Shown here: positions 1-64,000 of the stretch, piece after piece | Position numbering within the stretch: the stretch's first letter is position 1 | Layout: every line of letters starts with the position of its first letter | Source: an uncultured Clostridia bacterium | GTDB taxonomy: Bacteria; Bacillota; Clostridia; Oscillospirales; Ruminococcaceae | DNA: 64,000 nt | Direction: 5' to 3' | NCBI GenBank assembly: GCA_947586185.1 | Contig: CANPXN010000003.1 | Location: 1 to 64,000, forward strand | Translations under genes and position numbers: made by a program | The notes under the pieces: generated by a model | What the model saw: the letters and a program-made list of their open reading frames with translations, nothing else | What the model was told of the DNA's origin: nothing | The model's database searches: none

Positions 1-6
1 ATTGAT

Positions 7-3000
7 ATGTCAGGATTTTATACGGAAGCTGACTATGAGAATTCCATCATAGAGCTATTCCAAGGAATGGGATACCGTCATGTTTACGGCCCTGATATTG
101 AAAGGGATTTTAACAACCCTCTATATGAAGATGAGCTGACGGACGCGCTGCATCGCCTGAATCCCTCTATGCCGGAAGATGCGATCAGCGACGCCCTGTT
201 CAAGTTGAAAAATTTCGAGAATGCCGAACTGGTCCAGAAAAATGCTGTCTTCATGGATTATATTCAGCATGGCGTTGAAGTGCGCTATTTTGTCAAGGGC
301 GAGGAGCGCTCCGGCCTCGTATACCTTGTTGACTACAAGAATCCTGACAATAACTCTTTTATCGTTGCAAACCAGTGGACCTTTATTGAAAACAGCAATA
401 AGCGTCCGGATGTCCTCCTCTTCTTGAATGGCCTTCCGGTTGTACTTGTAGAGCTGAAGTCCCCATCGCGGGAAGAGACAGATGCTTCCGAAGCATATTT
501 GCAGATCAGAAACTATATGCAGGAGATCCCGTCGATGTTCATTTATAACTGCATCTGCGTTATGAGCGACCATCTAACCTCAAAGGCAGGAACGATTACT
601 TCTGGCGAAGACCGCTTCATGGAGTGGAAAACCAAGGATGGAAGTTATGAGAACACTCAGTACGCACAGTTTGATACTTTCTTTGAGGGTATCTTTGCCC
701 GTGAACGCTTGCTGGACATTATAAAGAACTTTATCTGCTTCTCCAATGAAGGATTAAAGCAGTTTAAAATACTAGCTGGATACCATCAGTATTTCGCGGT
801 CAACAAAGCGGTTGAGTCTACGAGACACGCCACCGAGACAGACGGAAAAGGTGGTGTATTCTGGCATACACAGGGCAGCGGAAAATCCCTGTCGATGGTT
901 TTCTACGCTCATCTGCTGCAAGAAGCACTGAGCAGCCCGACAATCGTGGTACTTACGGATCGAAACGATCTGGATGATCAGCTGTTTGGCCAGTTTGCAA
1001 AGTGTAAGGATTTTCTGCGTCAGGAGCCGTTGCACGCTGAGAGCCGGGAACACTTGAAGTCCCTGCTCGATGGCAGACAGGCAAACGGCATCATCTTCAC
1101 CACAATGCAGAAATTCGAGGAATCCCATGAGCCTCTGTCCGAGCGTAGGAACATTGTTGTCATGGCTGATGAAGCGCATCGTGGGCAGTATGGCTTAAAA
1201 GAAAAGGTCGATGCTGAGACCGGTAAAATCAAGATCGGCACAGCGCGAATCATCCGTAACAGCTTACCGAATGCTACGTACATAGGTTTCACTGGTACAC
1301 CTATTTCCATGAAAGATAGAAGCACCCGTGAAGTCTTCGGAGATTACATTGACGTCTATGATATGACGCAGGCGGTCGAGGACGGCGCTACCCGTCCGGT
1401 ATATTACGAGAGCCGTGTTATTAAACTCAAGCTGGATGAGGCTACACTACGCCTGATTGATACCGAGTATGACATCATGGCTAATAACGCCGATCCTGAT
1501 GTTATCGCCAAGAGCAAACGTGAACTGGGCCAGATGGAAGCTATCCTCGGAAATGACCAGACAATCGCTTCATTGGTTGATGATATTCTCGATCACTACG
1601 AGAATTATCGTGCAAATCTGCTCACCGGCAAGGCGATGATTGTTGCCTATTCCCGCGCCATTGCAATGAAGATCTATGACCGTATCATGCAGCTCAGACC
1701 GTCATGGACAGAGAAGGTCGCTGTTGTTATGACGGAAAGCAATAAGGACCCGGAGGAGTGGCGTGCCGTTATCGGAAACAAACGTCACAAGGATGAGCTT
1801 GCGAAAAAGTTTAAAGACAACGATAGTCCGCTTAAGATTGCAATTGTCGTAGACATGTGGCTGACGGGATTTGATGTTCCTTCGCTGGCCACGATGTATG
1901 TTTATAAGCCAATGCAGGGGTACAATCTTATGCAGGCAATTGCACGTGTAAACCGTGTATTTGGAGATAAAGAAGGCGGACTGGTTGTAGATTATGTCGG
2001 CATCGCAGCTGCGCTTAAAGAAGCGATGAACGATTATACCTCCCGTGATAAGAAGAACTACGGTGACACCGATGTTGCAAAGGTGGCCTATCCGAAGTTC
2101 TTGGAGAAACTCTCCATCTGCCGCGATATTTTCCACGGGTACGATTATTCCAAATTTACTATTGGGACTGACCTTGAGCGATCAAGGGCTATCAGTGGTG
2201 CGGTTAACTTTATTGTTGCCGTTGACAAAGAGCGTGAGCGTGAAGATTTCCTAAAGGAAGCCCTTATGCTCCGTCAGGCGCTGTCGCTCTGCTCATCGTT
2301 AGTAGAGGAAAGCCTACGAATCGAAGCTGCATTCTTTGAGTCGGTCCGTGTGCTTGTTATGCGCCTTATGAATCAGGGCGAGGGAAAGAAAATCTCCCTG
2401 CCGGAAATGAATGCGAGAATAAATGCACTCCTCAGCCAGAGCGTGAAGAGCGAAGGTGTCATAAATCTGTTTTCTGACGTATCGGAGGAGTTCTCGCTGT
2501 TTGATCCGAAATTCCTTGAGGAAATCTCCAAGATGAAGGAGAAAAACCTCGCGGTTGAATTACTGAAGAAGCTGATTGCTGAGCAGGTGCAGATTTACCG
2601 TCGTACCAATGTAGTCAAGTCAGAGAAATTCAGCGAGATCATCCAAAGCGCCATGAACCGTTATCTGAACGGTATGCTTACAAATGAAGAAGTCATTCAA
2701 GAGCTCCTCAATTTGGCAAAACAGATTGCGGTAGCTCAGAGGGAAGGCGACCAGCTTGGCCTGACAGCTGATGAGCTGGCATTCTATGACGCCTTGACAA
2801 AACCACAAGCAATTAAGGACTTCTATGAAAACGAGGAGCTGATAGCCATCACAAAAGAGTTGGCAGATACCCTCCGTAAGAACCGCACGATTGACTGGCA
2901 GAAGCGTGACTCAGCCAGAGCAAAAATGCGGATGATGATCAAAAAGCTCCTTAAGAAACATCGCTATCCACCGGAAGGTATGGACGATGCTGTTCAGACC

Positions 3001-3141
3001 GTAATGACGCAGTGTGAATTGTGGACGGACAATGCAGATATGGAACAGCGCGAACACAAGGTTGCTAATTATTCCTTTCGGCCAGAGCAGAATTTAAGTA
3101 TGGTTGCTGAAGAACCTGCGCCATATGGAAAGAAAGAATAA
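7..3141 (+). CDS. hsdR: Type I restriction enzyme, R (motor/nuclease) subunit
   Basis: HsdR is the ATP-driven translocase and nuclease of a type I restriction-modification complex (HsdR2M2S), which cuts unmodified foreign DNA. The N-terminal nuclease domain carries a PD-(D/E)xK signature: R133-P-D135 and E149-L-K151. Two RecA-like helicase lobes follow, with Walker A HTQGSGKS at 287-294, DEAH at 388-391 and GFTGTP at 427-432. After about residue 700 there is a long helical C-terminal region. At 1044 aa it is full length for the family. The first Met lies six bases inside the window, so no ribosome binding site can be seen; hsdM and hsdS, if present, lie to the left. The next gene starts 16 bp downstream on the same strand, so they are probably co-transcribed. 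Base composition is visibly richer in G+C than the chromosome after 12 kb, which suggests transfer. Confidence 0.95.
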   Translation: MSGFYTEADYENSIIELFQGMGYRHVYGPDIERDFNNPLYEDELTDALHRLNPSMPEDAISDALFKLKNFENAELVQKNAVFMDYIQHGVEVRYFVKGEERSGLVYLVDYKNPDNNSFIVANQWTFIENSNKRPDVLLFLNGLPVVLVELKSPSREETDASEAYLQIRNYMQEIPSMFIYNCICVMSDHLTSKAGTITSGEDRFMEWKTKDGSYENTQYAQFDTFFEGIFARERLLDIIKNFICFSNEGLKQFKILAGYHQYFAVNKAVESTRHATETDGKGGVFWHTQGSGKSLSMVFYAHLLQEALSSPTIVVLTDRNDLDDQLFGQFAKCKDFLRQEPLHAESREHLKSLLDGRQANGIIFTTMQKFEESHEPLSERRNIVVMADEAHRGQYGLKEKVDAETGKIKIGTARIIRNSLPNATYIGFTGTPISMKDRSTREVFGDYIDVYDMTQAVEDGATRPVYYESRVIKLKLDEATLRLIDTEYDIMANNADPDVIAKSKRELGQMEAILGNDQTIASLVDDILDHYENYRANLLTGKAMIVAYSRAIAMKIYDRIMQLRPSWTEKVAVVMTESNKDPEEWRAVIGNKRHKDELAKKFKDNDSPLKIAIVVDMWLTGFDVPSLATMYVYKPMQGYNLMQAIARVNRVFGDKEGGLVVDYVGIAAALKEAMNDYTSRDKKNYGDTDVAKVAYPKFLEKLSICRDIFHGYDYSKFTIGTDLERSRAISGAVNFIVAVDKEREREDFLKEALMLRQALSLCSSLVEESLRIEAAFFESVRVLVMRLMNQGEGKKISLPEMNARINALLSQSVKSEGVINLFSDVSEEFSLFDPKFLEEISKMKEKNLAVELLKKLIAEQVQIYRRTNVVKSEKFSEIIQSAMNRYLNGMLTNEEVIQELLNLAKQIAVAQREGDQLGLTADELAFYDALTKPQAIKDFYENEELIAITKELADTLRKNRTIDWQKRDSARAKMRMMIKKLLKKHRYPPEGMDDAVQTVMTQCELWTDNADMEQREHKVANYSFRPEQNLSMVAEEPAPYGKKE

Positions 3142-3157
3142 TTCTTGGAGGTAGAAT

Positions 3158-5227
3158 ATGGACGCACGTAAAGGTAACATCTATGAGATTTTAAACGGGA
3201 ACAAGCAGTTCCTGATTCCGGTTTATCAGCGATATTACAGCTGGGATATCGAACAATGTACCCGCCTCTGGAATGACATCGTCGAGATGCAGAAGAAGGG
3301 AAAAGTGGGCCATTTTGTCGGTTCCATCGTGAATATTGCGGAGCAGGCAATGCCGACCGGAGTCCAGAAATATATGATTATAGACGGCCAGCAACGAATG
3401 ACTACGTTGTCTTTGCTCCTGCTTGCCCTGCGTGATTATGCCATAAAGAATCCGAACGATACAACCATCAATGCCCGTCGCATTGATAATATGCTTCTGA
3501 AAAACGAGTACGAAAGTGGCGATGAACGCTATAAGCTGCTCTTAACATAAACTGATCGGGATATCTTGATGAGGCTTGTAGAGGAAAAGCCTATCCCTGA
3601 AGACACGCGATCAAGGCTTCTCGACAACTATAAATTCTTTGCGGGGAAGATTGCTGATAAAGAATTACAGCCTGCCGAGGTGTACGAGTCGATTGGCAAG
3701 CTGCAGATCGTCAATATAACACTGGACCGCTCAGTTGATGATGCACAGGCTATTTTCGAGAGCTTGAATTCCACCGGTAAAGAATTGTCTGAATCTGACT
3801 TGATCCGGAACTATGTTCTTATGGGTCTGGAGCCTACGGAGCAGACATATGTCTACGAGTATCTATGGCGGCCTATGGAATTGCTGTTCGTTTATGAGAC
3901 GCAGGATTCCGTCATGGATAGATTTTTCCGCGATTACCTGACAATGAAGATTACACGTATTCCTAAGCAGGACCGCGTGTATGAAGAGTTCAAGCTCTAT
4001 CATCTGAATTGCGAGTTCGGCACTATCCGTGAGTTGTGTCAGGACCTGCTGACCTACGCCAAGTATTACACCGATATGGTATTCAAGAGGAGCAGCAATC
4101 CCTCACTCAAATCCTTGTATGAGGACATCAACGACCTTCGTATGGAAGTCTCATATCCTTTCCTGCTTAAAGTGCATAATGATTATGCCGAGGGTATCAT
4201 TTCCGAGGATGATCTGAAGTTGATTATCCGGCTTTGCATCAGCTATGTCTTCCGGCGCAGCATCTGTGATATACCGACAAATTCTCTGAATAAGACATTT
4301 GCTACACTGAGAAATGAAATCAGACCGGATGACTACGTCAATTCTATCAAGGCTTTCTTTGTAATGCGAGACGATTATAAAGAGTTCCCGAACGATGATA
4401 AGTTCACAGCTGCCTTTGTGTCGAGAGATATTTACAACATGCGCTCCCGTAACTTTATCCTCAGTCATCTGGAGAACTATGGAAACAAGGCTCCGATCAT
4501 CATTGAGAATTATACGATTGAGCATATTATGCCTCAGAACAGCAGTCTAAGCCAGGAGTGGCAACAGATGCTTGGAGCGAATTGGCGCGAAGTACAAAAG
4601 ACCTATCTGCACACCATCGGCAATCTGACGCTTACAGCGTATAATTCAGAAATGAGCGACCATCCGTTTATGGTCAAGATGGATATGGAGGGCGGCTTTA
4701 AGGAAAGTGCACTCCGCTTGAATGCCTATGTTGTTAAACTCACGGAATGGAATGAACAAAGAATAAAAGAACGCGCCTCGCTGCTGGCAGATAAGGCTAA
4801 ACGAATCTGGGCGTACCCGGATATGACCGCTGCAGAGCTGGCTCCTTATCAGACGGTGGAAAAACCTGCAGAGCGTTACAGCCTCGCAACTTATGATACA
4901 AACGTTTTCACGAAAACGCTGTTTGAAGTTCTTGATCGTCGAATCCAGAATCTCTCTCCAGATGTGAAACGCGAGTTCAAAAAACTGTACGTTGCCTATA
5001 AGCTGGATACCAATTTCGTGGATATTGTTTTCCAGAAACAGAGACTCCGTATTTCTGTAAATATGAAGTTCTCAGAGGTGATCGATCCGAATGGTATATG
5101 CCGTGACATAACCGGCCTCGGCAGATGGGGCAACGGCGATGTTGAGCTTTATATGGAGCACACATCGGATGTCGATCAGATCATGGAGATCGTGGAGCAG
5201 TCCTACAGACTTCAGGCGGATGAGTGA
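3158..5227 (+). pseudogene. GmrSD-like DUF262/DUF1524/DUF5655 nuclease, interrupted by an in-frame stop
   Basis: Two open frames (3158-3550 and from 3566) lie in the same reading frame and are separated only by a TAA at 3548-3550. Read through, they give one protein of about 689 aa. The N-terminal DUF262 (GmrS-like) domain shows VYQRYYSW near residue 20 and IDGQQRMTTL near residue 75. The middle is helical. A DUF1524 (GmrD-like) HNH nuclease follows, with EHIMPQ (H456 in read-through numbering) and HTIGNLTLT. The C-terminus resembles DUF5655 (GICRDITGLGRWGNGDVE). Family members of this build are type IV, modification-dependent restriction enzymes. The residues around the stop (LLT*TDRD) suggest a Gln codon CAA changed to TAA. 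The GGAGG-type ribosome binding site before 3158 is intact. It could be a true nonsense mutation, a sequencing error, or a split GmrS/GmrD pair restarting at 3566, although no good ribosome binding site is seen there. Confidence 0.85.
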
Positions 5228-5279
5228 CAGATTATGGGTTGGGTATATTCAACTTGGGTAATATAAATGGGGGAAGTGC

Positions 5280-6566
5280 ATGGTTTATAATACTTTTATA
5301 AAATGTCAGGTGTGCGGAAGCATTACCAGAATCCGATTACAGGTTGGATGGCAAGAAGAACATCCTATTGTTCTGGCTTGCGGTAAATGTGGTACTTCCT
5401 TATCTGGCAGCGTTAAGATAGGACAAGACTGTCCGGGGTTGAAGTTTTCTTTTGACAATGCGGATGAAATCCAGGATGCCGAAGCTGACTACATGGTTGA
5501 ATGCTCTGGTGAATTTCCGACTGTGAAACAAGGCAAAGCAGCGGAGTTGGAAGAAGTCATAATTACTCCGTTTATCCGCTATATGAATCGTATGAAGACG
5601 GATGATTCATATGAGCAGTTCGGAAAAGCGGTATCACAGCTTAATGCAACAGAAAAGAAATGGAAGAACTACAAGAGAATCATTGACCTATTCAAAAGCA
5701 ACAGTGAATATCTTGTTCAGGAGATTCAAAAGGAATTCTCCGGACAATACTTTCAGTGCAGAGATGAGTCTGAAGTATTAAGAGCTGTTCATATGATTGA
5801 GGTTCATGGTTTTTATTCTGCGCTCAAAAAGGATATTTTAGACGATCTTTCTTTTAGCGCAGGAATTATGATACTGGACTCCACTCAGCTGAAGAGCTTA
5901 GTAACCTTCTTAAATTCACATGATGGCTACCATCTTGATGAGCTACAGGATTTAATTTATAAGGCATACGATGATTTCGTAAAAATATACCAGCGCCTTA
6001 TTCCGGCTCTTGCAATACAGTATTGCAAAGAGGATGCTTTTGATCTTGAAGTTGAAGGCTCGACAACGAGTAGCTTTGACAGTGTAAAGCAGTTTTATTT
6101 GAATGTTTATGAAGCCTTTGGGAATCTGCTTGTTATCCCGGTCGCTCTCAATAACATAAAATACAGAGCTGACGTGAATTCGATGAATCCTTTGGAAAAG
6201 AATGTATCTTCGTTGGAGGATTTTATAAAGCTCACAAAGGCATCAAGGTATCATTTCTGCTTGAACACAGAAGTCTACACCGATTTCTTGGATGTTGTAG
6301 TAAATGCAAAACTAAGAAATGCGATTGGACATAATGATGTTGAATATGACGCAGTGAGTCAGGTCATTACTTACATTCCGAATCCGAAAGACAGAACCAT
6401 AAAGAAAACGGAATACCTTCTCGAATTTGAAAATGAAGCGATGCACATGTTTCAGGCGTTATTGGGTGTTTCAGAGTACCTGTATCGCCTGAGAGAACTC
6501 TCACTTATGTATGATGGCAAAATACCACTTATGGTTCAGGAAAGAGCAAACTGGCCGAAAAAATAG
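5280..6566 (+). CDS. Zinc-ribbon protein with HEPN-like RNase motif (unknown function, defence context)
   Basis: I do not recognise a named family. The N-terminus holds a zinc ribbon with CxxC pairs at C9/C12 and C34/C37. The rest is mostly helical. Near the C-terminus the segment LRNAIGHND gives an R-x4-H motif (R346, H351), the catalytic signature of HEPN-fold ribonucleases. It follows the GmrSD-like gene by 52 bp, with a GGGGGAAG ribosome binding site. HEPN RNases in defence loci usually cut RNA upon infection; that role here is inference. The reading frame ends at a TAG after a run of six A residues. The bases just downstream encode a SEC-C zinc motif in another frame, so the true protein was probably about 22 residues longer (see the next entry). 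Confidence 0.6.
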   Translation: MVYNTFIKCQVCGSITRIRLQVGWQEEHPIVLACGKCGTSLSGSVKIGQDCPGLKFSFDNADEIQDAEADYMVECSGEFPTVKQGKAAELEEVIITPFIRYMNRMKTDDSYEQFGKAVSQLNATEKKWKNYKRIIDLFKSNSEYLVQEIQKEFSGQYFQCRDESEVLRAVHMIEVHGFYSALKKDILDDLSFSAGIMILDSTQLKSLVTFLNSHDGYHLDELQDLIYKAYDDFVKIYQRLIPALAIQYCKEDAFDLEVEGSTTSSFDSVKQFYLNVYEAFGNLLVIPVALNNIKYRADVNSMNPLEKNVSSLEDFIKLTKASRYHFCLNTEVYTDFLDVVVNAKLRNAIGHNDVEYDAVSQVITYIPNPKDRTIKKTEYLLEFENEAMHMFQALLGVSEYLYRLRELSLMYDGKIPLMVQERANWPKK

Positions 6567-6630
6567 GCCGTAATGATCCGTGTCCATATGGAAGCGGGAA
6601 AAATACAAATTCTGTCATGGGAAGAATTAG
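6566..6630 (+). pseudogene. Out-of-frame SEC-C zinc-motif tail of the preceding gene
   Basis: Starting at 6566 the DNA encodes GRNDPCPYGSGK and, after one missing base, YKFCHGKN and a stop. Together this is a textbook C-terminal SEC-C motif. Two one-base insertions are needed to attach it to the upstream 428-residue frame: one in the A run before 6564 (six A present, seven needed) and one in the A run at 6599-6603 (five present, six needed). The match to the SEC-C pattern is so good that chance is unlikely. Either homopolymer slips disabled the tail in the genome, or they are assembly errors. In other proteins SEC-C binds zinc and often mediates protein or nucleic-acid contacts. Confidence 0.75.
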
Positions 6631-6678
6631 GCTTGAGACAATGAAATCCCATCCACTCGCATAACCGTCAAGGGTTGA

Positions 6679-7176
6679 GGCAATAAAATTTGCTGCTCCC
6701 GAAAAAGTCCCATTTCATGCGGATTTACGAAACCAGTTGATATATTCCCGCTAACGAACGGACTTGAAACAGATGGACAAAAATCGGATATTTTTCGATG
6801 TAAACTGTTGGACTTGTTCCCGCGAACGAGCGCAGCCGCTGACATTAAAATGAACGTGTCAAGCCACGTTGAGACTGTATGTTTATTGTCCAAACTTCAT
6901 GCAGACCAACATATCGAGGTAGAGCTGAAGATGGACGAGCTTGATTTGACGGCTGCGGAGAGCAAAGCCACCTATGAGGAAATCAAGGAGTATGTACTGG
7001 AGCATACGGGATTAAAGGTCAGCAGCTTATATATCGCACAGGTAAAGCAGAAGTGCGGTATTATTGAGAGGGTAAACTATAATCCGCCAAAATCGGAAAA
7101 TTCCAGACAGCCGAAATGCCCGCCAGAGAAAGAAAAGGCTATAAAGGATGCGTTAGAGCATTTTCGTATGATTTGA
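6679..7176 (+). pseudogene. C-terminal fragment of RlmD-like 23S rRNA (uracil-5) methyltransferase of a conjugative element
   Basis: The frame is open from 6679 but has no convincing start or ribosome binding site; a TTG at 6808 is the first possible initiation codon. From about 6850 the product reads MNVSSHVETVCLLSKLH and then a tail with ATYEEIKEYV, GLKVSSLYIAQVK and CPPEKEKAI. This is the C-terminal end plus element-specific extension of RlmD-family methyltransferases carried by Firmicutes conjugative elements. SHVETV is the usual end of the catalytic domain. The SAM-binding and catalytic Cys regions are absent, so the fragment cannot be an active methyltransferase. It could still be expressed as a small DNA- or RNA-contacting protein. 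Confidence 0.6.
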
Positions 7177-7220
7177 TAGTATCTCAGAAATGGCGGATAC
7201 TTTTTCATGGATTTGCACCT

Positions 7221-7250
7221 TTGAGTGTTATCGTCAGTTTCTTGTATAAT
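7221..7250 (+). promoter_or_regulatory. Sigma-A promoter for the small element gene
   Basis: TTGAGT (7221-7226), an 18-bp spacer and a perfect TATAAT (7245-7250) lie 26 bp before the ATG at 7277. Confidence 0.6.
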
Positions 7251-7276
7251 GAAGCCAAGAAAGGACGGTGGCGATT

Positions 7277-7456
7277 ATGAGAGAAAAGAAAACTCATTTG
7301 TATGTGGATAGCCAAGAAAGAACCTTGCTTTTACATAGCCTTGTGGAGCTGAAAAACCAGCTTATACAGCAGGGCAGATATACGGACTGCGTTGACGAGC
7401 TGATATTTAAGGTCGTCCACGCACCGCTTAAGAGAATGAAAATTGAATATGTCTAA
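7277..7456 (+). CDS. Small conserved conjugative-element protein (59 aa), unknown function
   Basis: The protein begins MREKKTHLYVDSQERTLLL and is charged and helical, with no cysteines in a metal-binding pattern and no membrane segment. Similar short proteins sit just upstream of parA in Firmicutes conjugative elements. I chose the ATG at 7277 because AAGGACGG lies 11 bases upstream; the in-frame GTG at 7268 is too close to that site. It has its own promoter and is followed by a strong terminator at 7469-7511, so it is a single-gene unit. A role in copy or partition control is only a guess from location. Confidence 0.7.
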   Translation: MREKKTHLYVDSQERTLLLHSLVELKNQLIQQGRYTDCVDELIFKVVHAPLKRMKIEYV

Positions 7457-7468
7457 GGCACATCACAG

Positions 7469-7511
7469 AGCCGCTTATTCTTATTGACTTTTAAGAGTAA
7501 GCGGCTTTTTT
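7469..7511 (+). terminator. Intrinsic terminator after the small element gene
   Basis: AGCCGCTTA pairs with TAAGCGGCT (9 bp, with further TTCTT/AAGAG pairing inside), followed by six T. It separates the small gene from parA. Confidence 0.85.
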
Positions 7512-7589
7512 GTGTTCTGCCGTTCTCTGGTACTGTTACATAGCCACCTTGACAAAGTGGCTAAATCTATGCGAAAGGAGGACGCACCT

Positions 7590-8411
7590 ATGTCAAATTG
7601 CAAAGTAATCGCTCTGACGAACCAGAAAGGCGGTGTCGGCAAGACCACCACAGCGGTCAATCTGGGTGTAAGTCTGGCACAGCAGGGCAAGAAAGTCCTG
7701 CTCATTGATGCCGATGCACAGGCAAATCTCACAATGTCGCTCGGCTACGACAGACCAGATGATTTGTCGGATACGCTTTCAAGCATCATGCAGGACGTGA
7801 TAGACGATAAGCCTGCCAATGTCCAGAAAGCCATCCTGCACCATGACGAGGGCGTTGACCTGCTCCCGTCCAATATTGAACTGTCGGGACTGGAAGTAAG
7901 GCTCATTAACGCCATAAGCCGTGAAAGTGTGCTGAAAACCTGCATCAACGATGTAAAGAAGAATTATGATGTGGTTCTGGTGGACTGTATGCCGAGTTTA
8001 GGTATGCTGACCATCAACGCACTTGCGGCGGCTGACAGCGTGGTTATCCCGACACAGCCCCATTACCTTTCCGCAAAAGGATTAGAGCTGTTGCTTCGCT
8101 CTGTATCAAAGGTCAAGCGGCAGATAAATCCCAAGCTGCGGATTGACGGTATCTTGATGACGATGGTAATGCCACGCACGAACATCTCTAAGGAGATTAC
8201 CGAAACGGTAAAGAGTGCCTACGGGCAGAGGATTAAAGTCTTTGATGCACAGATACCCCACTCTATCCGTGCAGTGGAAGCCACCGCAGAGGGCAAGAGC
8301 ATTTTTGCCTACGACAAAGGCGGCAAGGTAGCCGCAGCATATGAACAGTTTGCAAAGGAGGTGGCAGAAATTGGCGAGAAACAAAAAAATCGAGCTGACC
8401 GCATACGATGA
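7590..8411 (+). CDS. parA: ParA-family partition ATPase
   Basis: A Walker-type ATPase that, with ParB and a DNA site, segregates plasmids or excised conjugative elements. The deviant Walker A KGGVGKTT is at residues 14-21; LLIDADAQANLT and VVLVDCMPSLGML are the Walker A' and B regions. At 273 aa it has the size of the short ParA/Soj (MinD-like) type without an N-terminal DNA-binding domain. The ATG at 7590 follows AAAGGAGG; an earlier ATG at 7512 lies inside the preceding terminator region and is rejected. It overlaps parB by 41 bases. Confidence 0.95.
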   Translation: MSNCKVIALTNQKGGVGKTTTAVNLGVSLAQQGKKVLLIDADAQANLTMSLGYDRPDDLSDTLSSIMQDVIDDKPANVQKAILHHDEGVDLLPSNIELSGLEVRLINAISRESVLKTCINDVKKNYDVVLVDCMPSLGMLTINALAAADSVVIPTQPHYLSAKGLELLLRSVSKVKRQINPKLRIDGILMTMVMPRTNISKEITETVKSAYGQRIKVFDAQIPHSIRAVEATAEGKSIFAYDKGGKVAAAYEQFAKEVAEIGEKQKNRADRIR

Positions 8412-9315
8412 CCTCTTTGAAACTGACGAGAGCCATGCAGAAGCGAAGTTAAGTAAAATACGGGAAATCCCCATTTTCCAGATTGACGAGTTTCCAGACC
8501 ATCCGTTCAAGGTTTTAATGAATGAGGATATGGAGCAGCTTGTGGAAAGTGTCAGACGGAGCGGCATAATGACCCCTGCGACGGTTCGGCAGAAAGAAGA
8601 TGGGCGGTATGAGCTAATCAGCGGTCACAGGCGGAAAAAGGCTTGTGAGCTTGCAGGGCTTGAAACGCTGAAATGCGAGGTTAAGGAGCTGACCCATGAC
8701 GAAGCGGTTATTGTTATGGTCGAGAGTAATCTCCAACGCTCTACTATCCTGCCAAGTGAGAAAGCCTTTGCGTATAAGATGCGACTTGAAGCGATGAAAC
8801 GACAAGGTGAGCGGAGTGATTTAACTTCTCCACCAGTGGTGGAGAAGTCAGCAGGCAAAAAAGCCTTATCGGTTTCAAAAATTGGCAAGGACACAGGCGA
8901 TAGCCATGAGCAGGTACGCCGATATATCCGCTTGACTGAGCTTGTACCCGAAATTCTGCAAATGGTAGACGAACGCCAGATTGCGTTCCGTCCTGCGGTG
9001 GAGATTTCCTATCTCTCCGAGGAACAGCAGTACACGCTCTTAGAAGCGATGGGCTACAACGATGCCACGCCCTCTCTTGCACAGGCTATCAAGATGAAGA
9101 AGTTCATGCAGGAGGGCAAGCTCACGGACGAGGTTATCCAGTCCATCATGCAGGAGGAAAAGCCGAACCAGAAAGAAAAGCCTGCGTTCAAGGACGAGCG
9201 GATAACCAAACTCATCCCAAAGTCAATCCCCAGAGGGCAGGAAACGGATTTTGTGGTAAAGGCGTTGGAGTTTTATAACCGACACCTGCAACGGCAGCGG
9301 GGGCAGGAAAGATAA
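8371..9315 (+). CDS. parB: ParB-family partition protein
   Basis: ParB binds centromere-like sites and stimulates the ParA ATPase. The N-terminal ParB/Srx domain shows NEDMEQLVESVRRSGIMTP and the GHRRKKAC box, followed by ESNLQRSTILPSEKAFAYK. A helix-turn-helix (KIGKDTGDSHEQVRRYIRL) is at about residues 165-190. The start is probably TTG at 8371: AAAGGAGG (8354-8361) stands 9 bases upstream, and 41 bases of overlap with parA suggest translational coupling. The ATG at 8341 has no ribosome binding site. Length 314 aa is normal. No parS repeats were seen nearby. Confidence 0.93.
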   Translation: MARNKKIELTAYDDLFETDESHAEAKLSKIREIPIFQIDEFPDHPFKVLMNEDMEQLVESVRRSGIMTPATVRQKEDGRYELISGHRRKKACELAGLETLKCEVKELTHDEAVIVMVESNLQRSTILPSEKAFAYKMRLEAMKRQGERSDLTSPPVVEKSAGKKALSVSKIGKDTGDSHEQVRRYIRLTELVPEILQMVDERQIAFRPAVEISYLSEEQQYTLLEAMGYNDATPSLAQAIKMKKFMQEGKLTDEVIQSIMQEEKPNQKEKPAFKDERITKLIPKSIPRGQETDFVVKALEFYNRHLQRQRGQER

Positions 9316-9431
9316 CCGCACACTTGGGGAAAAGTATGCCCTTTGGGGGATAACAAAATTTTTTTACCATCCCCCCTCTCCACACCTCTCCCCCTTGATA
9401 CTGCCAGTAACTATCCGAGAAAAAGAAACTA

Positions 9432-9459
9432 AAGGCTGTCCAGACGGGCAGCTTTTTTC
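9432..9459 (+). terminator. Intrinsic terminator between parB and the adhesin gene
   Basis: GCTGTCC pairs with GGGCAGC (one G-T pair) around a 4-base loop and is followed by six T. It lies 117 bp after parB and 53 bp before the next start. Confidence 0.7.
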
Positions 9460-9511
9460 TGTCAGAAAATCAATCAGCAACTATCAACATGAGAACGAAC
9501 AGGAGGTAACG

Positions 9512-11563
9512 ATGAAGATTCGTAAATTATTGAGAAAGGCTGCGGCGTTTGCGTTGGCTGCGGTCACGGCATTGTCCGTCATCCCTGCCACGACAGCGTT
9601 TGCGGCGGGAGACATCGGCACGATTTCCTTTACCCACACCTATGACGGTGCAGGGAACGCCATGAGATACAATTCCAGTGCCAGCATCGGCGGTCATACC
9701 GCAGGAGGGACGGGTGAATACAAGTACCGTATGTATGTGGACGGGGAAACGGCGTTCTGCATACAGCCGGGCGTTCCGTTAAAGACGGGGAACACTCTGG
9801 CAAAGGCATCTTCCAACACATGGAATGCTTTGTCAGCAGACCAGAAAAAGGCAGTGGGGCTTGCCCTGCTCTATGGCTATCAGGGCAACAGCAGTAATTT
9901 ATCTGGAAGCGATGATGAAAAATGGCTTGCCACTCAGACCCTTGTATGGGAGTTTGTCACGGGATGCCGCAACGCCACAAGCCCGTACAGCCAGACAAGC
10001 ACGACGGTTTACAGCCTGCATTTTGGCTCAAATTATGCCAACAGCGGTGCGAGGGCGGCTTACGACCAGATTGTTTCCCTGCTGACAAGGCACAGCACGA
10101 TTCCGAGCTTCATGTCGGCGGGCAAGAAAGACATTACAAAGGAGCTTGCCTATAAGGACGGCAAATATAGCCTTACGCTGACGGATAAGAACGGCGTATT
10201 GTCCGAGTATTCCTTTACAAGCTCGGAAAGCGGCGTGAAAGTGTCCAAGTCTGGAAACAAGCTGACCATCACATCCGCAAAGGCGTTTGACGGCAAGGCG
10301 AGGATTACGGCGGAAAGGAACAACACGCCGACGGTCAGCAGCGGGGCGAAGATGATTGCCTACGGCGACCCGAACTTGCAGGACGTGGTTACGGGCGTGG
10401 AGAACGTGGATGCTGTCAAGGCGTATATCAACGTGGAAACGCCGACAGGAACGGTTGCTTTAAAAAAGACTTCCGAGGACGGCATTGTTGAGGGGATTTC
10501 CTTTACCATCAAAAGCGATGGATTCAATAAGACCGTAAAAACCGACAAGAATGGAAATATCACAGTTGAGGGCTTATTCCCTGGCACTTATACCGTAACG
10601 GAGCAGTCCATCGACCGCTATGAGCCGCAGAAAACCCAGACCGTGACAATCATCGGAGGAAAGACTTCTACGGTCACATTCAGCAATACCTTAAAGCGTG
10701 GCAGTCTGGAAGTTGTGAAAACGTCCGAGGATAATCTGGTTGAGGGCGTGAAGTTCCACCTTTACGGCACGTCTTTAAGCGGGCTTGCGGTAGATGAATA
10801 TGCCGTTACCAATGCAAAAGGCGTTGCAAAATTTGAGAATGTCCTTGTCAGCGGCAGCACGCCTTATACCCTTGAGGAAGTGGACACGGCTATCCGTTAC
10901 GTTGTCCCTGCATCCCAGACCGCCCCGATTGAGTGGAAAAAGGTCACGAACCGCAGTTTCCACAACATTTTGAAGAAATTCAATGTAACAGTGACTAAGA
11001 CCGATGTGGAAACAGGCAGCAAGCCGCAGGGGGACGCTTCCCTTGCAGGTGCGGTTTACGGCATCTATAAGGGCGAGGAACTCATTGACACCTATACCAC
11101 CGATGAAAACGGTCAGTTCACAACAAAATATTATGTATGCGGCGATGACTGGAGCATTCGTGAGATTACCCCATCCGAGGGCTATCTTCTGGACACCACA
11201 GTACACCATGTAGGTGCAGAGCCGCAGCTTTACACCGTGGAGTATAATTCGGCAAAGAATGACGTGAATGAGCAGGTCATCAAGGGCAATATCGCCATGT
11301 ACTGGATGGTGCGAGGGGCGGCAGGGGGCAGGCGGTGTTCGGAACCTGCCTTGCGGACGGAAAGCACGCCAGATGGGAAAGGTACGATGTGCTTGGCGAA
11401 ATCAAGCCAGAGAAAATGCCCGATTGGGCGAAGGAAGCCGCCGCCAGAATCCAGACGGAGGAAAAGACGAAGAAATCAAAAAGCAGGGAGGAACGTTGAT
11501 GGAGATACGACCTTTAACGCCCGAAGAACAGAAATACACCTATGCCCAGAGTATGCAGCTTGA
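9512..11563 (+). pseudogene. Thioester-domain / Cna-B (SpaA-like) surface protein with an aberrant C-terminus
   Basis: A conjugative-element adhesin. Residues 1-31 are a signal peptide (basic start, hydrophobic core, AFAA cleavage region). A thioester domain follows: C83 in AFCIQPG and Q142 in TQTLVWE are the probable Cys-Gln pair for covalent host attachment. Three SpaA/Cna-B domains follow (roughly 310-400, 400-490 and 490-600) with KKTSEDG, VKTSEDN and VTKTDVETG strand starts, the family in which Lys-Asn isopeptide bonds form. After VIKGNIA (about 11.29 kb) the sequence turns into an arginine-rich tail that is a different gene read out of frame. The usual last Cna-B domain, LPxTG-type sorting signal and membrane anchor are missing, so it would not be anchored to the wall. 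AGGAGG precedes the ATG at 9512. The N-terminal 590 residues are probably intact. Confidence 0.8.
11302..11499 (+). pseudogene. C-terminal fragment of an accessory conjugative-element gene
   Basis: Within the adhesin frame, another frame encodes a natural-looking sequence, FGTCLADGKHARWERYDVLG, then IKPEKMPDWAKEA and a charged end, with stop TGA at 11497-11499. The stop overlaps the ATG of the next gene (TGATG), as in a normal operon. I recognise it as an accessory gene of Firmicutes conjugative elements but cannot name a function. Its 5' part is lost at the deletion joint somewhere between 11.28 and 11.33 kb. Confidence 0.55.
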
Positions 11564-11666
11564 GGGGCAGACGGGGTGTATCGGACATCTGCGTGGCGAT
11601 TTTGCCCATTCTGGGTATAGACAGTGTATGCGCAATCATAACCACTGTCTTCTTCTCCTTCAGTAG
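11499..11666 (+). pseudogene. 5' fragment of a conserved conjugative-element gene (starts MEIRPLTPEEQ)
   Basis: The frame begins MEIRPLTPEEQKYTYAQS and continues to GCIGHLRGDF, the N-terminus of a conserved accessory protein of Firmicutes conjugative elements (intact copies run to well over 200 residues; this size is from memory). After GDF the sequence changes to a short unrelated tail ending at 11666, so only about 33 residues are original. The start overlaps the preceding stop. This joint marks the right edge of the element. Confidence 0.55.
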
Positions 11667-11670
11667 ATAA
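11602..11670 (+). pseudogene. Possible C-terminal remnant of a membrane protein beyond the element edge
   Basis: In a frame different from the truncated element gene, the bases read ILPILGIDSVCAIITTVFFS followed by FSR and a TAA at 11668-11670. This looks like the last transmembrane helix and short basic tail of a membrane protein. It could be the chromosomal gene into which the element end collapsed. It is too short to name. Confidence 0.3.
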
Positions 11671-11707
11671 TGTTTGAGGAAAGAGAGTCAGCGTAAAAAA
11701 ATATTTC

Positions 11708-11799
11708 TCCTCTTATTATTGTTCCTGAAAGCAGCCGTGGTATGCGCGCCGTAGGCGTGAATGCCACGGCTGCTTTCAGGAACTGAGCAATTAAGAGGA
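11708..11799. repeat. Long nested inverted repeat at the element-chromosome junction
   Basis: A 20-bp perfect inverted repeat (11721-11740 with 11764-11783, GTTCCTGAAAGCAGCCGTGG and its complement) encloses a second hairpin, CGCGCC-GTA-GGCGTG. It is itself enclosed by an 8-bp pair, TCCTCTTA/TAAGAGGA. The whole forms one long cruciform or RNA stem of about 90 bases without a T tract, so it is not an ordinary terminator. No coding frame crosses it. It may be a palindromic repeat element or a transposon end; no target duplication was found. Confidence 0.8.
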
Positions 11800-11878
11800 A
11801 ATCCCTCCACCTGTTTTTTTGCAAGTCTTTGTTTGATTGGTTGATTTTATTTTACACAAATTATTTTGGGATGCCAAA

Positions 11879-11907
11879 GGCTGCGTAACCTGGGCGGTTA
11901 CGCAGCC
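11879..11907 (-). terminator. Strong hairpin downstream of apgM
   Basis: GGCTGCGTAACC pairs perfectly with GGTTACGCAGCC (12 bp, 5-base loop). T tracts on either side are weak, so termination could be bidirectional. It lies 65 bp beyond the apgM stop. Confidence 0.65.
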
Positions 11908-11972
11908 TTATCTTAAAAACTTAAATACTTCTTTATTGGCGCTCCTCTAAAAAGCACCCGCTATTTTTAAAG

Positions 11973-13184
11973 CTATTCATTTATAAAACGATTCATAAGA
12001 GTATGTCCTGTTTCAATAAACAGGCCGGTTTCCTTAGCGGTTCTTTCATTAAAAGTCTCAACACCCTTTTCGTCCTTAGCACTGCTATAGATCATAAACG
12101 GAACCGAATCATTTGTATGAGTTTTCAGCGACAGCGGCGTTGCATGATCTGGGGTAATAAGCACCTTGAAATCCTCCCCCGTACTTCTCAGGTATTCAAC
12201 AACAGGACCAAGTATAAGCTTGTCTATAAGTCCGATCGACTTTGCCTTGTTTTCAATTTCATGCCTGTGACCGCATTCGTCCGGCGCTTCAACATGTATG
12301 TACACGAAATCCTGTCCATTTTTAAATTCGTTTACGGCAGCCTCTGCCTTGCCCTCAAAGTTTGTATCAATATAACCGGTTGCGCCCTCAACGTTCACAA
12401 CGTTCATATTTGAAAATTTACCAATACCTTTAAGCAGATCAACTGCTGAGATCATAGAGCCTTTAAGACCGTACTTTTTGCTGAAATCCTCAAGATTTGC
12501 TCTTACTCCCTCGCCCCACAGCCAGATACTGTTTGCAGGTCTGAGTCCCTTAGCCTCTCTTGCCTTGTTGACAGGATGATCCTTCAGCAGATCATAGGAC
12601 TTTTTCATAAGCTCGTAAAGCTTTTCTGCATTAGGATGTGCTGGAACATATTCCTTTACCGGCTTTCCCGTAATATCATGAGGAGGAGTAAGAGTACCTA
12701 CCTCCAAAGTTCCGTTATTCCAGATAAGGCAGTGACGATAGCTTACGCCGCTGTAAAAGCGGAACTCGTCATTATTAAGATTTTCTCCAAGGTATTCAAC
12801 AAGCTGAGCCGCTTCTTCGGTGGAAATATCGTCAGCACAGTAATCAACAATAGTCTTGTCCGAATATTCCGGTTCATCTGTAACAGTAACAAGATTGCAT
12901 CTAAAAGAAACATCCGTGTCCTTCATATCAATACCTATACTTCCGGCTTCAAGAGGCGAACGCCCAGTATAGCATTTCATCGGATCATAACCCAAAACCG
13001 AAAGATTTGCAACATCACTTCCCGGCTTTAACCCATCGGCAACGGTTTTTATAAGACCAACCTGAGCTGTTTTTCCAAGCTTGTCCATATTAACAGAGTC
13101 GGCAGCCTCAAGAGGAGTTTTTCCTCCAAGCTCCTCAATCGGATAGTCAGCCATACCATCACAAAGAACAACTAAATACTTCAT
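11973..13184 (-). CDS. apgM: Cofactor-independent phosphoglycerate mutase, archaeal type
   Basis: Interconverts 3- and 2-phosphoglycerate in glycolysis. The protein (403 aa) starts MKYLVVLCDGMADYPIEEL, and the early Asp-Gly of the alkaline-phosphatase fold is a metal ligand. GSDVANLSVLGYDP holds the phospho-accepting serine, and HVEAPDECGHRHE and TPDHATP supply the other metal ligands. This is the archaeal-type apgM family (about 400 aa), not the 510-aa GpmI type. I start at 13184 because the match to the family begins there; a longer frame to 13247 has an unlikely N-terminus. A promoter lies 86 bp upstream. Confidence 0.93.
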   Translation of the reverse strand: MKYLVVLCDGMADYPIEELGGKTPLEAADSVNMDKLGKTAQVGLIKTVADGLKPGSDVANLSVLGYDPMKCYTGRSPLEAGSIGIDMKDTDVSFRCNLVTVTDEPEYSDKTIVDYCADDISTEEAAQLVEYLGENLNNDEFRFYSGVSYRHCLIWNNGTLEVGTLTPPHDITGKPVKEYVPAHPNAEKLYELMKKSYDLLKDHPVNKAREAKGLRPANSIWLWGEGVRANLEDFSKKYGLKGSMISAVDLLKGIGKFSNMNVVNVEGATGYIDTNFEGKAEAAVNEFKNGQDFVYIHVEAPDECGHRHEIENKAKSIGLIDKLILGPVVEYLRSTGEDFKVLITPDHATPLSLKTHTNDSVPFMIYSSAKDEKGVETFNERTAKETGLFIETGHTLMNRFINE

Positions 13185-13269
13185 ACTATTTCCATAGCCT
13201 TTCCGCCCGTAAAAGTCAAATCTGTGCGCATTGTCAGGGGCAGGCAATGCCGTTTAAAGCTCATATATA

Positions 13270-13298
13270 ATTCTAACACAAAAAGACATATTTTGCAA
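13270..13298 (-). promoter_or_regulatory. Sigma-A promoter for apgM
   Basis: On the minus strand: TTGCAA (13298-13293), 17-bp spacer, TAGAAT (13275-13270). Confidence 0.65.
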
Positions 13299-13364
13299 TA
13301 ATCAAATTCTATGAACTTGTACCGATAGGATTTGCTAAAGAGACGTGCGCAATAACCTATTGGT

Positions 13365-14120
13365 TCAGGTTCTAATATCCAGCTCAACCGGGCAATGATC
13401 GCTGCCCATAACATCTGAGTGGATAATACAGTCCTCTATGCAGTCTGCAAGCCTGTCTGACACTATAAAGTAATCAATACGCCACCCTGCATTCTTTTCC
13501 CTTGCCTTGAACATATACGACCACCATGTATACGCTCCCTCTTTGTCAGGGTATACATGCCTGAAGCTGTCTGTAAAACCGCTTTCCAAAAGCTGTGTAA
13601 GTTTTGTTCTTTCTTCAATGGTAAAGCCTGCATTCCTTGTATTCGTCTTAGGGTTTTTAAGGTCTATCTCCTTATGAGCAACATTCAGATCTCCACAGTA
13701 AATTACCGGCTTTTTCTCGTCAAGCGCTATAATATGACTGCGCAGAGCGTCCTCCCACTCCATACGATAGTCAAGTCGCAGAAGCTCCCTCTTTGAATTA
13801 GGAACATATGCGTTTACAAGATAAAAGTCTTCATACTCAAGCGTGATCACTCTTCCCTCACTGTTATGCTCATCAGTACCGAAGTCATACATAACGCTTA
13901 AAGGCTCATGCTTTGTAAACACAGCTGTTCCTGAATATCCTTTCTTCTCCGCACTGTGCCAGAACTGAAAGTATCCCGGAAGCTCAAGGCTTAGTTGACC
14001 CTCCTGCATTTTTGTTTCCTGAATGCAGAAAAAGTCAGCGTTCTCTTTTTCAAAAAAGTCCATAAAGCCTTTCCCAACGCAGGCTCTGAGCCCGTTTACA
14101 TTCCATGTTATAAATTTCAT
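13365..14120 (-). CDS. xth: Exodeoxyribonuclease III / AP endonuclease
   Basis: Base-excision repair enzyme that cuts DNA 5' to abasic sites and has 3'-5' exonuclease activity. At 251 aa it carries every family block in order: WNVNGLRA at 6-13, QETK about 34-37 (metal-binding Glu), NAYVPNS, YCGDLNVAH, WWSYMFKAR, GWRIDYFIVS and the terminal SDHCPVELDI with the catalytic His. It starts 12 bp after the solute-binding lipoprotein gene, so both are probably in one transcript, although the functions look unrelated. Confidence 0.95.
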   Translation of the reverse strand: MKFITWNVNGLRACVGKGFMDFFEKENADFFCIQETKMQEGQLSLELPGYFQFWHSAEKKGYSGTAVFTKHEPLSVMYDFGTDEHNSEGRVITLEYEDFYLVNAYVPNSKRELLRLDYRMEWEDALRSHIIALDEKKPVIYCGDLNVAHKEIDLKNPKTNTRNAGFTIEERTKLTQLLESGFTDSFRHVYPDKEGAYTWWSYMFKAREKNAGWRIDYFIVSDRLADCIEDCIIHSDVMGSDHCPVELDIRT

Positions 14121-14132
14121 AACTCCACTCCA

Positions 14133-15779
14133 TTAATCTCTGTACTTTGCTTTCTGGAAATATATCTGCTTTGTAAATGGATTGAACATAACATCACTGT
14201 TTCCCTCACCCATAATAAGATATTCCTTTTTATAAAAAACAGGTATGAATATACAGTCGTCAATAATAATTTTTTCAGCCTCTGCAATTTTGTCAAGACC
14301 CTGGTTGTAATTTTCAAGCTTTCTTATTGCGTCGAGCTTGCTGTCAAACTGATTATTTGAATACTGCAAAAAATTATTATCCGACTCAAAATTCTCCAAC
14401 ACTGAAATCGGACTGTTATAGTTTCCGGAAAGAGCATATATTGCCACGTCATACTCTCCGTCAGCTATTTTCTGATCATACTCCTCCTGAGCCACCTCGT
14501 CAATACCGATGTAAAAACCGAAAAGCTTCTGCCAGTTCTGGGTAACAAGATGAAGGTATTCAGTATCCATGATATTTTCAGGCACAAGTATCTTTATATT
14601 TTCAAGAGACTGGAGCTGCATATCCTTCATTCCCTTTTCAAAATACCCAACCGCCTTTTTCTCATTATAAGAAATGGATATATTCTTGTCAGAATAAAGC
14701 TCCCTGTAGCTTTTATTCAGTATAGAAATATCAGGAGGTATTACTCCGTCAGCCGCTGAAAGATCATCAGATAGGTTATCAGCAAAGCTGCTTTTGTCTA
14801 TACCATAAGCAAGAGCCTTGCGTATATTAACATTGCTGTAGCTTTTGCTTTCCGGATTAATAATAAGTCCCAATGTATAGTTTGAATATCCGTTTACATT
14901 GCAGTTTTTAGTAAGCCCCTTTTCAGCAGTAAAGGAAACAAGAACGTCGGATTTGCTTTCCGAAAAACTCTTCTTTGCATCGTCATAGGATTCTTTTATA
15001 TAGAAGTTAACAAAGGACGGATAAATTTTATCGCTCTTATCATTAACAGTATTCCGTTTCATATATATAAAGTTGTCCTTACCGTACTGGTCGTAAAACC
15101 ACTGACGGACAAAAAAAGCTCCGTTTGAAATAATCGAGCTGTCATCAAGGCCATATCTTCCCTTAGTGCTTTCAAAAAACTCCTGATTGCATGGCATTGC
15201 AGGAGTTGAAGCCAGTGAATTAAGAAATTCGGCATTTGCATAATCAAGACTGAAAACAACAGTTTTATCTCCCGACGCCTTAACGCCGACCGATGTATAA
15301 TCGCCATTATGAGCTATAATATCGGAAGCATTTTTAAGGCACCTGAATTTTTCTCTGTAAGGAGAACAGGTCTCCGGATTAAATATTCTCTGAAAGGCAA
15401 ATACAAAATCATCCGCAGTTACCGGCTTGTATTCTCCCTTATCAGCCTTGTCGTTTTTATTTTCATCATAAAACCAGAAACAGTCGTCCCTAAGCTTAAA
15501 GGTGTATGTCAAACCGTCAGCCGCGATCTCATAATCCTCGGCGATTCCCTTTTCAATAGCGCCGCTGCTTCCTGTTTTAAGAAGCCCCATAAACATATTT
15601 CCTATTACTGTAAGCGAATTTTCATCCTCTGCCGTTTGAGGGTCAAGACTTGACGGGTTTCCCGTCAAAGCACAGTCAAAGGTGTATCCTGCTCCGTCCG
15701 AAACCTCATTGCTGCACCCGCTCAGAAACGCAGAAGAAAGTATAACTGCTGCAGAAAAAACTGATATAAATTTCCGCAA
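14133..15779 (-). CDS. Lipoprotein solute-binding protein, oligopeptide (SBP_bac_5) family
   Basis: Extracellular lipid-anchored receptor for an ABC importer of peptides or similar ligands. A lipoprotein signal peptide ends in LSGC with C22 as the lipidated residue. The family pattern then follows: NPSSLDPQTAEDEN, GLLKTGSSGAIEKGIAEDYE and YTFKLRDDCFW. At 548 aa it is full length. The start is a TTG at 15779 with GGAGG six bases upstream. No permease or ATPase genes are adjacent, so it is an orphan receptor whose partner must be elsewhere. Ligand unknown. Confidence 0.9.
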   Translation of the reverse strand: MRKFISVFSAAVILSSAFLSGCSNEVSDGAGYTFDCALTGNPSSLDPQTAEDENSLTVIGNMFMGLLKTGSSGAIEKGIAEDYEIAADGLTYTFKLRDDCFWFYDENKNDKADKGEYKPVTADDFVFAFQRIFNPETCSPYREKFRCLKNASDIIAHNGDYTSVGVKASGDKTVVFSLDYANAEFLNSLASTPAMPCNQEFFESTKGRYGLDDSSIISNGAFFVRQWFYDQYGKDNFIYMKRNTVNDKSDKIYPSFVNFYIKESYDDAKKSFSESKSDVLVSFTAEKGLTKNCNVNGYSNYTLGLIINPESKSYSNVNIRKALAYGIDKSSFADNLSDDLSAADGVIPPDISILNKSYRELYSDKNISISYNEKKAVGYFEKGMKDMQLQSLENIKILVPENIMDTEYLHLVTQNWQKLFGFYIGIDEVAQEEYDQKIADGEYDVAIYALSGNYNSPISVLENFESDNNFLQYSNNQFDSKLDAIRKLENYNQGLDKIAEAEKIIIDDCIFIPVFYKKEYLIMGEGNSDVMFNPFTKQIYFQKAKYRD

Positions 15780-15861
15780 TTTTATCCTCCTTTTATTTTA
15801 TTCCACACAATTTATTTCAATAAGAAAAGTGCCGTATTTTCTTTTATGCACTTCCTTTTTT

Positions 15862-15902
15862 ATTGCCCAGCAGGTCAGACCACGCTAAATTATCTGGGCA
15901 AT
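15862..15902. repeat. 9-bp inverted repeat upstream of the solute-binding protein gene
   Basis: ATTGCCCAG (15862-15870) and CTGGGCAAT (15894-15902) are perfect complements, with a smaller GGT-CAG-ACC hairpin inside. It lies about 83 bp before the lipoprotein start and could be a leader stem-loop or an operator. No known riboswitch pattern was recognised. Confidence 0.45.
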
Positions 15903-15965
15903 ATTATATTTAAAGCGCCATTTTTCTCGTCGCCAGAGATGACAACATAAAAATACGGCGAATAG

Positions 15966-15990
15966 ATGAGGCAAGCTATACTTGCCTCAT
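15966..15990 (-). terminator. Terminator hairpin after the ArsC-like gene
   Basis: ATGAGGCAAG pairs with CTTGCCTCAT (10 bp perfect, 5-base loop). The following T tract is weak. It lies 12 bp past the ArsC-like stop. Confidence 0.65.
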
Positions 15991-16002
15991 TTATAGTATA
16001 TA

Positions 16003-16365
16003 TTATTTACCTGTTAAAGTCAATATTTTCTCCCACTCCGGTTCTTTGAATCCTGTAAGAACAATATCGCCATGAATAAGCAAAGGCCTTTTTACGAGCA
16101 TTCCATCAGTGGCAAGAAGCCTTAGCTGTTCCTCCTCTGACATATCCTTTAGCTTGTCTTTAAGCTGCATCGACTTATACAGCACTCCACTTGTGTTAAA
16201 GAATCTTTTAAGAGGAAGACCGCTTTTTTCATACCATTCTTTAAGTTCATCATAGTCAGGATTGTTCTCTTTAATATCCCTCATCTCGTAGGAAATATTA
16301 TTGCTTTCAAGCCATTTTTCCGCCTTTTTACATGTTGTACATTTTGGATAGCATATAAATAACAT
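16003..16365 (-). CDS. ArsC/Spx-family thioredoxin-fold protein
   Basis: A 120-residue member of the ArsC-like family (PF03960), with CTTC redox pair C9/C12 in YPKCTTCKKAEKWL. The end LLIHGDIVLTGFKEPEWE is typical of the YffB/arsenate-reductase-related branch. It lacks Spx hallmarks, and no ars genes are near, so arsenate reduction should not be assumed; a general thiol reductase role is possible. The ATG at 16365 follows AAAGGAG by 11 bases. The ribosome binding site sits 10 bp after the histidine-phosphatase stop, so the two genes form an operon. Confidence 0.85.
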   Translation of the reverse strand: MLFICYPKCTTCKKAEKWLESNNISYEMRDIKENNPDYDELKEWYEKSGLPLKRFFNTSGVLYKSMQLKDKLKDMSEEEQLRLLATDGMLVKRPLLIHGDIVLTGFKEPEWEKILTLTGK

Positions 16366-16381
16366 ATTTGATTTATCTCCT

Positions 16382-16915
16382 TTAAAACTCAAATTTCAAT
16401 ATCTCACAATTTTTTATTCCAAAGCTGGCATATTCTTCGTTTTTCATATTATGAAAATATGAGAATACAACTCTTGCAATACCGTTGTGAGCTACCAGCA
16501 GACATGTCTTTCCGCTGCGTTTAACCTCGTCAAGAAGGTTATATATCCTTTGGGCAAGGTGAAGCATAGTTTCTCCGCCGTCGAAGTCATATATAAAATT
16601 GTTTTTAGCCTCCCTAAATTCAGAACCGTCCCTTTCTGTACCCTCAAATCGTCCAAAATTTTGCTCCATAAGGCGTTCCTCAGCTCTCATTGGGATACCT
16701 GTTATTTCAGATATATGCCTTGCAGTTTTATATGCCCTTACAAGAGGCGAACAGATAATCTCATCAATTTTAAAGTTACCGTTTAAAATAATATGTCCAA
16801 GCTCCTGAGCCTGAGCATGTCCTTTTTCAGTAAGCTCAATATCCGTACTGCCACAGATCTTATTCTCAACATTCCATACTGTTTGTCCATGCCGTGTAAA
16901 ATATAAATAACCCAT
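16382..16915 (-). CDS. Histidine phosphatase family protein (phosphoglycerate-mutase-like)
   Basis: A 177-aa member of the histidine phosphatase superfamily. The catalytic TRHGQT lies at residues 7-12 (H9), the acid/base Glu in RLMEQNFGRFEG and the second His in LLVAHNGIARV. Substrates vary widely in this family (cobalamin precursors, sugar phosphates, phosphoproteins) and cannot be read from the sequence. No cobalamin genes are close. It is first gene of a two-gene operon with the ArsC-like protein and has its own promoter. Confidence 0.88.
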   Translation of the reverse strand: MGYLYFTRHGQTVWNVENKICGSTDIELTEKGHAQAQELGHIILNGNFKIDEIICSPLVRAYKTARHISEITGIPMRAEERLMEQNFGRFEGTERDGSEFREAKNNFIYDFDGGETMLHLAQRIYNLLDEVKRSGKTCLLVAHNGIARVVFSYFHNMKNEEYASFGIKNCEILKFEF

Positions 16916-16949
16916 ATTAACTCCTTGATCGCTTTATATATCTTTATTT

Positions 16950-16978
16950 ATTGTATCACATATAACGGCTTTTTTCAA
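16950..16978 (-). promoter_or_regulatory. Sigma-A promoter for the histidine phosphatase operon
   Basis: Minus strand TTGAAA (16978-16973), 17-bp spacer, TACAAT (16955-16950), 35 bp before the ATG. Confidence 0.65.
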
Positions 16979-17032
16979 CCGTACCACAAAAACTGTTTTT
17001 AACATTTGTAGGCTATAAAAGCAAATGTAAAT

Positions 17033-17061
17033 TTGACATATGGTCATTTATATGGTATAAT
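17033..17061 (+). promoter_or_regulatory. Perfect-consensus sigma-A promoter with a long leader, upstream of the GGDEF gene
   Basis: TTGACA (17033-17038), 17 bp, TATAAT (17056-17061) exactly match consensus. The ATG is at 17314, leaving a leader of about 245 bases (17069-17313) with no coding frame. I did not recognise a riboswitch in it. The 398-bp gap 16916-17313 otherwise holds only the divergent promoter. Confidence 0.85.
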
Positions 17062-17313
17062 ATATTCAATTTGTTTTTTGTTTAATTCCAGTCGTTTTAG
17101 ACATAAAAATCCTAAAAAGGGAAAATATTTTAACACAATCGACTACTACGCTGAAAAACACTTAATTTAGCCATAGCCCCTTGAAAAATAATCGACGTTC
17201 TTTGGAAATAGAAGAACTCAAAGCTTAAATTATACTTAAATATATTATTTGAAGTGCCTTGCACGTCCGCTCACTGAGTTTAATATAATATTAATTTTTG
17301 AGGTGATATAAAT

Positions 17314-18849
17314 ATGTATATGCAGATTCGTCTGCCGCTGGCATGCTTACTGATCACGATTTATTGTTTCTGGTACTATAAAGCAAAAAAGAGACTCAAT
17401 ACCAGAACCGCAAAGGTATTTGAAGCTATTACAGTTACCGCAATTATTCACCTGATATCAGCTGTTGTAACTGAATACACAGTAAACAACCGCCAATCCG
17501 TGCCGGAAGCCTTTAACTATATTTGGCATGTTATATTCTTGACAAGCGTTTCCATTACAAGCTGTCTGCTGCTTTACTATCTTATACTATACATAGAACG
17601 AGGCACAGGAAAACCGCAAAAGCGTGAAAAAATCATACTTCTGGCGGTTTGCTTAACCGGAGTGATCACTCAGGCTGTCCTTCCTATAGAATATGTTGAC
17701 ACTACTAATGGATCGTATTCCCTTGGAATGAAGGCTTATTCTCTTTATTGCATAGTTATTTACGTTCTTTTAATGATGATATACAAGCTTATAAAATATC
17801 GTAAGGTCATAAGCAGACAGCAAAGCAAGGTTCTGAGTGCATCGGTAATTATTTTTGCTGTAATCTGCATTATCCAAATCTTCTATCCGTATATACTGCT
17901 TACAAGCCTTGCTCTGACGCTTATAAACCTCGGTATAATGGTAAACATGGAGGACGCTCACCTTTATGTTTCATACAAAACAGGGCTTTACAATGAAATT
18001 GGCTGTCAGGAAATGATTCTGGAAAAGCTTATAGCCGGTAAACCGTTCCAGATCGGCGTATATGTATTTATCGGCAACGATGTGTCAGTTGAAAATGCAA
18101 TGAAGGCGGTTGCACAGAAATTCCCTGAAAGCAGAACAGACCTGATGTGCGGAATGATGGCGGACAATACCTTGATCGTAATTCCTCAGACAAAGATTAC
18201 CGGTGCAATTTCCCATATGCCGGAAAATCTTCCTCCTCTGCCTATAAAGGATGATAATCTTAAATACATAGCAAAAATACTGGATTTCAATTCCAATGAA
18301 AGCGCCACTCAGATACAAGGGATCATACGTGACTTCAAAAACAGATTTGAAGAGGACGCTCTCCAAAAGGATGAGCTTACCGGACTTCTTCGCCGACAGG
18401 CATTTATCCGCCAGGTGGAATATCTTATTACTCAGAAAAAGCCGTTTGCAATGATGATGCTTGATCTTGACGACTTCAAGTCGATCAACGATTCTTACGG
18501 TCACGGAGTAGGAGATAATGTACTGAAATATGTAGCCTCGACTTTCCATTCAGTACTGAGAAGCTCGGATATTATATGCCGTATGGGCGGAGATGAGTTT
18601 GCCATTATACTTTACAATGTCACAGACCCGGAGCTTATTAATGAAATCACAAACCGTATCATGGCAAATTTGTCATCATCAGATATACTGCCGGACAAAA
18701 AGCATAAAATCAAAATTTCAGCCGGAGTAAAAATCCATAAGCCTGAAAACGGTTCTCCGTCCTTTCAGGAGCTTTATGCCGAAGCCGACAGCGCTTTATA
18801 CAGAACAAAATATAACGGAAAAAACGGACTTTCTTTTTCAGAAATGTAA
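17314..18849 (+). CDS. Membrane-bound diguanylate cyclase (GGDEF)
   Basis: Makes the second messenger cyclic di-GMP from two GTP. The N-terminal ~215 residues contain about six to seven hydrophobic helices (first at roughly 6-22, last at 190-210), a membrane sensor of unknown ligand. A linker domain of about 140 residues follows that I cannot name. The catalytic domain starts at KDELTGLLRR (about 353), has LDLDDFKSINDSYGH and the signature MGGDEF. The RSSD five residues before GGDEF is an inhibitory I-site, so product feedback is expected. GAGGTGAT precedes the ATG. Its 3' end overlaps the convergent kinase gene by 12 bp. Confidence 0.93.
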   Translation: MYMQIRLPLACLLITIYCFWYYKAKKRLNTRTAKVFEAITVTAIIHLISAVVTEYTVNNRQSVPEAFNYIWHVIFLTSVSITSCLLLYYLILYIERGTGKPQKREKIILLAVCLTGVITQAVLPIEYVDTTNGSYSLGMKAYSLYCIVIYVLLMMIYKLIKYRKVISRQQSKVLSASVIIFAVICIIQIFYPYILLTSLALTLINLGIMVNMEDAHLYVSYKTGLYNEIGCQEMILEKLIAGKPFQIGVYVFIGNDVSVENAMKAVAQKFPESRTDLMCGMMADNTLIVIPQTKITGAISHMPENLPPLPIKDDNLKYIAKILDFNSNESATQIQGIIRDFKNRFEEDALQKDELTGLLRRQAFIRQVEYLITQKKPFAMMMLDLDDFKSINDSYGHGVGDNVLKYVASTFHSVLRSSDIICRMGGDEFAIILYNVTDPELINEITNRIMANLSSSDILPDKKHKIKISAGVKIHKPENGSPSFQELYAEADSALYRTKYNGKNGLSFSEM

Positions 18850-19857
18850 GCGCTGTATTTTCAAAACAATCTCATTTATTTCCGGCAAAACTATTTCAAT
18901 GCTTTCCCCAAGCCGTACAAGCTCTCTTGTACGGCTTAATTTTTGCTCCGGGGATTTATCGCCAAAATAGTTTCCACCGGACAAAAAGTCATAAAAATAC
19001 CTTGCTGCAAGCTCCGAGGTCACATTAAGACATGCAAGAGTATACTCCTCCGGAGATACTCTTGTTTTATATTCGGAAAAATATCCCTCTGAAAACACTC
19101 TGAACCTGTCAAGGTCAAAGCGGCCTTCAACACAGCAGGAAGACCTTACTGCATCTCCGAAATCATATGCAGTATACCCCGGCATAACTGTGTCCCAGTC
19201 AATCATTGCCGTTCCTCTTCCGGCCTGGTCAAAAAGTACATTACTGCATTTAGCATCGTTGTGTACTGCTTTCAGAGCATGCTTCATATCACCGAACATA
19301 CGGGCATATTTCATCATACGCTTAAAAAATCCCAGTTCCTCCCCATATTCTCCACTATCAGCTCTGAAAACAAGACTAAGCCTCTTTTCAGTATTGTGAA
19401 AATCCTCTATAGTAACTTTAAGAGTTTCAGCCGGCATATCGCTTAACATCAAATGAACATTTCCAAGCAGCTCCCCAAAGCTCCTTACAAGGGTCATACT
19501 TTCAAGTCTATCATATGAAACAGCATTGTCAATAAAACGATACATACGCCATAGGCTTCCGACCTCATCTATGTAATAATTAACGCCTTCACTATAAAGA
19601 TAGCAGACCATTCGCCGAGAAAAATCCTCTCCCTTTTCAGTCAGCTTTTTTCTGATATGCGCTGAGACCAGCTCGATATTCTCCATTACAAAAATAGGAT
19701 TCTTAAAAACCATGCTGTTAACTTTCTGTAGTATATAGCTTACGCTTTCGCAGTCAAGCTTATATGTTTCGTTAATATGCCCTGAAAAAAGTCTTTTCAA
19801 AGTTATATCCTCATCTTCTATCCCGAATTTTCCGGCAATAAATACTATTTTATCCAT
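18838..19857 (-). CDS. APH-fold phosphotransferase, N-acetylhexosamine kinase-like
   Basis: A 339-aa member of the phosphotransferase enzyme family (APH fold). The catalytic loop VHNDAKCSNVLFD and the metal-binding MIDWDTVMPGYTAYDFGD are clear. This variant, with DWDTVMPG and a Gln-Lys in the N-lobe (YILQKVN), resembles N-acetylhexosamine 1-kinases of the lacto-N-biose/mucin sugar pathway; that substrate is inferred. The start at 19857 is chosen for GGGGGTG five to seven bases upstream. It stands alone, with no sugar phosphorylase or transporter beside it. Confidence 0.75.
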   Translation of the reverse strand: MDKIVFIAGKFGIEDEDITLKRLFSGHINETYKLDCESVSYILQKVNSMVFKNPIFVMENIELVSAHIRKKLTEKGEDFSRRMVCYLYSEGVNYYIDEVGSLWRMYRFIDNAVSYDRLESMTLVRSFGELLGNVHLMLSDMPAETLKVTIEDFHNTEKRLSLVFRADSGEYGEELGFFKRMMKYARMFGDMKHALKAVHNDAKCSNVLFDQAGRGTAMIDWDTVMPGYTAYDFGDAVRSSCCVEGRFDLDRFRVFSEGYFSEYKTRVSPEEYTLACLNVTSELAARYFYDFLSGGNYFGDKSPEQKLSRTRELVRLGESIEIVLPEINEIVLKIQRLHF

Positions 19858-19906
19858 TGTCACACCCCCGGATAAGAATAACACAAAACTTTCACATTTT
19901 CAAGTA

Positions 19907-19935
19907 TTGAAAGAGCTTTCCGTCAGTGGTATAAT
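19907..19935 (+). promoter_or_regulatory. Sigma-A promoter for the zinc-ribbon gene
   Basis: TTGAAA (19907-19912), 17 bp, TATAAT (19930-19935). Confidence 0.75.
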
Positions 19936-19960
19936 TAATACATAAAAGAAATATATATAT

Positions 19961-20012
19961 TAAGGCAACACTGTACATAGCATGCCTGTCGGCTTTGTGC
20001 AGTGCTGCCTTA
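19961..20012 (+). repeat. Stem-loop in the 5' leader of the zinc-ribbon gene
   Basis: TAAGGCA-A-CACTG (19961-19973) pairs with CAGTG-C-TGCCTTA (20000-20012): 12 pairs with one mismatch. It lies between the promoter and the ribosome binding site, so it would form at the start of the mRNA. It could be an mRNA-stabilising leader or a small palindromic repeat. Confidence 0.6.
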
Positions 20013-20035
20013 AAAAGAAAGGCGGTATTAATCCT

Positions 20036-20788
20036 ATGTCATTTTTTAAGGATCTGGGACACAATATTTCAAGCAAATCAAAGGATCTTGCACAGAAAGC
20101 TAAGGACATTTCTGAAACAAGCTCTCTTAATACAATTATTAAAAATGAGGAATTCAATATTGATACTCAATATAAGCTTATAGGAAAGCAATATTACGAA
20201 AAGTATTCTTCAAGAACCGGAGATGAGTTTGAGGCTTCAATACTCATTATCAGTAAATCAATGGAGAAAATCGAAGCTACCAAAGCTCAGATCGAAAAAA
20301 TTAAAAAGAGATCATGCTGTCCGTCCTGCGGTGCATCCTTTAAAAAAGGAGACTTGTTCTGCTCAAAGTGCGGCTCCGCTATCCCTCAGCCTGAGAAGGA
20401 ACCGGAAAACACTCTGCCGGCAGCTGAACCTGAAAAATGCCCTCAGTGCGGAGAGGTTATAGAGGACAACGGTCTTTTCTGCACAAAGTGCGGACTCAAG
20501 CTTTCAGCCGATAATAAAACAGAAAACGTACAGGAAAGCCATACTGTACCGGAAAGCATTGCGGAGGTTCAAACGGAAAAGTCTGAGCCGACAGCTCCAG
20601 ATAACTCTTTACCGGAAGAAAAGAAAGAAGAATCCCCTGCAAAAGAAAACAGCATCGCAAATGAATCTCAGCCTACTCTTAATGAGGAAACAGCGCCTGA
20701 AAATGCTGATAAAAAGAAATGCCCTCAGTGCGGAGCGGACGCCGAGGAGAATGATCTGTTCTGTGATGAATGCGGATATAAATTCTGA
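20036..20788 (+). CDS. Triple zinc-ribbon protein, unknown function
   Basis: A 250-aa cytoplasmic protein. The first ~95 residues are amphipathic and helical (SKSKDLAQKAKDISE, MEKIEATKAQIEKIKKR), probably a coiled coil. Three CxxC-x(n)-CxxC zinc ribbons follow: CCPSCGASFKKGDLFCSKCG (about 98), KCPQCGEVIEDNGLFCTKCG and KCPQCGADAEENDLFCDECG at the end. The second and third are joined by a Glu/Ser/Pro-rich disordered stretch. Such proteins are common and uncharacterised in Firmicutes. The ATG at 20036 follows AAAGGCGG. Confidence 0.8.
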   Translation: MSFFKDLGHNISSKSKDLAQKAKDISETSSLNTIIKNEEFNIDTQYKLIGKQYYEKYSSRTGDEFEASILIISKSMEKIEATKAQIEKIKKRSCCPSCGASFKKGDLFCSKCGSAIPQPEKEPENTLPAAEPEKCPQCGEVIEDNGLFCTKCGLKLSADNKTENVQESHTVPESIAEVQTEKSEPTAPDNSLPEEKKEESPAKENSIANESQPTLNEETAPENADKKKCPQCGADAEENDLFCDECGYKF

Positions 20789-20800
20789 TATTATTTTAGC

Positions 20801-20830
20801 AAAGCGCCGAAGTAATGTTTCGACGCTTTT
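20801..20830 (+). terminator. Terminator after the zinc-ribbon gene
   Basis: AAAGCG-C-CGAA pairs with TTCG-A-CGCTTT (one mismatch) and runs into TTTT. Confidence 0.7.
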
Positions 20831-20834
20831 GCTA

Positions 20835-20863
20835 TTGCTTTTAAGAATTTAAAGTGGTATAAT
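20835..20863 (+). promoter_or_regulatory. Sigma-A promoter for tyrA
   Basis: TTGCTT (20835-20840), 17 bp, TATAAT (20858-20863), 34 bp before the start. Confidence 0.65.
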
Positions 20864-20897
20864 ATTAAAGTAAATTCAATTAAGAGAGGACTTTAAA

Positions 20898-21752
20898 ATG
20901 AAAATTCTTATTGCAGGTCTTGGCCTTATCGGAGGCTCATACTGTAAAAATATAACAAGCCATACTGACAACGAGGTTTACGGATATGATGCAGACGAAA
21001 AGGTTATCAGTGAAGCTATTGCAGACGGATGTATAAAAGGAGGTACATGCCCTGAGGAGTTCGGCAGCTTTGATATGGTCATAGTATGCCTTCACCCGAA
21101 CACCGAAAAAAAGTTTATTGCTGAAAATATATCAAAGCTCAAAAAAGGCTGCATACTCTCAGACGTATGCGGTATCAAGGGACAAATGGTTCTTGATATT
21201 ACAAAGCTTGCCGCAGAGCATGGGATATCCTATGTGGCTACCCATCCTATGGCAGGAAAGGAACACTACGGTTTTGAGTTTTCTGACGGCTCTATTTTTA
21301 TCGGCGCAAACTTTATTGTTACTCCTATTGATGAAACGGATAAAAACGCTGTACTTGTAATTAAAAGGCTTGCAAAGGAAATGGGCTTCGGCAGAATCGT
21401 AGAAACCTCTCCTTTTACACATGACAGCATTATTGCATACACTTCGCAGCTTGCACATGTTGTTTCAAGCGCATATGTCAAAAGTCCCACAATGCAGCAG
21501 GAGCTTGGATTCAGCGCCGGTAGCTTTAAGGATATGACAAGAACGGCTACACTGAACGAATCAATGTGGACCTCCCTTTTCCTTGCAAATAAGGACTGCC
21601 TGCTGTTTGAGATCGACCAGCTTGTAAAGCATCTTTCGGAGTACAGGAACGCAATCGCCAATGAGGACAGCGAAACGCTGAAAGCTCTGCTGAAAGACGG
21701 AAGAATCCTTAAAGAGGAAAATATTAAGGAGCGCACTAAAGAAGACGAGTAA
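20898..21752 (+). CDS. tyrA: Prephenate dehydrogenase
   Basis: Oxidises prephenate to 4-hydroxyphenylpyruvate with NAD(P)+, in tyrosine synthesis. A Rossmann fold opens the protein (GLGLIGGSYCKN, residues 7-18), with DVCGIKG and the THPMAGKEHYGF active-site block. The helical C-terminal dimer domain follows. At 284 aa it is a stand-alone enzyme with no ACT or chorismate mutase domain, so feedback by tyrosine is not obvious from the sequence. It is a single-gene unit between its own promoter and a terminator; other aromatic genes in the window (aroQ at 37.6 kb) are distant. Confidence 0.93.
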   Translation: MKILIAGLGLIGGSYCKNITSHTDNEVYGYDADEKVISEAIADGCIKGGTCPEEFGSFDMVIVCLHPNTEKKFIAENISKLKKGCILSDVCGIKGQMVLDITKLAAEHGISYVATHPMAGKEHYGFEFSDGSIFIGANFIVTPIDETDKNAVLVIKRLAKEMGFGRIVETSPFTHDSIIAYTSQLAHVVSSAYVKSPTMQQELGFSAGSFKDMTRTATLNESMWTSLFLANKDCLLFEIDQLVKHLSEYRNAIANEDSETLKALLKDGRILKEENIKERTKEDE

Positions 21753-21767
21753 TGAATACAGAAAAAT

Positions 21768-21811
21768 ACCGGCGAACTGTGAATTATTCACAAGTTCACC
21801 GGCTTTTTTTA
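21768..21811 (+). terminator. Terminator after tyrA
   Basis: CCGGCGAACT...GTGAA pairs with ...CAC-A-AGTTCACCGG (one mismatch, one bulge), followed by seven T. Confidence 0.85.
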
Positions 21812-21973
21812 TCATTTATTTTTATTTTTTATTCTGACGCATTCTCCAATAAAAATAACAACCCAAACGCAGCCTAATACCAAACTGATAGTTTCTCTAT
21901 TAATGAAAAATGTAATAAAAAAACATAAACCAGCCAACAATGGCATTATTGCTGCTTTATTTTTGAATAACAT
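21812..21973 (-). CDS. Small two-helix membrane protein (53 aa), hypothetical
   Basis: Too short for usual gene calling, but plausible: minus-strand ATG at 21973, AGGGG about nine bases upstream, and a product with two hydrophobic helices (IMPLLAGLCFFITFFI and TISLVLGCVWVVIFIG) ending in a Lys/Asn tail. It starts 38 bp after the GatB-AspRS stop and is probably the last gene of the gatCAB operon. Its stop abuts the tyrA terminator. Function unknown. Confidence 0.5.
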   Translation of the reverse strand: MLFKNKAAIMPLLAGLCFFITFFINRETISLVLGCVWVVIFIGECVRIKNKNK

Positions 21974-22011
21974 TTACATCAACCCCTAAGCTATCTGTTC
22001 CTTATCCTGTG

Positions 22012-24876
22012 TTATGGCAGCAGTCTGTTTATATCCCTTGGGAACATACTGCTCTGTCTTACGTTCGGCAGGTCAATTATCTTCATAACGAGTCTTTCAA
22101 GACCAATACCAAGTCCGCCGTGAGGAGGCAATCCGTATTTATGAGCGTCAAGATAATACTTAAAGTCGTCAGGATTAAGGCCCTGAGCCTTCATCTTTTC
22201 AACCTGTTCGTTATAGTCATGAATACGCTGACCGCCGCTTGTGATCTCAAGACCTCTGAACAGCAGATCAAACTTATATGCAAGCCTTGAATCCTCTCTG
22301 GAGTTCATTGCATAGAACGGAGGCTTTGATGACGGAAAATGAGTAACAAATATGAAATCGCTGTCAAATTCCTTTTTAGCATATTCACAAATAGCAACCT
22401 CATCCTCCGGTTCAAGATCCAGCTTGTTCTTTGAGCCTTTGTTTCCAAGGATTTCCTTTGCCTCAAGAAGAGTAACACAAGGTATCTCCCCGATCACAGG
22501 AATTTTAGCATCAAGAATTTCTATCTCATTCTGATAATTCTTATTAAGATATTCCATCACATATTTCAGCATAGCTGTTTCCATAGCCATTACGTCATAC
22601 ATGCTGTCGATATAACCCATTTCAAAATCTAGACCAATATATTCGTTTATATGTCTTGAGGTCGCATGCTTTTCCGCACGGTAAACAGGTCCTATCTCAA
22701 AAACTCTGTCAAAGAACGCAACAGCCGCCTGCTTATAGAACTGCGGGGACTGATTCAGGAAAGCCGACTTGTCAAAATATTCGAGGTGGAATATGTTTGC
22801 ACCGCCCTCAGCGCCCTGTGCAACGATCTTAGGAGTGTGTATCTCTGTAAAGTCATTTTGAAGCATGAACTCTCTGAAACCATTGCAGACGCCCTCCTGG
22901 AGCTTAAATATAGCTCTCTCATACTGGTTTCTGAGCGAAACTGTTCTGTTGTTGAGGTTTATATCAAGAGTACAGCCAAGACGCTTGTTAGGAACATGGA
23001 GAGGATACTCATAATAAGTCTCTGAAATAAGCTCAATGTTTTTAAGGATTATCTCAACACCATAATACGCCTTTTCGTTTTCAGTAACAGTACCTTTGAT
23101 ATTTACGAAGAATCCCTCTTTCAGTCCCTCGATACTGTCACTGCACTTATCCTCGGAATATATAGTCTGCAAAACATATCTTCCTGTACGGACAACGATA
23201 AATGAAAATCCGCTCATGCTGCGTATTTTATGAACACAGCATCTAAAAGAAACTTCCTTACCTACGTTGTCAAGAACATCTTCAAGCTTAAACTCACTTA
23301 AAAGCCTGTCAGGATTTATCTGCATGATATTGTTTTTACTCTCCGGCTTATAGGCATTTTCATTTACAAAGCCTTTCATTTTAACGTCAGCCTTGTTATG
23401 AGCGCCGCTTTCCTCTCCTGATTTAGCAGAGGCAGCTGCTTGAGCTTCAACTTTAAGCTTGCTTTCAAGGGTTTCCTTTATTGCTTTAGGGGTGCATACG
23501 CCTTTAAGAGCCTTTGTACACTGACCCATAAGGAATCCGAACACCTTTGTTTCACCGTTTCTGTACTGCTCCACAGTAGCGGAATTTTCAGAGAGTATGC
23601 CGTCAATTACCTCTTCGGCCTTAGCCATGTCGTTTACAATGAGCATACCCTTTTCTTCTGCGATTTTCTCAGGAGTCTTGCCCTCTGAGATCATTGCCCT
23701 GAGAATTGCCTTCGCATCATTTTTTGATACCTTTTCAGTATCAGCCATTTCCACAAGCTTTGCAAAGCTTTCAGGTGAAAACGGAAGATCATCCATTGAA
23801 ACCTCTCCAAGATTTACACGGCGCAGAAGTTCCACAATAACAAAGCTCGCAATACTTTTAGGGCTGTTATATGCCTTCACAGCAGCATCATAGAAATCGG
23901 ATACCTTTTTCTGATTTACAATGATTTTAGCGTCAACCTCTGAAAGACCGCTGCTCATATATCTTGCAAGACGCTTATGAGGCATTTCAGGCAGCTTGCC
24001 CTTGATCTCATCAAGCATCTCATCGGTAAAGTTGACCTGAAGAATATCCGGCTCCGGGAAGTATCTGTAATCGTGAGCGTCCTCCTTGCTTCTCATGGCA
24101 GTTGTTTCGCCTCTGTTATCGTTAAAACGGCGGGTTTCCTGAATAACCTTTCTGCCCATATCAAGAAGTCTTGACTGACGCTTTATTTCATAGTCTATAG
24201 CTCTTGTGATTGATTTAAGGGAGTTTAAGTTCTTGCACTCTGTTCTTGTACCGAACTCCTTGTCCTCCGGCTTCATAATGGAAACGTTAACGTCGCATCT
24301 CAGCGATCCCTGTTCCATTTTACAATCGCACACACCGGCATACTGCAAAAGCAGACTTATTTTTTCAACTAAAGCTCTTGCCTCCTCAGCGGAATGAATA
24401 TCCGGCTCAGTAACGATTTCAATAAGCGGAATACCGCATCTGTTATAGTCCGCAAGGGAAACTGCATTGAAATCGTCATGGACAAGCTTTCCGGCATCCT
24501 CCTCAAGGTGAATACGGTTGATACGGATATTTTTCTTCTCTCCGCCTACCTCGATCGGCACAATACCGTTTATGCAGAGAGGAAGCTGAAGCTGAGATAT
24601 CTGATATGCCTTCGGCAGATCAGGATAAAAGTAATTCTTTCTGTCAAATACTGAAAACTTATTTATATCGCATCCAAGGGCAAAGCCTGCCTTTACCGCA
24701 TACTCAACCGCTGTCTGGTTGATAACCGGAAGTGTTCCCGGCATACCCGTGCAGACCGGACAGCATCTGGAGTTCTGGTCGCCGCCGAATTCTGCGCTGC
24801 ATGTACAGAATACTTTGGAATTAGTAAGAAGCTCCGCATGGATTTCAAGACCTATTACAGGAATGTATGATGACAT
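22012..24876 (-). CDS. gatB-aspS: Fused GatB amidotransferase subunit and archaeal-type aspartyl-tRNA synthetase
   Basis: One uninterrupted 954-codon frame. Residues 1 to about 475 are a complete GatB: zinc site CTCSAEF...[53 protein letters not shown]-type block and the tail YqeY-like domain. A linker rich in Ala, Ser and Glu spans about 478-515. From M518 a complete archaeal-type AspRS follows: OB-fold anticodon domain (530-620), class II motif 1 ([11 protein letters not shown]), motif 2 ([12 protein letters not shown]) and motif 3 ([12 protein letters not shown]). Both halves look intact. GatCAB converts Asp-tRNA-Asn and Glu-tRNA-Gln to the amides; a non-discriminating AspRS supplies Asp-tRNA-Asn. 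The upstream gatA and gatC complete the complex. An internal start at M518 could also give free AspRS, but its Shine-Dalgarno spacing is poor. Confidence 0.95.
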
Positions 24877-24890
24877 TTTTTAACTCCTCC

Positions 24891-26345
24891 CTATATAAGC
24901 TTCGGTACAGCTGGTGTGAAATTCTGCTCAAAAGCGTCAGCTGCCTGAATAATTGAAGCTTCATCGAATTTTTTGCCGATAACCGACATACCAATCGGCA
25001 TTCCGTCCTTATTATATCCGCATGTTGTGGATATTGCAGGAAGAGAGGCAATATTTACTGTAACTGTGCATATATCAGCCTTATACATCTTTACAGGATC
25101 TGAAACATTTTCGTTTATACCATATGCAACGGACGGTGTTGTAGGCGTAAGGATAATATCGCATTTTTCAAAAATGCTGTCATATTCAGCGGATATCTTC
25201 TGCTTTAATGCAAGAGCCTTTCCGTAATATGCGTCATAGTAACCACTTGAAAGAGCGTAGTTGCCGAGCAGGATTCTTCTCTTGACCTCACTGCCGAAGC
25301 CCTCGCCTCTTGAATGGCAGATAAGCTCGTTGAAGTCTTCGCCGATCTTGCTTCTGTGACCGTATTTTATGCCGTCATATCTTGAAAGATTTGAAGAAGC
25401 CTCGGCTGATGATATAAGGTAATATGCCGGAACTGCATATTTAAGACTCGGCATGCTGCATTCAACCAACTCAGCGCCCATTTCCTTATACTGTTCAGCA
25501 GCTGCAAGAACAGCCTTTGAAATTTCTGAATCAATACCCTCGCCGTAAAATTCCTTAGGGAGTGCGATCTTAACGCCTTTCATGCTCTGACCGATTTTAG
25601 CAGTAAAGTCCTCAGTCGGAACTTTTGAAGAGGTTCCGTCATGCCTGTCATATCCGGCAATGGCATTTAAAATTACCGCACAGTCATAAGCATCCTTTGC
25701 AACAGGTCCTATCTGATCAAGAGAGGAAGCAAATGCAACAAGACCATATCGTGATACTCTTCCATAAGTCGGCTTTAGTCCTGTAACGCCGCAGAAAGCA
25801 GCCGGCTGACGAATCGAACCACCGGTATCAGAGCCAAGCGCTCCTGCGCACAGAGAAGCTGAAACGCTTGCGGCGCTTCCGCCGGAAGAGCCTCCCGGAA
25901 CACGACTGAAATCAAAAGGATTCTTTGTTTTTGCAAATGCCGATGTCTGAGTAGAACCGCCCATTGCAAACTCGTCCATGCTGACCTTGCCGAGCATTAC
26001 GATATTTTCAGCGTTAAGCTTTTCCATTACCGTAGCATTGTAAGGCGGAATAAAATCCTCCAGCATCTTTGAAGAGCAGGTAGTTTTTACTCCGTCAGTG
26101 CATATATTATCCTTGACAGCCATAGGAATACCGCATAGAGCGGATGCCTTTCCCGAGTCAATTACAGCCTGAGCGCTTTCAGCCTGAGCCATTGCGTTTT
26201 CCTCTGTAACAGTAATATAGCTTTCAAGCTTTCCGTCATACTGCTTTATTCTGCCAAAATACTCTGAGGCAAGCTCCTTTACGGAAACCTCCTTGCTGTC
26301 AAGCATTTTTCTCAAATCTCTGATTTTAAGCTTTGTAACATCCAT
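24891..26345 (-). CDS. gatA: Asp-tRNA(Asn)/Glu-tRNA(Gln) amidotransferase subunit A
   Basis: Glutaminase subunit of GatCAB; it releases ammonia from Gln and channels it to GatB. It is an amidase-signature protein of 484 aa with the catalytic Lys-cisSer-Ser triad visible: K78 in AVKDNI, S153 in GGSSGGS and S177 in SDTGGSIRQPA. It lies 10 bp after gatC and 14 bp before the gatB-aspS fusion, the same operon. Confidence 0.97.
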   Translation of the reverse strand: MDVTKLKIRDLRKMLDSKEVSVKELASEYFGRIKQYDGKLESYITVTEENAMAQAESAQAVIDSGKASALCGIPMAVKDNICTDGVKTTCSSKMLEDFIPPYNATVMEKLNAENIVMLGKVSMDEFAMGGSTQTSAFAKTKNPFDFSRVPGGSSGGSAASVSASLCAGALGSDTGGSIRQPAAFCGVTGLKPTYGRVSRYGLVAFASSLDQIGPVAKDAYDCAVILNAIAGYDRHDGTSSKVPTEDFTAKIGQSMKGVKIALPKEFYGEGIDSEISKAVLAAAEQYKEMGAELVECSMPSLKYAVPAYYLISSAEASSNLSRYDGIKYGHRSKIGEDFNELICHSRGEGFGSEVKRRILLGNYALSSGYYDAYYGKALALKQKISAEYDSIFEKCDIILTPTTPSVAYGINENVSDPVKMYKADICTVTVNIASLPAISTTCGYNKDGMPIGMSVIGKKFDEASIIQAADAFEQNFTPAVPKLI

Positions 26346-26355
26346 TTTCTAACCT

Positions 26356-26634
26356 CTATTCTACAACCTTAGGAACAACGAAGCAATTATCGCTGCTCTG
26401 AGCGTTCTGCAATATTTTTTCAGTAGCCATACTCGGCTCGGAAGCATCCTCACGCAGGTCATTGAGATATACATTTTTATTGTCAGCCAGCGCATTATAG
26501 GTCACGTCAATTTCCTTGACTGTATCCATAATTTCAATAATACTGGTCATTTCCTCAGCTGTTTTTTTCAGTTCGTCATCCGTAAAATATAACTTTCCCA
26601 GCTTGGAAAGATATGAAACCATTTCCAGATCCAT
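26356..26634 (-). CDS. gatC: Asp-tRNA(Asn)/Glu-tRNA(Gln) amidotransferase subunit C
   Basis: Small 92-aa subunit that stabilises GatA-GatB. The family pattern is present: VSYLSKLGKLYFTDDEL near the start, then a middle with EIMDTVKEIDVT and the end LREDASEPSM...NCFVVPKVVE. The ATG at 26634 follows GAGGGATAAGT; the frame is open further upstream but that part is unlike GatC. First gene of gatC-gatA-gatB/aspS. Confidence 0.95.
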   Translation of the reverse strand: MDLEMVSYLSKLGKLYFTDDELKKTAEEMTSIIEIMDTVKEIDVTYNALADNKNVYLNDLREDASEPSMATEKILQNAQSSDNCFVVPKVVE

Positions 26635-26832
26635 ACTTATCCCTCGTTTCTGATTTTTTAGACAGCACCGCAAAATTACCATAGCGTCAATGCCGTGCGG
26701 TATCACTTTAGAACTTGTCTTCATAAGAAATGCATGCAGTTTTTCGAGCATAATTTTGTTGCAGACAGGGCAAAATCTGCCGAAAAGACGCGCGCAGATG
26801 CTTGCAAAGGCAAGTTCTTAAATAACTATATA
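26635..26832 (-). promoter_or_regulatory. Structured ~200-nt leader of the gatC operon
   Basis: Between the promoter and gatC lies a foldable leader. AAGAACTTG near the 5' end pairs with CAAGTTCT about 105 bases later, enclosing GCAGA...TCTGC and other hairpins. A downstream segment has ACCGCA pairing with TGCGGT. The sequence GTGATACCGC faintly resembles a T-box core but differs at conserved positions, and no T-tract terminator follows. I cannot assign a class. Confidence 0.4.
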
Positions 26833-26838
26833 CATTAA

Positions 26839-26867
26839 ATTATACTACAAACTGCCGTATATTGCAA
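26839..26867 (-). promoter_or_regulatory. Sigma-A promoter for gatC-gatA-gatB/aspS
   Basis: Minus strand TTGCAA (26867-26862), 17-bp spacer, TATAAT (26844-26839). Confidence 0.75.
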
Positions 26868-26937
26868 GATTTTTTTTTAAGTTATTGCCATACAAAACTA
26901 TGTTTTAAACGTTTTTCCCTTTAATTTCACATACTTA

Positions 26938-26966
26938 TTGATTTTTTGCTAAAAATATTATATACT
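26938..26966 (+). promoter_or_regulatory. Sigma-A promoter for dapF-dapL
   Basis: TTGATT (26938-26943), 17 bp, TATACT (26961-26966), 28 bp before the dapF start. Confidence 0.65.
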
Positions 26967-26994
26967 TATATTAAAAAGTGTAAAGGAGCGTACT

Positions 26995-27843
26995 ATGAAG
27001 TTTACAAAAATGCACGGTATCGGCAACGACTACATTTATGTCAACTGCTTCGAGGAAGAAGTGAGGAATCCTGAAAAGATTTCAATATATGTAAGCGACA
27101 GGCATAAGGGCATCGGCTCAGACGGTCTTGTGCTGATCATGCCGTCCAACAAAGCAGATTTCAGAATGAGGATTTTCAACGCTGACGGCTCTGAGGCCAT
27201 GATGTGCGGAAATGCTACAAGATGTATCGGCAAATATGTTTATGAAAAGGGTCTTACAGATAAGACCGAAGTTACACTTGAAACCAATTCCGGCATAAAG
27301 AAGCTAAAGCTGTTCATAAACTGTGGTAAGGTTGAGTCCGTTACTGTAGATATGGGAAAGGCTATTCTTGTGCCTAAGGATATTCCGGTCCTTTCAGACA
27401 AGGAAAGATTTGTTTCAGTTCCTGTTGATGTTGACGGTAAAGAATACAAGATAACATGTGTTTCTATGGGCAATCCTCATGCCATTGTATATGTTGATGA
27501 TGTTGACTGTCTTGACCTTGAAAAAATCGGTCCGTCCTTTGAAAATCACAAACTGTTTCCGGACAGGATCAATACCGAATTTATTAAGGTAATCGACAGC
27601 AGTACTCTCCAGATGAGAGTATGGGAAAGGGGCAGCGGTGAAACCTTTGCCTGCGGTACAGGCGCATGCGCATCAGTGGTCGCTTCCGTTTTGAACGGCT
27701 TTTGCAGCCGTGACCAGGAAGTCACAGTTAACCTCAGAGGCGGAACGCTTAAAATAACCTACAAAAGCGACGGTACTGTAATAATGAAAGGCCCGGCAGC
27801 ATTTATCTGTGACGGAACTATTGACGTAAGCGGTATCATTTAA
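26995..27843 (+). CDS. dapF: Diaminopimelate epimerase
   Basis: Interconverts LL- and meso-diaminopimelate for lysine and peptidoglycan. Both catalytic cysteines are visible: C71 in MMCGNATRC and C220 in FACGTGACAS. The 282-aa length is normal. The ATG follows AAAGGAG. dapL begins 21 bp downstream; together they give the short aminotransferase route from tetrahydrodipicolinate to meso-DAP. Confidence 0.97.
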   Translation: MKFTKMHGIGNDYIYVNCFEEEVRNPEKISIYVSDRHKGIGSDGLVLIMPSNKADFRMRIFNADGSEAMMCGNATRCIGKYVYEKGLTDKTEVTLETNSGIKKLKLFINCGKVESVTVDMGKAILVPKDIPVLSDKERFVSVPVDVDGKEYKITCVSMGNPHAIVYVDDVDCLDLEKIGPSFENHKLFPDRINTEFIKVIDSSTLQMRVWERGSGETFACGTGACASVVASVLNGFCSRDQEVTVNLRGGTLKITYKSDGTVIMKGPAAFICDGTIDVSGII

Positions 27844-27864
27844 TACAATTAAAGGAGTTCTATA

Positions 27865-29052
27865 ATGGCTAAAGTTAATCAGAATTTTTCAAATCTCGTA
27901 CCTAATTATCTCTTTGCTGATATTGCAAAGAAAACAAATGAATTTATAAAAGCAAACCCGGATAAGAAGCTCATAAGACTGGGTATAGGCGATGTTACAC
28001 TTCCTCTTGCCCCTGTTGTAGTGGAGGCTATGAAAAAAGGCTGCGATGAGCTGGGAGTCAAGGAAACTTTTAAGGGATATCCGGACTATGAGGGATATGC
28101 TTTTTTAAGAGAAGCTATATCAGGATATTATAAGAGCTTCGGCGCTGACGTTGCAGCTGACGAAATTCTTGTAAATGACGGCGCTAAAAGTGATGCCGGA
28201 AACATCGGTGATATCTTCTCTGAAGATAATACCGTTCTTGTAACAGACCCTGTTTATCCGGTATATGTTGACTCAAATATTATGGCCGGAAGAAAGATCC
28301 TCTATGCCGACGCATCTGAGGAAAACGGCTTCTGCGCAATGCCTGACAAAAATGTTAAGGCTGATATGATCTACCTCTGCTCCCCTAACAACCCGACCGG
28401 CGCATGCTATACAAGACAGCAGCTCAAGGAATGGGTGGACTATGCAAACTCAATGAACGCTGTAATCATCTATGATGCAGCTTATGAGGCATTTATCACA
28501 GAGGACGATGTTCCGAGAAGCATTTTTGAAATCGAGGGTGCAAGAACATGTGCGATTGAAATGTGCTCACTTTCCAAAACAGCAGGATTCACAGGTACAC
28601 GCTGCGGCTATACGGTGATCCCGAAAGAACTTGAACTTGACGGAACTAACATATACAAGCTTTGGTACAGAAGACTTTCAACTAAGTTCAATGGCGTATC
28701 CTATCCTGTTCAGTGCGCTGCCGCTGCCGTATTTACAGAAGAAGGTCAAAAGCAGATCAAGGTCAACATCTCATACTACAAGGAAAACGCAAAAATCATT
28801 GCTGATACAATGGACGAACTTGGAATCAAGTACACAGGCGGAATCAACTCCCCTTATATCTGGCTCAAATGCCCGAATGGCATGGGAAGCTGGGAGTTCT
28901 TTGACTACCTTCTGAACAATATTTACGTTGTAGGAACTCCGGGCGAGGGCTTTGGCAAAAACGGAAAGGGCTGGTTCAGACTTACATCCTTCGGCGACAG
29001 AGAAAATACAGTTGAGGCAATGGAAAGATTCAAGAACCTGCTAAAAAAATGA
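27865..29052 (+). CDS. dapL: LL-diaminopimelate aminotransferase
   Basis: PLP enzyme turning tetrahydrodipicolinate into LL-DAP in one step. At 395 aa it shows the family start (NYLFADIAKKTNEF), LIRLGIGDVTLPL, CSPNNPTGA, YDAAYEAFI and the PLP-lysine block SLSKTAGFTGTRCGY. It lies in the dapF operon. Use of DapL instead of the succinylase pathway is typical of this clostridial lineage. Confidence 0.97.
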   Translation: MAKVNQNFSNLVPNYLFADIAKKTNEFIKANPDKKLIRLGIGDVTLPLAPVVVEAMKKGCDELGVKETFKGYPDYEGYAFLREAISGYYKSFGADVAADEILVNDGAKSDAGNIGDIFSEDNTVLVTDPVYPVYVDSNIMAGRKILYADASEENGFCAMPDKNVKADMIYLCSPNNPTGACYTRQQLKEWVDYANSMNAVIIYDAAYEAFITEDDVPRSIFEIEGARTCAIEMCSLSKTAGFTGTRCGYTVIPKELELDGTNIYKLWYRRLSTKFNGVSYPVQCAAAAVFTEEGQKQIKVNISYYKENAKIIADTMDELGIKYTGGINSPYIWLKCPNGMGSWEFFDYLLNNIYVVGTPGEGFGKNGKGWFRLTSFGDRENTVEAMERFKNLLKK

Positions 29053-29564
29053 TTTCCGAAATATACAAAAAATTCTGCTTGGCTGCTATTCTGTTTACAA
29101 TATGCGGCATTTCAGGCTGGATTTACGAAACAGCGCTGACCTCATATCTATGGGGTCAGTTTGCAGAGCGGGGATTTCTTCACATACCGGTTCTTCCAAT
29201 ATACGGCGTATTTGCTTTTATTCTGATCCCCATTTTCAAAAAGCATAATGGCTTTTTTACCGTATTTTTCGGCGGTATGGCTATTGCCACATTTCTTGAG
29301 CTTATAAGCTCCTACATAATAGAAGCTGTCATTCATGAACAGCTCTGGAGCTACCGCACATGGGATTTTAACTTTCAGGGCAGAATATCCCTGTATAGCA
29401 GCCTTATTTTCGGAGTTTTAAGCGTAATACTTATAAAAGCCGTATACCCGGCTGTAAAGAAAATAAACAGATGTGTTCCGAAAAAAGCTATAATCGTTAT
29501 CGGAACATGCTGTACTTTAACAATATGCGGTGATTTTATATATACCTTATCCTGCAAGGCATAA
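29049..29564 (+). CDS. CmpB-like membrane protein (putative ABC transporter permease, PF06541)
   Basis: 171 aa with four to five hydrophobic helices. The motif GISGWIYETAL near residue 20 and RGFLHIPVLPIYG are the hallmark of this uncharacterised family. Its ATG overlaps the dapL stop (ATGA), so it is translationally coupled. Despite the family title there is no evidence here for an ABC transporter. Function unknown. Confidence 0.85.
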   Translation: MISEIYKKFCLAAILFTICGISGWIYETALTSYLWGQFAERGFLHIPVLPIYGVFAFILIPIFKKHNGFFTVFFGGMAIATFLELISSYIIEAVIHEQLWSYRTWDFNFQGRISLYSSLIFGVLSVILIKAVYPAVKKINRCVPKKAIIVIGTCCTLTICGDFIYTLSCKA

Positions 29565-29589
29565 ATCATACTTAAACTGAAATAATATA

Positions 29590-29617
29590 AATGAGGCATG
29601 TAAACTGCCTCATTTAT
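29590..29617 (+). terminator. Terminator after the dapF-dapL operon
   Basis: AATGAGGCA pairs with TGCCTCATT (9 bp, 7-base loop), followed by a short T-rich stretch. Confidence 0.7.
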
Positions 29618-29647
29618 TCGCCGAATTTTTTACGGGAGGATTATATT

Positions 29648-29821
29648 ATGATTATGCCAGTAAATGAAGACGATGAGGATATCTACAGTCAGGCGCATTC
29701 TATGAACGACTGTACAGGACTTATTCCGGCAGGAGTTGATAGCAAGGCCCAGCTTGAGTCATACGAGGATATGTATGACTTTCTTGTGCCGGGCATGCTG
29801 TACGATGATCAAGATAAATAA
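29648..29821 (+). CDS. Small acidic protein (57 aa), unknown
   Basis: Begins MIMPVNEDDEDIYSQ and ends with MLYDDQDK; very rich in Asp, Glu and Met, no basic patch, no membrane helix, one Cys. GGGAGGA stands seven bases before the ATG, a good start. It lies between two strong terminators, so it may be a stand-alone small transcript or read-through from the dap operon. I do not recognise it. Confidence 0.65.
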   Translation: MIMPVNEDDEDIYSQAHSMNDCTGLIPAGVDSKAQLESYEDMYDFLVPGMLYDDQDK

Positions 29822-29825
29822 AAAA

Positions 29826-29852
29826 GGACGGTTTCAAAGCCGTCCCTTTTTT
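29826..29852 (+). terminator. Terminator after the small acidic gene
   Basis: GGACGG pairs with CCGTCC around an 8-base loop, followed by C and six T. Confidence 0.85.
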
Positions 29853-29864
29853 ATGTATAAAGAA

Positions 29865-29889
29865 GAAGGACGGCTCAAAGCTGTCCTTT
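29865..29889 (-). terminator. Terminator after metK
   Basis: AAGGACGGCT pairs with AGCTGTCCTT with one wobble; T tract on the minus strand, directly after the metK stop. The facing terminator at 29826-29852 shares its sequence. Confidence 0.8.
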
Positions 29890-29897
29890 TCATAAAA

Positions 29898-31085
29898 TCA
29901 CAGTGTAATAGCTGCTTTCAGCTCCTCGATCTTATCAGTCTTTTCCCATGCAACGCCAAGGTCTTCACGTCCCATATGTCCATATGCTGCAAGCTTTCTG
30001 TACTGAGGCTTTTTAAGATTCAGCATTTTAATAATAGCGGCCGGTCTGAGATCAAATACCTTTTCAACAGCCTGTGATATCTTTTCTTCATCGACCTTGC
30101 CTGTTCCGAAAGTATCCACAAGAATTGATACCGGCTTTGCAACTCCTATTGCGTATGCAAGCTGAACCTCGCATTTATCTGCAAGTCCTGCTGCAACAAT
30201 ATTTTTTGCAATGTATCTTGCTGCATATGCAGCGCTTCTGTCAACCTTTGTAGGGTCCTTTCCTGAAAATGCACCGCCGCCATGACGTGAATATCCGCCA
30301 TAGGTATCAACAATAATCTTTCTTCCGGTAAGACCACTATCGCCCTGAGGACCGCCAATAACAAATCTTCCGGTTGGATTAATATAATACTTAGTATTTT
30401 CGTCCAACAGCTCTGACGGAATAACAGGCTTGATAACGTGCTCCATAATATCCCTCTTTATCTGGTCAAGAGAAACATCTGGAGCATGCTGTGAAGAAAC
30501 AACTACTGTTTCGATCCTTACAGGCTTATCATCATCATATTCAACTGTAACCTGAGTTTTTCCGTCCGGTCTTAAATAACGAAGAGTTCCGTCCTTTCTA
30601 ACTTCAGTAAGCTTTAACGCCAGCTTATGCGCCATTGAAATCGGCATAGGCATAAGCTCCGGAGTTTCATTACACGCATATCCGAACATAAGCCCCTGAT
30701 CTCCGGCGCCGGTTTCATTACCGTCCTCTGCCATATCGCCTTCCTTAGCCTCTAACGCTTCGTTAACACCCATGGCTATATCGCAAGACTGTTCGTCAAT
30801 AGTGGTAATTACTGAGCAGGTATGACCGTCAAAGCCATACTTTGCTCTGTCATAGCCTATATCAACAATAACGCTTCTGACAATTTTCTGAATATCAACA
30901 TATGCCTTAGTGCTAATCTCGCCCATACACATAACCATACCGGTCGTGCAGCATGTCTCACATGCAACTCTTGAATCCGGATCCTTTTCAAGCAATGCAT
31001 CCAGAATTGCATCCGATATCTGGTCGCATATCTTATCCGGATGTCCTTCCGTTACGGATTCAGAAGTAAATAATTTTTTTGCCAT
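29898..31085 (-). CDS. metK: S-adenosylmethionine synthetase
   Basis: Makes SAM from ATP and methionine. 395 aa with GHPDK at 15-19, [12 protein letters not shown], the P-loop-like [16 protein letters not shown] and the usual C-terminal domain. Its upstream region holds a SAM-I riboswitch followed by a terminator, so expression should fall when SAM is plentiful. It is a single-gene unit. Confidence 0.98.
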
Positions 31086-31159
31086 TTTAAATTTGTCATT
31101 CCCTATGGAACAACGCTCCTTTCATAAATTCAAATAAATCGCCGTATGTACCTATAAGC

Positions 31160-31193
31160 AAAAAGCGTCCGGACAGTTTATCCGAACGCTTTG
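31160..31193 (-). terminator. Riboswitch-controlled terminator before metK
   Basis: On the minus strand AGCGTTCGGA pairs with TCCGGACGCT (one G-T) and is followed by five T. It sits between the SAM-I aptamer and the metK start. Confidence 0.85.
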
Positions 31194-31203
31194 ATTTTTT
31201 AAA

Positions 31204-31314
31204 AATCCTCATCTCTCGGATATACACCGCAGGAATTAGCACCTTTCTTGCATAACAGCAATTAGGTTGCCGGGCTTCAAAGGACCTGTTCCTCCACCAC
31301 TCTTGATAAGGCGA
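31204..31314 (-). promoter_or_regulatory. SAM-I (S-box) riboswitch
   Basis: The minus strand contains, in order, CTTATCAAGAG, GGTGGAGG, GAAGCCCGGCAACC, AGGTGCTAATTCCTGC and GAGAGATGAG, the conserved blocks of the S-box aptamer. It is paired with a downstream terminator and metK, the standard arrangement for SAM-induced premature termination. Confidence 0.97.
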
Positions 31315-31328
31315 AATATTCTGTTTAT

Positions 31329-31357
31329 ATTATAGTACCATTACTGCCATATGTCAA
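31329..31357 (-). promoter_or_regulatory. Perfect-consensus promoter for metK
   Basis: Minus strand TTGACA (31357-31352), 17 bp, TATAAT (31334-31329). Confidence 0.85.
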
Positions 31358-31387
31358 TAGGTTTCGACAAATTTTTAATGTAACTAT

Positions 31388-32362
31388 TTAACTCTGATAT
31401 GTTTTCTTGTATTGGCTAAATATCCCCGAAGCGTCCTCCGCTGTTACCTCACCGTCACCGTTGAAATCAGCGTTGTAAAGATCCAGCTCGCTAAGACCAG
31501 TTCCTCCGGACGTGTAATTTTTCTTGTATGCGGAAAATGCTATTGAGGCATCTGCGGCTGTTATTTTTCCGTCGTCGTTAATGTCACCCTTAAATTTATG
31601 CTCCAGAAGCTTTGTTTCATAAGCCTGAGCCTGATATATAAAATATGGACACATTGCTCTTTTATCCACTATTTCAAACGAGTTTATCTCGCTTAGTATT
31701 TCACGATATTTTTCTCTGTCAGCAATCCCGGTTATACAAGATAGCCCGTTTTCATGCGCTGTTATAGTTCCGCCAATGCTGTCAACATATTCGCTTAATT
31801 CCTTGTCCGCTTTAAGCTCATCAAGGCTCGGTGCTTTATTGTCAAGGTCTTTTATATACACCGTCAATCCTTTTTCTTTAGAAGCATCTGTCAGATAGCC
31901 TTTTGAAGAAAGCGTACCAATAAAGGTTTCTGCTTTAACAATACCGTCCATACCTCTCAATTGATTTGCGTAATCACTCAATTCATTTTCATCAGCTGCC
32001 GAACCGCCGTAGTAAACATATGTATTTTCCGCATTCCCTATATAAACATTAGCAAGATATAAATGCACCATAGAAAGCTTATCAAATTTATATTTCAAAT
32101 CATAAGCTTCAATTTTTGAGCTGTCTTCAAGCTCTATTACAATTCCTTTTTCTATAGCCATAGGAAAATTAACCCACACCTCTTCATCTGTTAACGAAAT
32201 ATCAACAGGAAATTCAGGGTCAAATATCAGCCTATAATCAAACTCACCCACTTTACTCGGTGAAAGACCGCTTAGATCATAGGCAGATACGCTTCCCGCA
32301 AAAGTCCCGGCAGTGATAACAGATGTTAATAAAATGGTTAAAAATCTCTTTACTTTTTTCAT
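31388..32362 (-). CDS. Secreted dockerin protein A (unknown N-terminal domains)
   Basis: 324 aa with a signal peptide (about 1-27, ends SVSA). Two central alpha/beta segments of roughly 110 residues each follow; I do not recognise them, though ANQLRGMDGIVKAE resembles the ferredoxin-like fold of protease propeptide inhibitors. A type I dockerin forms the C-terminus, with two calcium loops: DINDDGKITAADAS and DFNGDGEVTAEDAS. The dockerin should bind a cohesin on a scaffoldin or on the cell surface. It starts 19 bp after the V8-like protease gene, so they are co-transcribed. Confidence 0.85.
   Translation of the reverse strand: MKKVKRFLTILLTSVITAGTFAGSVSAYDLSGLSPSKVGEFDYRLIFDPEFPVDISLTDEEVWVNFPMAIEKGIVIELEDSSKIEAYDLKYKFDKLSMVHLYLANVYIGNAENTYVYYGGSAADENELSDYANQLRGMDGIVKAETFIGTLSSKGYLTDASKEKGLTVYIKDLDNKAPSLDELKADKELSEYVDSIGGTITAHENGLSCITGIADREKYREILSEINSFEIVDKRAMCPYFIYQAQAYETKLLEHKFKGDINDDGKITAADASIAFSAYKKNYTSGGTGLSELDLYNADFNGDGEVTAEDASGIFSQYKKTYQS
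31415..31592. repeat. 178-bp direct repeat, copy 1 (dockerin coding)
   Basis: This stretch matches 33488-33665 at 169 of 178 positions by eye, without gaps. It covers nearly the whole dockerin module; flanking coding sequence is far less alike. Confidence 0.9.
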
Positions 32363-32381
32363 AAGATTACCTCATTTTGTA

Positions 32382-33359
32382 TCATGCGAATGGGTTAAAG
32401 GCTAAAAACCTTGTAACCGACCACTTAGTATATGCACCGACTCCTCTTGGTATATATTGACTATCTTCACCTAATCCCGAATGAATTGCGACAACAAAAT
32501 CTGTTCCGTCTAATGTAATATATACTGGTGAACCACTAGAGCCACCGTCTGATTGAATATCATAATAATATTTTCCGTCATTACTCTCTACTATTATCCC
32601 ATTATCCGTATATACCGTGACAAAATTATCGCTCCCATCAGGAATTAAGGCATATACAGTAACATAAGTATTGCTTGGATTTTCACCAATAGAAGCAAGA
32701 TAAAAGTGCCCATATTTCTCTGACAAGCTAAAACCACAATTGACCGTCAGCATAGCATAATCAACATTTGTATTTGCACTCGTTAAATGTTGCTTAGGAA
32801 TGTGCATAGCTTCTATATTGCATATATATGAGGTTTTTCCCGAGCTATCTTGATTAAATACCCATATGCTATTAGGATACATACCAGCGTACACTCCATG
32901 TGCTACGGTGCCAATACAGCTTTTTCCACCCCAATCCTGCATTATAAACCCTGTGCAAGCATATTGACGACCTGTAGGGTAAGTACATACAAGCCAAACT
33001 ACTCTCGAATCGCAAGAATTATTATTAGTAAACTCTAATGCTGAATCAACAAAGTCAACCTGCTCCGAAAATTCTTCAGGAGTAAGACCAGTTAAATCCA
33101 TATAAGAATTTCCTATTAACCCCGGATTATCAGCTGAATTACCACCAATTCCCACCTCAACATAACCTTCAAGCGAATCGTCAGAAGACAAACAGTATTG
33201 ATCTGTCTGACCGTTAACAAATGAATGCTTGTAATAGTAGTTCGTGTACACTTCATCAAATACACTTTCTGCTGATGCCGGAATAATCATTTGAGCAAAT
33301 AATATTCCTGCTGATAGAATGATTGCCAATAGTTTAAATGTTTTCTTTGTTTTTCTCAT
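32382..33359 (-). CDS. Secreted V8-like (S1B-type) serine protease
   Basis: 325 aa with a signal peptide (about 1-30, ends PASA). A trypsin-fold domain of the glutamyl-endopeptidase type follows: CIGTVAHGVY (catalytic His), NVDYAML (Asp) and SDGGSSGSPVY (Ser). It has no dockerin of its own. It is transcribed with the downstream dockerin protein A, and dockerin protein B lies just upstream. The substrate is unknown; Glu specificity is only suggested by the family. Confidence 0.85.
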   Translation of the reverse strand: MRKTKKTFKLLAIILSAGILFAQMIIPASAESVFDEVYTNYYYKHSFVNGQTDQYCLSSDDSLEGYVEVGIGGNSADNPGLIGNSYMDLTGLTPEEFSEQVDFVDSALEFTNNNSCDSRVVWLVCTYPTGRQYACTGFIMQDWGGKSCIGTVAHGVYAGMYPNSIWVFNQDSSGKTSYICNIEAMHIPKQHLTSANTNVDYAMLTVNCGFSLSEKYGHFYLASIGENPSNTYVTVYALIPDGSDNFVTVYTDNGIIVESNDGKYYYDIQSDGGSSGSPVYITLDGTDFVVAIHSGLGEDSQYIPRGVGAYTKWSVTRFLAFNPFA

Positions 33360-33390
33360 AAGGAAATACCTCCTTCATTTTTATACCAAT

Positions 33391-33419
33391 ATTATATTAT
33401 ATATTCCTTGTTTTGTCAA
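33391..33419 (-). promoter_or_regulatory. Perfect-consensus promoter for the protease-dockerin operon
   Basis: Minus strand TTGACA (33419-33414), 17 bp, TATAAT (33396-33391), 31 bp before the protease start; AAGGAGG follows. Confidence 0.85.
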
Positions 33420-33460
33420 TAGCTTTTACATAATTTTTACATTAATTGTATTATATTTAT

Positions 33461-34423
33461 TTATGATTTATATATGCTTTTATAACAGCTAAATATCCCC
33501 GAAGCGTCCTCCGCCGTCACCTTACCGTCACCGTTGAAATCAGCGTTGTAAAGCTCCAGCTCGCTAAGACCAGTTCCTCCGGACGTGTAATTTTTCTTGT
33601 ATGCGGAAAATGCCCTTGACGCATCTGCGGCTGTTATTTTTCCATCGTCGTTAATGTCGCCCTTTTGATTATTTTCAAGAAATCTTACTTTATATGAAAG
33701 CGAAGCCAAAGTATAAAACGAATAAAATGCATTGTTATTTACTGATTCAAATGAATTGATTTTTGTTATGATCTCACGGAAATGTTCCCTGTCGGCAATT
33801 CCCGTTATACAGACAGCTTCTTTAGTACTGTCAAGCATGTCTGAACATGTTGTTATAACGCCGCCGATGCTGTCAACATAAGCGCATAGCTCTTTATCCG
33901 CTTTAAGCTCATCAAGACTTTTTCCACCGCCGACAGATATCGTCAGTCCGGTTTTTTCAGAGCTGTTAAACAATCCACATGTTGCCTGGTAACTGATTAT
34001 TACTGGCTCGGCGGTTATTATGCCGTCCATCTCTCGGAGCTCAGCAGCATAATTTATAAGCTCACTTATGCTTAAATCCACACAATTGCATGCATAGAAA
34101 TTATCAGGATTTCCGGTAAATTCACGCCAAATCATTGTATGATCAGCTTTTTCAAAATCATACTTCAAGTTGAAATCGCTGACGTCGACATTATCGGCAA
34201 ACTCCAATAAAATTTTCTTGTCGTTTTTATAATAAAACTTACTTCCAACTTCATAATCGCTTACCGTTATTTCAGCCGGATAATTTGGATCAATCAACAT
34301 ATCATACTTTGCAATATTTTCATCTTCACTCGGGTCAATAACCTCAGCATTCACCGTTATGCTGCATGCGCTCAGGGTCAATACGGACAAAGCTGCCGCT
34401 AAAATTCTTTTTAATCTTTTCAT
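33461..34423 (-). CDS. Secreted dockerin protein B, paralogue of protein A
   Basis: 320 aa. The N-terminus carries a signal with LTLSAC, possibly a lipobox, so it could be a lipoprotein. The same two unknown domains as in protein A follow (DELKADKELCAYVDSIGGVI and CITGIADREHFREI match it closely, the rest less well). The C-terminal dockerin has DINDDGKITAADAS and DFNGDGKVTAEDAS. AAAGGATACGG precedes the ATG at 34423. It ends 101 bp before the protease start. Confidence 0.85.
   Translation of the reverse strand: MKRLKRILAAALSVLTLSACSITVNAEVIDPSEDENIAKYDMLIDPNYPAEITVSDYEVGSKFYYKNDKKILLEFADNVDVSDFNLKYDFEKADHTMIWREFTGNPDNFYACNCVDLSISELINYAAELREMDGIITAEPVIISYQATCGLFNSSEKTGLTISVGGGKSLDELKADKELCAYVDSIGGVITTCSDMLDSTKEAVCITGIADREHFREIITKINSFESVNNNAFYSFYTLASLSYKVRFLENNQKGDINDDGKITAADASRAFSAYKKNYTSGGTGLSELELYNADFNGDGKVTAEDASGIFSCYKSIYKS
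33488..33665. repeat. 178-bp direct repeat, copy 2 (dockerin coding)
   Basis: Partner of 31415-31592: nine mismatches, no gaps, same orientation, about 2.07 kb apart. Confidence 0.9.
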
Positions 34424-34551
34424 AAAACCGTATCCTTTCACATTTTAAATTAAATTCAGACCATCTATAATATATAACGTTTATGCATGTATCATTGTGC
34501 GGTGATTTTAAAATATTTTTTTTTGTTATCGCTAAAATAAAAAATGCAAAA

Positions 34552-34583
34552 CAGAGGCAGCAAGCATTCTGCTTACTGCCTCT
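34552..34583 (-). terminator. Terminator after ribU
   Basis: AGAGGCAG-TAAGCA pairs with TGCTTG-CTGCCTCT on the minus strand; T-rich tail follows. Confidence 0.85.
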
Positions 34584-34591
34584 AAAAGTAT

Positions 34592-35206
34592 CTACTGTCT
34601 TTCCTTGCCCTTTAAAATCGGTGACAGCTTTTTATAAACGAGAAATGTGATCGCTACACAGAATAGTCCTTTTACAAATGTAAACGGAGCATTGAACCAT
34701 ATCAGCGCATCCCAAAGCGTGTCAACATTGCTGTTTATTGCTCTGTATGCATCAAGAATTGCCTCCATAGGCATAAGCTTTTCATAGATCGGATAAATAA
34801 AGAAATAATTTGAAAATATACTAAGTACAGCCATGAAAAGTGCTCCGCATATTGAAGCTATAAATGCCGATATCCTCGTCTGCTTTATCTTATAAACCAG
34901 TCCAGCCGGAAAAACGAATGCACAGCCAAGAATAAAGTTTGAAAGCTCTCCGACTCCTCCGCTTGAAGAATTCATCAGGTTTACAAGATTTTTTATAAGG
35001 CAAACCACCACTCCATAAACCGGTCCCAGTGCAAATGACGTAAGCAGCGCCGGAAGCTCTGAAAGGTCAAACTTGATAAAGCTCGGTATAAGCGCCGGTA
35101 TCGGAAATTCAATAAACATAAGTATCGAAGCAAGCGCTCCCATCATACCTGTAACGCAGATCTTTCTAACGTCAACCCTACTTTTCCTTTTTGCAATTGT
35201 GTTCAT
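34592..35206 (-). CDS. ribU: Riboflavin ECF-transporter substrate-binding subunit
   Basis: Membrane S-component that binds riboflavin and works with the shared EcfA1A2T module, which is not in this window. 204 aa with about six hydrophobic helices. The N-terminal KICVTGMMGALASILMFIEF and FDLSELPALLTSFALGPVYG are typical of RibU. An FMN riboswitch and terminator immediately upstream strongly support riboflavin as the ligand and show repression by FMN. Confidence 0.95.
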   Translation of the reverse strand: MNTIAKRKSRVDVRKICVTGMMGALASILMFIEFPIPALIPSFIKFDLSELPALLTSFALGPVYGVVVCLIKNLVNLMNSSSGGVGELSNFILGCAFVFPAGLVYKIKQTRISAFIASICGALFMAVLSIFSNYFFIYPIYEKLMPMEAILDAYRAINSNVDTLWDALIWFNAPFTFVKGLFCVAITFLVYKKLSPILKGKERQ

Positions 35207-35249
35207 AAAACTACCTCCATTAATTTATTTAATAAAGGCAAATCCATAA

Positions 35250-35280
35250 CAAAACGCCCGCAACAAAAAGTTACGGGCGT
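35250..35280 (-). terminator. Riboswitch-controlled terminator before ribU
   Basis: Minus strand ACGCCCGTAAC pairs with GTTGCGGGCGT (one mismatch) and is followed by TTTTG. Confidence 0.85.
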
Positions 35281-35312
35281 GGGTTTCCGATCAGTCAATA
35301 AAAATTGCTGAA

Positions 35313-35419
35313 ACCGTTTCTTTCATCCGGACTATACCGTCGGTTCTGGAGTTTCACCAGATCAGCCTTTCGGCTCGTGGACTTTACCACCGGTGAGGAA
35401 TTTCACCTCGCCCTGAAAC
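35313..35419 (-). promoter_or_regulatory. FMN (RFN) riboswitch
   Basis: Minus strand shows the conserved RFN blocks in order: AGGGCGAGGTGAAATTCCTC, ACCGGTGGTAAAGTCCACGA, GATCTGGTGAAACTCCAGA and ACCGACGGTATAGTCCGGAT followed by GAAAGAAA. It precedes ribU. Confidence 0.97.
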
Positions 35420-35444
35420 AGATTTGCTAATATTAACTTGTATA

Positions 35445-35891
35445 TTATTCTTCAGTGTCTTCAGCTTCTGCAAGCTCAACATCATTGAAGTCGAACTCAA
35501 GACATTCACCACAGTTAGGACAATCAATTGAGCCTTCCTCAAGCATGTATTCGTCTAAAAGAACTGAATCACCGCATGTAGGGCAGCATACTTCATAAAG
35601 CTCATCATCGTCAAAGCCGCAGTCATCGTCGAATTCATCTTCGCAATCGCATCCCATACCGCAGTCGCCTAAATCATAGAGATCCTCTTCAACCTCGCCT
35701 AAATCGGAATCAAGGATATCACACAGCTCGGTAAGCTCGTCAACCTGAGACTGTAAGTCGTCAACGCATACCACAAGCTCCTGCATAACATCTGCCATCT
35801 GAAGCAGAGCTTTGCCCTCCTTAGTTGAAGAATCAACCTCAAGACCGTCAAGCAGTCCCTGTAAATATGACATTTTCTCAGTAAGCTTCAT
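35445..35891 (-). CDS. CD1247-N-domain protein with acidic middle and zinc ribbon
   Basis: 148 aa. The N-terminal coiled region (MKLTEKMSYLQGLLDGLEVD) matches the clostridial 'CD1247 N-terminal domain' family. A very acidic stretch with several Cys follows, then a C-terminal zinc ribbon with CCPTCG and DCPNCG. Function unknown. It follows efp by 44 bp in the yqeG-aroQ-pepP-efp cluster, its usual place in related genomes. Confidence 0.8.
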   Translation of the reverse strand: MKLTEKMSYLQGLLDGLEVDSSTKEGKALLQMADVMQELVVCVDDLQSQVDELTELCDILDSDLGEVEEDLYDLGDCGMGCDCEDEFDDDCGFDDDELYEVCCPTCGDSVLLDEYMLEEGSIDCPNCGECLEFDFNDVELAEAEDTEE

Positions 35892-35935
35892 AATAAGCCC
35901 CCCTTTATTTATCTTTATTTTAATATATTATCTTC

Positions 35936-36493
35936 TTATGCTCTTTCCATATATTCGCCGGTTCTTGTATCAATACGAACCTTATCGCCCTGATTTATGA
36001 ACAGCGGAACTCTAAGCTCTGCACCTGTTTCAAGTGTAGCAGGCTTTGTAGCATTTGTAGCTGTATCGCCCTTTACACCAGGCTCTGTTTCTGTTACCTC
36101 AAGCTCTACAAATGTAGGAGGCTCAACTGCAAAAACACTGCCCTTGTATGAACAAATCTTACAAATCATTTCTTCCTTTACAAACTTAAAGTTATCGCCG
36201 AGGATATCCTCACTGATAGGAACCTGTTCATAAGTTTCCATATCCATGAAGTAGTAAAGCTGACCGTCTGAATATGAATACTGCATATCTTTTCTCTCAA
36301 TAAATGCAGTAGGGAATTTTTCTGTAGGGTTAAAAGAACGCTCAACAACTGAGCCTGTAATAACATTCTTAAACTTAGTTCTTACAAAAGCCGCACCCTT
36401 ACCCGGCTTAACATGCTGGAATTCGATAACCTGAACAACGTTGCCGTCAAGTTCAAAAGTAACGCCGTTTCTGAAATCGCCTGCTGAAATCAT
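35936..36493 (-). CDS. efp: Translation elongation factor P
   Basis: Relieves ribosome stalling at polyproline. 185 aa. The loop [12 protein letters not shown] holds the conserved Lys that enters the P site; FNPTEKF and the C-terminal [14 protein letters not shown] are standard. GGAGG precedes ATG 36493. No modification enzyme (EpmA/EarP type) is seen nearby. Confidence 0.97.
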
Positions 36494-36569
36494 AAAATAC
36501 CTCCAAGATATAAACAAAGTATTGTTTTCTATAATTATACTGCAAATTTCACAAATTTGCAATACCTTT

Positions 36570-37637
36570 TTACAAAATTATTAAATTTTTCGGGCATTTA
36601 GTTAAATTTTCACAGGAATTTTCGGTAACTACTACAAAATCTTCTATTCTGACTCCGAACTTTCCCGGAAGGTATATCCCCGGCTCAACGGTCACAACCA
36701 TGTTTTCCTTTAAAACCCTTTCGGACTTCGCCGACGCATTAGGGAACTCATGTATCTCCATTCCGACTCCATGGCCAAGGGAATGACCAAAGTTATCGCC
36801 ATAGCCGTATTCCTCAATAACGCTCCTTGCTTTTCTGTCCAGCTCTGAGCCGGTTATTCCCGAACGCACTGCTTTAAGAGCTTTTGCCTGAGCAGCAAGA
36901 ACTATACTGTATACCTCTTTCATTTCAGCATCAGGCTCTCCCACACATACAGTCCTTGTCATATCGCTGTGATAGCCGTCATACACAGCTCCGAAGTCCA
37001 TAAGCACAAAGTCTCCCTTTTTCACTCTGTCTTCTCCCGGAACGCCATGGGGCATTGATGTATTTTTGCCTGTTAGAGCTATAGTTTCAAAGGAAAGCGC
37101 CTCTGCGCCTGCTGAAAGCATTGCATTGTCAAGAACCAAAGCTATTTCTCTCTCTGTAACTCCGGGTTTTATAAATTTAAGGACTTCATCAAAGGCATGC
37201 TCGGCAATTTCCTGAGCCTTTTTGATTTTTTCGATTTCAGCGCTGCTTTTAACAGTCCTCAGATCATATATAGTATTGCTCAGTTCATCAGTTTTTATAA
37301 AATTAAATTCATGCAGTTTTTTTTCAAATAAATGAAGCTGATGCAAAGTGATCTCCATTGCTTCAACAGCGACATTCCTTGCATTGTGAACATTTAAAAG
37401 CTCCCTTACCTGACCAAACAGATCCTTTTGCTCAATAACTTCACAGTTTTCAGCGCATGCCCTCGCCTTTTCAATATACCTAAAATCAATGATAAGATAT
37501 GCTTTGTCACGGAATCCCAGAACTGTTCCAGCTGAAGATTTCATTCCAGTAAAATATCTTCTGTTTATATCCGATGTGATCAGAACTGCGTCTGTTTCTT
37601 CCGATATGCCTTCAAAAAGCTTTTTGATTTTATTCAT
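36570..37637 (-). CDS. Xaa-Pro aminopeptidase, M24 family
   Basis: 355-aa metallopeptidase that removes N-terminal residues before proline. An N-terminal creatinase-like domain precedes the pita-bread catalytic domain; the five metal ligands fall in [33 protein letters not shown] and [18 protein letters not shown]. It overlaps aroQ by 8 bp. The aroQ-pepP-efp order is conserved widely in Firmicutes. Confidence 0.93.
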
Positions 37638-38061
37638 ATTTGATCAACGCATCCATTCCTAAAAAATAGCTTGCAAGTCCGAAGCCGGAAATGCTTCCAC
37701 GGCATACAGGAGCAATAACCGAATTACTCCTGAATCCATCACGGGCAAAAACATTGCTTATATGAACCTCCACAACAGGTATCTTAATAGCGGCAATAGC
37801 GTCCCTTATTGCATAGCTGTAATGGGTATATGCTCCGGCATTTAAGACAATTCCGTCAAAATCCTTTCTTGCAGCATGAAGTCTGTCAATGATTTCTCCT
37901 TCATGGTTTGACTGAAAAATTTCGCACTGAGCGCCCATTTCTTTTGCTTTTTCCATAAGCTGACTATTAAGGCTGTCAAAGCTTACATCCCCATAGATCC
38001 CCGGTTCTCTTTCTCCTAATAGATTGAGATTCGGTCCATGTATAACAAGAATCCTTTTCAT
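37630..38061 (-). CDS. aroQ: 3-dehydroquinate dehydratase, type II
   Basis: Shikimate pathway dehydratase, 143 aa. HGPNLNLLGEREPGIYG holds the catalytic Arg and Tyr loop; NAGAYTHYSYAIRDA and VEVHISNVFARDGFR complete the active site. Part of the yqeG-efp cluster. Confidence 0.97.
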   Translation of the reverse strand: MKRILVIHGPNLNLLGEREPGIYGDVSFDSLNSQLMEKAKEMGAQCEIFQSNHEGEIIDRLHAARKDFDGIVLNAGAYTHYSYAIRDAIAAIKIPVVEVHISNVFARDGFRSNSVIAPVCRGSISGFGLASYFLGMDALIKYE

Positions 38062-38085
38062 TATATTTACTCCTTACATAAAAAA

Positions 38086-38634
38086 TTACAGTTCCTTTAT
38101 ACCATGCTTATAGCAGTAGTGATCATTGTAAACAATGCTTCTGTCAAGCTTTGTCAACATCTGAGCGATCATTCTTTCCCCACCGGAAAGCTTTGTGTCA
38201 ATATTAAAGCTCCTACGGTCATTCATGATGACATGCAGTCCCTTGGATATCACTCTGTTTTCAGGCTGCTTTGTCATAGTGTAGAAATAAGCCGCTTTTA
38301 CGTCCTCATAGCTGTAGCTGCGTGTCTTCCCTACCCCAGGTCTTCTCACAAAGCCGCTCTCATCATATTTAAAGCCCATACCTGCGCATGCAAAGGCAAA
38401 GTATAGTCCTCCTAAAGTTAAGACTGCACCGCAGATTATAAAAACTATCATAAGCCTTTCCTCCATATCAAAGAGCAATGGAAGAATATCAAACAAAACT
38501 CCGATAACAACTATAAAAGCCGAGAAAGCAACAGCACTCTTCCTCATTTTGACCTCTGAGGGCAGAGTTTCATCCTTGAGCAGCTCATAATCAACATCCT
38601 CAAAGCTGTAGGAATTTTCATCATAGCTATACAT
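38086..38634 (-). CDS. Membrane protein with PH-like domain, pair member 1
   Basis: 182 aa. Two hydrophobic helices (AVAFSAFIVVIGVLFDILP and IVFIICGAVLTLGGLYFAFA) follow a soluble start. The C-terminal half with RRPGVGKTRSYSYEDVKAAY looks like the bacterial PH/YcxB-type beta fold. AAAGGATG lies seven bases before ATG 38634. It follows a similar gene and precedes aroQ. Function unknown. Confidence 0.7.
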   Translation of the reverse strand: MYSYDENSYSFEDVDYELLKDETLPSEVKMRKSAVAFSAFIVVIGVLFDILPLLFDMEERLMIVFIICGAVLTLGGLYFAFACAGMGFKYDESGFVRRPGVGKTRSYSYEDVKAAYFYTMTKQPENRVISKGLHVIMNDRRSFNIDTKLSGGERMIAQMLTKLDRSIVYNDHYCYKHGIKEL

Positions 38635-38648
38635 AAACAAACATCCTT

Positions 38649-39164
38649 TCATGAATTTATATTAAGACTTTTCCTCAAAAACAGTTTTTCTATAAACTCC
38701 TCAGAGCCGATATATTCATAAGCTATCTTGACCTTTTTTCCGTCCTTCATTTCAAGATATGCTCCCCAAGGACGGCGGTCAATGAATTTAATAGCATCAT
38801 AAGAATACTCCCGTTGTTTACCAAAAAAGCTGCGGTATGAAAATCCTCCTGCATCATATTCAAAGCGGATATTGTGATACATCACAAGCAGCGTAAGCCA
38901 TATTGGACTTATGACCAGAAAACAAATAAGACCGTCCATTTTCTCCTTTGAAGTTTCTCCCCAAAAAACAGAGCTGCCGAAAAGCAAAGAAATTGTAAGA
39001 AAAATCATACCTAAATAGAATGCGCTTTTTGGTATACGCACTGAATTATAGAAAAGCTGCTGCTCATGCTTTTTGTCCTTTTTTCTGCACCACTTATTCA
39101 GGGCAATGCCAAAAAGCCATGAAATAATATTTGTAACGGCAAAGGATATTATCTTCCACTTCAT
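38649..39164 (-). CDS. Membrane protein with PH-like domain, pair member 2
   Basis: 171 aa with three probable helices (ISFAVTNIISWLFGIAL, FYLGMIFLTISLLFGSSVF, LICFLVISPIWLTLLVMY), then RSFFGKQREYSYDAIKFIDR, the same kind of domain as in the following gene. I start at ATG 39164 because it overlaps the yqeG stop as ATGA; the upstream in-frame ATG at 39203 has no ribosome binding site. Function unknown. Confidence 0.65.
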   Translation of the reverse strand: MKWKIISFAVTNIISWLFGIALNKWCRKKDKKHEQQLFYNSVRIPKSAFYLGMIFLTISLLFGSSVFWGETSKEKMDGLICFLVISPIWLTLLVMYHNIRFEYDAGGFSYRSFFGKQREYSYDAIKFIDRRPWGAYLEMKDGKKVKIAYEYIGSEEFIEKLFLRKSLNINS

Positions 39165-39649
39165 ATTTCTGTAATTTTGGGAAGAAACGGCTTTTCCGCC
39201 CATCGCTTGAGCTTAAAAAACAAGGTTTTCTCATGCTCGATAGGATAAACAAAAATCCCTCTTACTCTTTTAAGATTAGCTCCAAGCATATCTGTATAGA
39301 TCTGGTCGCCTACTACTGCAAGCTGCTCAAAGGGAATATTCATTCTTTTCTGAGCCTCGTTAAAGCCTTTTGCAAGAGGCTTTCTGCCCTCGCTTACAAA
39401 ATCAAGACCCAGCTTATCCGCAAACGGCTTCACCCTTGGAGGGTGATTATTGGATACAATAACCATTTTAATACCGCTTGACTTAACATGTTTTATCCAA
39501 TCAATAACGCCGTCCGCCGGCCTTGGATTATCATGAGTTGTAAGGGTATTGTCAAGGTCAAGGAGCAGTCCCTTTATATTATTCTTTTTAAGAAATTCCG
39601 GTGTTATATCCAGAACTGATTTAAACGCTATATAAGCCTTAAATAGCAT
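39161..39649 (-). CDS. yqeG: YqeG-family HAD phosphatase
   Basis: 162-aa HAD IIIA-type phosphatase related to mitochondrial PGP phosphatase GEP4. LLLDLDNTLTTHDNP is motif I, VIVSNNHPPR motif II and VVGDQIYTDMLGANL motif IV. A role in phosphatidylglycerol synthesis is suggested by the family but not proven here. First gene of the cluster that runs to CD1247-like. Confidence 0.92.
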   Translation of the reverse strand: MLFKAYIAFKSVLDITPEFLKKNNIKGLLLDLDNTLTTHDNPRPADGVIDWIKHVKSSGIKMVIVSNNHPPRVKPFADKLGLDFVSEGRKPLAKGFNEAQKRMNIPFEQLAVVGDQIYTDMLGANLKRVRGIFVYPIEHEKTLFFKLKRWAEKPFLPKITEI

Positions 39650-39679
39650 ATCACTGTTCCTTTCTCCATTACATAAATG

Positions 39680-39706
39680 AAAAAGCGAGCATAACTATGC
39701 CCGCTT
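39680..39706 (-). terminator. Terminator after rpsU
   Basis: Minus strand AGCGGGCATA pairs with TATGCTCGCT (one wobble, 2-base loop), followed by four to five T. Confidence 0.8.
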
Positions 39707-39753
39707 CTCATCGTTCAAAGCCTGTCCGCAAACAAGCTTTCAGTTTCTACTGA

Positions 39754-39927
39754 TTAATATTTACGCTTACGAGCTGCCTCAGACTTCTTCTTACGCTTAA
39801 CTGAAGGCTTTTCGTAGTGTTCTCTTTTACGAACTTCAGCGATAACGCCATCCTTAGCACATGATCTCTTAAAACGCTTAAGAGCTGTGTCTAAAGACTC
39901 GTTTTTGCCAACACGAACTTCTGCCAC
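39754..39927 (-). CDS. rpsU: 30S ribosomal protein S21
   Basis: A 57-aa, very basic protein: [18 protein letters not shown] near the start, then [20 protein letters not shown] and ending RKRKY, a standard bS21. The start is GTG at 39927 with GGGAGGG six bases upstream. It is a single-gene unit between a promoter and a terminator. Confidence 0.95.
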
Positions 39928-40091
39928 TGTTTTCCCTCCCTTTGCCGCAAAGACAGAGGTTAATGGTCGCAGAACGCTTAACGCATCCTGTTCCCAATAT
40001 ATACTAAACAGTTCACATAAAAATGTGAAAGTCAGCTACCCTTATCTTCCTGCAATAAAGCAGAATTAAACTCTATCTATTTATATTTATC

Positions 40092-40120
40092 ATTTTAACA
40101 CAAAGAAATCTTCATGTCAA
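40092..40120 (-). promoter_or_regulatory. Sigma-A promoter for rpsU
   Basis: Minus strand TTGACA (40120-40115), 17 bp, TAAAAT (40097-40092). It leaves a leader of about 155 bases before the GTG; no known S21 leader pattern was recognised. Confidence 0.75.
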
Positions 40121-40148
40121 GTAATATTTTGTTTCATGTTAAATTTTG

Positions 40149-42557
40149 TTACTTTACAACAAAATTAACAAGTTTATTTGGTACATATATCTGTTTTACA
40201 ACGCTCTTGCCATCGACTGCTTCCTTTACCTTCGGGTCGCCGAGTGCCATTTCAAGAACCTTTTCCTTATCGCTGTCAACAGCAATGCTCATCTTTGTCT
40301 TGATTCTTCCGTTGACCTGTACTACGATCTCAACACTGTCCTCAACGCAGAGAGCTTCGTCATACTTCGGCCAAGGCTGCTCATTCAGAATGCCGAATCC
40401 CATTAACTCAAAAGCTTCCTCAGTCATATGAGGAGCAAAAGGATTAAGCAGGATAAGAAGAGTTCTGTACTCAGCTTTGTTTATCTTTCCGTCAGCGTAA
40501 ATATCGTTTACAAGAGCCATCATTGCTGCAATTGCAGTATTGAACTTAAGGCTCTCGATATCCTCGCTTACCTTCTTGATAGTTTTATGGAATGAAGGAG
40601 TAAACGCCTCCCTGTATTCATCACCGTCAATTACAGAGTCCTGAAGCGACCATACCCTGTCGAGGAATCTCTTACATCCCTTTATGCTTGACGGACTCCA
40701 CGGAGCTGTCTTTTCAAAATCTCCTATGAACATCTCATAAAGTCTAAGCGTATCTGCACCGTATTCCTTAACTACCTCGTCAGGATTGATTACATTGCCT
40801 CTTGATTTGGACATCTTCTGTCCGTCCTCTCCGAGGATCATTCCGTGAGAGGTTCTCTTCATATACGGCTCTTTCTGACTTACAACTCCTATATCGTACA
40901 GGAACTTATGCCAGAATCGTGAATACAGCAGGTGAAGAGTAGTATGCTCCATACCGCCATTGTACCAGTCTACAGGCATCCAGTAGTCAAGAGCTTCCTT
41001 GGAAGCAACGGCGTCCTTATTGTGAGGATCGCAATATCTGAGGAAGTACCATGATGAGCCTGCCCACTGAGGCATTGTATCAGTTTCACGCTTAGCCGGT
41101 CCTCCACAGTGAGGACATGTTGTATTTATAAAGCTGTCAAGAGTTGACAATGGACTTTCTCCGTTGTCCGTAGGCATATAGCTTTCAACATCAGGAAGTG
41201 TCAGAGGAAGCTCGCTTTCCGGAAGACCAACATATCCGCACTTCTCACAGTATACTATCGGAATAGGCTCACCCCAGTAGCGCTGACGTGAAAATACCCA
41301 GTCACGCAGCTTATAGTTTACCTTTTCATGACCCTTGCCGTTTTCAGTAAGCCACTCCTTGATTTTGACCTTAGCCTCCTCCACAGAAAGCCCGTCAAGG
41401 AATCCGCTGTTGGTCATAATTCCTGTTGCACAGTCGGTAAATGCCTCTTTTTCAATATCTCCGCCCTTAACGACTTCTATAATAGGAAGATTAAATACCT
41501 TTGCAAATTCATAGTCACGGGTATCATGAGCAGGTACAGCCATAATTGCGCCAGTACCATATGTCATAAGAACATAGTCGGAAATGAATATAGGGATCTC
41601 TCTGCCGTTAACAGGATTTATCGCCCTTACCCCTTTAAGCTCAACACCGGTCTTATCCTTGTTCATTTCTGTACGGTCAAAATCAGATTTTCTTGCTGCC
41701 ATTTCCTGATATGCTTTGATATCGTCCATATTTTCAAGCTTATCCGCCCACTTTTCAATAAGAGGATGTTCTGGAGCAATAACCATATAGGTCGCACCGA
41801 ACAGAGTATCCGGTCTTGTTGTGTATACTGTAAGCTTATCGCCAAGTGTTGAGGTAAAATCTACCTCTGCACCGGTGGAACGACCGATCCAGTTTTTCTG
41901 GGTAAGCTTTATTTTATCAAGATAGTTTACCTCTGAAAGGTCATCAAGAAGCCTTTGAGCATATTCTGTGATTTTAAGCATCCACTGTGATTTTACCTTG
42001 CGAACTACCTCTCCGCCGCAACGCTCGCAACAGCCGCCTACGACCTCCTCGTTTGCAAGCACTACCTTACATGATGTACACCAGTTAACAGCCATTTCCT
42101 TTTTATACGCAAGACCCTTCTTAAACATCTGAAGGAATATCCACTGTGTCCACTTATAATAATCAGGGTCTGTTGTATTTATTTCCCTGTCCCAGTCAAA
42201 TGAAAGTCCCAGCATTTTAAGCTGATCCTTGAAGTGCTGAACATTCTTCTCCGTAACAAGCGCCGGATGAATTTTATTCTTTATTGCATAGTTTTCAGTT
42301 GGAAGCCCGAAAGCGTCCCATCCCATAGGGAAAAGAACATTATATCCCTCAAGACGTCTTTTCCTTGAAACAATGTCCATAGCCGTATACGGACGAGGGT
42401 GTCCTATGTGAAGTCCCTGACCAGAAGGATACGGGAACTCAACAAGGGCATAGAACTTAGGCTTTGAATAATCCTCCCCTACCTTGAAGGTATGATGCTC
42501 GTCCCAGTAGCTCTGCCACTTTTTTTCAATAGCTGTAAAATCATATTTTCTGCTCAT
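40149..42557 (-). CDS. leuS: Leucyl-tRNA synthetase
   Basis: Class I synthetase, 802 aa. HIGH box in [18 protein letters not shown] (about 47-64), zinc-binding [15 protein letters not shown], editing (CP1) domain with [18 protein letters not shown] and the KMSKS box [12 protein letters not shown]. Last gene of the long minus-strand run; 40 bp after rsfS. Confidence 0.98.
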
Positions 42558-42597
42558 TTATATCAGTCCTTTAATATTTTTTCATAGCGTAAAACTA

Positions 42598-42954
42598 TCA
42601 GTCTTCCAAGAAGCTTTCTATATCAACGCTTTCACCGTCTGCCCAAAGCCTTTCAAGCTGGTAATAGTCCCTTGTTTCCTTGTAGAAAACATGAACCACA
42701 ATATCGCCGTAGTCAAGAATGATCCAATTTGTGCCGTTATATCCTTCCTTGCTCTTTGGCTCTATCCCCTCCTGTGAGAGCTGATACTCAACCTCCTCCG
42801 CAAGAGTTCTTGTATGCGTTGAGCTTGTGCCGCCGACAATTACGAAGTAATCCGCAATGACAGTCAAATCGCTGATTTTTATTACTCTAATACCCTCACC
42901 TTTTTTATTGTCAAGGGTTTTTACAATTTTTTTCATCATCTCTTTCTGAGTCAT
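42598..42954 (-). CDS. rsfS: Ribosomal silencing factor RsfS
   Basis: 118-aa protein that binds uL14 and blocks subunit joining. VIKISDLTVIADYFVIVGGT, STHTRTLAEEVE and WIILDYGDIVVHVFYKE are diagnostic. I start at ATG 42954 (GGAG six bases upstream); the longer frame is part of the inverted-repeat leader. The nadD-yqeK-lcp-rsfS-leuS order is conserved. Confidence 0.95.
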   Translation of the reverse strand: MTQKEMMKKIVKTLDNKKGEGIRVIKISDLTVIADYFVIVGGTSSTHTRTLAEEVEYQLSQEGIEPKSKEGYNGTNWIILDYGDIVVHVFYKETRDYYQLERLWADGESVDIESFLED

Positions 42955-43075
42955 AATAATCTCCATTCTGCCGCTTTTAGCATCAGAACAAACGTATATT
43001 AAAATCTCCAAAGCGGCAAATGGAGATTTTGGCATATTCTGCGGTTGACCGCATCAGCGGCGGACAGAATGCCTA
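42955..43075. repeat. Composite inverted repeats in the rsfS leader
   Basis: AATCTCCATTCTGCCGCTTT (from 42958) is complementary, with a one-base bulge, to AAAGCGGCAAATGGAGATT (from 43010). A second hairpin, GGCAT..TTCTG with CAGAATGCC, follows to about 43072. The first arm contains the rsfS Shine-Dalgarno GGAG, so the fold could hide it. Confidence 0.65.
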
Positions 43076-43123
43076 TTTGAATATGATTAGCGAGGTTTTC
43101 ACACTAATCTTAGCTTTCTATTA

Positions 43124-44413
43124 TTAATAATATCCTCCGCCAATGAAATTAACTTCTGAACTTGAATCGCCCGATGAATCATCTTCATAAGCCGGAGTTG
43201 TCTTTTTGTTTTCACCCGGTTTAGCGCCGTCCGCTATATCCTGAAGAGTATCCTGATTCTCGTCGTATATGTCGGTCTGATATTCATAATCCTGAACAAG
43301 CTCCGTTATAGGAAGCTCGTCATATCCAAGCTCGACCTGATACGGTCTGAAATACTTATTCAGAACATCAACAGTTGCATTCTTGTGTATTGACCATACT
43401 GAATATACGCCGTCAGGAGTATATGTGGCTTCACCCGGAACCATGCTTACAGTAACGTTGTCCATATCAATGCTGCTGCCAAAATCTGAAAGTATGCTTA
43501 TTTCCTGCAAGGTCATATCCGTACCGATATAGCCCTTCTGATAAACCTCTTTGAGGAATGACATAAGCTCTACAGGACCCATATCAAGAGCCTTTTCCAT
43601 TGCTGCTGCAAGGAATATTCTCTGAGCCTTGACTCTTCCGATATCTCCCTCAGAATAGCCCTTTCTTGCACGGACAAACATTTCAGCCTGTTCACCATTA
43701 AGGACCTGCTTGCCCGCAGGCAGCACTCTTCTCGGATTTCTTGAATAAAGAACCTCTTCCGGAAGATCTATAGGGATACCGCCTATCAGGTCTACCATGC
43801 TAACGATATCATCACAGCCTGTGGTTATATATCTGTCGATCGGTATTCCAAAGGTATCTCTTATCGCATCAACCGTTCTCTGTATCGGGGTAAGCTCCTG
43901 ATCTCCAAGCGTATAGACGCTATTCATCTTACAAGTTTCACTGGAGGTATATTCCGGAACATAGCTGTCTCTCGGTATCTGGAGAACATTGATCTCCTCG
44001 TTTATTATATCAAATTCAAAAAGCATCATAACGTCTGAATTTGAACGTGATTCATCAAATCCCAGACAGAGCACTGTAAACTGACCCTCAATGATCTGAT
44101 CATTTGTAAATTCACGATTATCGTCAATTTCGCTTCCCTCTGAATTTGGCTTTAAGGCGTAGCTGTTAGCATCGCTTGAAAGAGCGCCCTCCTTTTCCAG
44201 CATAGGCTGAAGCTCCTTGATATACTGAATTATAGAAATGTGCTCAGTATAGGTCCTGCCGTCCTTTTTCCTTTCAACGGCAATAATAGGTATATTCAGG
44301 ATCATTACAGCAATTAAGATCACACCAACGACTATTGAAGTGATAAGTATAATTTTTTCCTTTAAGGACAATTTTCTTTTGTCCTTTTTTATCTTGGAAT
44401 TTGTTTTCTTCAT
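43124..44413 (-). CDS. LytR-CpsA-Psr (LCP) family protein
   Basis: 429-aa membrane protein that attaches glycopolymers to peptidoglycan. One N-terminal helix (EKIILITSIVVGVILIAVMIL) leaves the rest outside. LCP motifs: LGFDESRSNSDVMMLFEFD, LQIPRDSYV, GCDDIVSMVDLIGGIPIDLP and MFVRARKGYSEGDIGRVKAQ. A Glu/Asp/Ser-rich tail ends the protein. Its ATG overlaps the yqeK stop by one base. Confidence 0.93.
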   Translation of the reverse strand: MKKTNSKIKKDKRKLSLKEKIILITSIVVGVILIAVMILNIPIIAVERKKDGRTYTEHISIIQYIKELQPMLEKEGALSSDANSYALKPNSEGSEIDDNREFTNDQIIEGQFTVLCLGFDESRSNSDVMMLFEFDIINEEINVLQIPRDSYVPEYTSSETCKMNSVYTLGDQELTPIQRTVDAIRDTFGIPIDRYITTGCDDIVSMVDLIGGIPIDLPEEVLYSRNPRRVLPAGKQVLNGEQAEMFVRARKGYSEGDIGRVKAQRIFLAAAMEKALDMGPVELMSFLKEVYQKGYIGTDMTLQEISILSDFGSSIDMDNVTVSMVPGEATYTPDGVYSVWSIHKNATVDVLNKYFRPYQVELGYDELPITELVQDYEYQTDIYDENQDTLQDIADGAKPGENKKTTPAYEDDSSGDSSSEVNFIGGGYY

Positions 44414-45009
44414 TACTTCTTCTCCTTGGATTTCTTCCGCTTACCGCTTGAATAAGCGTACTGATTATATGCGTCAGCTGTATAATGAGGTATGTAACCG
44501 CCTTTTTTCAGAACACTGTCGATGGAAAAGCACAGTGCTTCAAACATTGCCTTTTCAACATTTGAGTATGCAAGCTTTCTCATCTTGTCAACGTCTTTAT
44601 AGTCCCTGTCCGCAGAAATAAGGTCTGCAAGATATACGATTTCCTCAAGCCTCGACATACCGGCTCTTCCAACGGTATGAAACCTTATAGCGTTTATAAT
44701 ATCCATATCGTCAACGCCAAAATGGGTTTTTGTGAAATATGCTCCGGCAATTCCATGCCACAAAGGCTTTGACGCAAGCTCGACCTTGCTTACTGACATT
44801 CTGCTGTTTATGACATACTGTTTCTGTATCTCAACAGGGTCTTCCTTACATACATCGTGCAGCAATCCGGCAAAATATGCCTTATCCTTATCTGCTCCGT
44901 AAATTCCCGCAAGCTTTCTCGCCTCGTCGGCAACATTTATAGAATGTGTGTAACGTTTTTTAGAAAGCAGTTCCTTTAAAAAACTTTTGGCATTATCAAC
45001 ATCGACCAT
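44413..45009 (-). CDS. yqeK: YqeK-family HD phosphohydrolase (Ap4A hydrolase)
   Basis: 198-aa HD-domain protein; family members split diadenosine tetraphosphate symmetrically. RYTHSINVADEARKLA and FAGLLHDVCKEDP give the HD metal ligands. AAGGAG lies 11 bases before ATG 45009; a TTG at 45018 is too close to it. Stands between nadD and the LCP gene as in many Firmicutes. Confidence 0.92.
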   Translation of the reverse strand: MVDVDNAKSFLKELLSKKRYTHSINVADEARKLAGIYGADKDKAYFAGLLHDVCKEDPVEIQKQYVINSRMSVSKVELASKPLWHGIAGAYFTKTHFGVDDMDIINAIRFHTVGRAGMSRLEEIVYLADLISADRDYKDVDKMRKLAYSNVEKAMFEALCFSIDSVLKKGGYIPHYTADAYNQYAYSSGKRKKSKEKK

Positions 45010-45040
45010 AAAACTCAAAACTCCTTGGAAACATCACCGG

Positions 45041-45634
45041 TTATGTGTACAATTTTTTCAGCATTATATATTTTACTACTTTTTCATGTAAATAGCAAGT
45101 AAAATCGCCATTATTTTTTATCATATTCCTGATTTCCGATGAAGAAATAACAACAGCGCCGGTTTTTACAACAAAAACTCTGCCAAATTCCGACAAATTC
45201 TCTGCCGCTTCATACAGCTTCTGAGCGTCGTTTCCCTCTCTTGACACTGCTGCAAGACTCACAAGGGATAGTATGTCCCTGTATCTGAACCAGCTTTCAA
45301 AGCTCAGCAGCATATCGCTTCCAACAAGAAGAAAAAGCTCGTCTTGGGGAAATATTTTTTTAAAATGCTCAGCTGTATAAACAGTATAGCTTTTTCCCTT
45401 ACGCCTTATTTCATAATCGCTTACCTCAAAGCCGTCATATTCCTCCGCTGCAAGGCGGCACATACTCAGCCTGTCCTCCGCAGGGGCATACTCCGAGCTT
45501 GACTTATGGGGAGCTTCGCCAGAAGGCATAATAATTACACGGTCAAGCCCAAGCTGATCTTTTACAGACAGGGCAAGATTCATATGGCCGTTATGAATAG
45601 GGTTAAAGCTGCCTCCAAAAATTCCGATCTTCAT
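45041..45634 (-). CDS. nadD: Nicotinate-nucleotide adenylyltransferase
   Basis: NAD synthesis, 197 aa. GGSFNPIHNGHMNLA is the nucleotidyltransferase HxGH box (residues 8-22), with MPSGEAPHK and ISSSEIRNMI near the end. One base separates it from yhbY. Confidence 0.96.
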   Translation of the reverse strand: MKIGIFGGSFNPIHNGHMNLALSVKDQLGLDRVIIMPSGEAPHKSSSEYAPAEDRLSMCRLAAEEYDGFEVSDYEIRRKGKSYTVYTAEHFKKIFPQDELFLLVGSDMLLSFESWFRYRDILSLVSLAAVSREGNDAQKLYEAAENLSEFGRVFVVKTGAVVISSSEIRNMIKNNGDFTCYLHEKVVKYIMLKKLYT

Positions 45635-45635
45635 A

Positions 45636-45929
45636 TCAGAGCTTTATATTTATTACCGGTTCTTTCGGATTTCTCTTGAAAAGCACAAATCTGCTACCGA
45701 TAACCTGAACCACATCCGAATCTGTTTTTCCGGCGATCTCATCCGCTGCTTCCCTTGCGGTATAACCGCTGTTGTCCAGCACACGGAGCTTGATAAGCTC
45801 TCTTTTTCTCAGCGCTTCGCTTATCTCTGAAATAAGGGTATCGGAAATTCCGCCCTTTCCTATCTGAAAAATTGTGTCCTCTGCAGCCGCAATACCTCTT
45901 AAAGCTGCTCTTTGTTTACTTGTCAGCAT
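45636..45929 (-). CDS. yhbY: YhbY-family RNA-binding protein (CRM domain)
   Basis: 97-aa CRM-domain protein linked to 50S assembly. LTSKQRAALRG opens it, IFQIGKGGISDTL contains the GxxG loop and QVIGSRFVLFKRNP ends it. GGAG lies before ATG 45929 inside the end of rdgB (14-bp overlap). Confidence 0.93.
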   Translation of the reverse strand: MLTSKQRAALRGIAAAEDTIFQIGKGGISDTLISEISEALRKRELIKLRVLDNSGYTAREAADEIAGKTDSDVVQVIGSRFVLFKRNPKEPVINIKL

Positions 45930-46518
45930 ATATTTCTCCTTTATTCGTAAGCATTTCCCTGAATTTTTCAAGAGCCTTTGCCCTATGGCTGACAGTGTTT
46001 TTTTCCTCATCCGAAAGCTGTGCAAAGGAACTTTCGCCATACATAAACACAGGGTCATAGCCAAAACCGTTTTCACCAAGAGGCTCATAGCCTATTTTAC
46101 CACGGCATTTCCCCTCGCAATAGCTTACATTTCCGTTTTCATCTATATAGCATATAACACAGACAAATTCCGCACCTCTGTCCTCTGCATTTTCCATATC
46201 ATGCAGAAGCTTTTCGCATCTGTCAGCGTCCGTAGCGTTTTCTCCGGCATATCGGTGTGAATACACTCCCGGAGCGCCGTTTAAATGATCCACAGAAAGA
46301 CCGCTGTCATCTGCGATCACCGCAGTATGAGCTATGTCGTAAACAGCCTTTGCTTTTAAGTATGCATTCTCACGAAAGGTCGTTCCGGTTTCCTCTGTTT
46401 CAATATCTATTCCTGCGTCCTTCTGGGAAACGGTTTCAAATCCGAGAGGAGTAAGTATTTCTGATATTTCACGAAGCTTACCCTTATTTCCCGTGGCAGC
46501 GATCACCCTTTTACTCAT
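45916..46518 (-). CDS. rdgB: XTP/dITP diphosphatase
   Basis: Cleans non-canonical purine triphosphates. About 200 aa, with IAATGNKGKLREI at the start, ADDSGLSVDHLNGAPGVYS, FGYDPVF and SHRAKAL. I choose ATG 46518 (GGGGA upstream); it overlaps the ftsY stop by 8 bases. Confidence 0.95.
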   Translation of the reverse strand: MSKRVIAATGNKGKLREISEILTPLGFETVSQKDAGIDIETEETGTTFRENAYLKAKAVYDIAHTAVIADDSGLSVDHLNGAPGVYSHRYAGENATDADRCEKLLHDMENAEDRGAEFVCVICYIDENGNVSYCEGKCRGKIGYEPLGENGFGYDPVFMYGESSFAQLSDEEKNTVSHRAKALEKFREMLTNKGEIYADK

Positions 46519-47461
46519 CTTCATTATCCCCGCTGTCTTCCGGCACTGCATCATTTTTTTCAAACAACGCCCTTACAAAATCATGACTGTTAAAGGTCTG
46601 TAGGTCGTCTATCTGTTCCCCGACGCCTATGAGCTTTACCGGAATACCAAGCTCGTTTTTGATTGAAATTACAATACCGCCCTTGGCAGTACCATCAAGC
46701 TTTGTAAGTACTATGCCTGTAATAGGAGCGACCTCCATAAACAGCCTTGCCTGATTTACCGCATTCTGACCTGTTGTAGCGTCAAGCACAAGGAGATTCT
46801 CCTTTGAGCTGCCCTCCGCCTCACGGTCTATTATACGATTTATTTTAGCAAGCTCATCCATAAGGTTTTTCTTGTTGTGAAGTCTTCCTGCGGTATCGCA
46901 TATCAAAACGTCACAGTTTCTTGCCTTTGCAGCGCTGATTGCGTCATATACCACTGATGCCGGGTCAGAGCCCTCTGCATGCTTGACAATATCCACTCCG
47001 GCTCTTTCAGTCCAGACTTCAAGCTGGTCAATGGCGGCTGCTCTGAAAGTATCGGCTGCTGCAACAAGGACCTTTAACCCCTGTTCCCTGTACTGGTGAC
47101 ACAGCTTTCCTATTGTAGTAGTCTTTCCTGCACCGTTGACTCCTATGACCATAATTACCGCAGGCTTGCCGGATATATCTATCTCTGTGTCCTCGCCCAT
47201 CATTTCGGCGACGATCTCCTGTATAAGCTCCATTATCAGAGCAGGGTCGGTAATACCTCTTTCCTTAATGCGCTTTCTCAGCTCTTCACAGATACCTACG
47301 GAGGTTTCAACCCCCATATCGCTCATTATCATTGTTTCCTCAAGCTGTTCAAACAGCTCCTCATCAATTTTAGTAAAGGAATTTACTACCCTCTGCATTT
47401 TCTGGATCATGGAATCCTTTGTCTTGCGGAGTCCCTCTTTTATCTTGTTGAAAAATCCCAT
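46511..47461 (-). CDS. ftsY: Signal recognition particle receptor FtsY
   Basis: SRP-receptor GTPase, 316 aa, with NG domains only; the long acidic A domain is absent. P-loop GVNGAGKTTTIGKL (about 110-123), DTFRAAAIDQLEVW, VLICDTAGRLHNK and TKLDGTAKGG. Follows smc by 23 bp, the usual smc-ftsY pairing. Confidence 0.97.
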   Translation of the reverse strand: MGFFNKIKEGLRKTKDSMIQKMQRVVNSFTKIDEELFEQLEETMIMSDMGVETSVGICEELRKRIKERGITDPALIMELIQEIVAEMMGEDTEIDISGKPAVIMVIGVNGAGKTTTIGKLCHQYREQGLKVLVAAADTFRAAAIDQLEVWTERAGVDIVKHAEGSDPASVVYDAISAAKARNCDVLICDTAGRLHNKKNLMDELAKINRIIDREAEGSSKENLLVLDATTGQNAVNQARLFMEVAPITGIVLTKLDGTAKGGIVISIKNELGIPVKLIGVGEQIDDLQTFNSHDFVRALFEKNDAVPEDSGDNEDE

Positions 47462-47484
47462 ATCAGATTCTCCTTTCGGCAGTT

Positions 47485-50400
47485 TTACTGCTGTGAAATA
47501 TTGTCGATATCTACCTGCTCCATTTTAAGGAGCTTTGAAATGCCGTCCTCCTGCATTGTTACGCCGTAAAGAACGTTTGCCTCCTCCATAGCGCTTCGCC
47601 TGTGAGTAACAAGAACAAACTGTGTATTATCCGTAAATCTTTTTAAGTACTGGGCGTATTTTTTAACATTCGCCTCATCAAGAGCTGCGTCGATCTCGTC
47701 AAGAATGCAGAACGGCGCAGGTCTCAGCCTGAGTATTGCAAAGTAAATACAGATCGCTACAAATGACTGCTCTCCGCCGGAAAGTGAAATAAGGTTCTTT
47801 ATAACCTTTCCCGGAGGCGCAACTCTTATTTCAATACCGGATTCAAGAACATTTTCCGGATCTGTAAGAACAAGCTCCGCCTTTCCTCCACCGAAAAGCT
47901 CAGTAAAGATTTCCCTAAAATTATTATTGATTATAACAAAGCTCTCTGCAAATATCCTGCACATATCCCCTGTCAGATCCTCAATAAGCTTTTCAAGCTC
48001 CCGTTTAGAGGACTTTACATCGTCAAGCTGCTCCGAAAGAAACTTGTATCTTTCCGAAACTTCCTTGTATTCCTCGATAGCGCCTACGTTTACGTTTCCC
48101 AATGCTCTGATCTTCGACTTTACCTCATTGAGCTTTTTCTGAGCGTCCATTACGTCTTCGATCTTGACCGCAAATGCCTCCGCCTCAGAACGTGTCATTT
48201 CATAGACCTCAAAAAGCTGGGAGATAATGCTGTCAAAATCCCTCTGTGAAGAAAGCTTTCTTTCTTCTATTCTTGAAATATCCCTTGAAAGCCTTTCCTT
48301 CGACTCGTTTATAGCTTTAAGACCGCTTCTCAGCTGAGTAATATGCATATCCTGCTGACTGTGAATTTTCTGCCAGCTGCTTATGTCATTATTATACCCC
48401 TCTATCTTAGAGCTTATCTGTTCAAGCTGTTTTTTTCTCTCTTCTATAAGAGCCTTTTTTTCAGAAATAAGCTCAGTATACCTTTTCAGTTCCTCATCAA
48501 GCTGTTTTGCGTGATTTACAGCCTCTATACCGGATCGCTTCAGCGCTGCAAGCTCGTTTCCGGCAGCCTCCCTGTCCTTTACAAGCTCGGTTTCATGGAT
48601 TTTAAGCTCTGACATTTTTCCGGAAAGCTCCTCACGCTTTTCCTGAAGCTCTTTCTGAACTCCCTGCTTATCAGCAAGACCTTTTTCAGCCGCTTCTATT
48701 CTCTTTTCAACATCTTCAAGCTCACTTTCCGATGATTTTATTTCAAGTGACGCTGCGCTCTTTTTCTCAGCAAGCCTTTCAAGCTGCTGACCATAGTCTT
48801 TAAGCTGAACTTCCGTCTGCTCCAAAAGCGCTGATGCTCTTGAAAGCTCCGACTCAAATTTTATCTTATCAGAAGCTATTTCGTCATGCTCAGCTTTAAG
48901 CTGTTCAGTTTCATATTTAAGCTTTTTAGCCTCTCCCTCAGTTTTTTCAAACTGCTTTCTAAGCTCCTCCTGCTTTGCTGAAAGCTCTGCTATATCGCCC
49001 TCCAAAGCGTCAAGCTCGTTTCTTCTGGAAATAATTCCCGAAGAATGCGCAGCAGAGCCTCCGGTAAAGGAACCTCCTGCATTTATCACCTGACCGTCAA
49101 GGGTCACTATCCTGAACTTATAGCCGTATTTTTTAGCAATAAGAGCTGCTGCATCAATATCCTCAGCAACGACAGTTCTTCCTAAAAGAGAATTTATAAT
49201 ACCGGTGTACTCGCTGTCAAATTCCACCAGCTCACATGCCAAAGCTACAAAGCCATCTTCATTATATACTCTCTTTTCCGCAAGAATATTTCCCCTTACA
49301 GCCGTCATAGGCAGGAATGTTGCACGTCCGCTTTTCTGCTCCTTCAACAGATTTATACATCTTTTCGCAGTGGTATCGTTTTCAACCACGATGTTCTGCA
49401 TTGCTCCTCCAAGAGCTGTCTCGATTGCCGGAGCGTATTTCTGCTCAGTGCTTATAAGCTGGGCAACTGTGCCTCTTATACCACTTATTCGTCCCTGGGA
49501 GGAGGCTTTCATTACAGCCTTTACGCTTCGTGCAAAGCCCTCCATATTACTCTCAAGATCGCTCAGAACCTTTCTGCGCTGCTGCTTTTCCTTCAAAGCA
49601 AGAAGTGTATCATCATGCTCCTTCTTCAGAGCTTTAAGCTTTTCAGACTTTCCGTTATAGAGCTTTATATAGCCGTTTGCCCTGTTTGCAGCATCTGTAA
49701 GCTTTTCCTTTGTTTTATCTATAACAGCTTCAAGCTCCGATCTTTCCTTTTCATAGCCTTCTGCCTGCTGAGAAAGTGAAAGCTTCAAGCCTGATATATG
49801 CTCAAGCTGTTCATCTGCCTCTTTAACCGAGGTATTTGAAGAGCTTATTACCGATTTAAGCTCGCTTTGCTTAATATAAAGTCCGTTTATTTCACTGCCA
49901 GCCTTGTCATAGCTTTCGCCCACATTTCTGCTCTTTAAGTCAAGCCTGTCAAATGCTTCACGAGCAGCCTTTATTTCAGCCTTTACTTTTTCAGTTTCTC
50001 TGTCGATTTCCTCAATACGCTTTATATGTTCTTTTACGTTTTCATCAAGGTTTTCACGCTGGAGCTTTTCATCCTCCAGCTGCTTTTTCACTGATGCAAG
50101 GGAATTTTCCCCGTGGGAAATATCGTTTTCACATACTGCGATATCTGATCTGAACTGTGACGAGCTTTGCTCCGTCTGCAAAATAGCGCTGCGCAGCTCC
50201 TCGATTTTTATGGTGCTTTCCTGCATTTTTGCATAGCCGTCCTGGATTTTCTGCTCCTCACGCTCAATATCATGCTCGATATTTTCATACTCGCCCTTAT
50301 TTGCAAGAAGCGATTCGTCAAGCTCCGAAAGACGTGCCTTTAGCTCCTCAAGCCTGTTTACCCATACGGATATCTCAAGGCTTTTTCTTTCCTCTGCAAG

Positions 50401-51051
50401 AACAACAAACTTTTCAGCCTTTTCAGCCTGATGCTTTAAAGGCCCCACACGCTCCTCAAGCTCTGAAACAATATCATTGAGCCTTAAAAGATTATCCTGT
50501 GCTGCGTCAAGCTTTCTCTGAGCCTCGATTTTCTTATACCGAAACTTTGAGATTCCTGCCGCCTCCTCAAAGATATCACGTCTGTCACCGCTTTTAGCGC
50601 TTACGATCTCGGCAATTCTTCCCTGACCGATAATTGAATATCCGTCACGTCCAAGACCGGTATCCATAAACAGCTCGTTTATATCCTTGAGCCTAACATT
50701 TTTTCCGTTTATCTTATATTCGCTCTCGCCGCTCCTGTAAAGCTTTCTTGTAACGCTTACTTCCTTCTCCTCAGTTTGCAGTTCTCCCGAGGAATTGTCT
50801 ATAGTAAGCGTTACCATTGCAAAGCCCACAGGCTTTCTTGCAACTGTTCCGGAAAAAATAACGTCCTCCATTTTGTTGCCCCTCAGAGTTTTGGTGGACT
50901 GTTCCCCCAAAACCCATCGCACTGAGTCGCCAATATTACTTTTTCCGCTGCCGTTAGGTCCTACAACTGCTGTAAGCCCCTTGTCAAAGGTAAGCTTTAC
51001 CTTATCCGGAAAGGACTTAAAGCCCTGAAGTTCCAGTGATTTTAAGTACAT
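47485..51051 (-). CDS. smc: Chromosome segregation SMC protein
   Basis: Condensin ATPase, 1188 aa. Walker A GPNGSGKSNIGDSVRWVLGE is at 32-51, two long coiled coils flank a hinge at about 515-670, and the signature LSGGEQSFVAICIYFA plus Walker B FCILDEIDAALDEANV end it. GGAG eight bases before ATG lies in a hairpin-forming leader. Confidence 0.98.
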   Translation of the reverse strand: MYLKSLELQGFKSFPDKVKLTFDKGLTAVVGPNGSGKSNIGDSVRWVLGEQSTKTLRGNKMEDVIFSGTVARKPVGFAMVTLTIDNSSGELQTEEKEVSVTRKLYRSGESEYKINGKNVRLKDINELFMDTGLGRDGYSIIGQGRIAEIVSAKSGDRRDIFEEAAGISKFRYKKIEAQRKLDAAQDNLLRLNDIVSELEERVGPLKHQAEKAEKFVVLAEERKSLEISVWVNRLEELKARLSELDESLLANKGEYENIEHDIEREEQKIQDGYAKMQESTIKIEELRSAILQTEQSSSQFRSDIAVCENDISHGENSLASVKKQLEDEKLQRENLDENVKEHIKRIEEIDRETEKVKAEIKAAREAFDRLDLKSRNVGESYDKAGSEINGLYIKQSELKSVISSSNTSVKEADEQLEHISGLKLSLSQQAEGYEKERSELEAVIDKTKEKLTDAANRANGYIKLYNGKSEKLKALKKEHDDTLLALKEKQQRRKVLSDLESNMEGFARSVKAVMKASSQGRISGIRGTVAQLISTEQKYAPAIETALGGAMQNIVVENDTTAKRCINLLKEQKSGRATFLPMTAVRGNILAEKRVYNEDGFVALACELVEFDSEYTGIINSLLGRTVVAEDIDAAALIAKKYGYKFRIVTLDGQVINAGGSFTGGSAAHSSGIISRRNELDALEGDIAELSAKQEELRKQFEKTEGEAKKLKYETEQLKAEHDEIASDKIKFESELSRASALLEQTEVQLKDYGQQLERLAEKKSAASLEIKSSESELEDVEKRIEAAEKGLADKQGVQKELQEKREELSGKMSELKIHETELVKDREAAGNELAALKRSGIEAVNHAKQLDEELKRYTELISEKKALIEERKKQLEQISSKIEGYNNDISSWQKIHSQQDMHITQLRSGLKAINESKERLSRDISRIEERKLSSQRDFDSIISQLFEVYEMTRSEAEAFAVKIEDVMDAQKKLNEVKSKIRALGNVNVGAIEEYKEVSERYKFLSEQLDDVKSSKRELEKLIEDLTGDMCRIFAESFVIINNNFREIFTELFGGGKAELVLTDPENVLESGIEIRVAPPGKVIKNLISLSGGEQSFVAICIYFAILRLRPAPFCILDEIDAALDEANVKKYAQYLKRFTDNTQFVLVTHRRSAMEEANVLYGVTMQEDGISKLLKMEQVDIDNISQQ

Positions 51052-51054
51052 ATA

Positions 51055-51100
51055 TCAATCTCCATTCTGCCGCACAGACAGCGGCAAAACGCCTGTCTGA
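51055..51100. repeat. Inverted repeats around the smc ribosome binding site
   Basis: TGCCGC...GCGGCA and CAGACAG...CTGTCTG stand just upstream of smc on the minus strand. The minus-strand 17-mer GCGGCAGAATGGAGATT is identical to that upstream of rsfS. Confidence 0.6.
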
Positions 51101-51110
51101 AATATTTATG

Positions 51111-52145
51111 CTATACTATGAGCCTGCACTGATATTTAGGTACGCTTTCATCACCGCATACCTTTATATCAACGCCCTTTTCTCTGAAATAGCTGACATT
51201 GGACTTTTTATGTCCCAGAGCCTTGCTTATACACGAGGGATTTACTTCAAAGACGCACACCGGCTTTTTAATCCGCCATGCTGCAAGTCTTACGATTCCG
51301 TAATCCTTAACGGAATTGATGATCTGATCTTCCATCTTCCGTCTGTAAATGTAGCTTTCACAAAGCTCCTTGAATGCAGGATGATAAAAGCCTGCGACCA
51401 TATCCCCCGATACCTCATCGGAGGCATGAAGTCCGCATCTTATTACCTCTATATTTTTATCCGCAAACTTTTCCAGCATAAATGCGCAAAGCTCCACAAT
51501 ATGCTCAAAGGAATCAAGCTTATACTCACCGCTTTCATAAAGCTCTGCAAGCCTTGTACCTTTAAGCACTGCCACAGGATATATTCTCACTGTATCCGGA
51601 TGAATATTTATGATCCTGTCGGCAGTGTCAAGCTCGTCTTTATATCGGCTTTGATAAAGCCCTACCATCATTTGCAGACCCAGCTCAAATCCGCAGCTTC
51701 TGATAAGCTCACAGGCTTTGTAAACGTCCTCCACTGTATGTCCCCTGTCGTTTGCTTTCAGAACATGATTTTTCATGCTCTGCGCTCCAAGCTCAATTGC
51801 CGTCACGCCGTATTTTTTAAGAATGCCCAGAACCTCTTCGTCAATAAAGTCCGGACGGGTAGAAATACGAATCCCATGGAATCCGTCCTCTCCCAGAAAT
51901 TCATTGGCAGCCTTTAAAAGCTCCGTCATATAGCTCCTGTCAATAGCGGTAAAGCTGCCTCCGAAAAAGGCGATCTCACAGTTTTTCTTATCCTTTACTT
52001 CATTCATTGCCTGTGAGCAAATGTGCCTTACATCTTCTGATGTGGGAGCAGTCTGCTGACCGCTGATAGTCCTCTGGTTACAGAAGCTGCACATATGAGG
52101 ACATCCGGCATGGGGAACAAAAATCGAAATATTACTATGCGCCAC
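51111..52145 (-). CDS. Elp3-like radical SAM protein
   Basis: 344 aa. CPHMCSFC at about 15-22 is the CxxxCxxC 4Fe-4S cluster site, FFGGSFTAID follows, and ELGAQSM is typical of the Elp3/HemN-related branch. It lacks the C-terminal acetyltransferase domain of true Elp3. Its place between rnc and smc is conserved in clostridia. The substrate is unknown; tRNA modification is a guess. It overlaps rnc by 11 bp. Confidence 0.88.
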   Translation of the reverse strand: MAHSNISIFVPHAGCPHMCSFCNQRTISGQQTAPTSEDVRHICSQAMNEVKDKKNCEIAFFGGSFTAIDRSYMTELLKAANEFLGEDGFHGIRISTRPDFIDEEVLGILKKYGVTAIELGAQSMKNHVLKANDRGHTVEDVYKACELIRSCGFELGLQMMVGLYQSRYKDELDTADRIINIHPDTVRIYPVAVLKGTRLAELYESGEYKLDSFEHIVELCAFMLEKFADKNIEVIRCGLHASDEVSGDMVAGFYHPAFKELCESYIYRRKMEDQIINSVKDYGIVRLAAWRIKKPVCVFEVNPSCISKALGHKKSNVSYFREKGVDIKVCGDESVPKYQCRLIV

Positions 52146-52833
52146 AGCCCATCAGCTCCAGCGCTTCCTTTGCAGCCATCTGTTCGGCTTCCTTTTTGCT
52201 TTTACCAATACCTGTTCCTATTACGTTTGAGTTTAAACAAACCTGAACTTTAAAAGCCTTATTGTGATCAGGGCCGCTCTGGGACACAAGCTGATACTCG
52301 ATTTTTTCCTCCGGATTTTTCTGTATGATCTCCTGCAAAACCGTTTTATAATCATGAAAGGACACCGTCCTGCGACAGTCTATATCCTCAGGGATAAACC
52401 GCAGTATATGCTTTGTAGCAGACTCCAGTCCTCCGTCAAGATATACAGCCGCTATCACAGCTTCAAAGGCATCCGCAAGAATAGAGGCTCTTGAACGCCC
52501 TCCGGTATTTTCCTCTCCCTTTCCCAAAAGGAGATATTTTCCAAGATCAATTTGTAATGCGAATCCATGAAGCGCCTTTTCACACACTAAAGACGCCCTT
52601 ATCTTAGTAAGCTCTCCCTCCGGAAGATGCTTGAAGTGCGTAAACAGATACTGTGAAACAACAATTGACAAAACGCTGTCCCCTAAAAACTCAAGGCGCT
52701 CGTTGCTGTGTCTTACCTTACGCTTTTCATTTGCATAGGATGAATGCGACAAGGCTTCCGTTATAAGCTGTTTATTTTTAAAAGTATAACCGATCTTCTT
52801 TTCAAGTTCTTCAATATTTCCCGTAATTTCCAT
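52135..52833 (-). CDS. rnc: Ribonuclease III
   Basis: 232 aa double-strand RNase. Signature NERLEFLGDSVLSIVVS; ILADAFEAVIAAVYLDGG; C-terminal dsRNA-binding domain from about 155 to the end. Only one base separates it from plsX; acpP, often between them, is absent here. Confidence 0.97.
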   Translation of the reverse strand: MEITGNIEELEKKIGYTFKNKQLITEALSHSSYANEKRKVRHSNERLEFLGDSVLSIVVSQYLFTHFKHLPEGELTKIRASLVCEKALHGFALQIDLGKYLLLGKGEENTGGRSRASILADAFEAVIAAVYLDGGLESATKHILRFIPEDIDCRRTVSFHDYKTVLQEIIQKNPEEKIEYQLVSQSGPDHNKAFKVQVCLNSNVIGTGIGKSKKEAEQMAAKEALELMGCGA

Positions 52834-52834
52834 A

Positions 52835-53833
52835 TTATTTTCCTTTGATAGTATTCATAGACCTGATTATTGTTTCCGTAACCTTACCGTCAACGCATGC
52901 CTTTGCCTGCCTTATTGCATTGTAAAAGGCCTTTGCGTCAGAGCTTCCATGAGCCTTGATCACAGGCTTTGAAACGCCCATGAGCACAGCTCCTCCCTCT
53001 TCGGTATAGTCCATCTGTTTTTTCAGATCCTTAATTTTTCCTATTACACATAAAGCCGAAAGCTTTGAAAGTATGCCTCCGGAAAAAAGACCTTTAAGCT
53101 TTCCGCCAAAGAAAAGGCCCATACCCTCATAAAGCTTTAAAACTGTATTTCCGGTAAAGCCGTCCGTTACGATTACGTCAAAGTCGCCTTTTGGAATATC
53201 CCTTGCCTCTACGTTGCCGCAGAAATTCACGGAGGATTCCTTCAAAAGCTTGTATGCTTCAAGCTCAAGCTCTCTGCCCTTTGTATCCTCAGCTCCGACA
53301 TTCACAAGTCCGACCTTAGGAGCTTTTATTCCCTTTACCTTTTCCATATATGCTGACGCCATTACCGCAAACTGTACCAGCATTTCCGGACGGCAGTCTA
53401 TATTTGCTCCAGCGTCAACAAGCATTATTCTGCCCTTATTGCTTGGAAGGATCGGCGCAAGAGCCGCTCTCTTTATGCCCTTGATCCTTTTGGCTATAAA
53501 GGTTGAGCCAACAACAAGAGCCCCGGTACTGCCTGCGCTTAAAAATGCGTCGCCCTTATCCTCGCTGAGAGCTTTAAGTCCCACAGCCATTGAACAGTCA
53601 GAACAGCTCTTTATTATTTCAGTCGGTTCTTCATGAATATCTATGACCTTATCCGTATGTATAATGCCCATTTTTTCAAGACTTATATTATTTTCCTCTG
53701 CGGCTTTTTTTATTATATTTTCATTGCCTGTAAGAGTAATTTCAACGCCAAGCTTAGAAACTGCCATTTCACAGCCTCTGAGGACCTCCAAAGGCGCATT
53801 GTCCCCTCCGAATGCATCAACGATAATATTCAT
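52835..53833 (-). CDS. plsX: Phosphate acyltransferase PlsX
   Basis: Makes acyl-phosphate from acyl-ACP for phospholipids. 332 aa; starts VDAFGGDNAPLEVLRG, has FLSAGSTGALVVGSTFI, LVDAGANIDCRPE and VTDGFTGNTVLKLYEG. No fapR or fab genes are adjacent, which is unusual for plsX. Confidence 0.96.
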   Translation of the reverse strand: MNIIVDAFGGDNAPLEVLRGCEMAVSKLGVEITLTGNENIIKKAAEENNISLEKMGIIHTDKVIDIHEEPTEIIKSCSDCSMAVGLKALSEDKGDAFLSAGSTGALVVGSTFIAKRIKGIKRAALAPILPSNKGRIMLVDAGANIDCRPEMLVQFAVMASAYMEKVKGIKAPKVGLVNVGAEDTKGRELELEAYKLLKESSVNFCGNVEARDIPKGDFDVIVTDGFTGNTVLKLYEGMGLFFGGKLKGLFSGGILSKLSALCVIGKIKDLKKQMDYTEEGGAVLMGVSKPVIKAHGSSDAKAFYNAIRQAKACVDGKVTETIIRSMNTIKGK

Positions 53834-53848
53834 TATATCACCCTTTCC

Positions 53849-55153
53849 TCAGGCATTTTCCTGAAGAGTATTTTTAAGAGCTATTATGGCTCTGTCCGCA
53901 TATGCTCCATATTTAAGCTTTTTATCACGAATCCTCTCGCCAAGCGCCGGCAGTATTCCCATATTGCAGCCCATTGGCTGAAATTCTCCGCTGCATCCTC
54001 CGCTTATATAAGCGGCAAGAGCGCCTATCATAGTTTCGGGAGGAAGTATAAGAGGTTTCTTTCCTGTAATATCCCTAACCATGTTTATTCCCGCCATAAT
54101 TCCGCTTGCAGCCGATTCAATATAGCCTTCCACTCCCGTTATCTGACCTGCAAAGTAAATATCAGAGTCAGATCTCAGGCGGTAGCTCGGCTCAAGAAGC
54201 TTGGGACTATTTATAAAAGAATTTCGGTGCATAACACCATATCTTACAAACTCAGCGTTTTCAAGACCCGGTATCATGGAAAAAACTCTTTTCTGCTCAC
54301 CGAATTTAAGATTTGTCTGAAACCCCACAAGGTTGTACATAGTACCCTCACGATTTTCCTTTCTAAGCTGCACCACTGCATAAGGACGCTTTCCTGTTCT
54401 CTTATCAGTAAGTCCCACCGGTTTCAAAGGTCCAAAACGCATTGTATCCTCGCCTCGTTTAGCCAGCACCTCAACAGGCATACAGCCCTCGTAAACTCTG
54501 AAAGCCTCTTTATCAAATTCCTTAAGCTCAGCGCTTTCAGCTGTGATAAGGGCACTGTAAAAGCTTAGATATTCCTCTTTATCCATAGGACAGTTTATAT
54601 AGTCGGCATCTCCCCTGTCATACCTTGAAGCGAAAAACACCTTTTCCTTATCAAGGCTGTCGTAGGTAACAATAGGAGCTGCTGCGTCAAAAAAGCTCAG
54701 ATATCTGCCGCACTTTCGGCTTATGCTCTCAGCCAGAGCGCCGGAGGTAAGCGGACCTGTTGCAATTATAACCTTACCCTCCGGTATTTCCACAGCTTCC
54801 TCCCCGATAACATTTATGAGAGGATGCCTTACTATCTTCTCCGTTACCATATCTGAAAATTTCTTACGGTCAACAGCCAAAGCTCCTCCAGCTTCAACAG
54901 CGGTCAGCTTTGCACATGGAACGATAACGGAACCTAAAAGCTCCATTTCCTCCTTTAAAAGTCCGGCAGCGGACTCATGCCTTGCTGCCTTGAGGGAATT
55001 TGAGCATACCAGCTCTGCAAGCCCCTCATAGTGATGAGCCGGAGAGTATTTTTTTGGCTTCATTTCATACAGGTTGACTTTTATTCCAGCTGATGCAAGC
55101 TGCCATGCAGCCTCACAGCCGGCAAGTCCTCCGCCGATAACAGTAACTGTCAT
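53849..55153 (-). CDS. trmFO: TrmFO, folate/FAD tRNA uracil-54 methyltransferase
   Basis: Makes ribothymidine 54 in tRNA using methylene-THF. 434 aa. FAD-binding GGGLAGCEAAWQLA at 7-20, VCSNSLKA and ATGPLTSGAL are typical, as is the late QITGVEGYIESAASG. Three bases from topA, the conserved topA-trmFO pair. Confidence 0.96.
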   Translation of the reverse strand: MTVTVIGGGLAGCEAAWQLASAGIKVNLYEMKPKKYSPAHHYEGLAELVCSNSLKAARHESAAGLLKEEMELLGSVIVPCAKLTAVEAGGALAVDRKKFSDMVTEKIVRHPLINVIGEEAVEIPEGKVIIATGPLTSGALAESISRKCGRYLSFFDAAAPIVTYDSLDKEKVFFASRYDRGDADYINCPMDKEEYLSFYSALITAESAELKEFDKEAFRVYEGCMPVEVLAKRGEDTMRFGPLKPVGLTDKRTGKRPYAVVQLRKENREGTMYNLVGFQTNLKFGEQKRVFSMIPGLENAEFVRYGVMHRNSFINSPKLLEPSYRLRSDSDIYFAGQITGVEGYIESAASGIMAGINMVRDITGKKPLILPPETMIGALAAYISGGCSGEFQPMGCNMGILPALGERIRDKKLKYGAYADRAIIALKNTLQENA

Positions 55154-55156
55154 ATA

Positions 55157-57232
55157 TTATAAATCCTTTTCATAGCCGCAGTCAGGCTTTTCGCATATAA
55201 GCTTGCCGGACTTGCCGCCTTTCTTAAATAATGTATTTCCGCATTTCGGACACTTATCCTCAACAGGCATATTCCATGTCATAAAATTACACTCCGGATA
55301 GTTGTCGCAGCCGTAAAAGCTTCTGCCCTTCTTTGATTTCTTCTGCACTATCTTATGTCCGCACAAAGGACAGCTTCCCTTTGTTTCCTGAACGATCTTC
55401 TTTGTGTTCCTGCATTCAGGGAATCCCGGACATGCAAGGAATTTTCCGAACCTACCGATCTTGATAACCATTTTTCTTCCACACTGCTCACAGACAATGT
55501 CAGTTTCCTCATCAGGAACCTTTACTCTCTTGCCCTCCATGGCTTTTTCAGCCTTTGTAAGCACATTCTCAAAATCAGTGTAAAAATCAGAAATAGTATC
55601 AACCCAGTTGACTTCCCCATGCTCCACGTTATCAAGACTTGTTTCCATTTTTGCGGTAAATTTTGCGTCAACTATATGCTTAAAATGATCCTTCATAAGG
55701 TCCGTCGTGACCTCTCCAAGGCTTGTAGGTTTAAGCTGCTTGCCCTCACGTTCAACGTAAAGACGGGACGTAATAGTCGATATTGTCGGAGCGTAGGTAC
55801 TCGGTCTTCCGATACCGTTTTCCTCCATTGTCTTTATAAGAGAAGCTTCCGTATACCTTGCCGGAGGCTGTGTAAAGTGCTGATTTCCCTCCAGAGTCTT
55901 TATCTTACAAAGATCGCCCTTTTCAAGGGGAGGCAGCATCTTATTGTTTTCCTCGTCATCGTCCTTTTTCTCCTCATAAAGAACTGTAAAGCCATCAAAC
56001 TTCACTGCATATCCCGACGCTCTGAAAATACAGCCGTTTGCTTCGATAGAAGCCGACATTGTATCCAGCAGGGCATTTGCCATCTGACTTGCAATGAACC
56101 TGTCCCACACAAGCTTATACACCTTGAACTGATCAGTAGTAAGGCTTGACTTTACTCTATCCGGTGAAAGATCCGGAATTGACGGGCGTATAGCTTCATG
56201 AGCGTCCTGAGCATTCTTTTTACTCTTAAACACTCTCGGAGATGGCGGAAGATATTCCTTTCCGTATTTTTCCTCAATACACTTAGCGGCAGCGTCCCTT
56301 GCCTCGTCAGAAATTCTCAGGCTGTCCGTTCTCATATAAGTGATAAGACCCACAGCGCCCATGCCCTCGATCTCAACGCCCTCATAAAGCTCCTGAGCTG
56401 CCTTCATTGTACGCTTTGCCTGAAAGCCAAGCCGCTTTGAAGCCTCCTGCTGAAGAGTTGAGGTGATAAACGGTGGTGCAGGCTGCTTTCTTGTAACACG
56501 CTTTTTAACCTCTGAAACATGATACTCTGCGTTTTCAAGCCTTTCAAGAATTGTATCCGACTGCTCCTTATTTGTAATTTCCACCTTTTCTCCGTCCACA
56601 GTCGCAAGCTTTGCAGCAAAGACCTTTCTGCTGTGAGAGGAGGTAAATTTAGCGTCTATGCTCCAATATTCTTGAGGTACAAAATTCTTTATTTCATTTT
56701 CTCTGTCAACAATAAGCCTTACCGCAACGGACTGAACACGTCCTGCTGAAAGTCCACGCTTGACCTTTTTCCATAGAAACGGACTGAGCTTATATCCAAC
56801 TATTCTGTCAAGAACTCTTCTTGCCTGCTGGGCGTTCACAAGGTCAAGGTCGATCTTGTGAGGATGCTCCATACCGCTTTGGACGCCTGATTTTGTAATT
56901 TCATTGAACTCGACCCTGTTGTTGTCATTAAGGTCAAGGTCCAGCATCTGAGCTATATGCCATGATATAGCCTCTCCCTCACGATCCGGGTCAGTTGCAA
57001 GATATATTTTATCGCTTTTCTTAGCGCATTTTTTCAGTTCCTTGATAACGTCCTCTTTGCCTTTCATATCCGTATACTGGGGAGCAAAGCCGTTTTCAAA
57101 ATCAATACCCATTTTCGACTTAGGCAGATCTCTTATATGACCCATTGAAGCAATGACCTCATAATCCTGCCCCAAGTATTTTTTTATTGTCTTCGCCTTA
57201 GCCGGAGACTCAACTATAACCAGATTTGACAT
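55157..57232 (-). CDS. topA: DNA topoisomerase I
   Basis: Type IA topoisomerase, 691 aa. TOPRIM start VESPAKAKTIKKYLG, DPDREGEAISWH, active Tyr in GLITYMRTDSLR and three C-terminal Cys4 zinc ribbons (CEQCGRKM, CPLCGHKI, CPKCGNTL). Confidence 0.98.
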   Translation of the reverse strand: MSNLVIVESPAKAKTIKKYLGQDYEVIASMGHIRDLPKSKMGIDFENGFAPQYTDMKGKEDVIKELKKCAKKSDKIYLATDPDREGEAISWHIAQMLDLDLNDNNRVEFNEITKSGVQSGMEHPHKIDLDLVNAQQARRVLDRIVGYKLSPFLWKKVKRGLSAGRVQSVAVRLIVDRENEIKNFVPQEYWSIDAKFTSSHSRKVFAAKLATVDGEKVEITNKEQSDTILERLENAEYHVSEVKKRVTRKQPAPPFITSTLQQEASKRLGFQAKRTMKAAQELYEGVEIEGMGAVGLITYMRTDSLRISDEARDAAAKCIEEKYGKEYLPPSPRVFKSKKNAQDAHEAIRPSIPDLSPDRVKSSLTTDQFKVYKLVWDRFIASQMANALLDTMSASIEANGCIFRASGYAVKFDGFTVLYEEKKDDDEENNKMLPPLEKGDLCKIKTLEGNQHFTQPPARYTEASLIKTMEENGIGRPSTYAPTISTITSRLYVEREGKQLKPTSLGEVTTDLMKDHFKHIVDAKFTAKMETSLDNVEHGEVNWVDTISDFYTDFENVLTKAEKAMEGKRVKVPDEETDIVCEQCGRKMVIKIGRFGKFLACPGFPECRNTKKIVQETKGSCPLCGHKIVQKKSKKGRSFYGCDNYPECNFMTWNMPVEDKCPKCGNTLFKKGGKSGKLICEKPDCGYEKDL

Positions 57233-57283
57233 ATTTATATTTAACCTCCCGGACGTATTGCCGGAAAATTCTCCTTTCCCAAG

Positions 57284-58483
57284 TTATATCAGAACAAATT
57301 TTTTGCCGAAGAGCGCTCTGACTATTCCAAGCATTTCAAGCTCGGTCAGCATGGACAATGCCTCAAAGGTATCCACGCCCAGCATATCCGATATTTCATC
57401 GGCGTGTTTTTCGCCGTCTTTCAGAAACTCCACTATTTTCATCTGTTCTTCACTGAGGCCTTCATATTCTGTATCTCTTTCATCCTTATTTTCATTTTCG
57501 GGAGCTGACGTTTTCTTTTTTTGTTTACTGTCAATTGTCTTCTTTTCCTCGTCAAATATCATTGATTTGGAAGGTTCGACCATTAGCTCCGGCGAAGATA
57601 TTTTATGAGCATACGAAGTATAATATTCATACAATATATCCAGATGACTGAACACAGGAATTGCACCCTCACGAAGATATTTTATCACTCCGGCATAGCG
57701 TTTGTCAAATATATCCGCCGGCGGTATGCAGAAAAGCTCCTTTCCCTGCTCAATTGCATGCTCAGCGGTTATAAGCGAACCGCTTCTTTCAGCGCCCTCT
57801 ATTACAAGAGTCCCGATGCCAAGTCCTGCAATGATCCTGTTTCTTATAGGAAAGTTCTTGCCGTCCGGTCTTGTACCCGGAAGAAATTCTGTGATAACCG
57901 CTCCTCTTTTGGCAACTGCGGATTTTGCTCCTGAATTAGGCTTAGGATAATCATAATCAAGACCGCAGCCTAAAACAGCAACAGTACACCCATGATTTTT
58001 AAGAGCCGCCTTGTGAGCTACGGAGTCAATACCCAGCGCAAAGCCGCTTATTATGGAAAACCCACGCTTTACAAGCTCCGAACATATTTTATCGCCCACA
58101 TCCACGCTATACTGAGATGGCTTTCTTGTTCCCACAACAGTAATGCCTATCTTAGAATTAACATTACTTAGATCACCCATACAAAACAGTACGGCAGGAG
58201 GATTATCAATATTTTTAAGCATAGGCGGATAATCCTTATGGTCATATGTAATAATGCCGTAATTCCTTTTTTCACAGTACTCAATAATACTGTCGCACTG
58301 TTCTATATGCGTAACTGAAATATTTTTCTTTTCCTTTTCCGTCAGCTTTTTAAAGCTACCGGAGCAAAGCGCCTCATAGGCGGTCTTTACATCTTCAAAC
58401 TCATCAATAATGCTCCATATCTTAGGATTTCCTGCTCCGAAAGCTATTACAAACCATATCCAGTATCTTGATAAATCACTCAA
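57284..58483 (-). CDS. dprA: DNA-processing protein DprA
   Basis: Loads RecA on incoming single-stranded DNA. 399 aa: Rossmann-like core with GTRKPSQYS, SGFALGIDSVAHKAAL and AEHAIEQGKELFCIPP. A Lys/Glu-rich linker then leads to a C-terminal winged-helix domain (HADEISDMLGVDTFEALSML). Start is a TTG at 58483, preceded by GGGAG and overlapping trmH by 8 bp. Confidence 0.95.
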   Translation of the reverse strand: MSDLSRYWIWFVIAFGAGNPKIWSIIDEFEDVKTAYEALCSGSFKKLTEKEKKNISVTHIEQCDSIIEYCEKRNYGIITYDHKDYPPMLKNIDNPPAVLFCMGDLSNVNSKIGITVVGTRKPSQYSVDVGDKICSELVKRGFSIISGFALGIDSVAHKAALKNHGCTVAVLGCGLDYDYPKPNSGAKSAVAKRGAVITEFLPGTRPDGKNFPIRNRIIAGLGIGTLVIEGAERSGSLITAEHAIEQGKELFCIPPADIFDKRYAGVIKYLREGAIPVFSHLDILYEYYTSYAHKISSPELMVEPSKSMIFDEEKKTIDSKQKKKTSAPENENKDERDTEYEGLSEEQMKIVEFLKDGEKHADEISDMLGVDTFEALSMLTELEMLGIVRALFGKKFVLI

Positions 58484-59276
58484 ATTTTTTCAGCTCCCAC
58501 ATTATTATTCCGGTTGCCATTGCGGCGTTAAGCGAATCTATATTCCCGTGCATTTTTATGGTTATCCTGCCTATGCAGCTTTCGGATATATCCTCCGGCA
58601 ATCCGTTGCCCTCGTTGCCTATAAGAACGGCTGCTCCGCCGGAAAAGTCCGCAGACTTTATATCCTCTGCGTCCTTGTCGATAACAGAAGCATAAGTCCT
58701 TATCCCGCATACGGCAAAGCTTTCAAAAACTTCATTAATATCTGCCGCCTGCAAAAGCGGCAGCCTGAATACCGAACCCATAGTTGAACGGATAACCTTA
58801 GGACTGAACACATCGCAGCTTTCGCTGAAAATAACTCCGTCGATGCCTAAAGCGTCAGCAGTACGGATTATCATTCCCGCATTTCCCGGGTCCTGAAGCT
58901 TATACAAGACAATATATTTTTTATCTTTTTTCACAAAGCTGTCAAGACTTATCTGCTCCGGCATTCTGCACTGTGCAAAAATCCCCTGAGGCTGCTCAGT
59001 GGAAGAAATATAGCTTCCAAGCTCGTCAGAAATAACGGTTACAGCCATATTATCCGCCTCATACCTTTCAAGCTCTGAGCTATATCTAAGGCATGCGCTT
59101 TCGGTTATGAATATTCTACACAAAGGCGCATTCTCTTTTAATGCGTCAAAGACTATCCTTACACCCTCAAGCACAAACATTTTAAGGCTGCTTCTCTCCT
59201 TTTTTGAGGAGGAAAGCTTTCTGTAAAGCTTTATAAGCGGATTATTCCTGGATGTTATTATTTCACCGTATTTCAT
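58476..59276 (-). CDS. TrmH/SpoU-family RNA 2'-O-methyltransferase
   Basis: 266 aa. An N-terminal L30e-like substrate-binding domain (IKLYRKLSSSKKERSS) precedes a SPOUT knot: LQDPGNAGMIIRTADALG, IGNEGNGLPEDI and GNIDSLNAAMATGIIMWE. Target RNA (23S or tRNA) cannot be read from the sequence. First gene of the long trmH-to-leuS run. Confidence 0.9.
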   Translation of the reverse strand: MKYGEIITSRNNPLIKLYRKLSSSKKERSSLKMFVLEGVRIVFDALKENAPLCRIFITESACLRYSSELERYEADNMAVTVISDELGSYISSTEQPQGIFAQCRMPEQISLDSFVKKDKKYIVLYKLQDPGNAGMIIRTADALGIDGVIFSESCDVFSPKVIRSTMGSVFRLPLLQAADINEVFESFAVCGIRTYASVIDKDAEDIKSADFSGGAAVLIGNEGNGLPEDISESCIGRITIKMHGNIDSLNAAMATGIIMWELKKFE

Positions 59277-59349
59277 ACCTGTTCTCCAAAGCTGATCTCA
59301 CTGATGAAGCAGTAAATGCCGGCTGCCTCACCCCACTATAAATTAAACG

Positions 59350-59386
59350 AAAACACGCTCATAAACTTAGGTTAAGAGCGTGTTTA
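59350..59386 (-). terminator. Terminator after rplT
   Basis: Minus strand AACACGCTC pairs with GAGCGTGTT (9 bp, 15-base loop), followed by TTCGTTT. Confidence 0.75.
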
Positions 59387-59394
59387 TATAAGCA

Positions 59395-59748
59395 TTAAAG
59401 AGCTGCCTTTGCCTTTTCTACAATTGCTGTAAAGCCTGCCGGATCGCTGATTGCGATTTCAGAAAGCATCTTACGGTTAAGTGTGATGCCAGCCTTCTTT
59501 ACACCGTTCATAAACTGAGAATAGTTAATACCATTGAGCTTGCAGGCAGCGCTGATTCTTGTTATCCAGATCTGTCTGAAATTTCTCTTTCTCTGCTTAC
59601 GTCCAGCATATGCGTAATTGCCTGATTTCATTACGGCCTGTTTAGCCATTTTAAAATGCTTGCTCTTAGCGCCCCAATAGCCCTTAGCAAGCTTGAGAGT
59701 TTTGTTTCTTCTCTTGCGAGTCATCATCGCACCCTTAACACGTGCCAT
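59395..59748 (-). CDS. rplT: 50S ribosomal protein L20
   Basis: 117 aa, basic; begins [20 protein letters not shown] and has [20 protein letters not shown]. Part of infC-rpmI-rplT; L20 is the autoregulator of this operon in Firmicutes. Confidence 0.98.
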
Positions 59749-59783
59749 AGTCTATACCTCCGAAATTTTATTATGTTCTGTTT

Positions 59784-59987
59784 TTACTTATAAGGAACTA
59801 ACTTCTTTACTGTTGAAGAATTTGCTGAGCTTGCAACACCTGCAACACGAGCAATTCTCTTTCTCTTAGTATCCTTCTGTGTAAGTCTATGTCTCTTGTT
59901 TGTGTGCTGATATTTTACCTTACCGTTTTTAGTCAGCTTAAAACGCTTCTTAGCGCCTGAATGAGTTTTAACTTTAACCTTTGCCAT
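59784..59987 (-). CDS. rpmI: 50S ribosomal protein L35
   Basis: 67 aa: MAKVKVKTHSGAKKRFKLTK then KRHRLTQKDTKRKR. Slightly longer than usual (64-66). Lies 18 bp after infC and 35 bp before rplT. Confidence 0.97.
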   Translation of the reverse strand: MAKVKVKTHSGAKKRFKLTKNGKVKYQHTNKRHRLTQKDTKRKRIARVAGVASSANSSTVKKLVPYK

Positions 59988-60005
59988 TCCTGGTTCCTCC
60001 TTTAT

Positions 60006-60524
60006 TTACTTCGATGCTTTCGGGGACATGAACATTACGATGCTGCGTCCCTCCATTTTAGCAGGCTTATCAACAACGCCAGCCTCTGCACAAGCTTCTT
60101 TAAATCTTTCAAGCAGCTCCTCGCCCAGCTGAGGGTGAGCAATAGCACGTTTACGAAATCTTACGGAAACCTTAATCTTATCTCCCGACTTAAGAAATTT
60201 TACAGCCTGATTAACCTTAGTATTAAAGTCATGGGTATCTATCGCTGAGAACATTCTTATTTCCTTGATCTCAACGATCTTCTGATTTTTTCTTGCTTCC
60301 TTTTCACGTTTTGCCTGTTCAAAGCAATACTTTCCATAATCTAAAATACGACATACAGGCGGTTTTGCCTGCGGAGCGATCTTTACCAAGTCAAGATCCT
60401 TGTCATATGCCATTTTCTGAGCTTCCCTGGCAGAAATAACGCCAAGCTTCTTTCCGTCAACATCAATCAGCAGAACTTCCTTATCCCTGATCTCCTCGTT
60501 GATCTGCAGTTCCTGTTTGCTAAT
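60006..60524 (-). CDS. infC: Translation initiation factor IF-3
   Basis: About 172 aa. The N-domain begins SKQELQINEEIRDKEV and continues with LGVISAREAQKMA; the C-domain includes IKEIRMFSAIDTHDF and VRFRKRAIAHPQLG. I propose the rare start ATT at 60524: GGAGG is eight bases upstream and this is where IF-3 homology begins. ATT is the known autoregulated start of infC in many bacteria. A longer ATG frame to 60602 would run through the attenuator. Confidence 0.93.
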   Translation of the reverse strand: MSKQELQINEEIRDKEVLLIDVDGKKLGVISAREAQKMAYDKDLDLVKIAPQAKPPVCRILDYGKYCFEQAKREKEARKNQKIVEIKEIRMFSAIDTHDFNTKVNQAVKFLKSGDKIKVSVRFRKRAIAHPQLGEELLERFKEACAEAGVVDKPAKMEGRSIVMFMSPKASK

Positions 60525-60548
60525 ATCCAGCACCTCCAAGCATTCATA

Positions 60549-60589
60549 TAAAAAACAAAAAATGAGCGCAGATATAACATCAGCACTCA
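60549..60589 (-). terminator. Attenuator in the infC leader
   Basis: Minus strand GAGTGC pairs with GCGCTC (one wobble) and runs into ATTTTTTGTTTTTT. It stands between promoter and infC start, suggesting premature termination as in the L20-controlled leaders of Firmicutes. Confidence 0.6.
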
Positions 60590-60687
60590 AAAAAACTAAC
60601 AACTCAGCGTTGTATTATCCTATTGACCAATACAATTTATATCACTGCATGGTGAGAACTGATTATTCTGCTTTATTTTACTAAAAA

Positions 60688-60716
60688 ATTATATACCATT
60701 TTCTTCTGATTGTCAA
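60688..60716 (-). promoter_or_regulatory. Perfect-consensus promoter for infC-rpmI-rplT
   Basis: Minus strand TTGACA (60716-60711), 17 bp, TATAAT (60693-60688). The -35 box is 6 bp past the spoIIR stop. Confidence 0.85.
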
Positions 60717-60722
60717 GTGTTT

Positions 60723-61343
60723 TCAGAAAATTTTTTTGATTTTTTCCTTAAAGCTCTTATAAATATCAACGCATCTGAATCTTATTTCATAGTCATCGGG
60801 ATTTTCAAGCATGTCCATTTCGCTGCCGTCAAAATACTCCTCCGCCCTTTCCTCATCGGAAACAGCCTCCTCTGCCGCAGGAATGCACAGAGGCGGATAC
60901 ATAACGCACCACCAGTTATGCCCCTTAGCTTCTCCGAGAGTTATTCTCACAGCATCATAGTTTCCGGCAGGCATTGTAAGCTCGCCGTATTTTCTTGCGC
61001 TAAACTCCATATTTACAAATTCAGTATTGCTGCCGTAGGAAAAGCCGTTTTCCCTTAAAACCTCCTCAGCGATTTTATTTATAGCGTCAAGCTTTTCACC
61101 GGCATTTTTCTTCATATCCTCAAGAGAAAAATTTTCTCCGAAAATCTCCTCAGAACATTCAAGAAGCCTGTCCCTGACTTTCAGCTTTACACTCTGATCC
61201 TCCGCACTGTCAGAGTTTGCAAGAATGTGCATTCTGAGCACATCCTTTTCAAGCTTGCTTACCGTTCCTGTCACCCCTGAAAAATTAGAGAAAACAACAG
61301 CTCCTATAATACCTATCAAAAATACAGCGTCCAGCTTTTTCAT
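60723..61343 (-). CDS. spoIIR: Stage II sporulation protein R
   Basis: Secreted forespore signal that activates pro-sigma-E processing. 206 aa: a hydrophobic N-terminal helix, then VLRMHILANSDSAEDQSVKL and GKGHNWW-type block KGHNWWCVMYPPLCIPA, both diagnostic. Start ATG 61343 follows GGAG. It implies an endospore-forming ancestry. It follows the DUF3048 gene by 66 bp. Confidence 0.92.
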   Translation of the reverse strand: MKKLDAVFLIGIIGAVVFSNFSGVTGTVSKLEKDVLRMHILANSDSAEDQSVKLKVRDRLLECSEEIFGENFSLEDMKKNAGEKLDAINKIAEEVLRENGFSYGSNTEFVNMEFSARKYGELTMPAGNYDAVRITLGEAKGHNWWCVMYPPLCIPAAEEAVSDEERAEEYFDGSEMDMLENPDDYEIRFRCVDIYKSFKEKIKKIF

Positions 61344-61409
61344 AACAGTCTCCATTCCGCCCAAAAGGCAATTTTTGTCTGCTTAGATTATGACCGGACG
61401 CACATAGGT

Positions 61410-62504
61410 TTATTCAATTTCTATTGAAGTTTCTTTTATTAACCCAATATAGGTCTTTCCTGCATTAAGCTTTATCTCCTCTCCGGAATCATCATATATC
61501 TTTATCGGATCGCCGTCAGATTCCTTTTTCCAGCTTATTTCCTCAGCCGCTCCCTGAGATATATAGTATCCGTCTCCGCCGTCAAGGCCTATATCCATAA
61601 GCTTTCCGTCGGAGCGCACGGATACAGAAGTGCCAAGAGCCAATACATTTTTAAATTCGAGCTGATTACCGGTAACTCCGTCAACATGAGGATTACCGGA
61701 ATGATATTTCTTATATATCTCATTTTCATCGTCATATTCAAATGTGCTGAAATAAGCCCCGGAAAAATCAAGCTTGGCAGTAAGGCATTCTTCCCCCTCC
61801 GGCTTTTCAGGAGAGTCGGGAGCGTTGAACCTGAAAGCTCCGTCCTTATTTGCATCATTGATCTCAGTACGGTAGCCAAGGTCTTCTATTGCCCCAGGTA
61901 TCTCCGAGCCTTTAAGATAACCGGTATGCTCTGTGGCATAGCTCTGTGCTCTCTGCTGATCCCTCTGAAAAACACTTCCATAGCCAAGAGAGGCTTCGTT
62001 TCCATCAAGGCGATCTATCCCAAGACTGTTAAGGGTGTCCATTGCAATAGTCTTGTCGCTTCCCCAATGGCAGTAAAAAGCGTCCATACCATATGCTATT
62101 TTAGGATAATAATAACGGCAACTTCTCACGGAGCATATGTTCGGCATATTGGTATAATCTGCGTACACAGCCATAAGTCTTGTAATACCGCCCTCAACAG
62201 GGAGTTCATAAATTATATCAGCTTCGTCGATTCCATACTGAGGGAGAGCCGCCTTAATATTGCTGACCATAACTGCTGCCGGACGCTTTCCCACTGCGTC
62301 TTCATTATAGCCGTATTCTCCTGTCAACGGATTCATTATCTTATTTTGGCTTTGCTCCTCTGCTTTGCTTTCAGCTCCCTCGTCAGTTTCCTCCTGAGCA
62401 GAAGTGCTGCTTTCGTTTTCAGAAACGCCCTGTTCTATTTTCGAGCATGCTGTAAAACCGATGCATAGCACAGCCAAAGCAGCAAAAATTCTAAGCTTTT
62501 TCAT
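61410..62504 (-). CDS. DUF3048 (YerB-like) lipoprotein
   Basis: 364 aa. Lipoprotein signal ending FTAC with C20 as anchor, then a Ser/Glu-rich spacer. The DUF3048 body shows NPLTGEYGYNEDAVGKRPAAVMVSN, GIDEADIIYELPVEGGITRL and the C-terminal YYISQGAAEEISWKKE, with FDFSGAY-like LDFSGAYFS. Function unknown; an extracellular role near the wall is likely. It is probably in one operon with spoIIR. Confidence 0.88.
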   Translation of the reverse strand: MKKLRIFAALAVLCIGFTACSKIEQGVSENESSTSAQEETDEGAESKAEEQSQNKIMNPLTGEYGYNEDAVGKRPAAVMVSNIKAALPQYGIDEADIIYELPVEGGITRLMAVYADYTNMPNICSVRSCRYYYPKIAYGMDAFYCHWGSDKTIAMDTLNSLGIDRLDGNEASLGYGSVFQRDQQRAQSYATEHTGYLKGSEIPGAIEDLGYRTEINDANKDGAFRFNAPDSPEKPEGEECLTAKLDFSGAYFSTFEYDDENEIYKKYHSGNPHVDGVTGNQLEFKNVLALGTSVSVRSDGKLMDIGLDGGDGYYISQGAAEEISWKKESDGDPIKIYDDSGEEIKLNAGKTYIGLIKETSIEIE

Positions 62505-62727
62505 TTTTATAACTTTCTCCTCTAATTTTTACATTAATTTTTTAATTATACCTTATTTTTATTAAAATTTTATTAACTAAATATTAATAAAACATGAACA
62601 ACATATAACGTCCCATTAAACGTCACAGCGTCATATAAAGACATTTTTATTTGGATATCCTGCCGAACAATAGTTACATGTAATTATTTTATGCCGTAAA
62701 TTGCGATAATTTCCATGCTGCAAGATA

Positions 62728-62756
62728 TTTACATTTGTTTCTAATGGATTTAGAAT
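62728..62756 (+). promoter_or_regulatory. Probable sigma-A promoter for the LRR gene
   Basis: TTTACA (62728-62733), 17 bp, TAGAAT (62751-62756), 39 bp before the ATG. The rest of the 291-bp gap 62505-62795 is A/T-rich and shows nothing else recognisable. Confidence 0.5.
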
Positions 62757-62795
62757 ATTTTCATCTAAAAATAAAACATAATACAGGAGACAAAA

Positions 62796-63692
62796 ATGAA
62801 AAATCTTAAATTATTAATATCAACCCTAACCGCAGCCGCTACGATCTTGATATCGCCGATCTTTTACGGATCAGCAGAAACCTATGGAGGAAAGCTACAG
62901 TACATAACTTCCGAAGACGGCATTATCATTACCGGAGCTGTAAACAACCCAGAAGTCCTTGACATTCCGTCAAAAATAAACGGTAAAAAGGTCATAGAAA
63001 TAAGAGAAAACGCCTTTTTCAAATGCAGAACACTGGAAAGTATAAAAATACCGGAAACCGTAGAAAGACTTGGCCATCATGCTTTTTACGGATGTACAGC
63101 GTTAAAATCAGCCACAATTGAAAGCGAGTTAAGTAAAATCGAAAACGGATGCTTCTACGGCTGTTCTTCACTTAAAAGCCTTGACCTTCCGGACAGCGTA
63201 ACAGAAATTGAGGACTATAGTCTTTTCGGATGCAGCAGGCTTGAAAGAATAAAGCTTCCAAAAAGCATAGTGAATATAGGTCAGTATTCCTTTTCCGGAT
63301 GCAGCGCTCTTGAAAGTATCATTATTCCGGACGGAACGCTTAATATCGGGGATTATGCCTTTTTCCGCTGCGACAGGCTCGACAATGCAATAATACCTGA
63401 TACAGTAATGTCAATGGGGAAATTTTCTTTTGGATTTACCGGAGGCCCTAAGCTTTCGGCAGTGCAGAGCTTTACAATTACCGGCTCAGAGAAAAGCAAT
63501 GCTAAAATATATGCCGACAAAAATTCTCTACGCTTTTCCGATATTGAAAGCACGCCAAAACCGCATAGGGAAATAAATTTCAGCAGGATCATAAAATATG
63601 CCATGATCGCTCTGTCAGTGGTATTTTCAGCTTTATTTTTGAAGCTTGGCATTGATAGCATGACAGTATCAAAAAGGGTACGCAACTATTAA
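62796..63692 (+). CDS. BspA-like leucine-rich-repeat surface protein
   Basis: 298 aa. Signal peptide (about 1-29, ends GSAE). Six or so LRR_5 repeats of the BspA type follow, each with an 'AF-C-L-I-P' pattern: ENAFFKCRTLESIKIPETVE, HAFYGCTALKS, CFYGCSSLKSLDLPDSV, YSFSGCSALESIIIPDG, YAFFRCDRLDNAIIPDTV. A C-terminal hydrophobic helix (IIKYAMIALSVVFSALFL) and a short basic tail anchor it in the membrane. GGAG precedes the ATG. An adhesive or binding role is inferred. Confidence 0.85.
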   Translation: MKNLKLLISTLTAAATILISPIFYGSAETYGGKLQYITSEDGIIITGAVNNPEVLDIPSKINGKKVIEIRENAFFKCRTLESIKIPETVERLGHHAFYGCTALKSATIESELSKIENGCFYGCSSLKSLDLPDSVTEIEDYSLFGCSRLERIKLPKSIVNIGQYSFSGCSALESIIIPDGTLNIGDYAFFRCDRLDNAIIPDTVMSMGKFSFGFTGGPKLSAVQSFTITGSEKSNAKIYADKNSLRFSDIESTPKPHREINFSRIIKYAMIALSVVFSALFLKLGIDSMTVSKRVRNY

Positions 63693-63788
63693 ACGTATCC
63701 TTATATATTCGCTCCCAAGGGCGATCCCTTCGGTCGGATATTTTTCAGTTATTACCTCTGGTAACAAGAAAAAAGGCTCTTTAAACAA

Positions 63789-63837
63789 AAATATTGCTCC
63801 ACCAATTTGGCATGGCATAATTGGTGGAGCAATATTT
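63789..63837 (-). terminator. Terminator of the partial gene at the right edge
   Basis: AAATATTGCTCCACCAATT is a perfect 19-bp complement of AATTGGTGGAGCAATATTT around an 11-base loop, with T-rich sequence on the minus strand. Confidence 0.9.
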
Positions 63838-63840
63838 ATA

Positions 63841-64000
63841 TCACAGCCATTCCGGTATTTTAAAATGCACCGGCATACCGTTTTTCATAACAGTATCAAG
63901 CTCACCTTGAATAAGAGGCAGGAAATAGTCCACAGCCTCTGGCAGTACATCATTTCCTTTATCATTTATCCACTTCTCAGGAAAACGTTTCTCATGATTT
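63841..64000 (-). CDS. C-terminal end of a probable PPi-dependent 6-phosphofructokinase (partial)
   Basis: Only the last 52 codons are in the window; the gene continues past the right edge. The peptide contains RFPEKWINDKGNDVLPEA, then DYFLPLIQGELDT and ends HFKIPEWL. The pattern 'INxxGNDV...Y..PLIQGE' is the C-terminus of pyrophosphate-type phosphofructokinases. The call rests on this short match. A perfect terminator follows its stop. Confidence 0.55.
   Translation of the reverse strand, partial: NHEKRFPEKWINDKGNDVLPEAVDYFLPLIQGELDTVMKNGMPVHFKIPEWL

Follow-up and report, generated by a model that had tools for sequence, protein, structure and literature searches.

The locus described here raises two questions: whether a 428-residue protein encoded beside restriction genes is an RNA-targeting defense protein of the HEPN type, and how a SEC-C motif that lies out of frame behind its stop codon came to be separated from it. 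The window, meaning the whole stretch of DNA analyzed (64,000 nucleotides), comprises positions 1–64000 of contig 3 of a draft genome of 2.44 Mb in 60 contigs. The features on which the argument depends are the following.

7–3141, + strand: HsdR, type I restriction subunit, at the contig start, with the remaining operon outside the contig
3158–5227, + strand: GmrSD-like (DUF262 + DUF1524 + DUF5655, by Pfam) pseudogene with an in-frame TAA at 3548–3550
5280–6566, + strand: ORF for the zinc-ribbon/HEPN-like protein of family phrog_13366 (matched in every scanned member), 99% identical to the 450-aa protein of the closest relative (L006) and ending before the SEC-C tail
5280–5420, + strand: N-terminal Cys4 zinc ribbon, with C9 at 5304, C12 at 5313, C34 at 5379 and C37 at 5388, from family conservation and the β-rich N-terminus of the model
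5916–6524, + strand: C-terminal HEPN-like helical domain, residues 213–415, from an AlphaFold2 model; Foldseek matches without significance
6111–6113, + strand: E278, candidate helix-2 acidic active-site residue, invariant in the family and corresponding to the HEPN helix-2 acidic residue of PMC3710099
6315–6332, + strand: R346-N-A-I-G-H351, candidate HEPN catalytic motif, from conservation and its place at the end of helix 343–350
6558–6563, + strand: A run that lacks one base relative to L006, running into the stop TAG at 6564–6566
6567–6630, + strand: untranslated SEC-C tail remnant, homologous to the tail that 11 relatives carry in frame
6588, + strand: substitution that changes the second SEC-C zinc Cys to Tyr (CPYGSGK in the window, CPCGSGK in relatives)
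6599–6603, + strand: second A run, also lacking one base relative to L006

The original prediction described a 428-aa ORF with a Cys4 ribbon, an R346-x4-H351 motif and SEC-C-like sequence in other frames up to position 6630, all of which are present. The ORF begins with an ATG preceded by a purine-rich stretch, and the cysteines of its product follow the pattern C9-x2-C12...C34-x2-C37; the DUF2089 zinc-ribbon model gives weak matches in four family members. Pfam, NCBIfam and PADLOC hold no model of their own for the family, a PDB sequence search with the window protein returned no relative, and searches of phage records and of E. coli DNA returned no match. Searches of plasmids, IMG/VR and GTDB genomes led to a family alignment of 24 members, down to ~20% identity (L014 and L095 are apparently the same record as L006 and were not counted separately); whole-genome searches with the full alignment were dominated by the SEC-C tails of SecA and other proteins. 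Every aligned member matches phrog_13366 (24/24, best E 2.7e-240), and the L006 protein does so across residues 1–392 with E 1.8e-23. This phrog, and the NCBI product name “SEC-C metal-binding domain-containing protein” carried by members on Enterococcus plasmids, denote the family itself, and neither catalogue gives it a function.

Family members are found in Lachnospiraceae and other Firmicutes, on Firmicutes mobile elements and in Rhizobium. The Enterococcus members are plasmid cargo, and together with those on Lactococcus plasmids they show 27–31% identity; further members lie on Gram-negative plasmids (Yersinia, Leclercia, Aeromonas and Pseudomonas) and in P2-like and other prophages. An enterococcal-type member on a viral contig (L089:6001-7318) has a frameshift after 88 residues and is another decayed copy.

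Seven residues are invariant in all 24 members, C9, P29, C34, C37, Y273, E278 and R346, and C12, N291, N292, R296, N347, H351 and Q361 are near-invariant, with C12, N347 and H351 each present in 23. The proposed R-x4-H motif could have proved to be poorly conserved among homologs; both of its residues are kept in 23 of the 24, the sole exception being L012. As R-x4-H arises somewhere in 25% of shuffled window-protein sequences, the motif alone is weak evidence, but chance does not explain why it is kept in members that have diverged so far. Comparison of the window gene with that of L003 gives dN 0.020 and dS 0.180 (dN/dS ~0.11), so the core is under purifying selection.

In L006, the sequence that is 99% identical to that of the window stays in frame through an intact SEC-C to residue 450. 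The tail is also in frame in L003 (Listeria costaricensis), L004, L005 (Agathobaculum), L007 (Holdemanella), L008, L010, L011, L013 (Streptococcus mitis), L015 and L018, and these close relatives that bear it are 79–99% identical. SEC-C thus once belonged to the window gene and is not a chance match, and the ancestral architecture, as read from the sequences of the intact relatives, is a zinc ribbon, a HEPN-like domain and SEC-C. At the curated cut-off of PF02810 (SEC-C), the translated window protein gives no match, the L006 protein scores 34.8 bits, and 11 of the 24 members match. The tail is absent from the ends of L009 and L012, and SEC-C was never seen in L021, L049, L050 or any Gram-negative member, which indicates that it is an accessory part, gained or lost within the family.

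The original prediction held that a perfect SEC-C is recovered when one A is added to each of two A runs. The out-of-frame remnant and the two short runs are real; the remnant, however, is not perfect, as its second zinc cysteine has been replaced by tyrosine. Relative to L006, the window copy carries 3 changes in the ~75 bases of the tail, each of them damaging to it, and 11 in the core (1277 bases), so that changes are modestly enriched in the tail (Fisher p = 0.04). The loss of the tail through two single-base deletions and a Cys-to-Tyr substitution looks like natural decay: one of the lesions is a substitution, relatives do not preserve the A runs, and the GmrSD gene next to it is interrupted by an in-frame stop. 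Natural inactivation is thus favored among the three explanations first offered for the slips, which also included long-read errors and phase variation.

If the two short A runs were assembly or sequencing errors, the real gene would be intact. Both frame losses are single-base losses in homopolymers and the genome is a draft of 60 contigs, as this explanation would have it, but we regard it as improbable because a zinc cysteine is substituted as well, the nonsense codon in the GmrSD gene is a second, independent lesion for which homopolymer slippage does not account, and between 12 and 64 kb the long housekeeping ORFs look full length and are ordinary in size despite more than 100 A/T runs of at least 6 in the window. 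Phase variation, in which the A runs would act as contingency tracts that toggle the SEC-C tail, accounts for the involvement of A-run length in both frame losses. The runs are nevertheless interrupted by G in relatives (AAGAAG, GGAAAGAAG), so that there is no conserved tract; they are short (5 and 6 bases), altering just one of them would not bring the tail back, and a zinc ligand of the tail is gone too. Phase variation was rejected on these grounds, and we give it almost no credence. Under the favored explanation, natural decay, the window copy is a case of defense-locus decay of minor interest, in which the ribbon and the HEPN-like core are still open; the shortened product may still be in working order.

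The assignment of the core to the HEPN superfamily was examined by structure prediction and profile comparison. The full-length model (pLDDT 74) places E278 within a helix of residues 263–283 and the R-x4-H motif at the end of helix 343–350. The AlphaFold2 model of the C-terminal part (pLDDT 84.6, pTM 0.81) shows a HEPN-like helix order: helix 51–71 carries E66 (E278 of the protein), the short helix 131–138 carries R134 (R346) with H139 at its end, and a hairpin at 142–153 is followed by a long helix at 168–199. The prediction would have been undermined by a model lacking a HEPN helical bundle; instead, the model contains a long helix, the E278 helix, a short helix that ends in the motif, a β-hairpin and a long last helix. 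HEPN domains have been described as having a polar residue (N, D or H) right after the arginine and an acidic residue in helix 2, usually within Ex3[KR] (PMC3710099). They also have the motif where helix 3 ends, ahead of a long helix 4, an arrangement that the topology of both models fits, more clearly that of the C-terminal one, although Foldseek gives no significant match. The family has a conserved R-x4-6-H, with N347 after the arginine in 23 of 24 members, and an acidic residue, E278, in a helix; the full Ex3[KR] form of helix 2 is found in the Gram-negative branch only (EVFSR).

Matches to known HEPN families are weak. PF18736 (HEPN pEK499_p136), the best weak Pfam match of the family, covers the motif region in L050 and L089 with E 0.0038 and 0.0069, and the scores of 17.4 and 16.6 bits fall below the curated cut-off of 26.6 bits. 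By hhalign, the family motif aligns to RNSVAH (pEK499) and RNICAH (Abi_2) with scores that exceed those of reversed controls but are not significant; probabilities against Abi_2, DUF4145, RiboL-PSP and pEK499 are at most 5% in a comparison that is underpowered, several of the comparison sequences being fragments. Scans for the PF18736, PF18739 and PF18735 families yielded so few members that no good alignment could be built for comparison. Foldseek returned only noise for the full-length model against PDB and BFVD and no significant match for the C-terminal model, the MNT/HEPN structures 7bxo, 6m6w and 1jog being among the insignificant ones. The family profile against PDB sequences gave only weak matches to FliS, another helical bundle. 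The claim of a HEPN-like motif thus holds as far as conserved residues and topology are concerned, whereas significant similarity to HEPN proteins was obtained neither by Foldseek nor by HMM comparison.

The missing similarity would also be expected if the C-terminal domain were a non-catalytic helical domain in which the invariant E, NN, R and RN...H are structural or ligand-binding, and the protein served mobile elements as a zinc-ribbon regulator or as an accessory factor that binds nucleic acid. Regulators commonly contain zinc ribbons, and the HEPN motif does not account for the near-invariance of N291, N292 and R296. On the other hand, the motif spacing, the polar residue after the arginine, the position of the motif at a helix end and the invariant acidic residue upstream all fit HEPN, and the genomic surroundings are defense contexts. 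We therefore consider a non-catalytic role unlikely. Judged from sequence and model together, the family probably belongs to the HEPN superfamily.

The original prediction placed the gene beside HsdR and GmrSD. Both are present, and GmrSD recurs beside other members; the GmrSD gene of the window is broken, however, and HsdR is incidental, being found in the window, L003 and L006 only. The neighboring gene belongs to the GmrSD/BrxU type IV restriction enzymes (PF03235 + PF07510), to which the protein studied here does not, and GmrSD genes have been described in the vicinity of type I RM genes (PMC4619093). It is 98% identical to the intact gene of L003, with one TAA inside that divides it into 130 and 553 aa; the reading frame is open at this position in L003, L006 and L129. 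In L006, the GmrSD gene (L006:3308-5374) is broken by different indels, and the partner gene has thus been lost independently at least twice.

A GmrSD-like gene adjoins a family member at 11 Firmicutes loci. It is upstream in the window and in L003, L004, L005, L006, L007, L008, L009, L013 and L018, and in L092 it is on the other side, 3′ of the gene. These GmrSD neighbors are of four divergent types, with at most 36% identity apart from a C-terminal domain common to two of them, while the family members beside different types are 79–99% identical to each other. That the gene recurs beside GmrSD genes of such different types points to a functional link. The association is one-sided and not obligatory: the gene is missing from each of 10 other GmrSD carriers, among them one whose GmrSD is 95% identical, and the Enterococcus, Gram-negative, plasmid and prophage members, as well as some from Firmicutes, are without GmrSD. 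An ORF of 175–179 aa separates GmrSD from the HEPN-like gene in L005, L008 and L018; that of L005 (L005:3305-3841, 179 aa), of unknown family, follows a GmrSD of the DUF4268 type. In Streptococcus mitis (L013:3509-10454), a DEAD/DEAH-box helicase gene precedes the GmrSD/HEPN-like pair, which is followed by RhuM.

Homology in L005 and L008 starts ~20 bp 5′ of the ATG and stops just past the stop codon, and the gene thus appears to move as a single unit of ~1.4 kb. This bears on the notion that the upstream type I restriction system has the protein as a dedicated component, which the order hsdR-gmrSD-gene in the window, L003 and L006 might suggest. Apart from this apparent mobility, most members have no HsdR nearby and L129 is an HsdR-GmrSD locus without the gene, which leaves a dedicated type I component hardly credible.

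Other members lie in further defense contexts. In a P2-like prophage (L087), the gene is located between portal and gpA, a site described as a P2 defense hotspot (PMC9122126), and adjoins IetA-IetS (IetAS). In L093, it adjoins a gene for an OLD/GajA-like nuclease, and in Rhizobium (L083), it directly overlaps lmuB of a Lamassu locus. A general role as a Lamassu effector was considered and rejected, as no annotated Lamassu genes flank three other copies from Alphaproteobacteria and, in L083, a nuclease-like N-terminus of LmuA can be read in a different frame upstream. The LmuA C-terminus is a separate ORF in that locus (L083:2280-4107). On the basis of genomic location, the family probably has a role in defense.

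We lean toward the view that the protein is a mobile HEPN-type RNase defense protein that senses through its zinc ribbon, is often paired with GmrSD in Firmicutes and is decaying in the window. The N-terminal Cys4 ribbon, together with the SEC-C zinc knuckle in the Firmicutes branch, would bind a nucleic acid or protein trigger. Upon infection, the C-terminal domain would cut RNA by means of R346-N-x3-H351, with E278 assisting, and phage replication, and probably the cell too, would be stopped (abortive infection). In Firmicutes, where the gene usually lies beside one for a modification-dependent restriction enzyme (GmrSD, DUF262-DUF1524), the pair would probably combine DNA restriction with RNA shut-off as a second line; elsewhere the protein would act alone. 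The suggestion of an undescribed RNA-targeting defense protein stands with respect to the architecture, the conserved putative catalytic residues, the defense and mobile contexts and the lack of a Pfam, NCBIfam or PADLOC model, and is weakened by HEPN homology that remains below significance.

Among the closest known systems are the HEPN RNase defense proteins of the Tha, ApeA and AbiJ/AbiF type, which likewise have a C-terminal RN-x3-H, a helical domain, an upstream acidic residue and a location on mobile elements. Tha, with R265NSIMH270, is a single-gene system that stops phage by RNA cleavage (PMC11087260). Unlike these proteins, the family has a long N-terminal half that bears a conserved Cys4 ribbon, as well as an optional SEC-C tail, and it shows no significant sequence or structure match to them. 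The HEPN survey (PMC3710099) makes no mention of SEC-C in its main text, and our literature search found no paper on SEC-C with HEPN or on a SEC-C domain in phage or plasmid work. PD-T4-2 of E. coli, tabulated as DUF262 + HEPN in PMC10952713 and shown to act in defense in PMC9519451, resembles the present pairing in that a DUF262-type domain is associated with a HEPN-type domain. It differs in that the GmrSD partner here carries DUF1524 in addition and that the two genes need not occur together, and the PADLOC models for PD-T4-2 matched neither the window protein, nor its GmrSD, nor the family.

A more specific proposal is put forward only tentatively, as a doubtful though conceivable one: in this undescribed family of zinc ribbon, HEPN domain and optional SEC-C, the HEPN RNase would be the backup arm of a swappable GmrSD, with restriction acting first and RNA shut-off following upon its failure, and the two arms would be exchanged independently among Firmicutes mobile elements. 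Should the favored reading as a mobile HEPN-type RNase hold, one uncharacterized family on enterococcal plasmids, in P2-like prophages and on mobile islands of gut bacteria would constitute an RNase-type phage defense missed by the PADLOC release searched. The placement of its genes beside unrelated GmrSD types allows a direct test of the pairing of DNA restriction with RNA shut-off.

Downstream of the gene in the window, positions 6808–9315 hold a small ORF, similar to one found 3′ of the gene in L007, followed by ParA and ParB genes; the stretch is probably the remnant of an integrative mobile element. A thioester/SpaA surface protein is encoded at 9395–11563, and its unusual basic, low-complexity C-terminal end suggests a frameshift or truncation.
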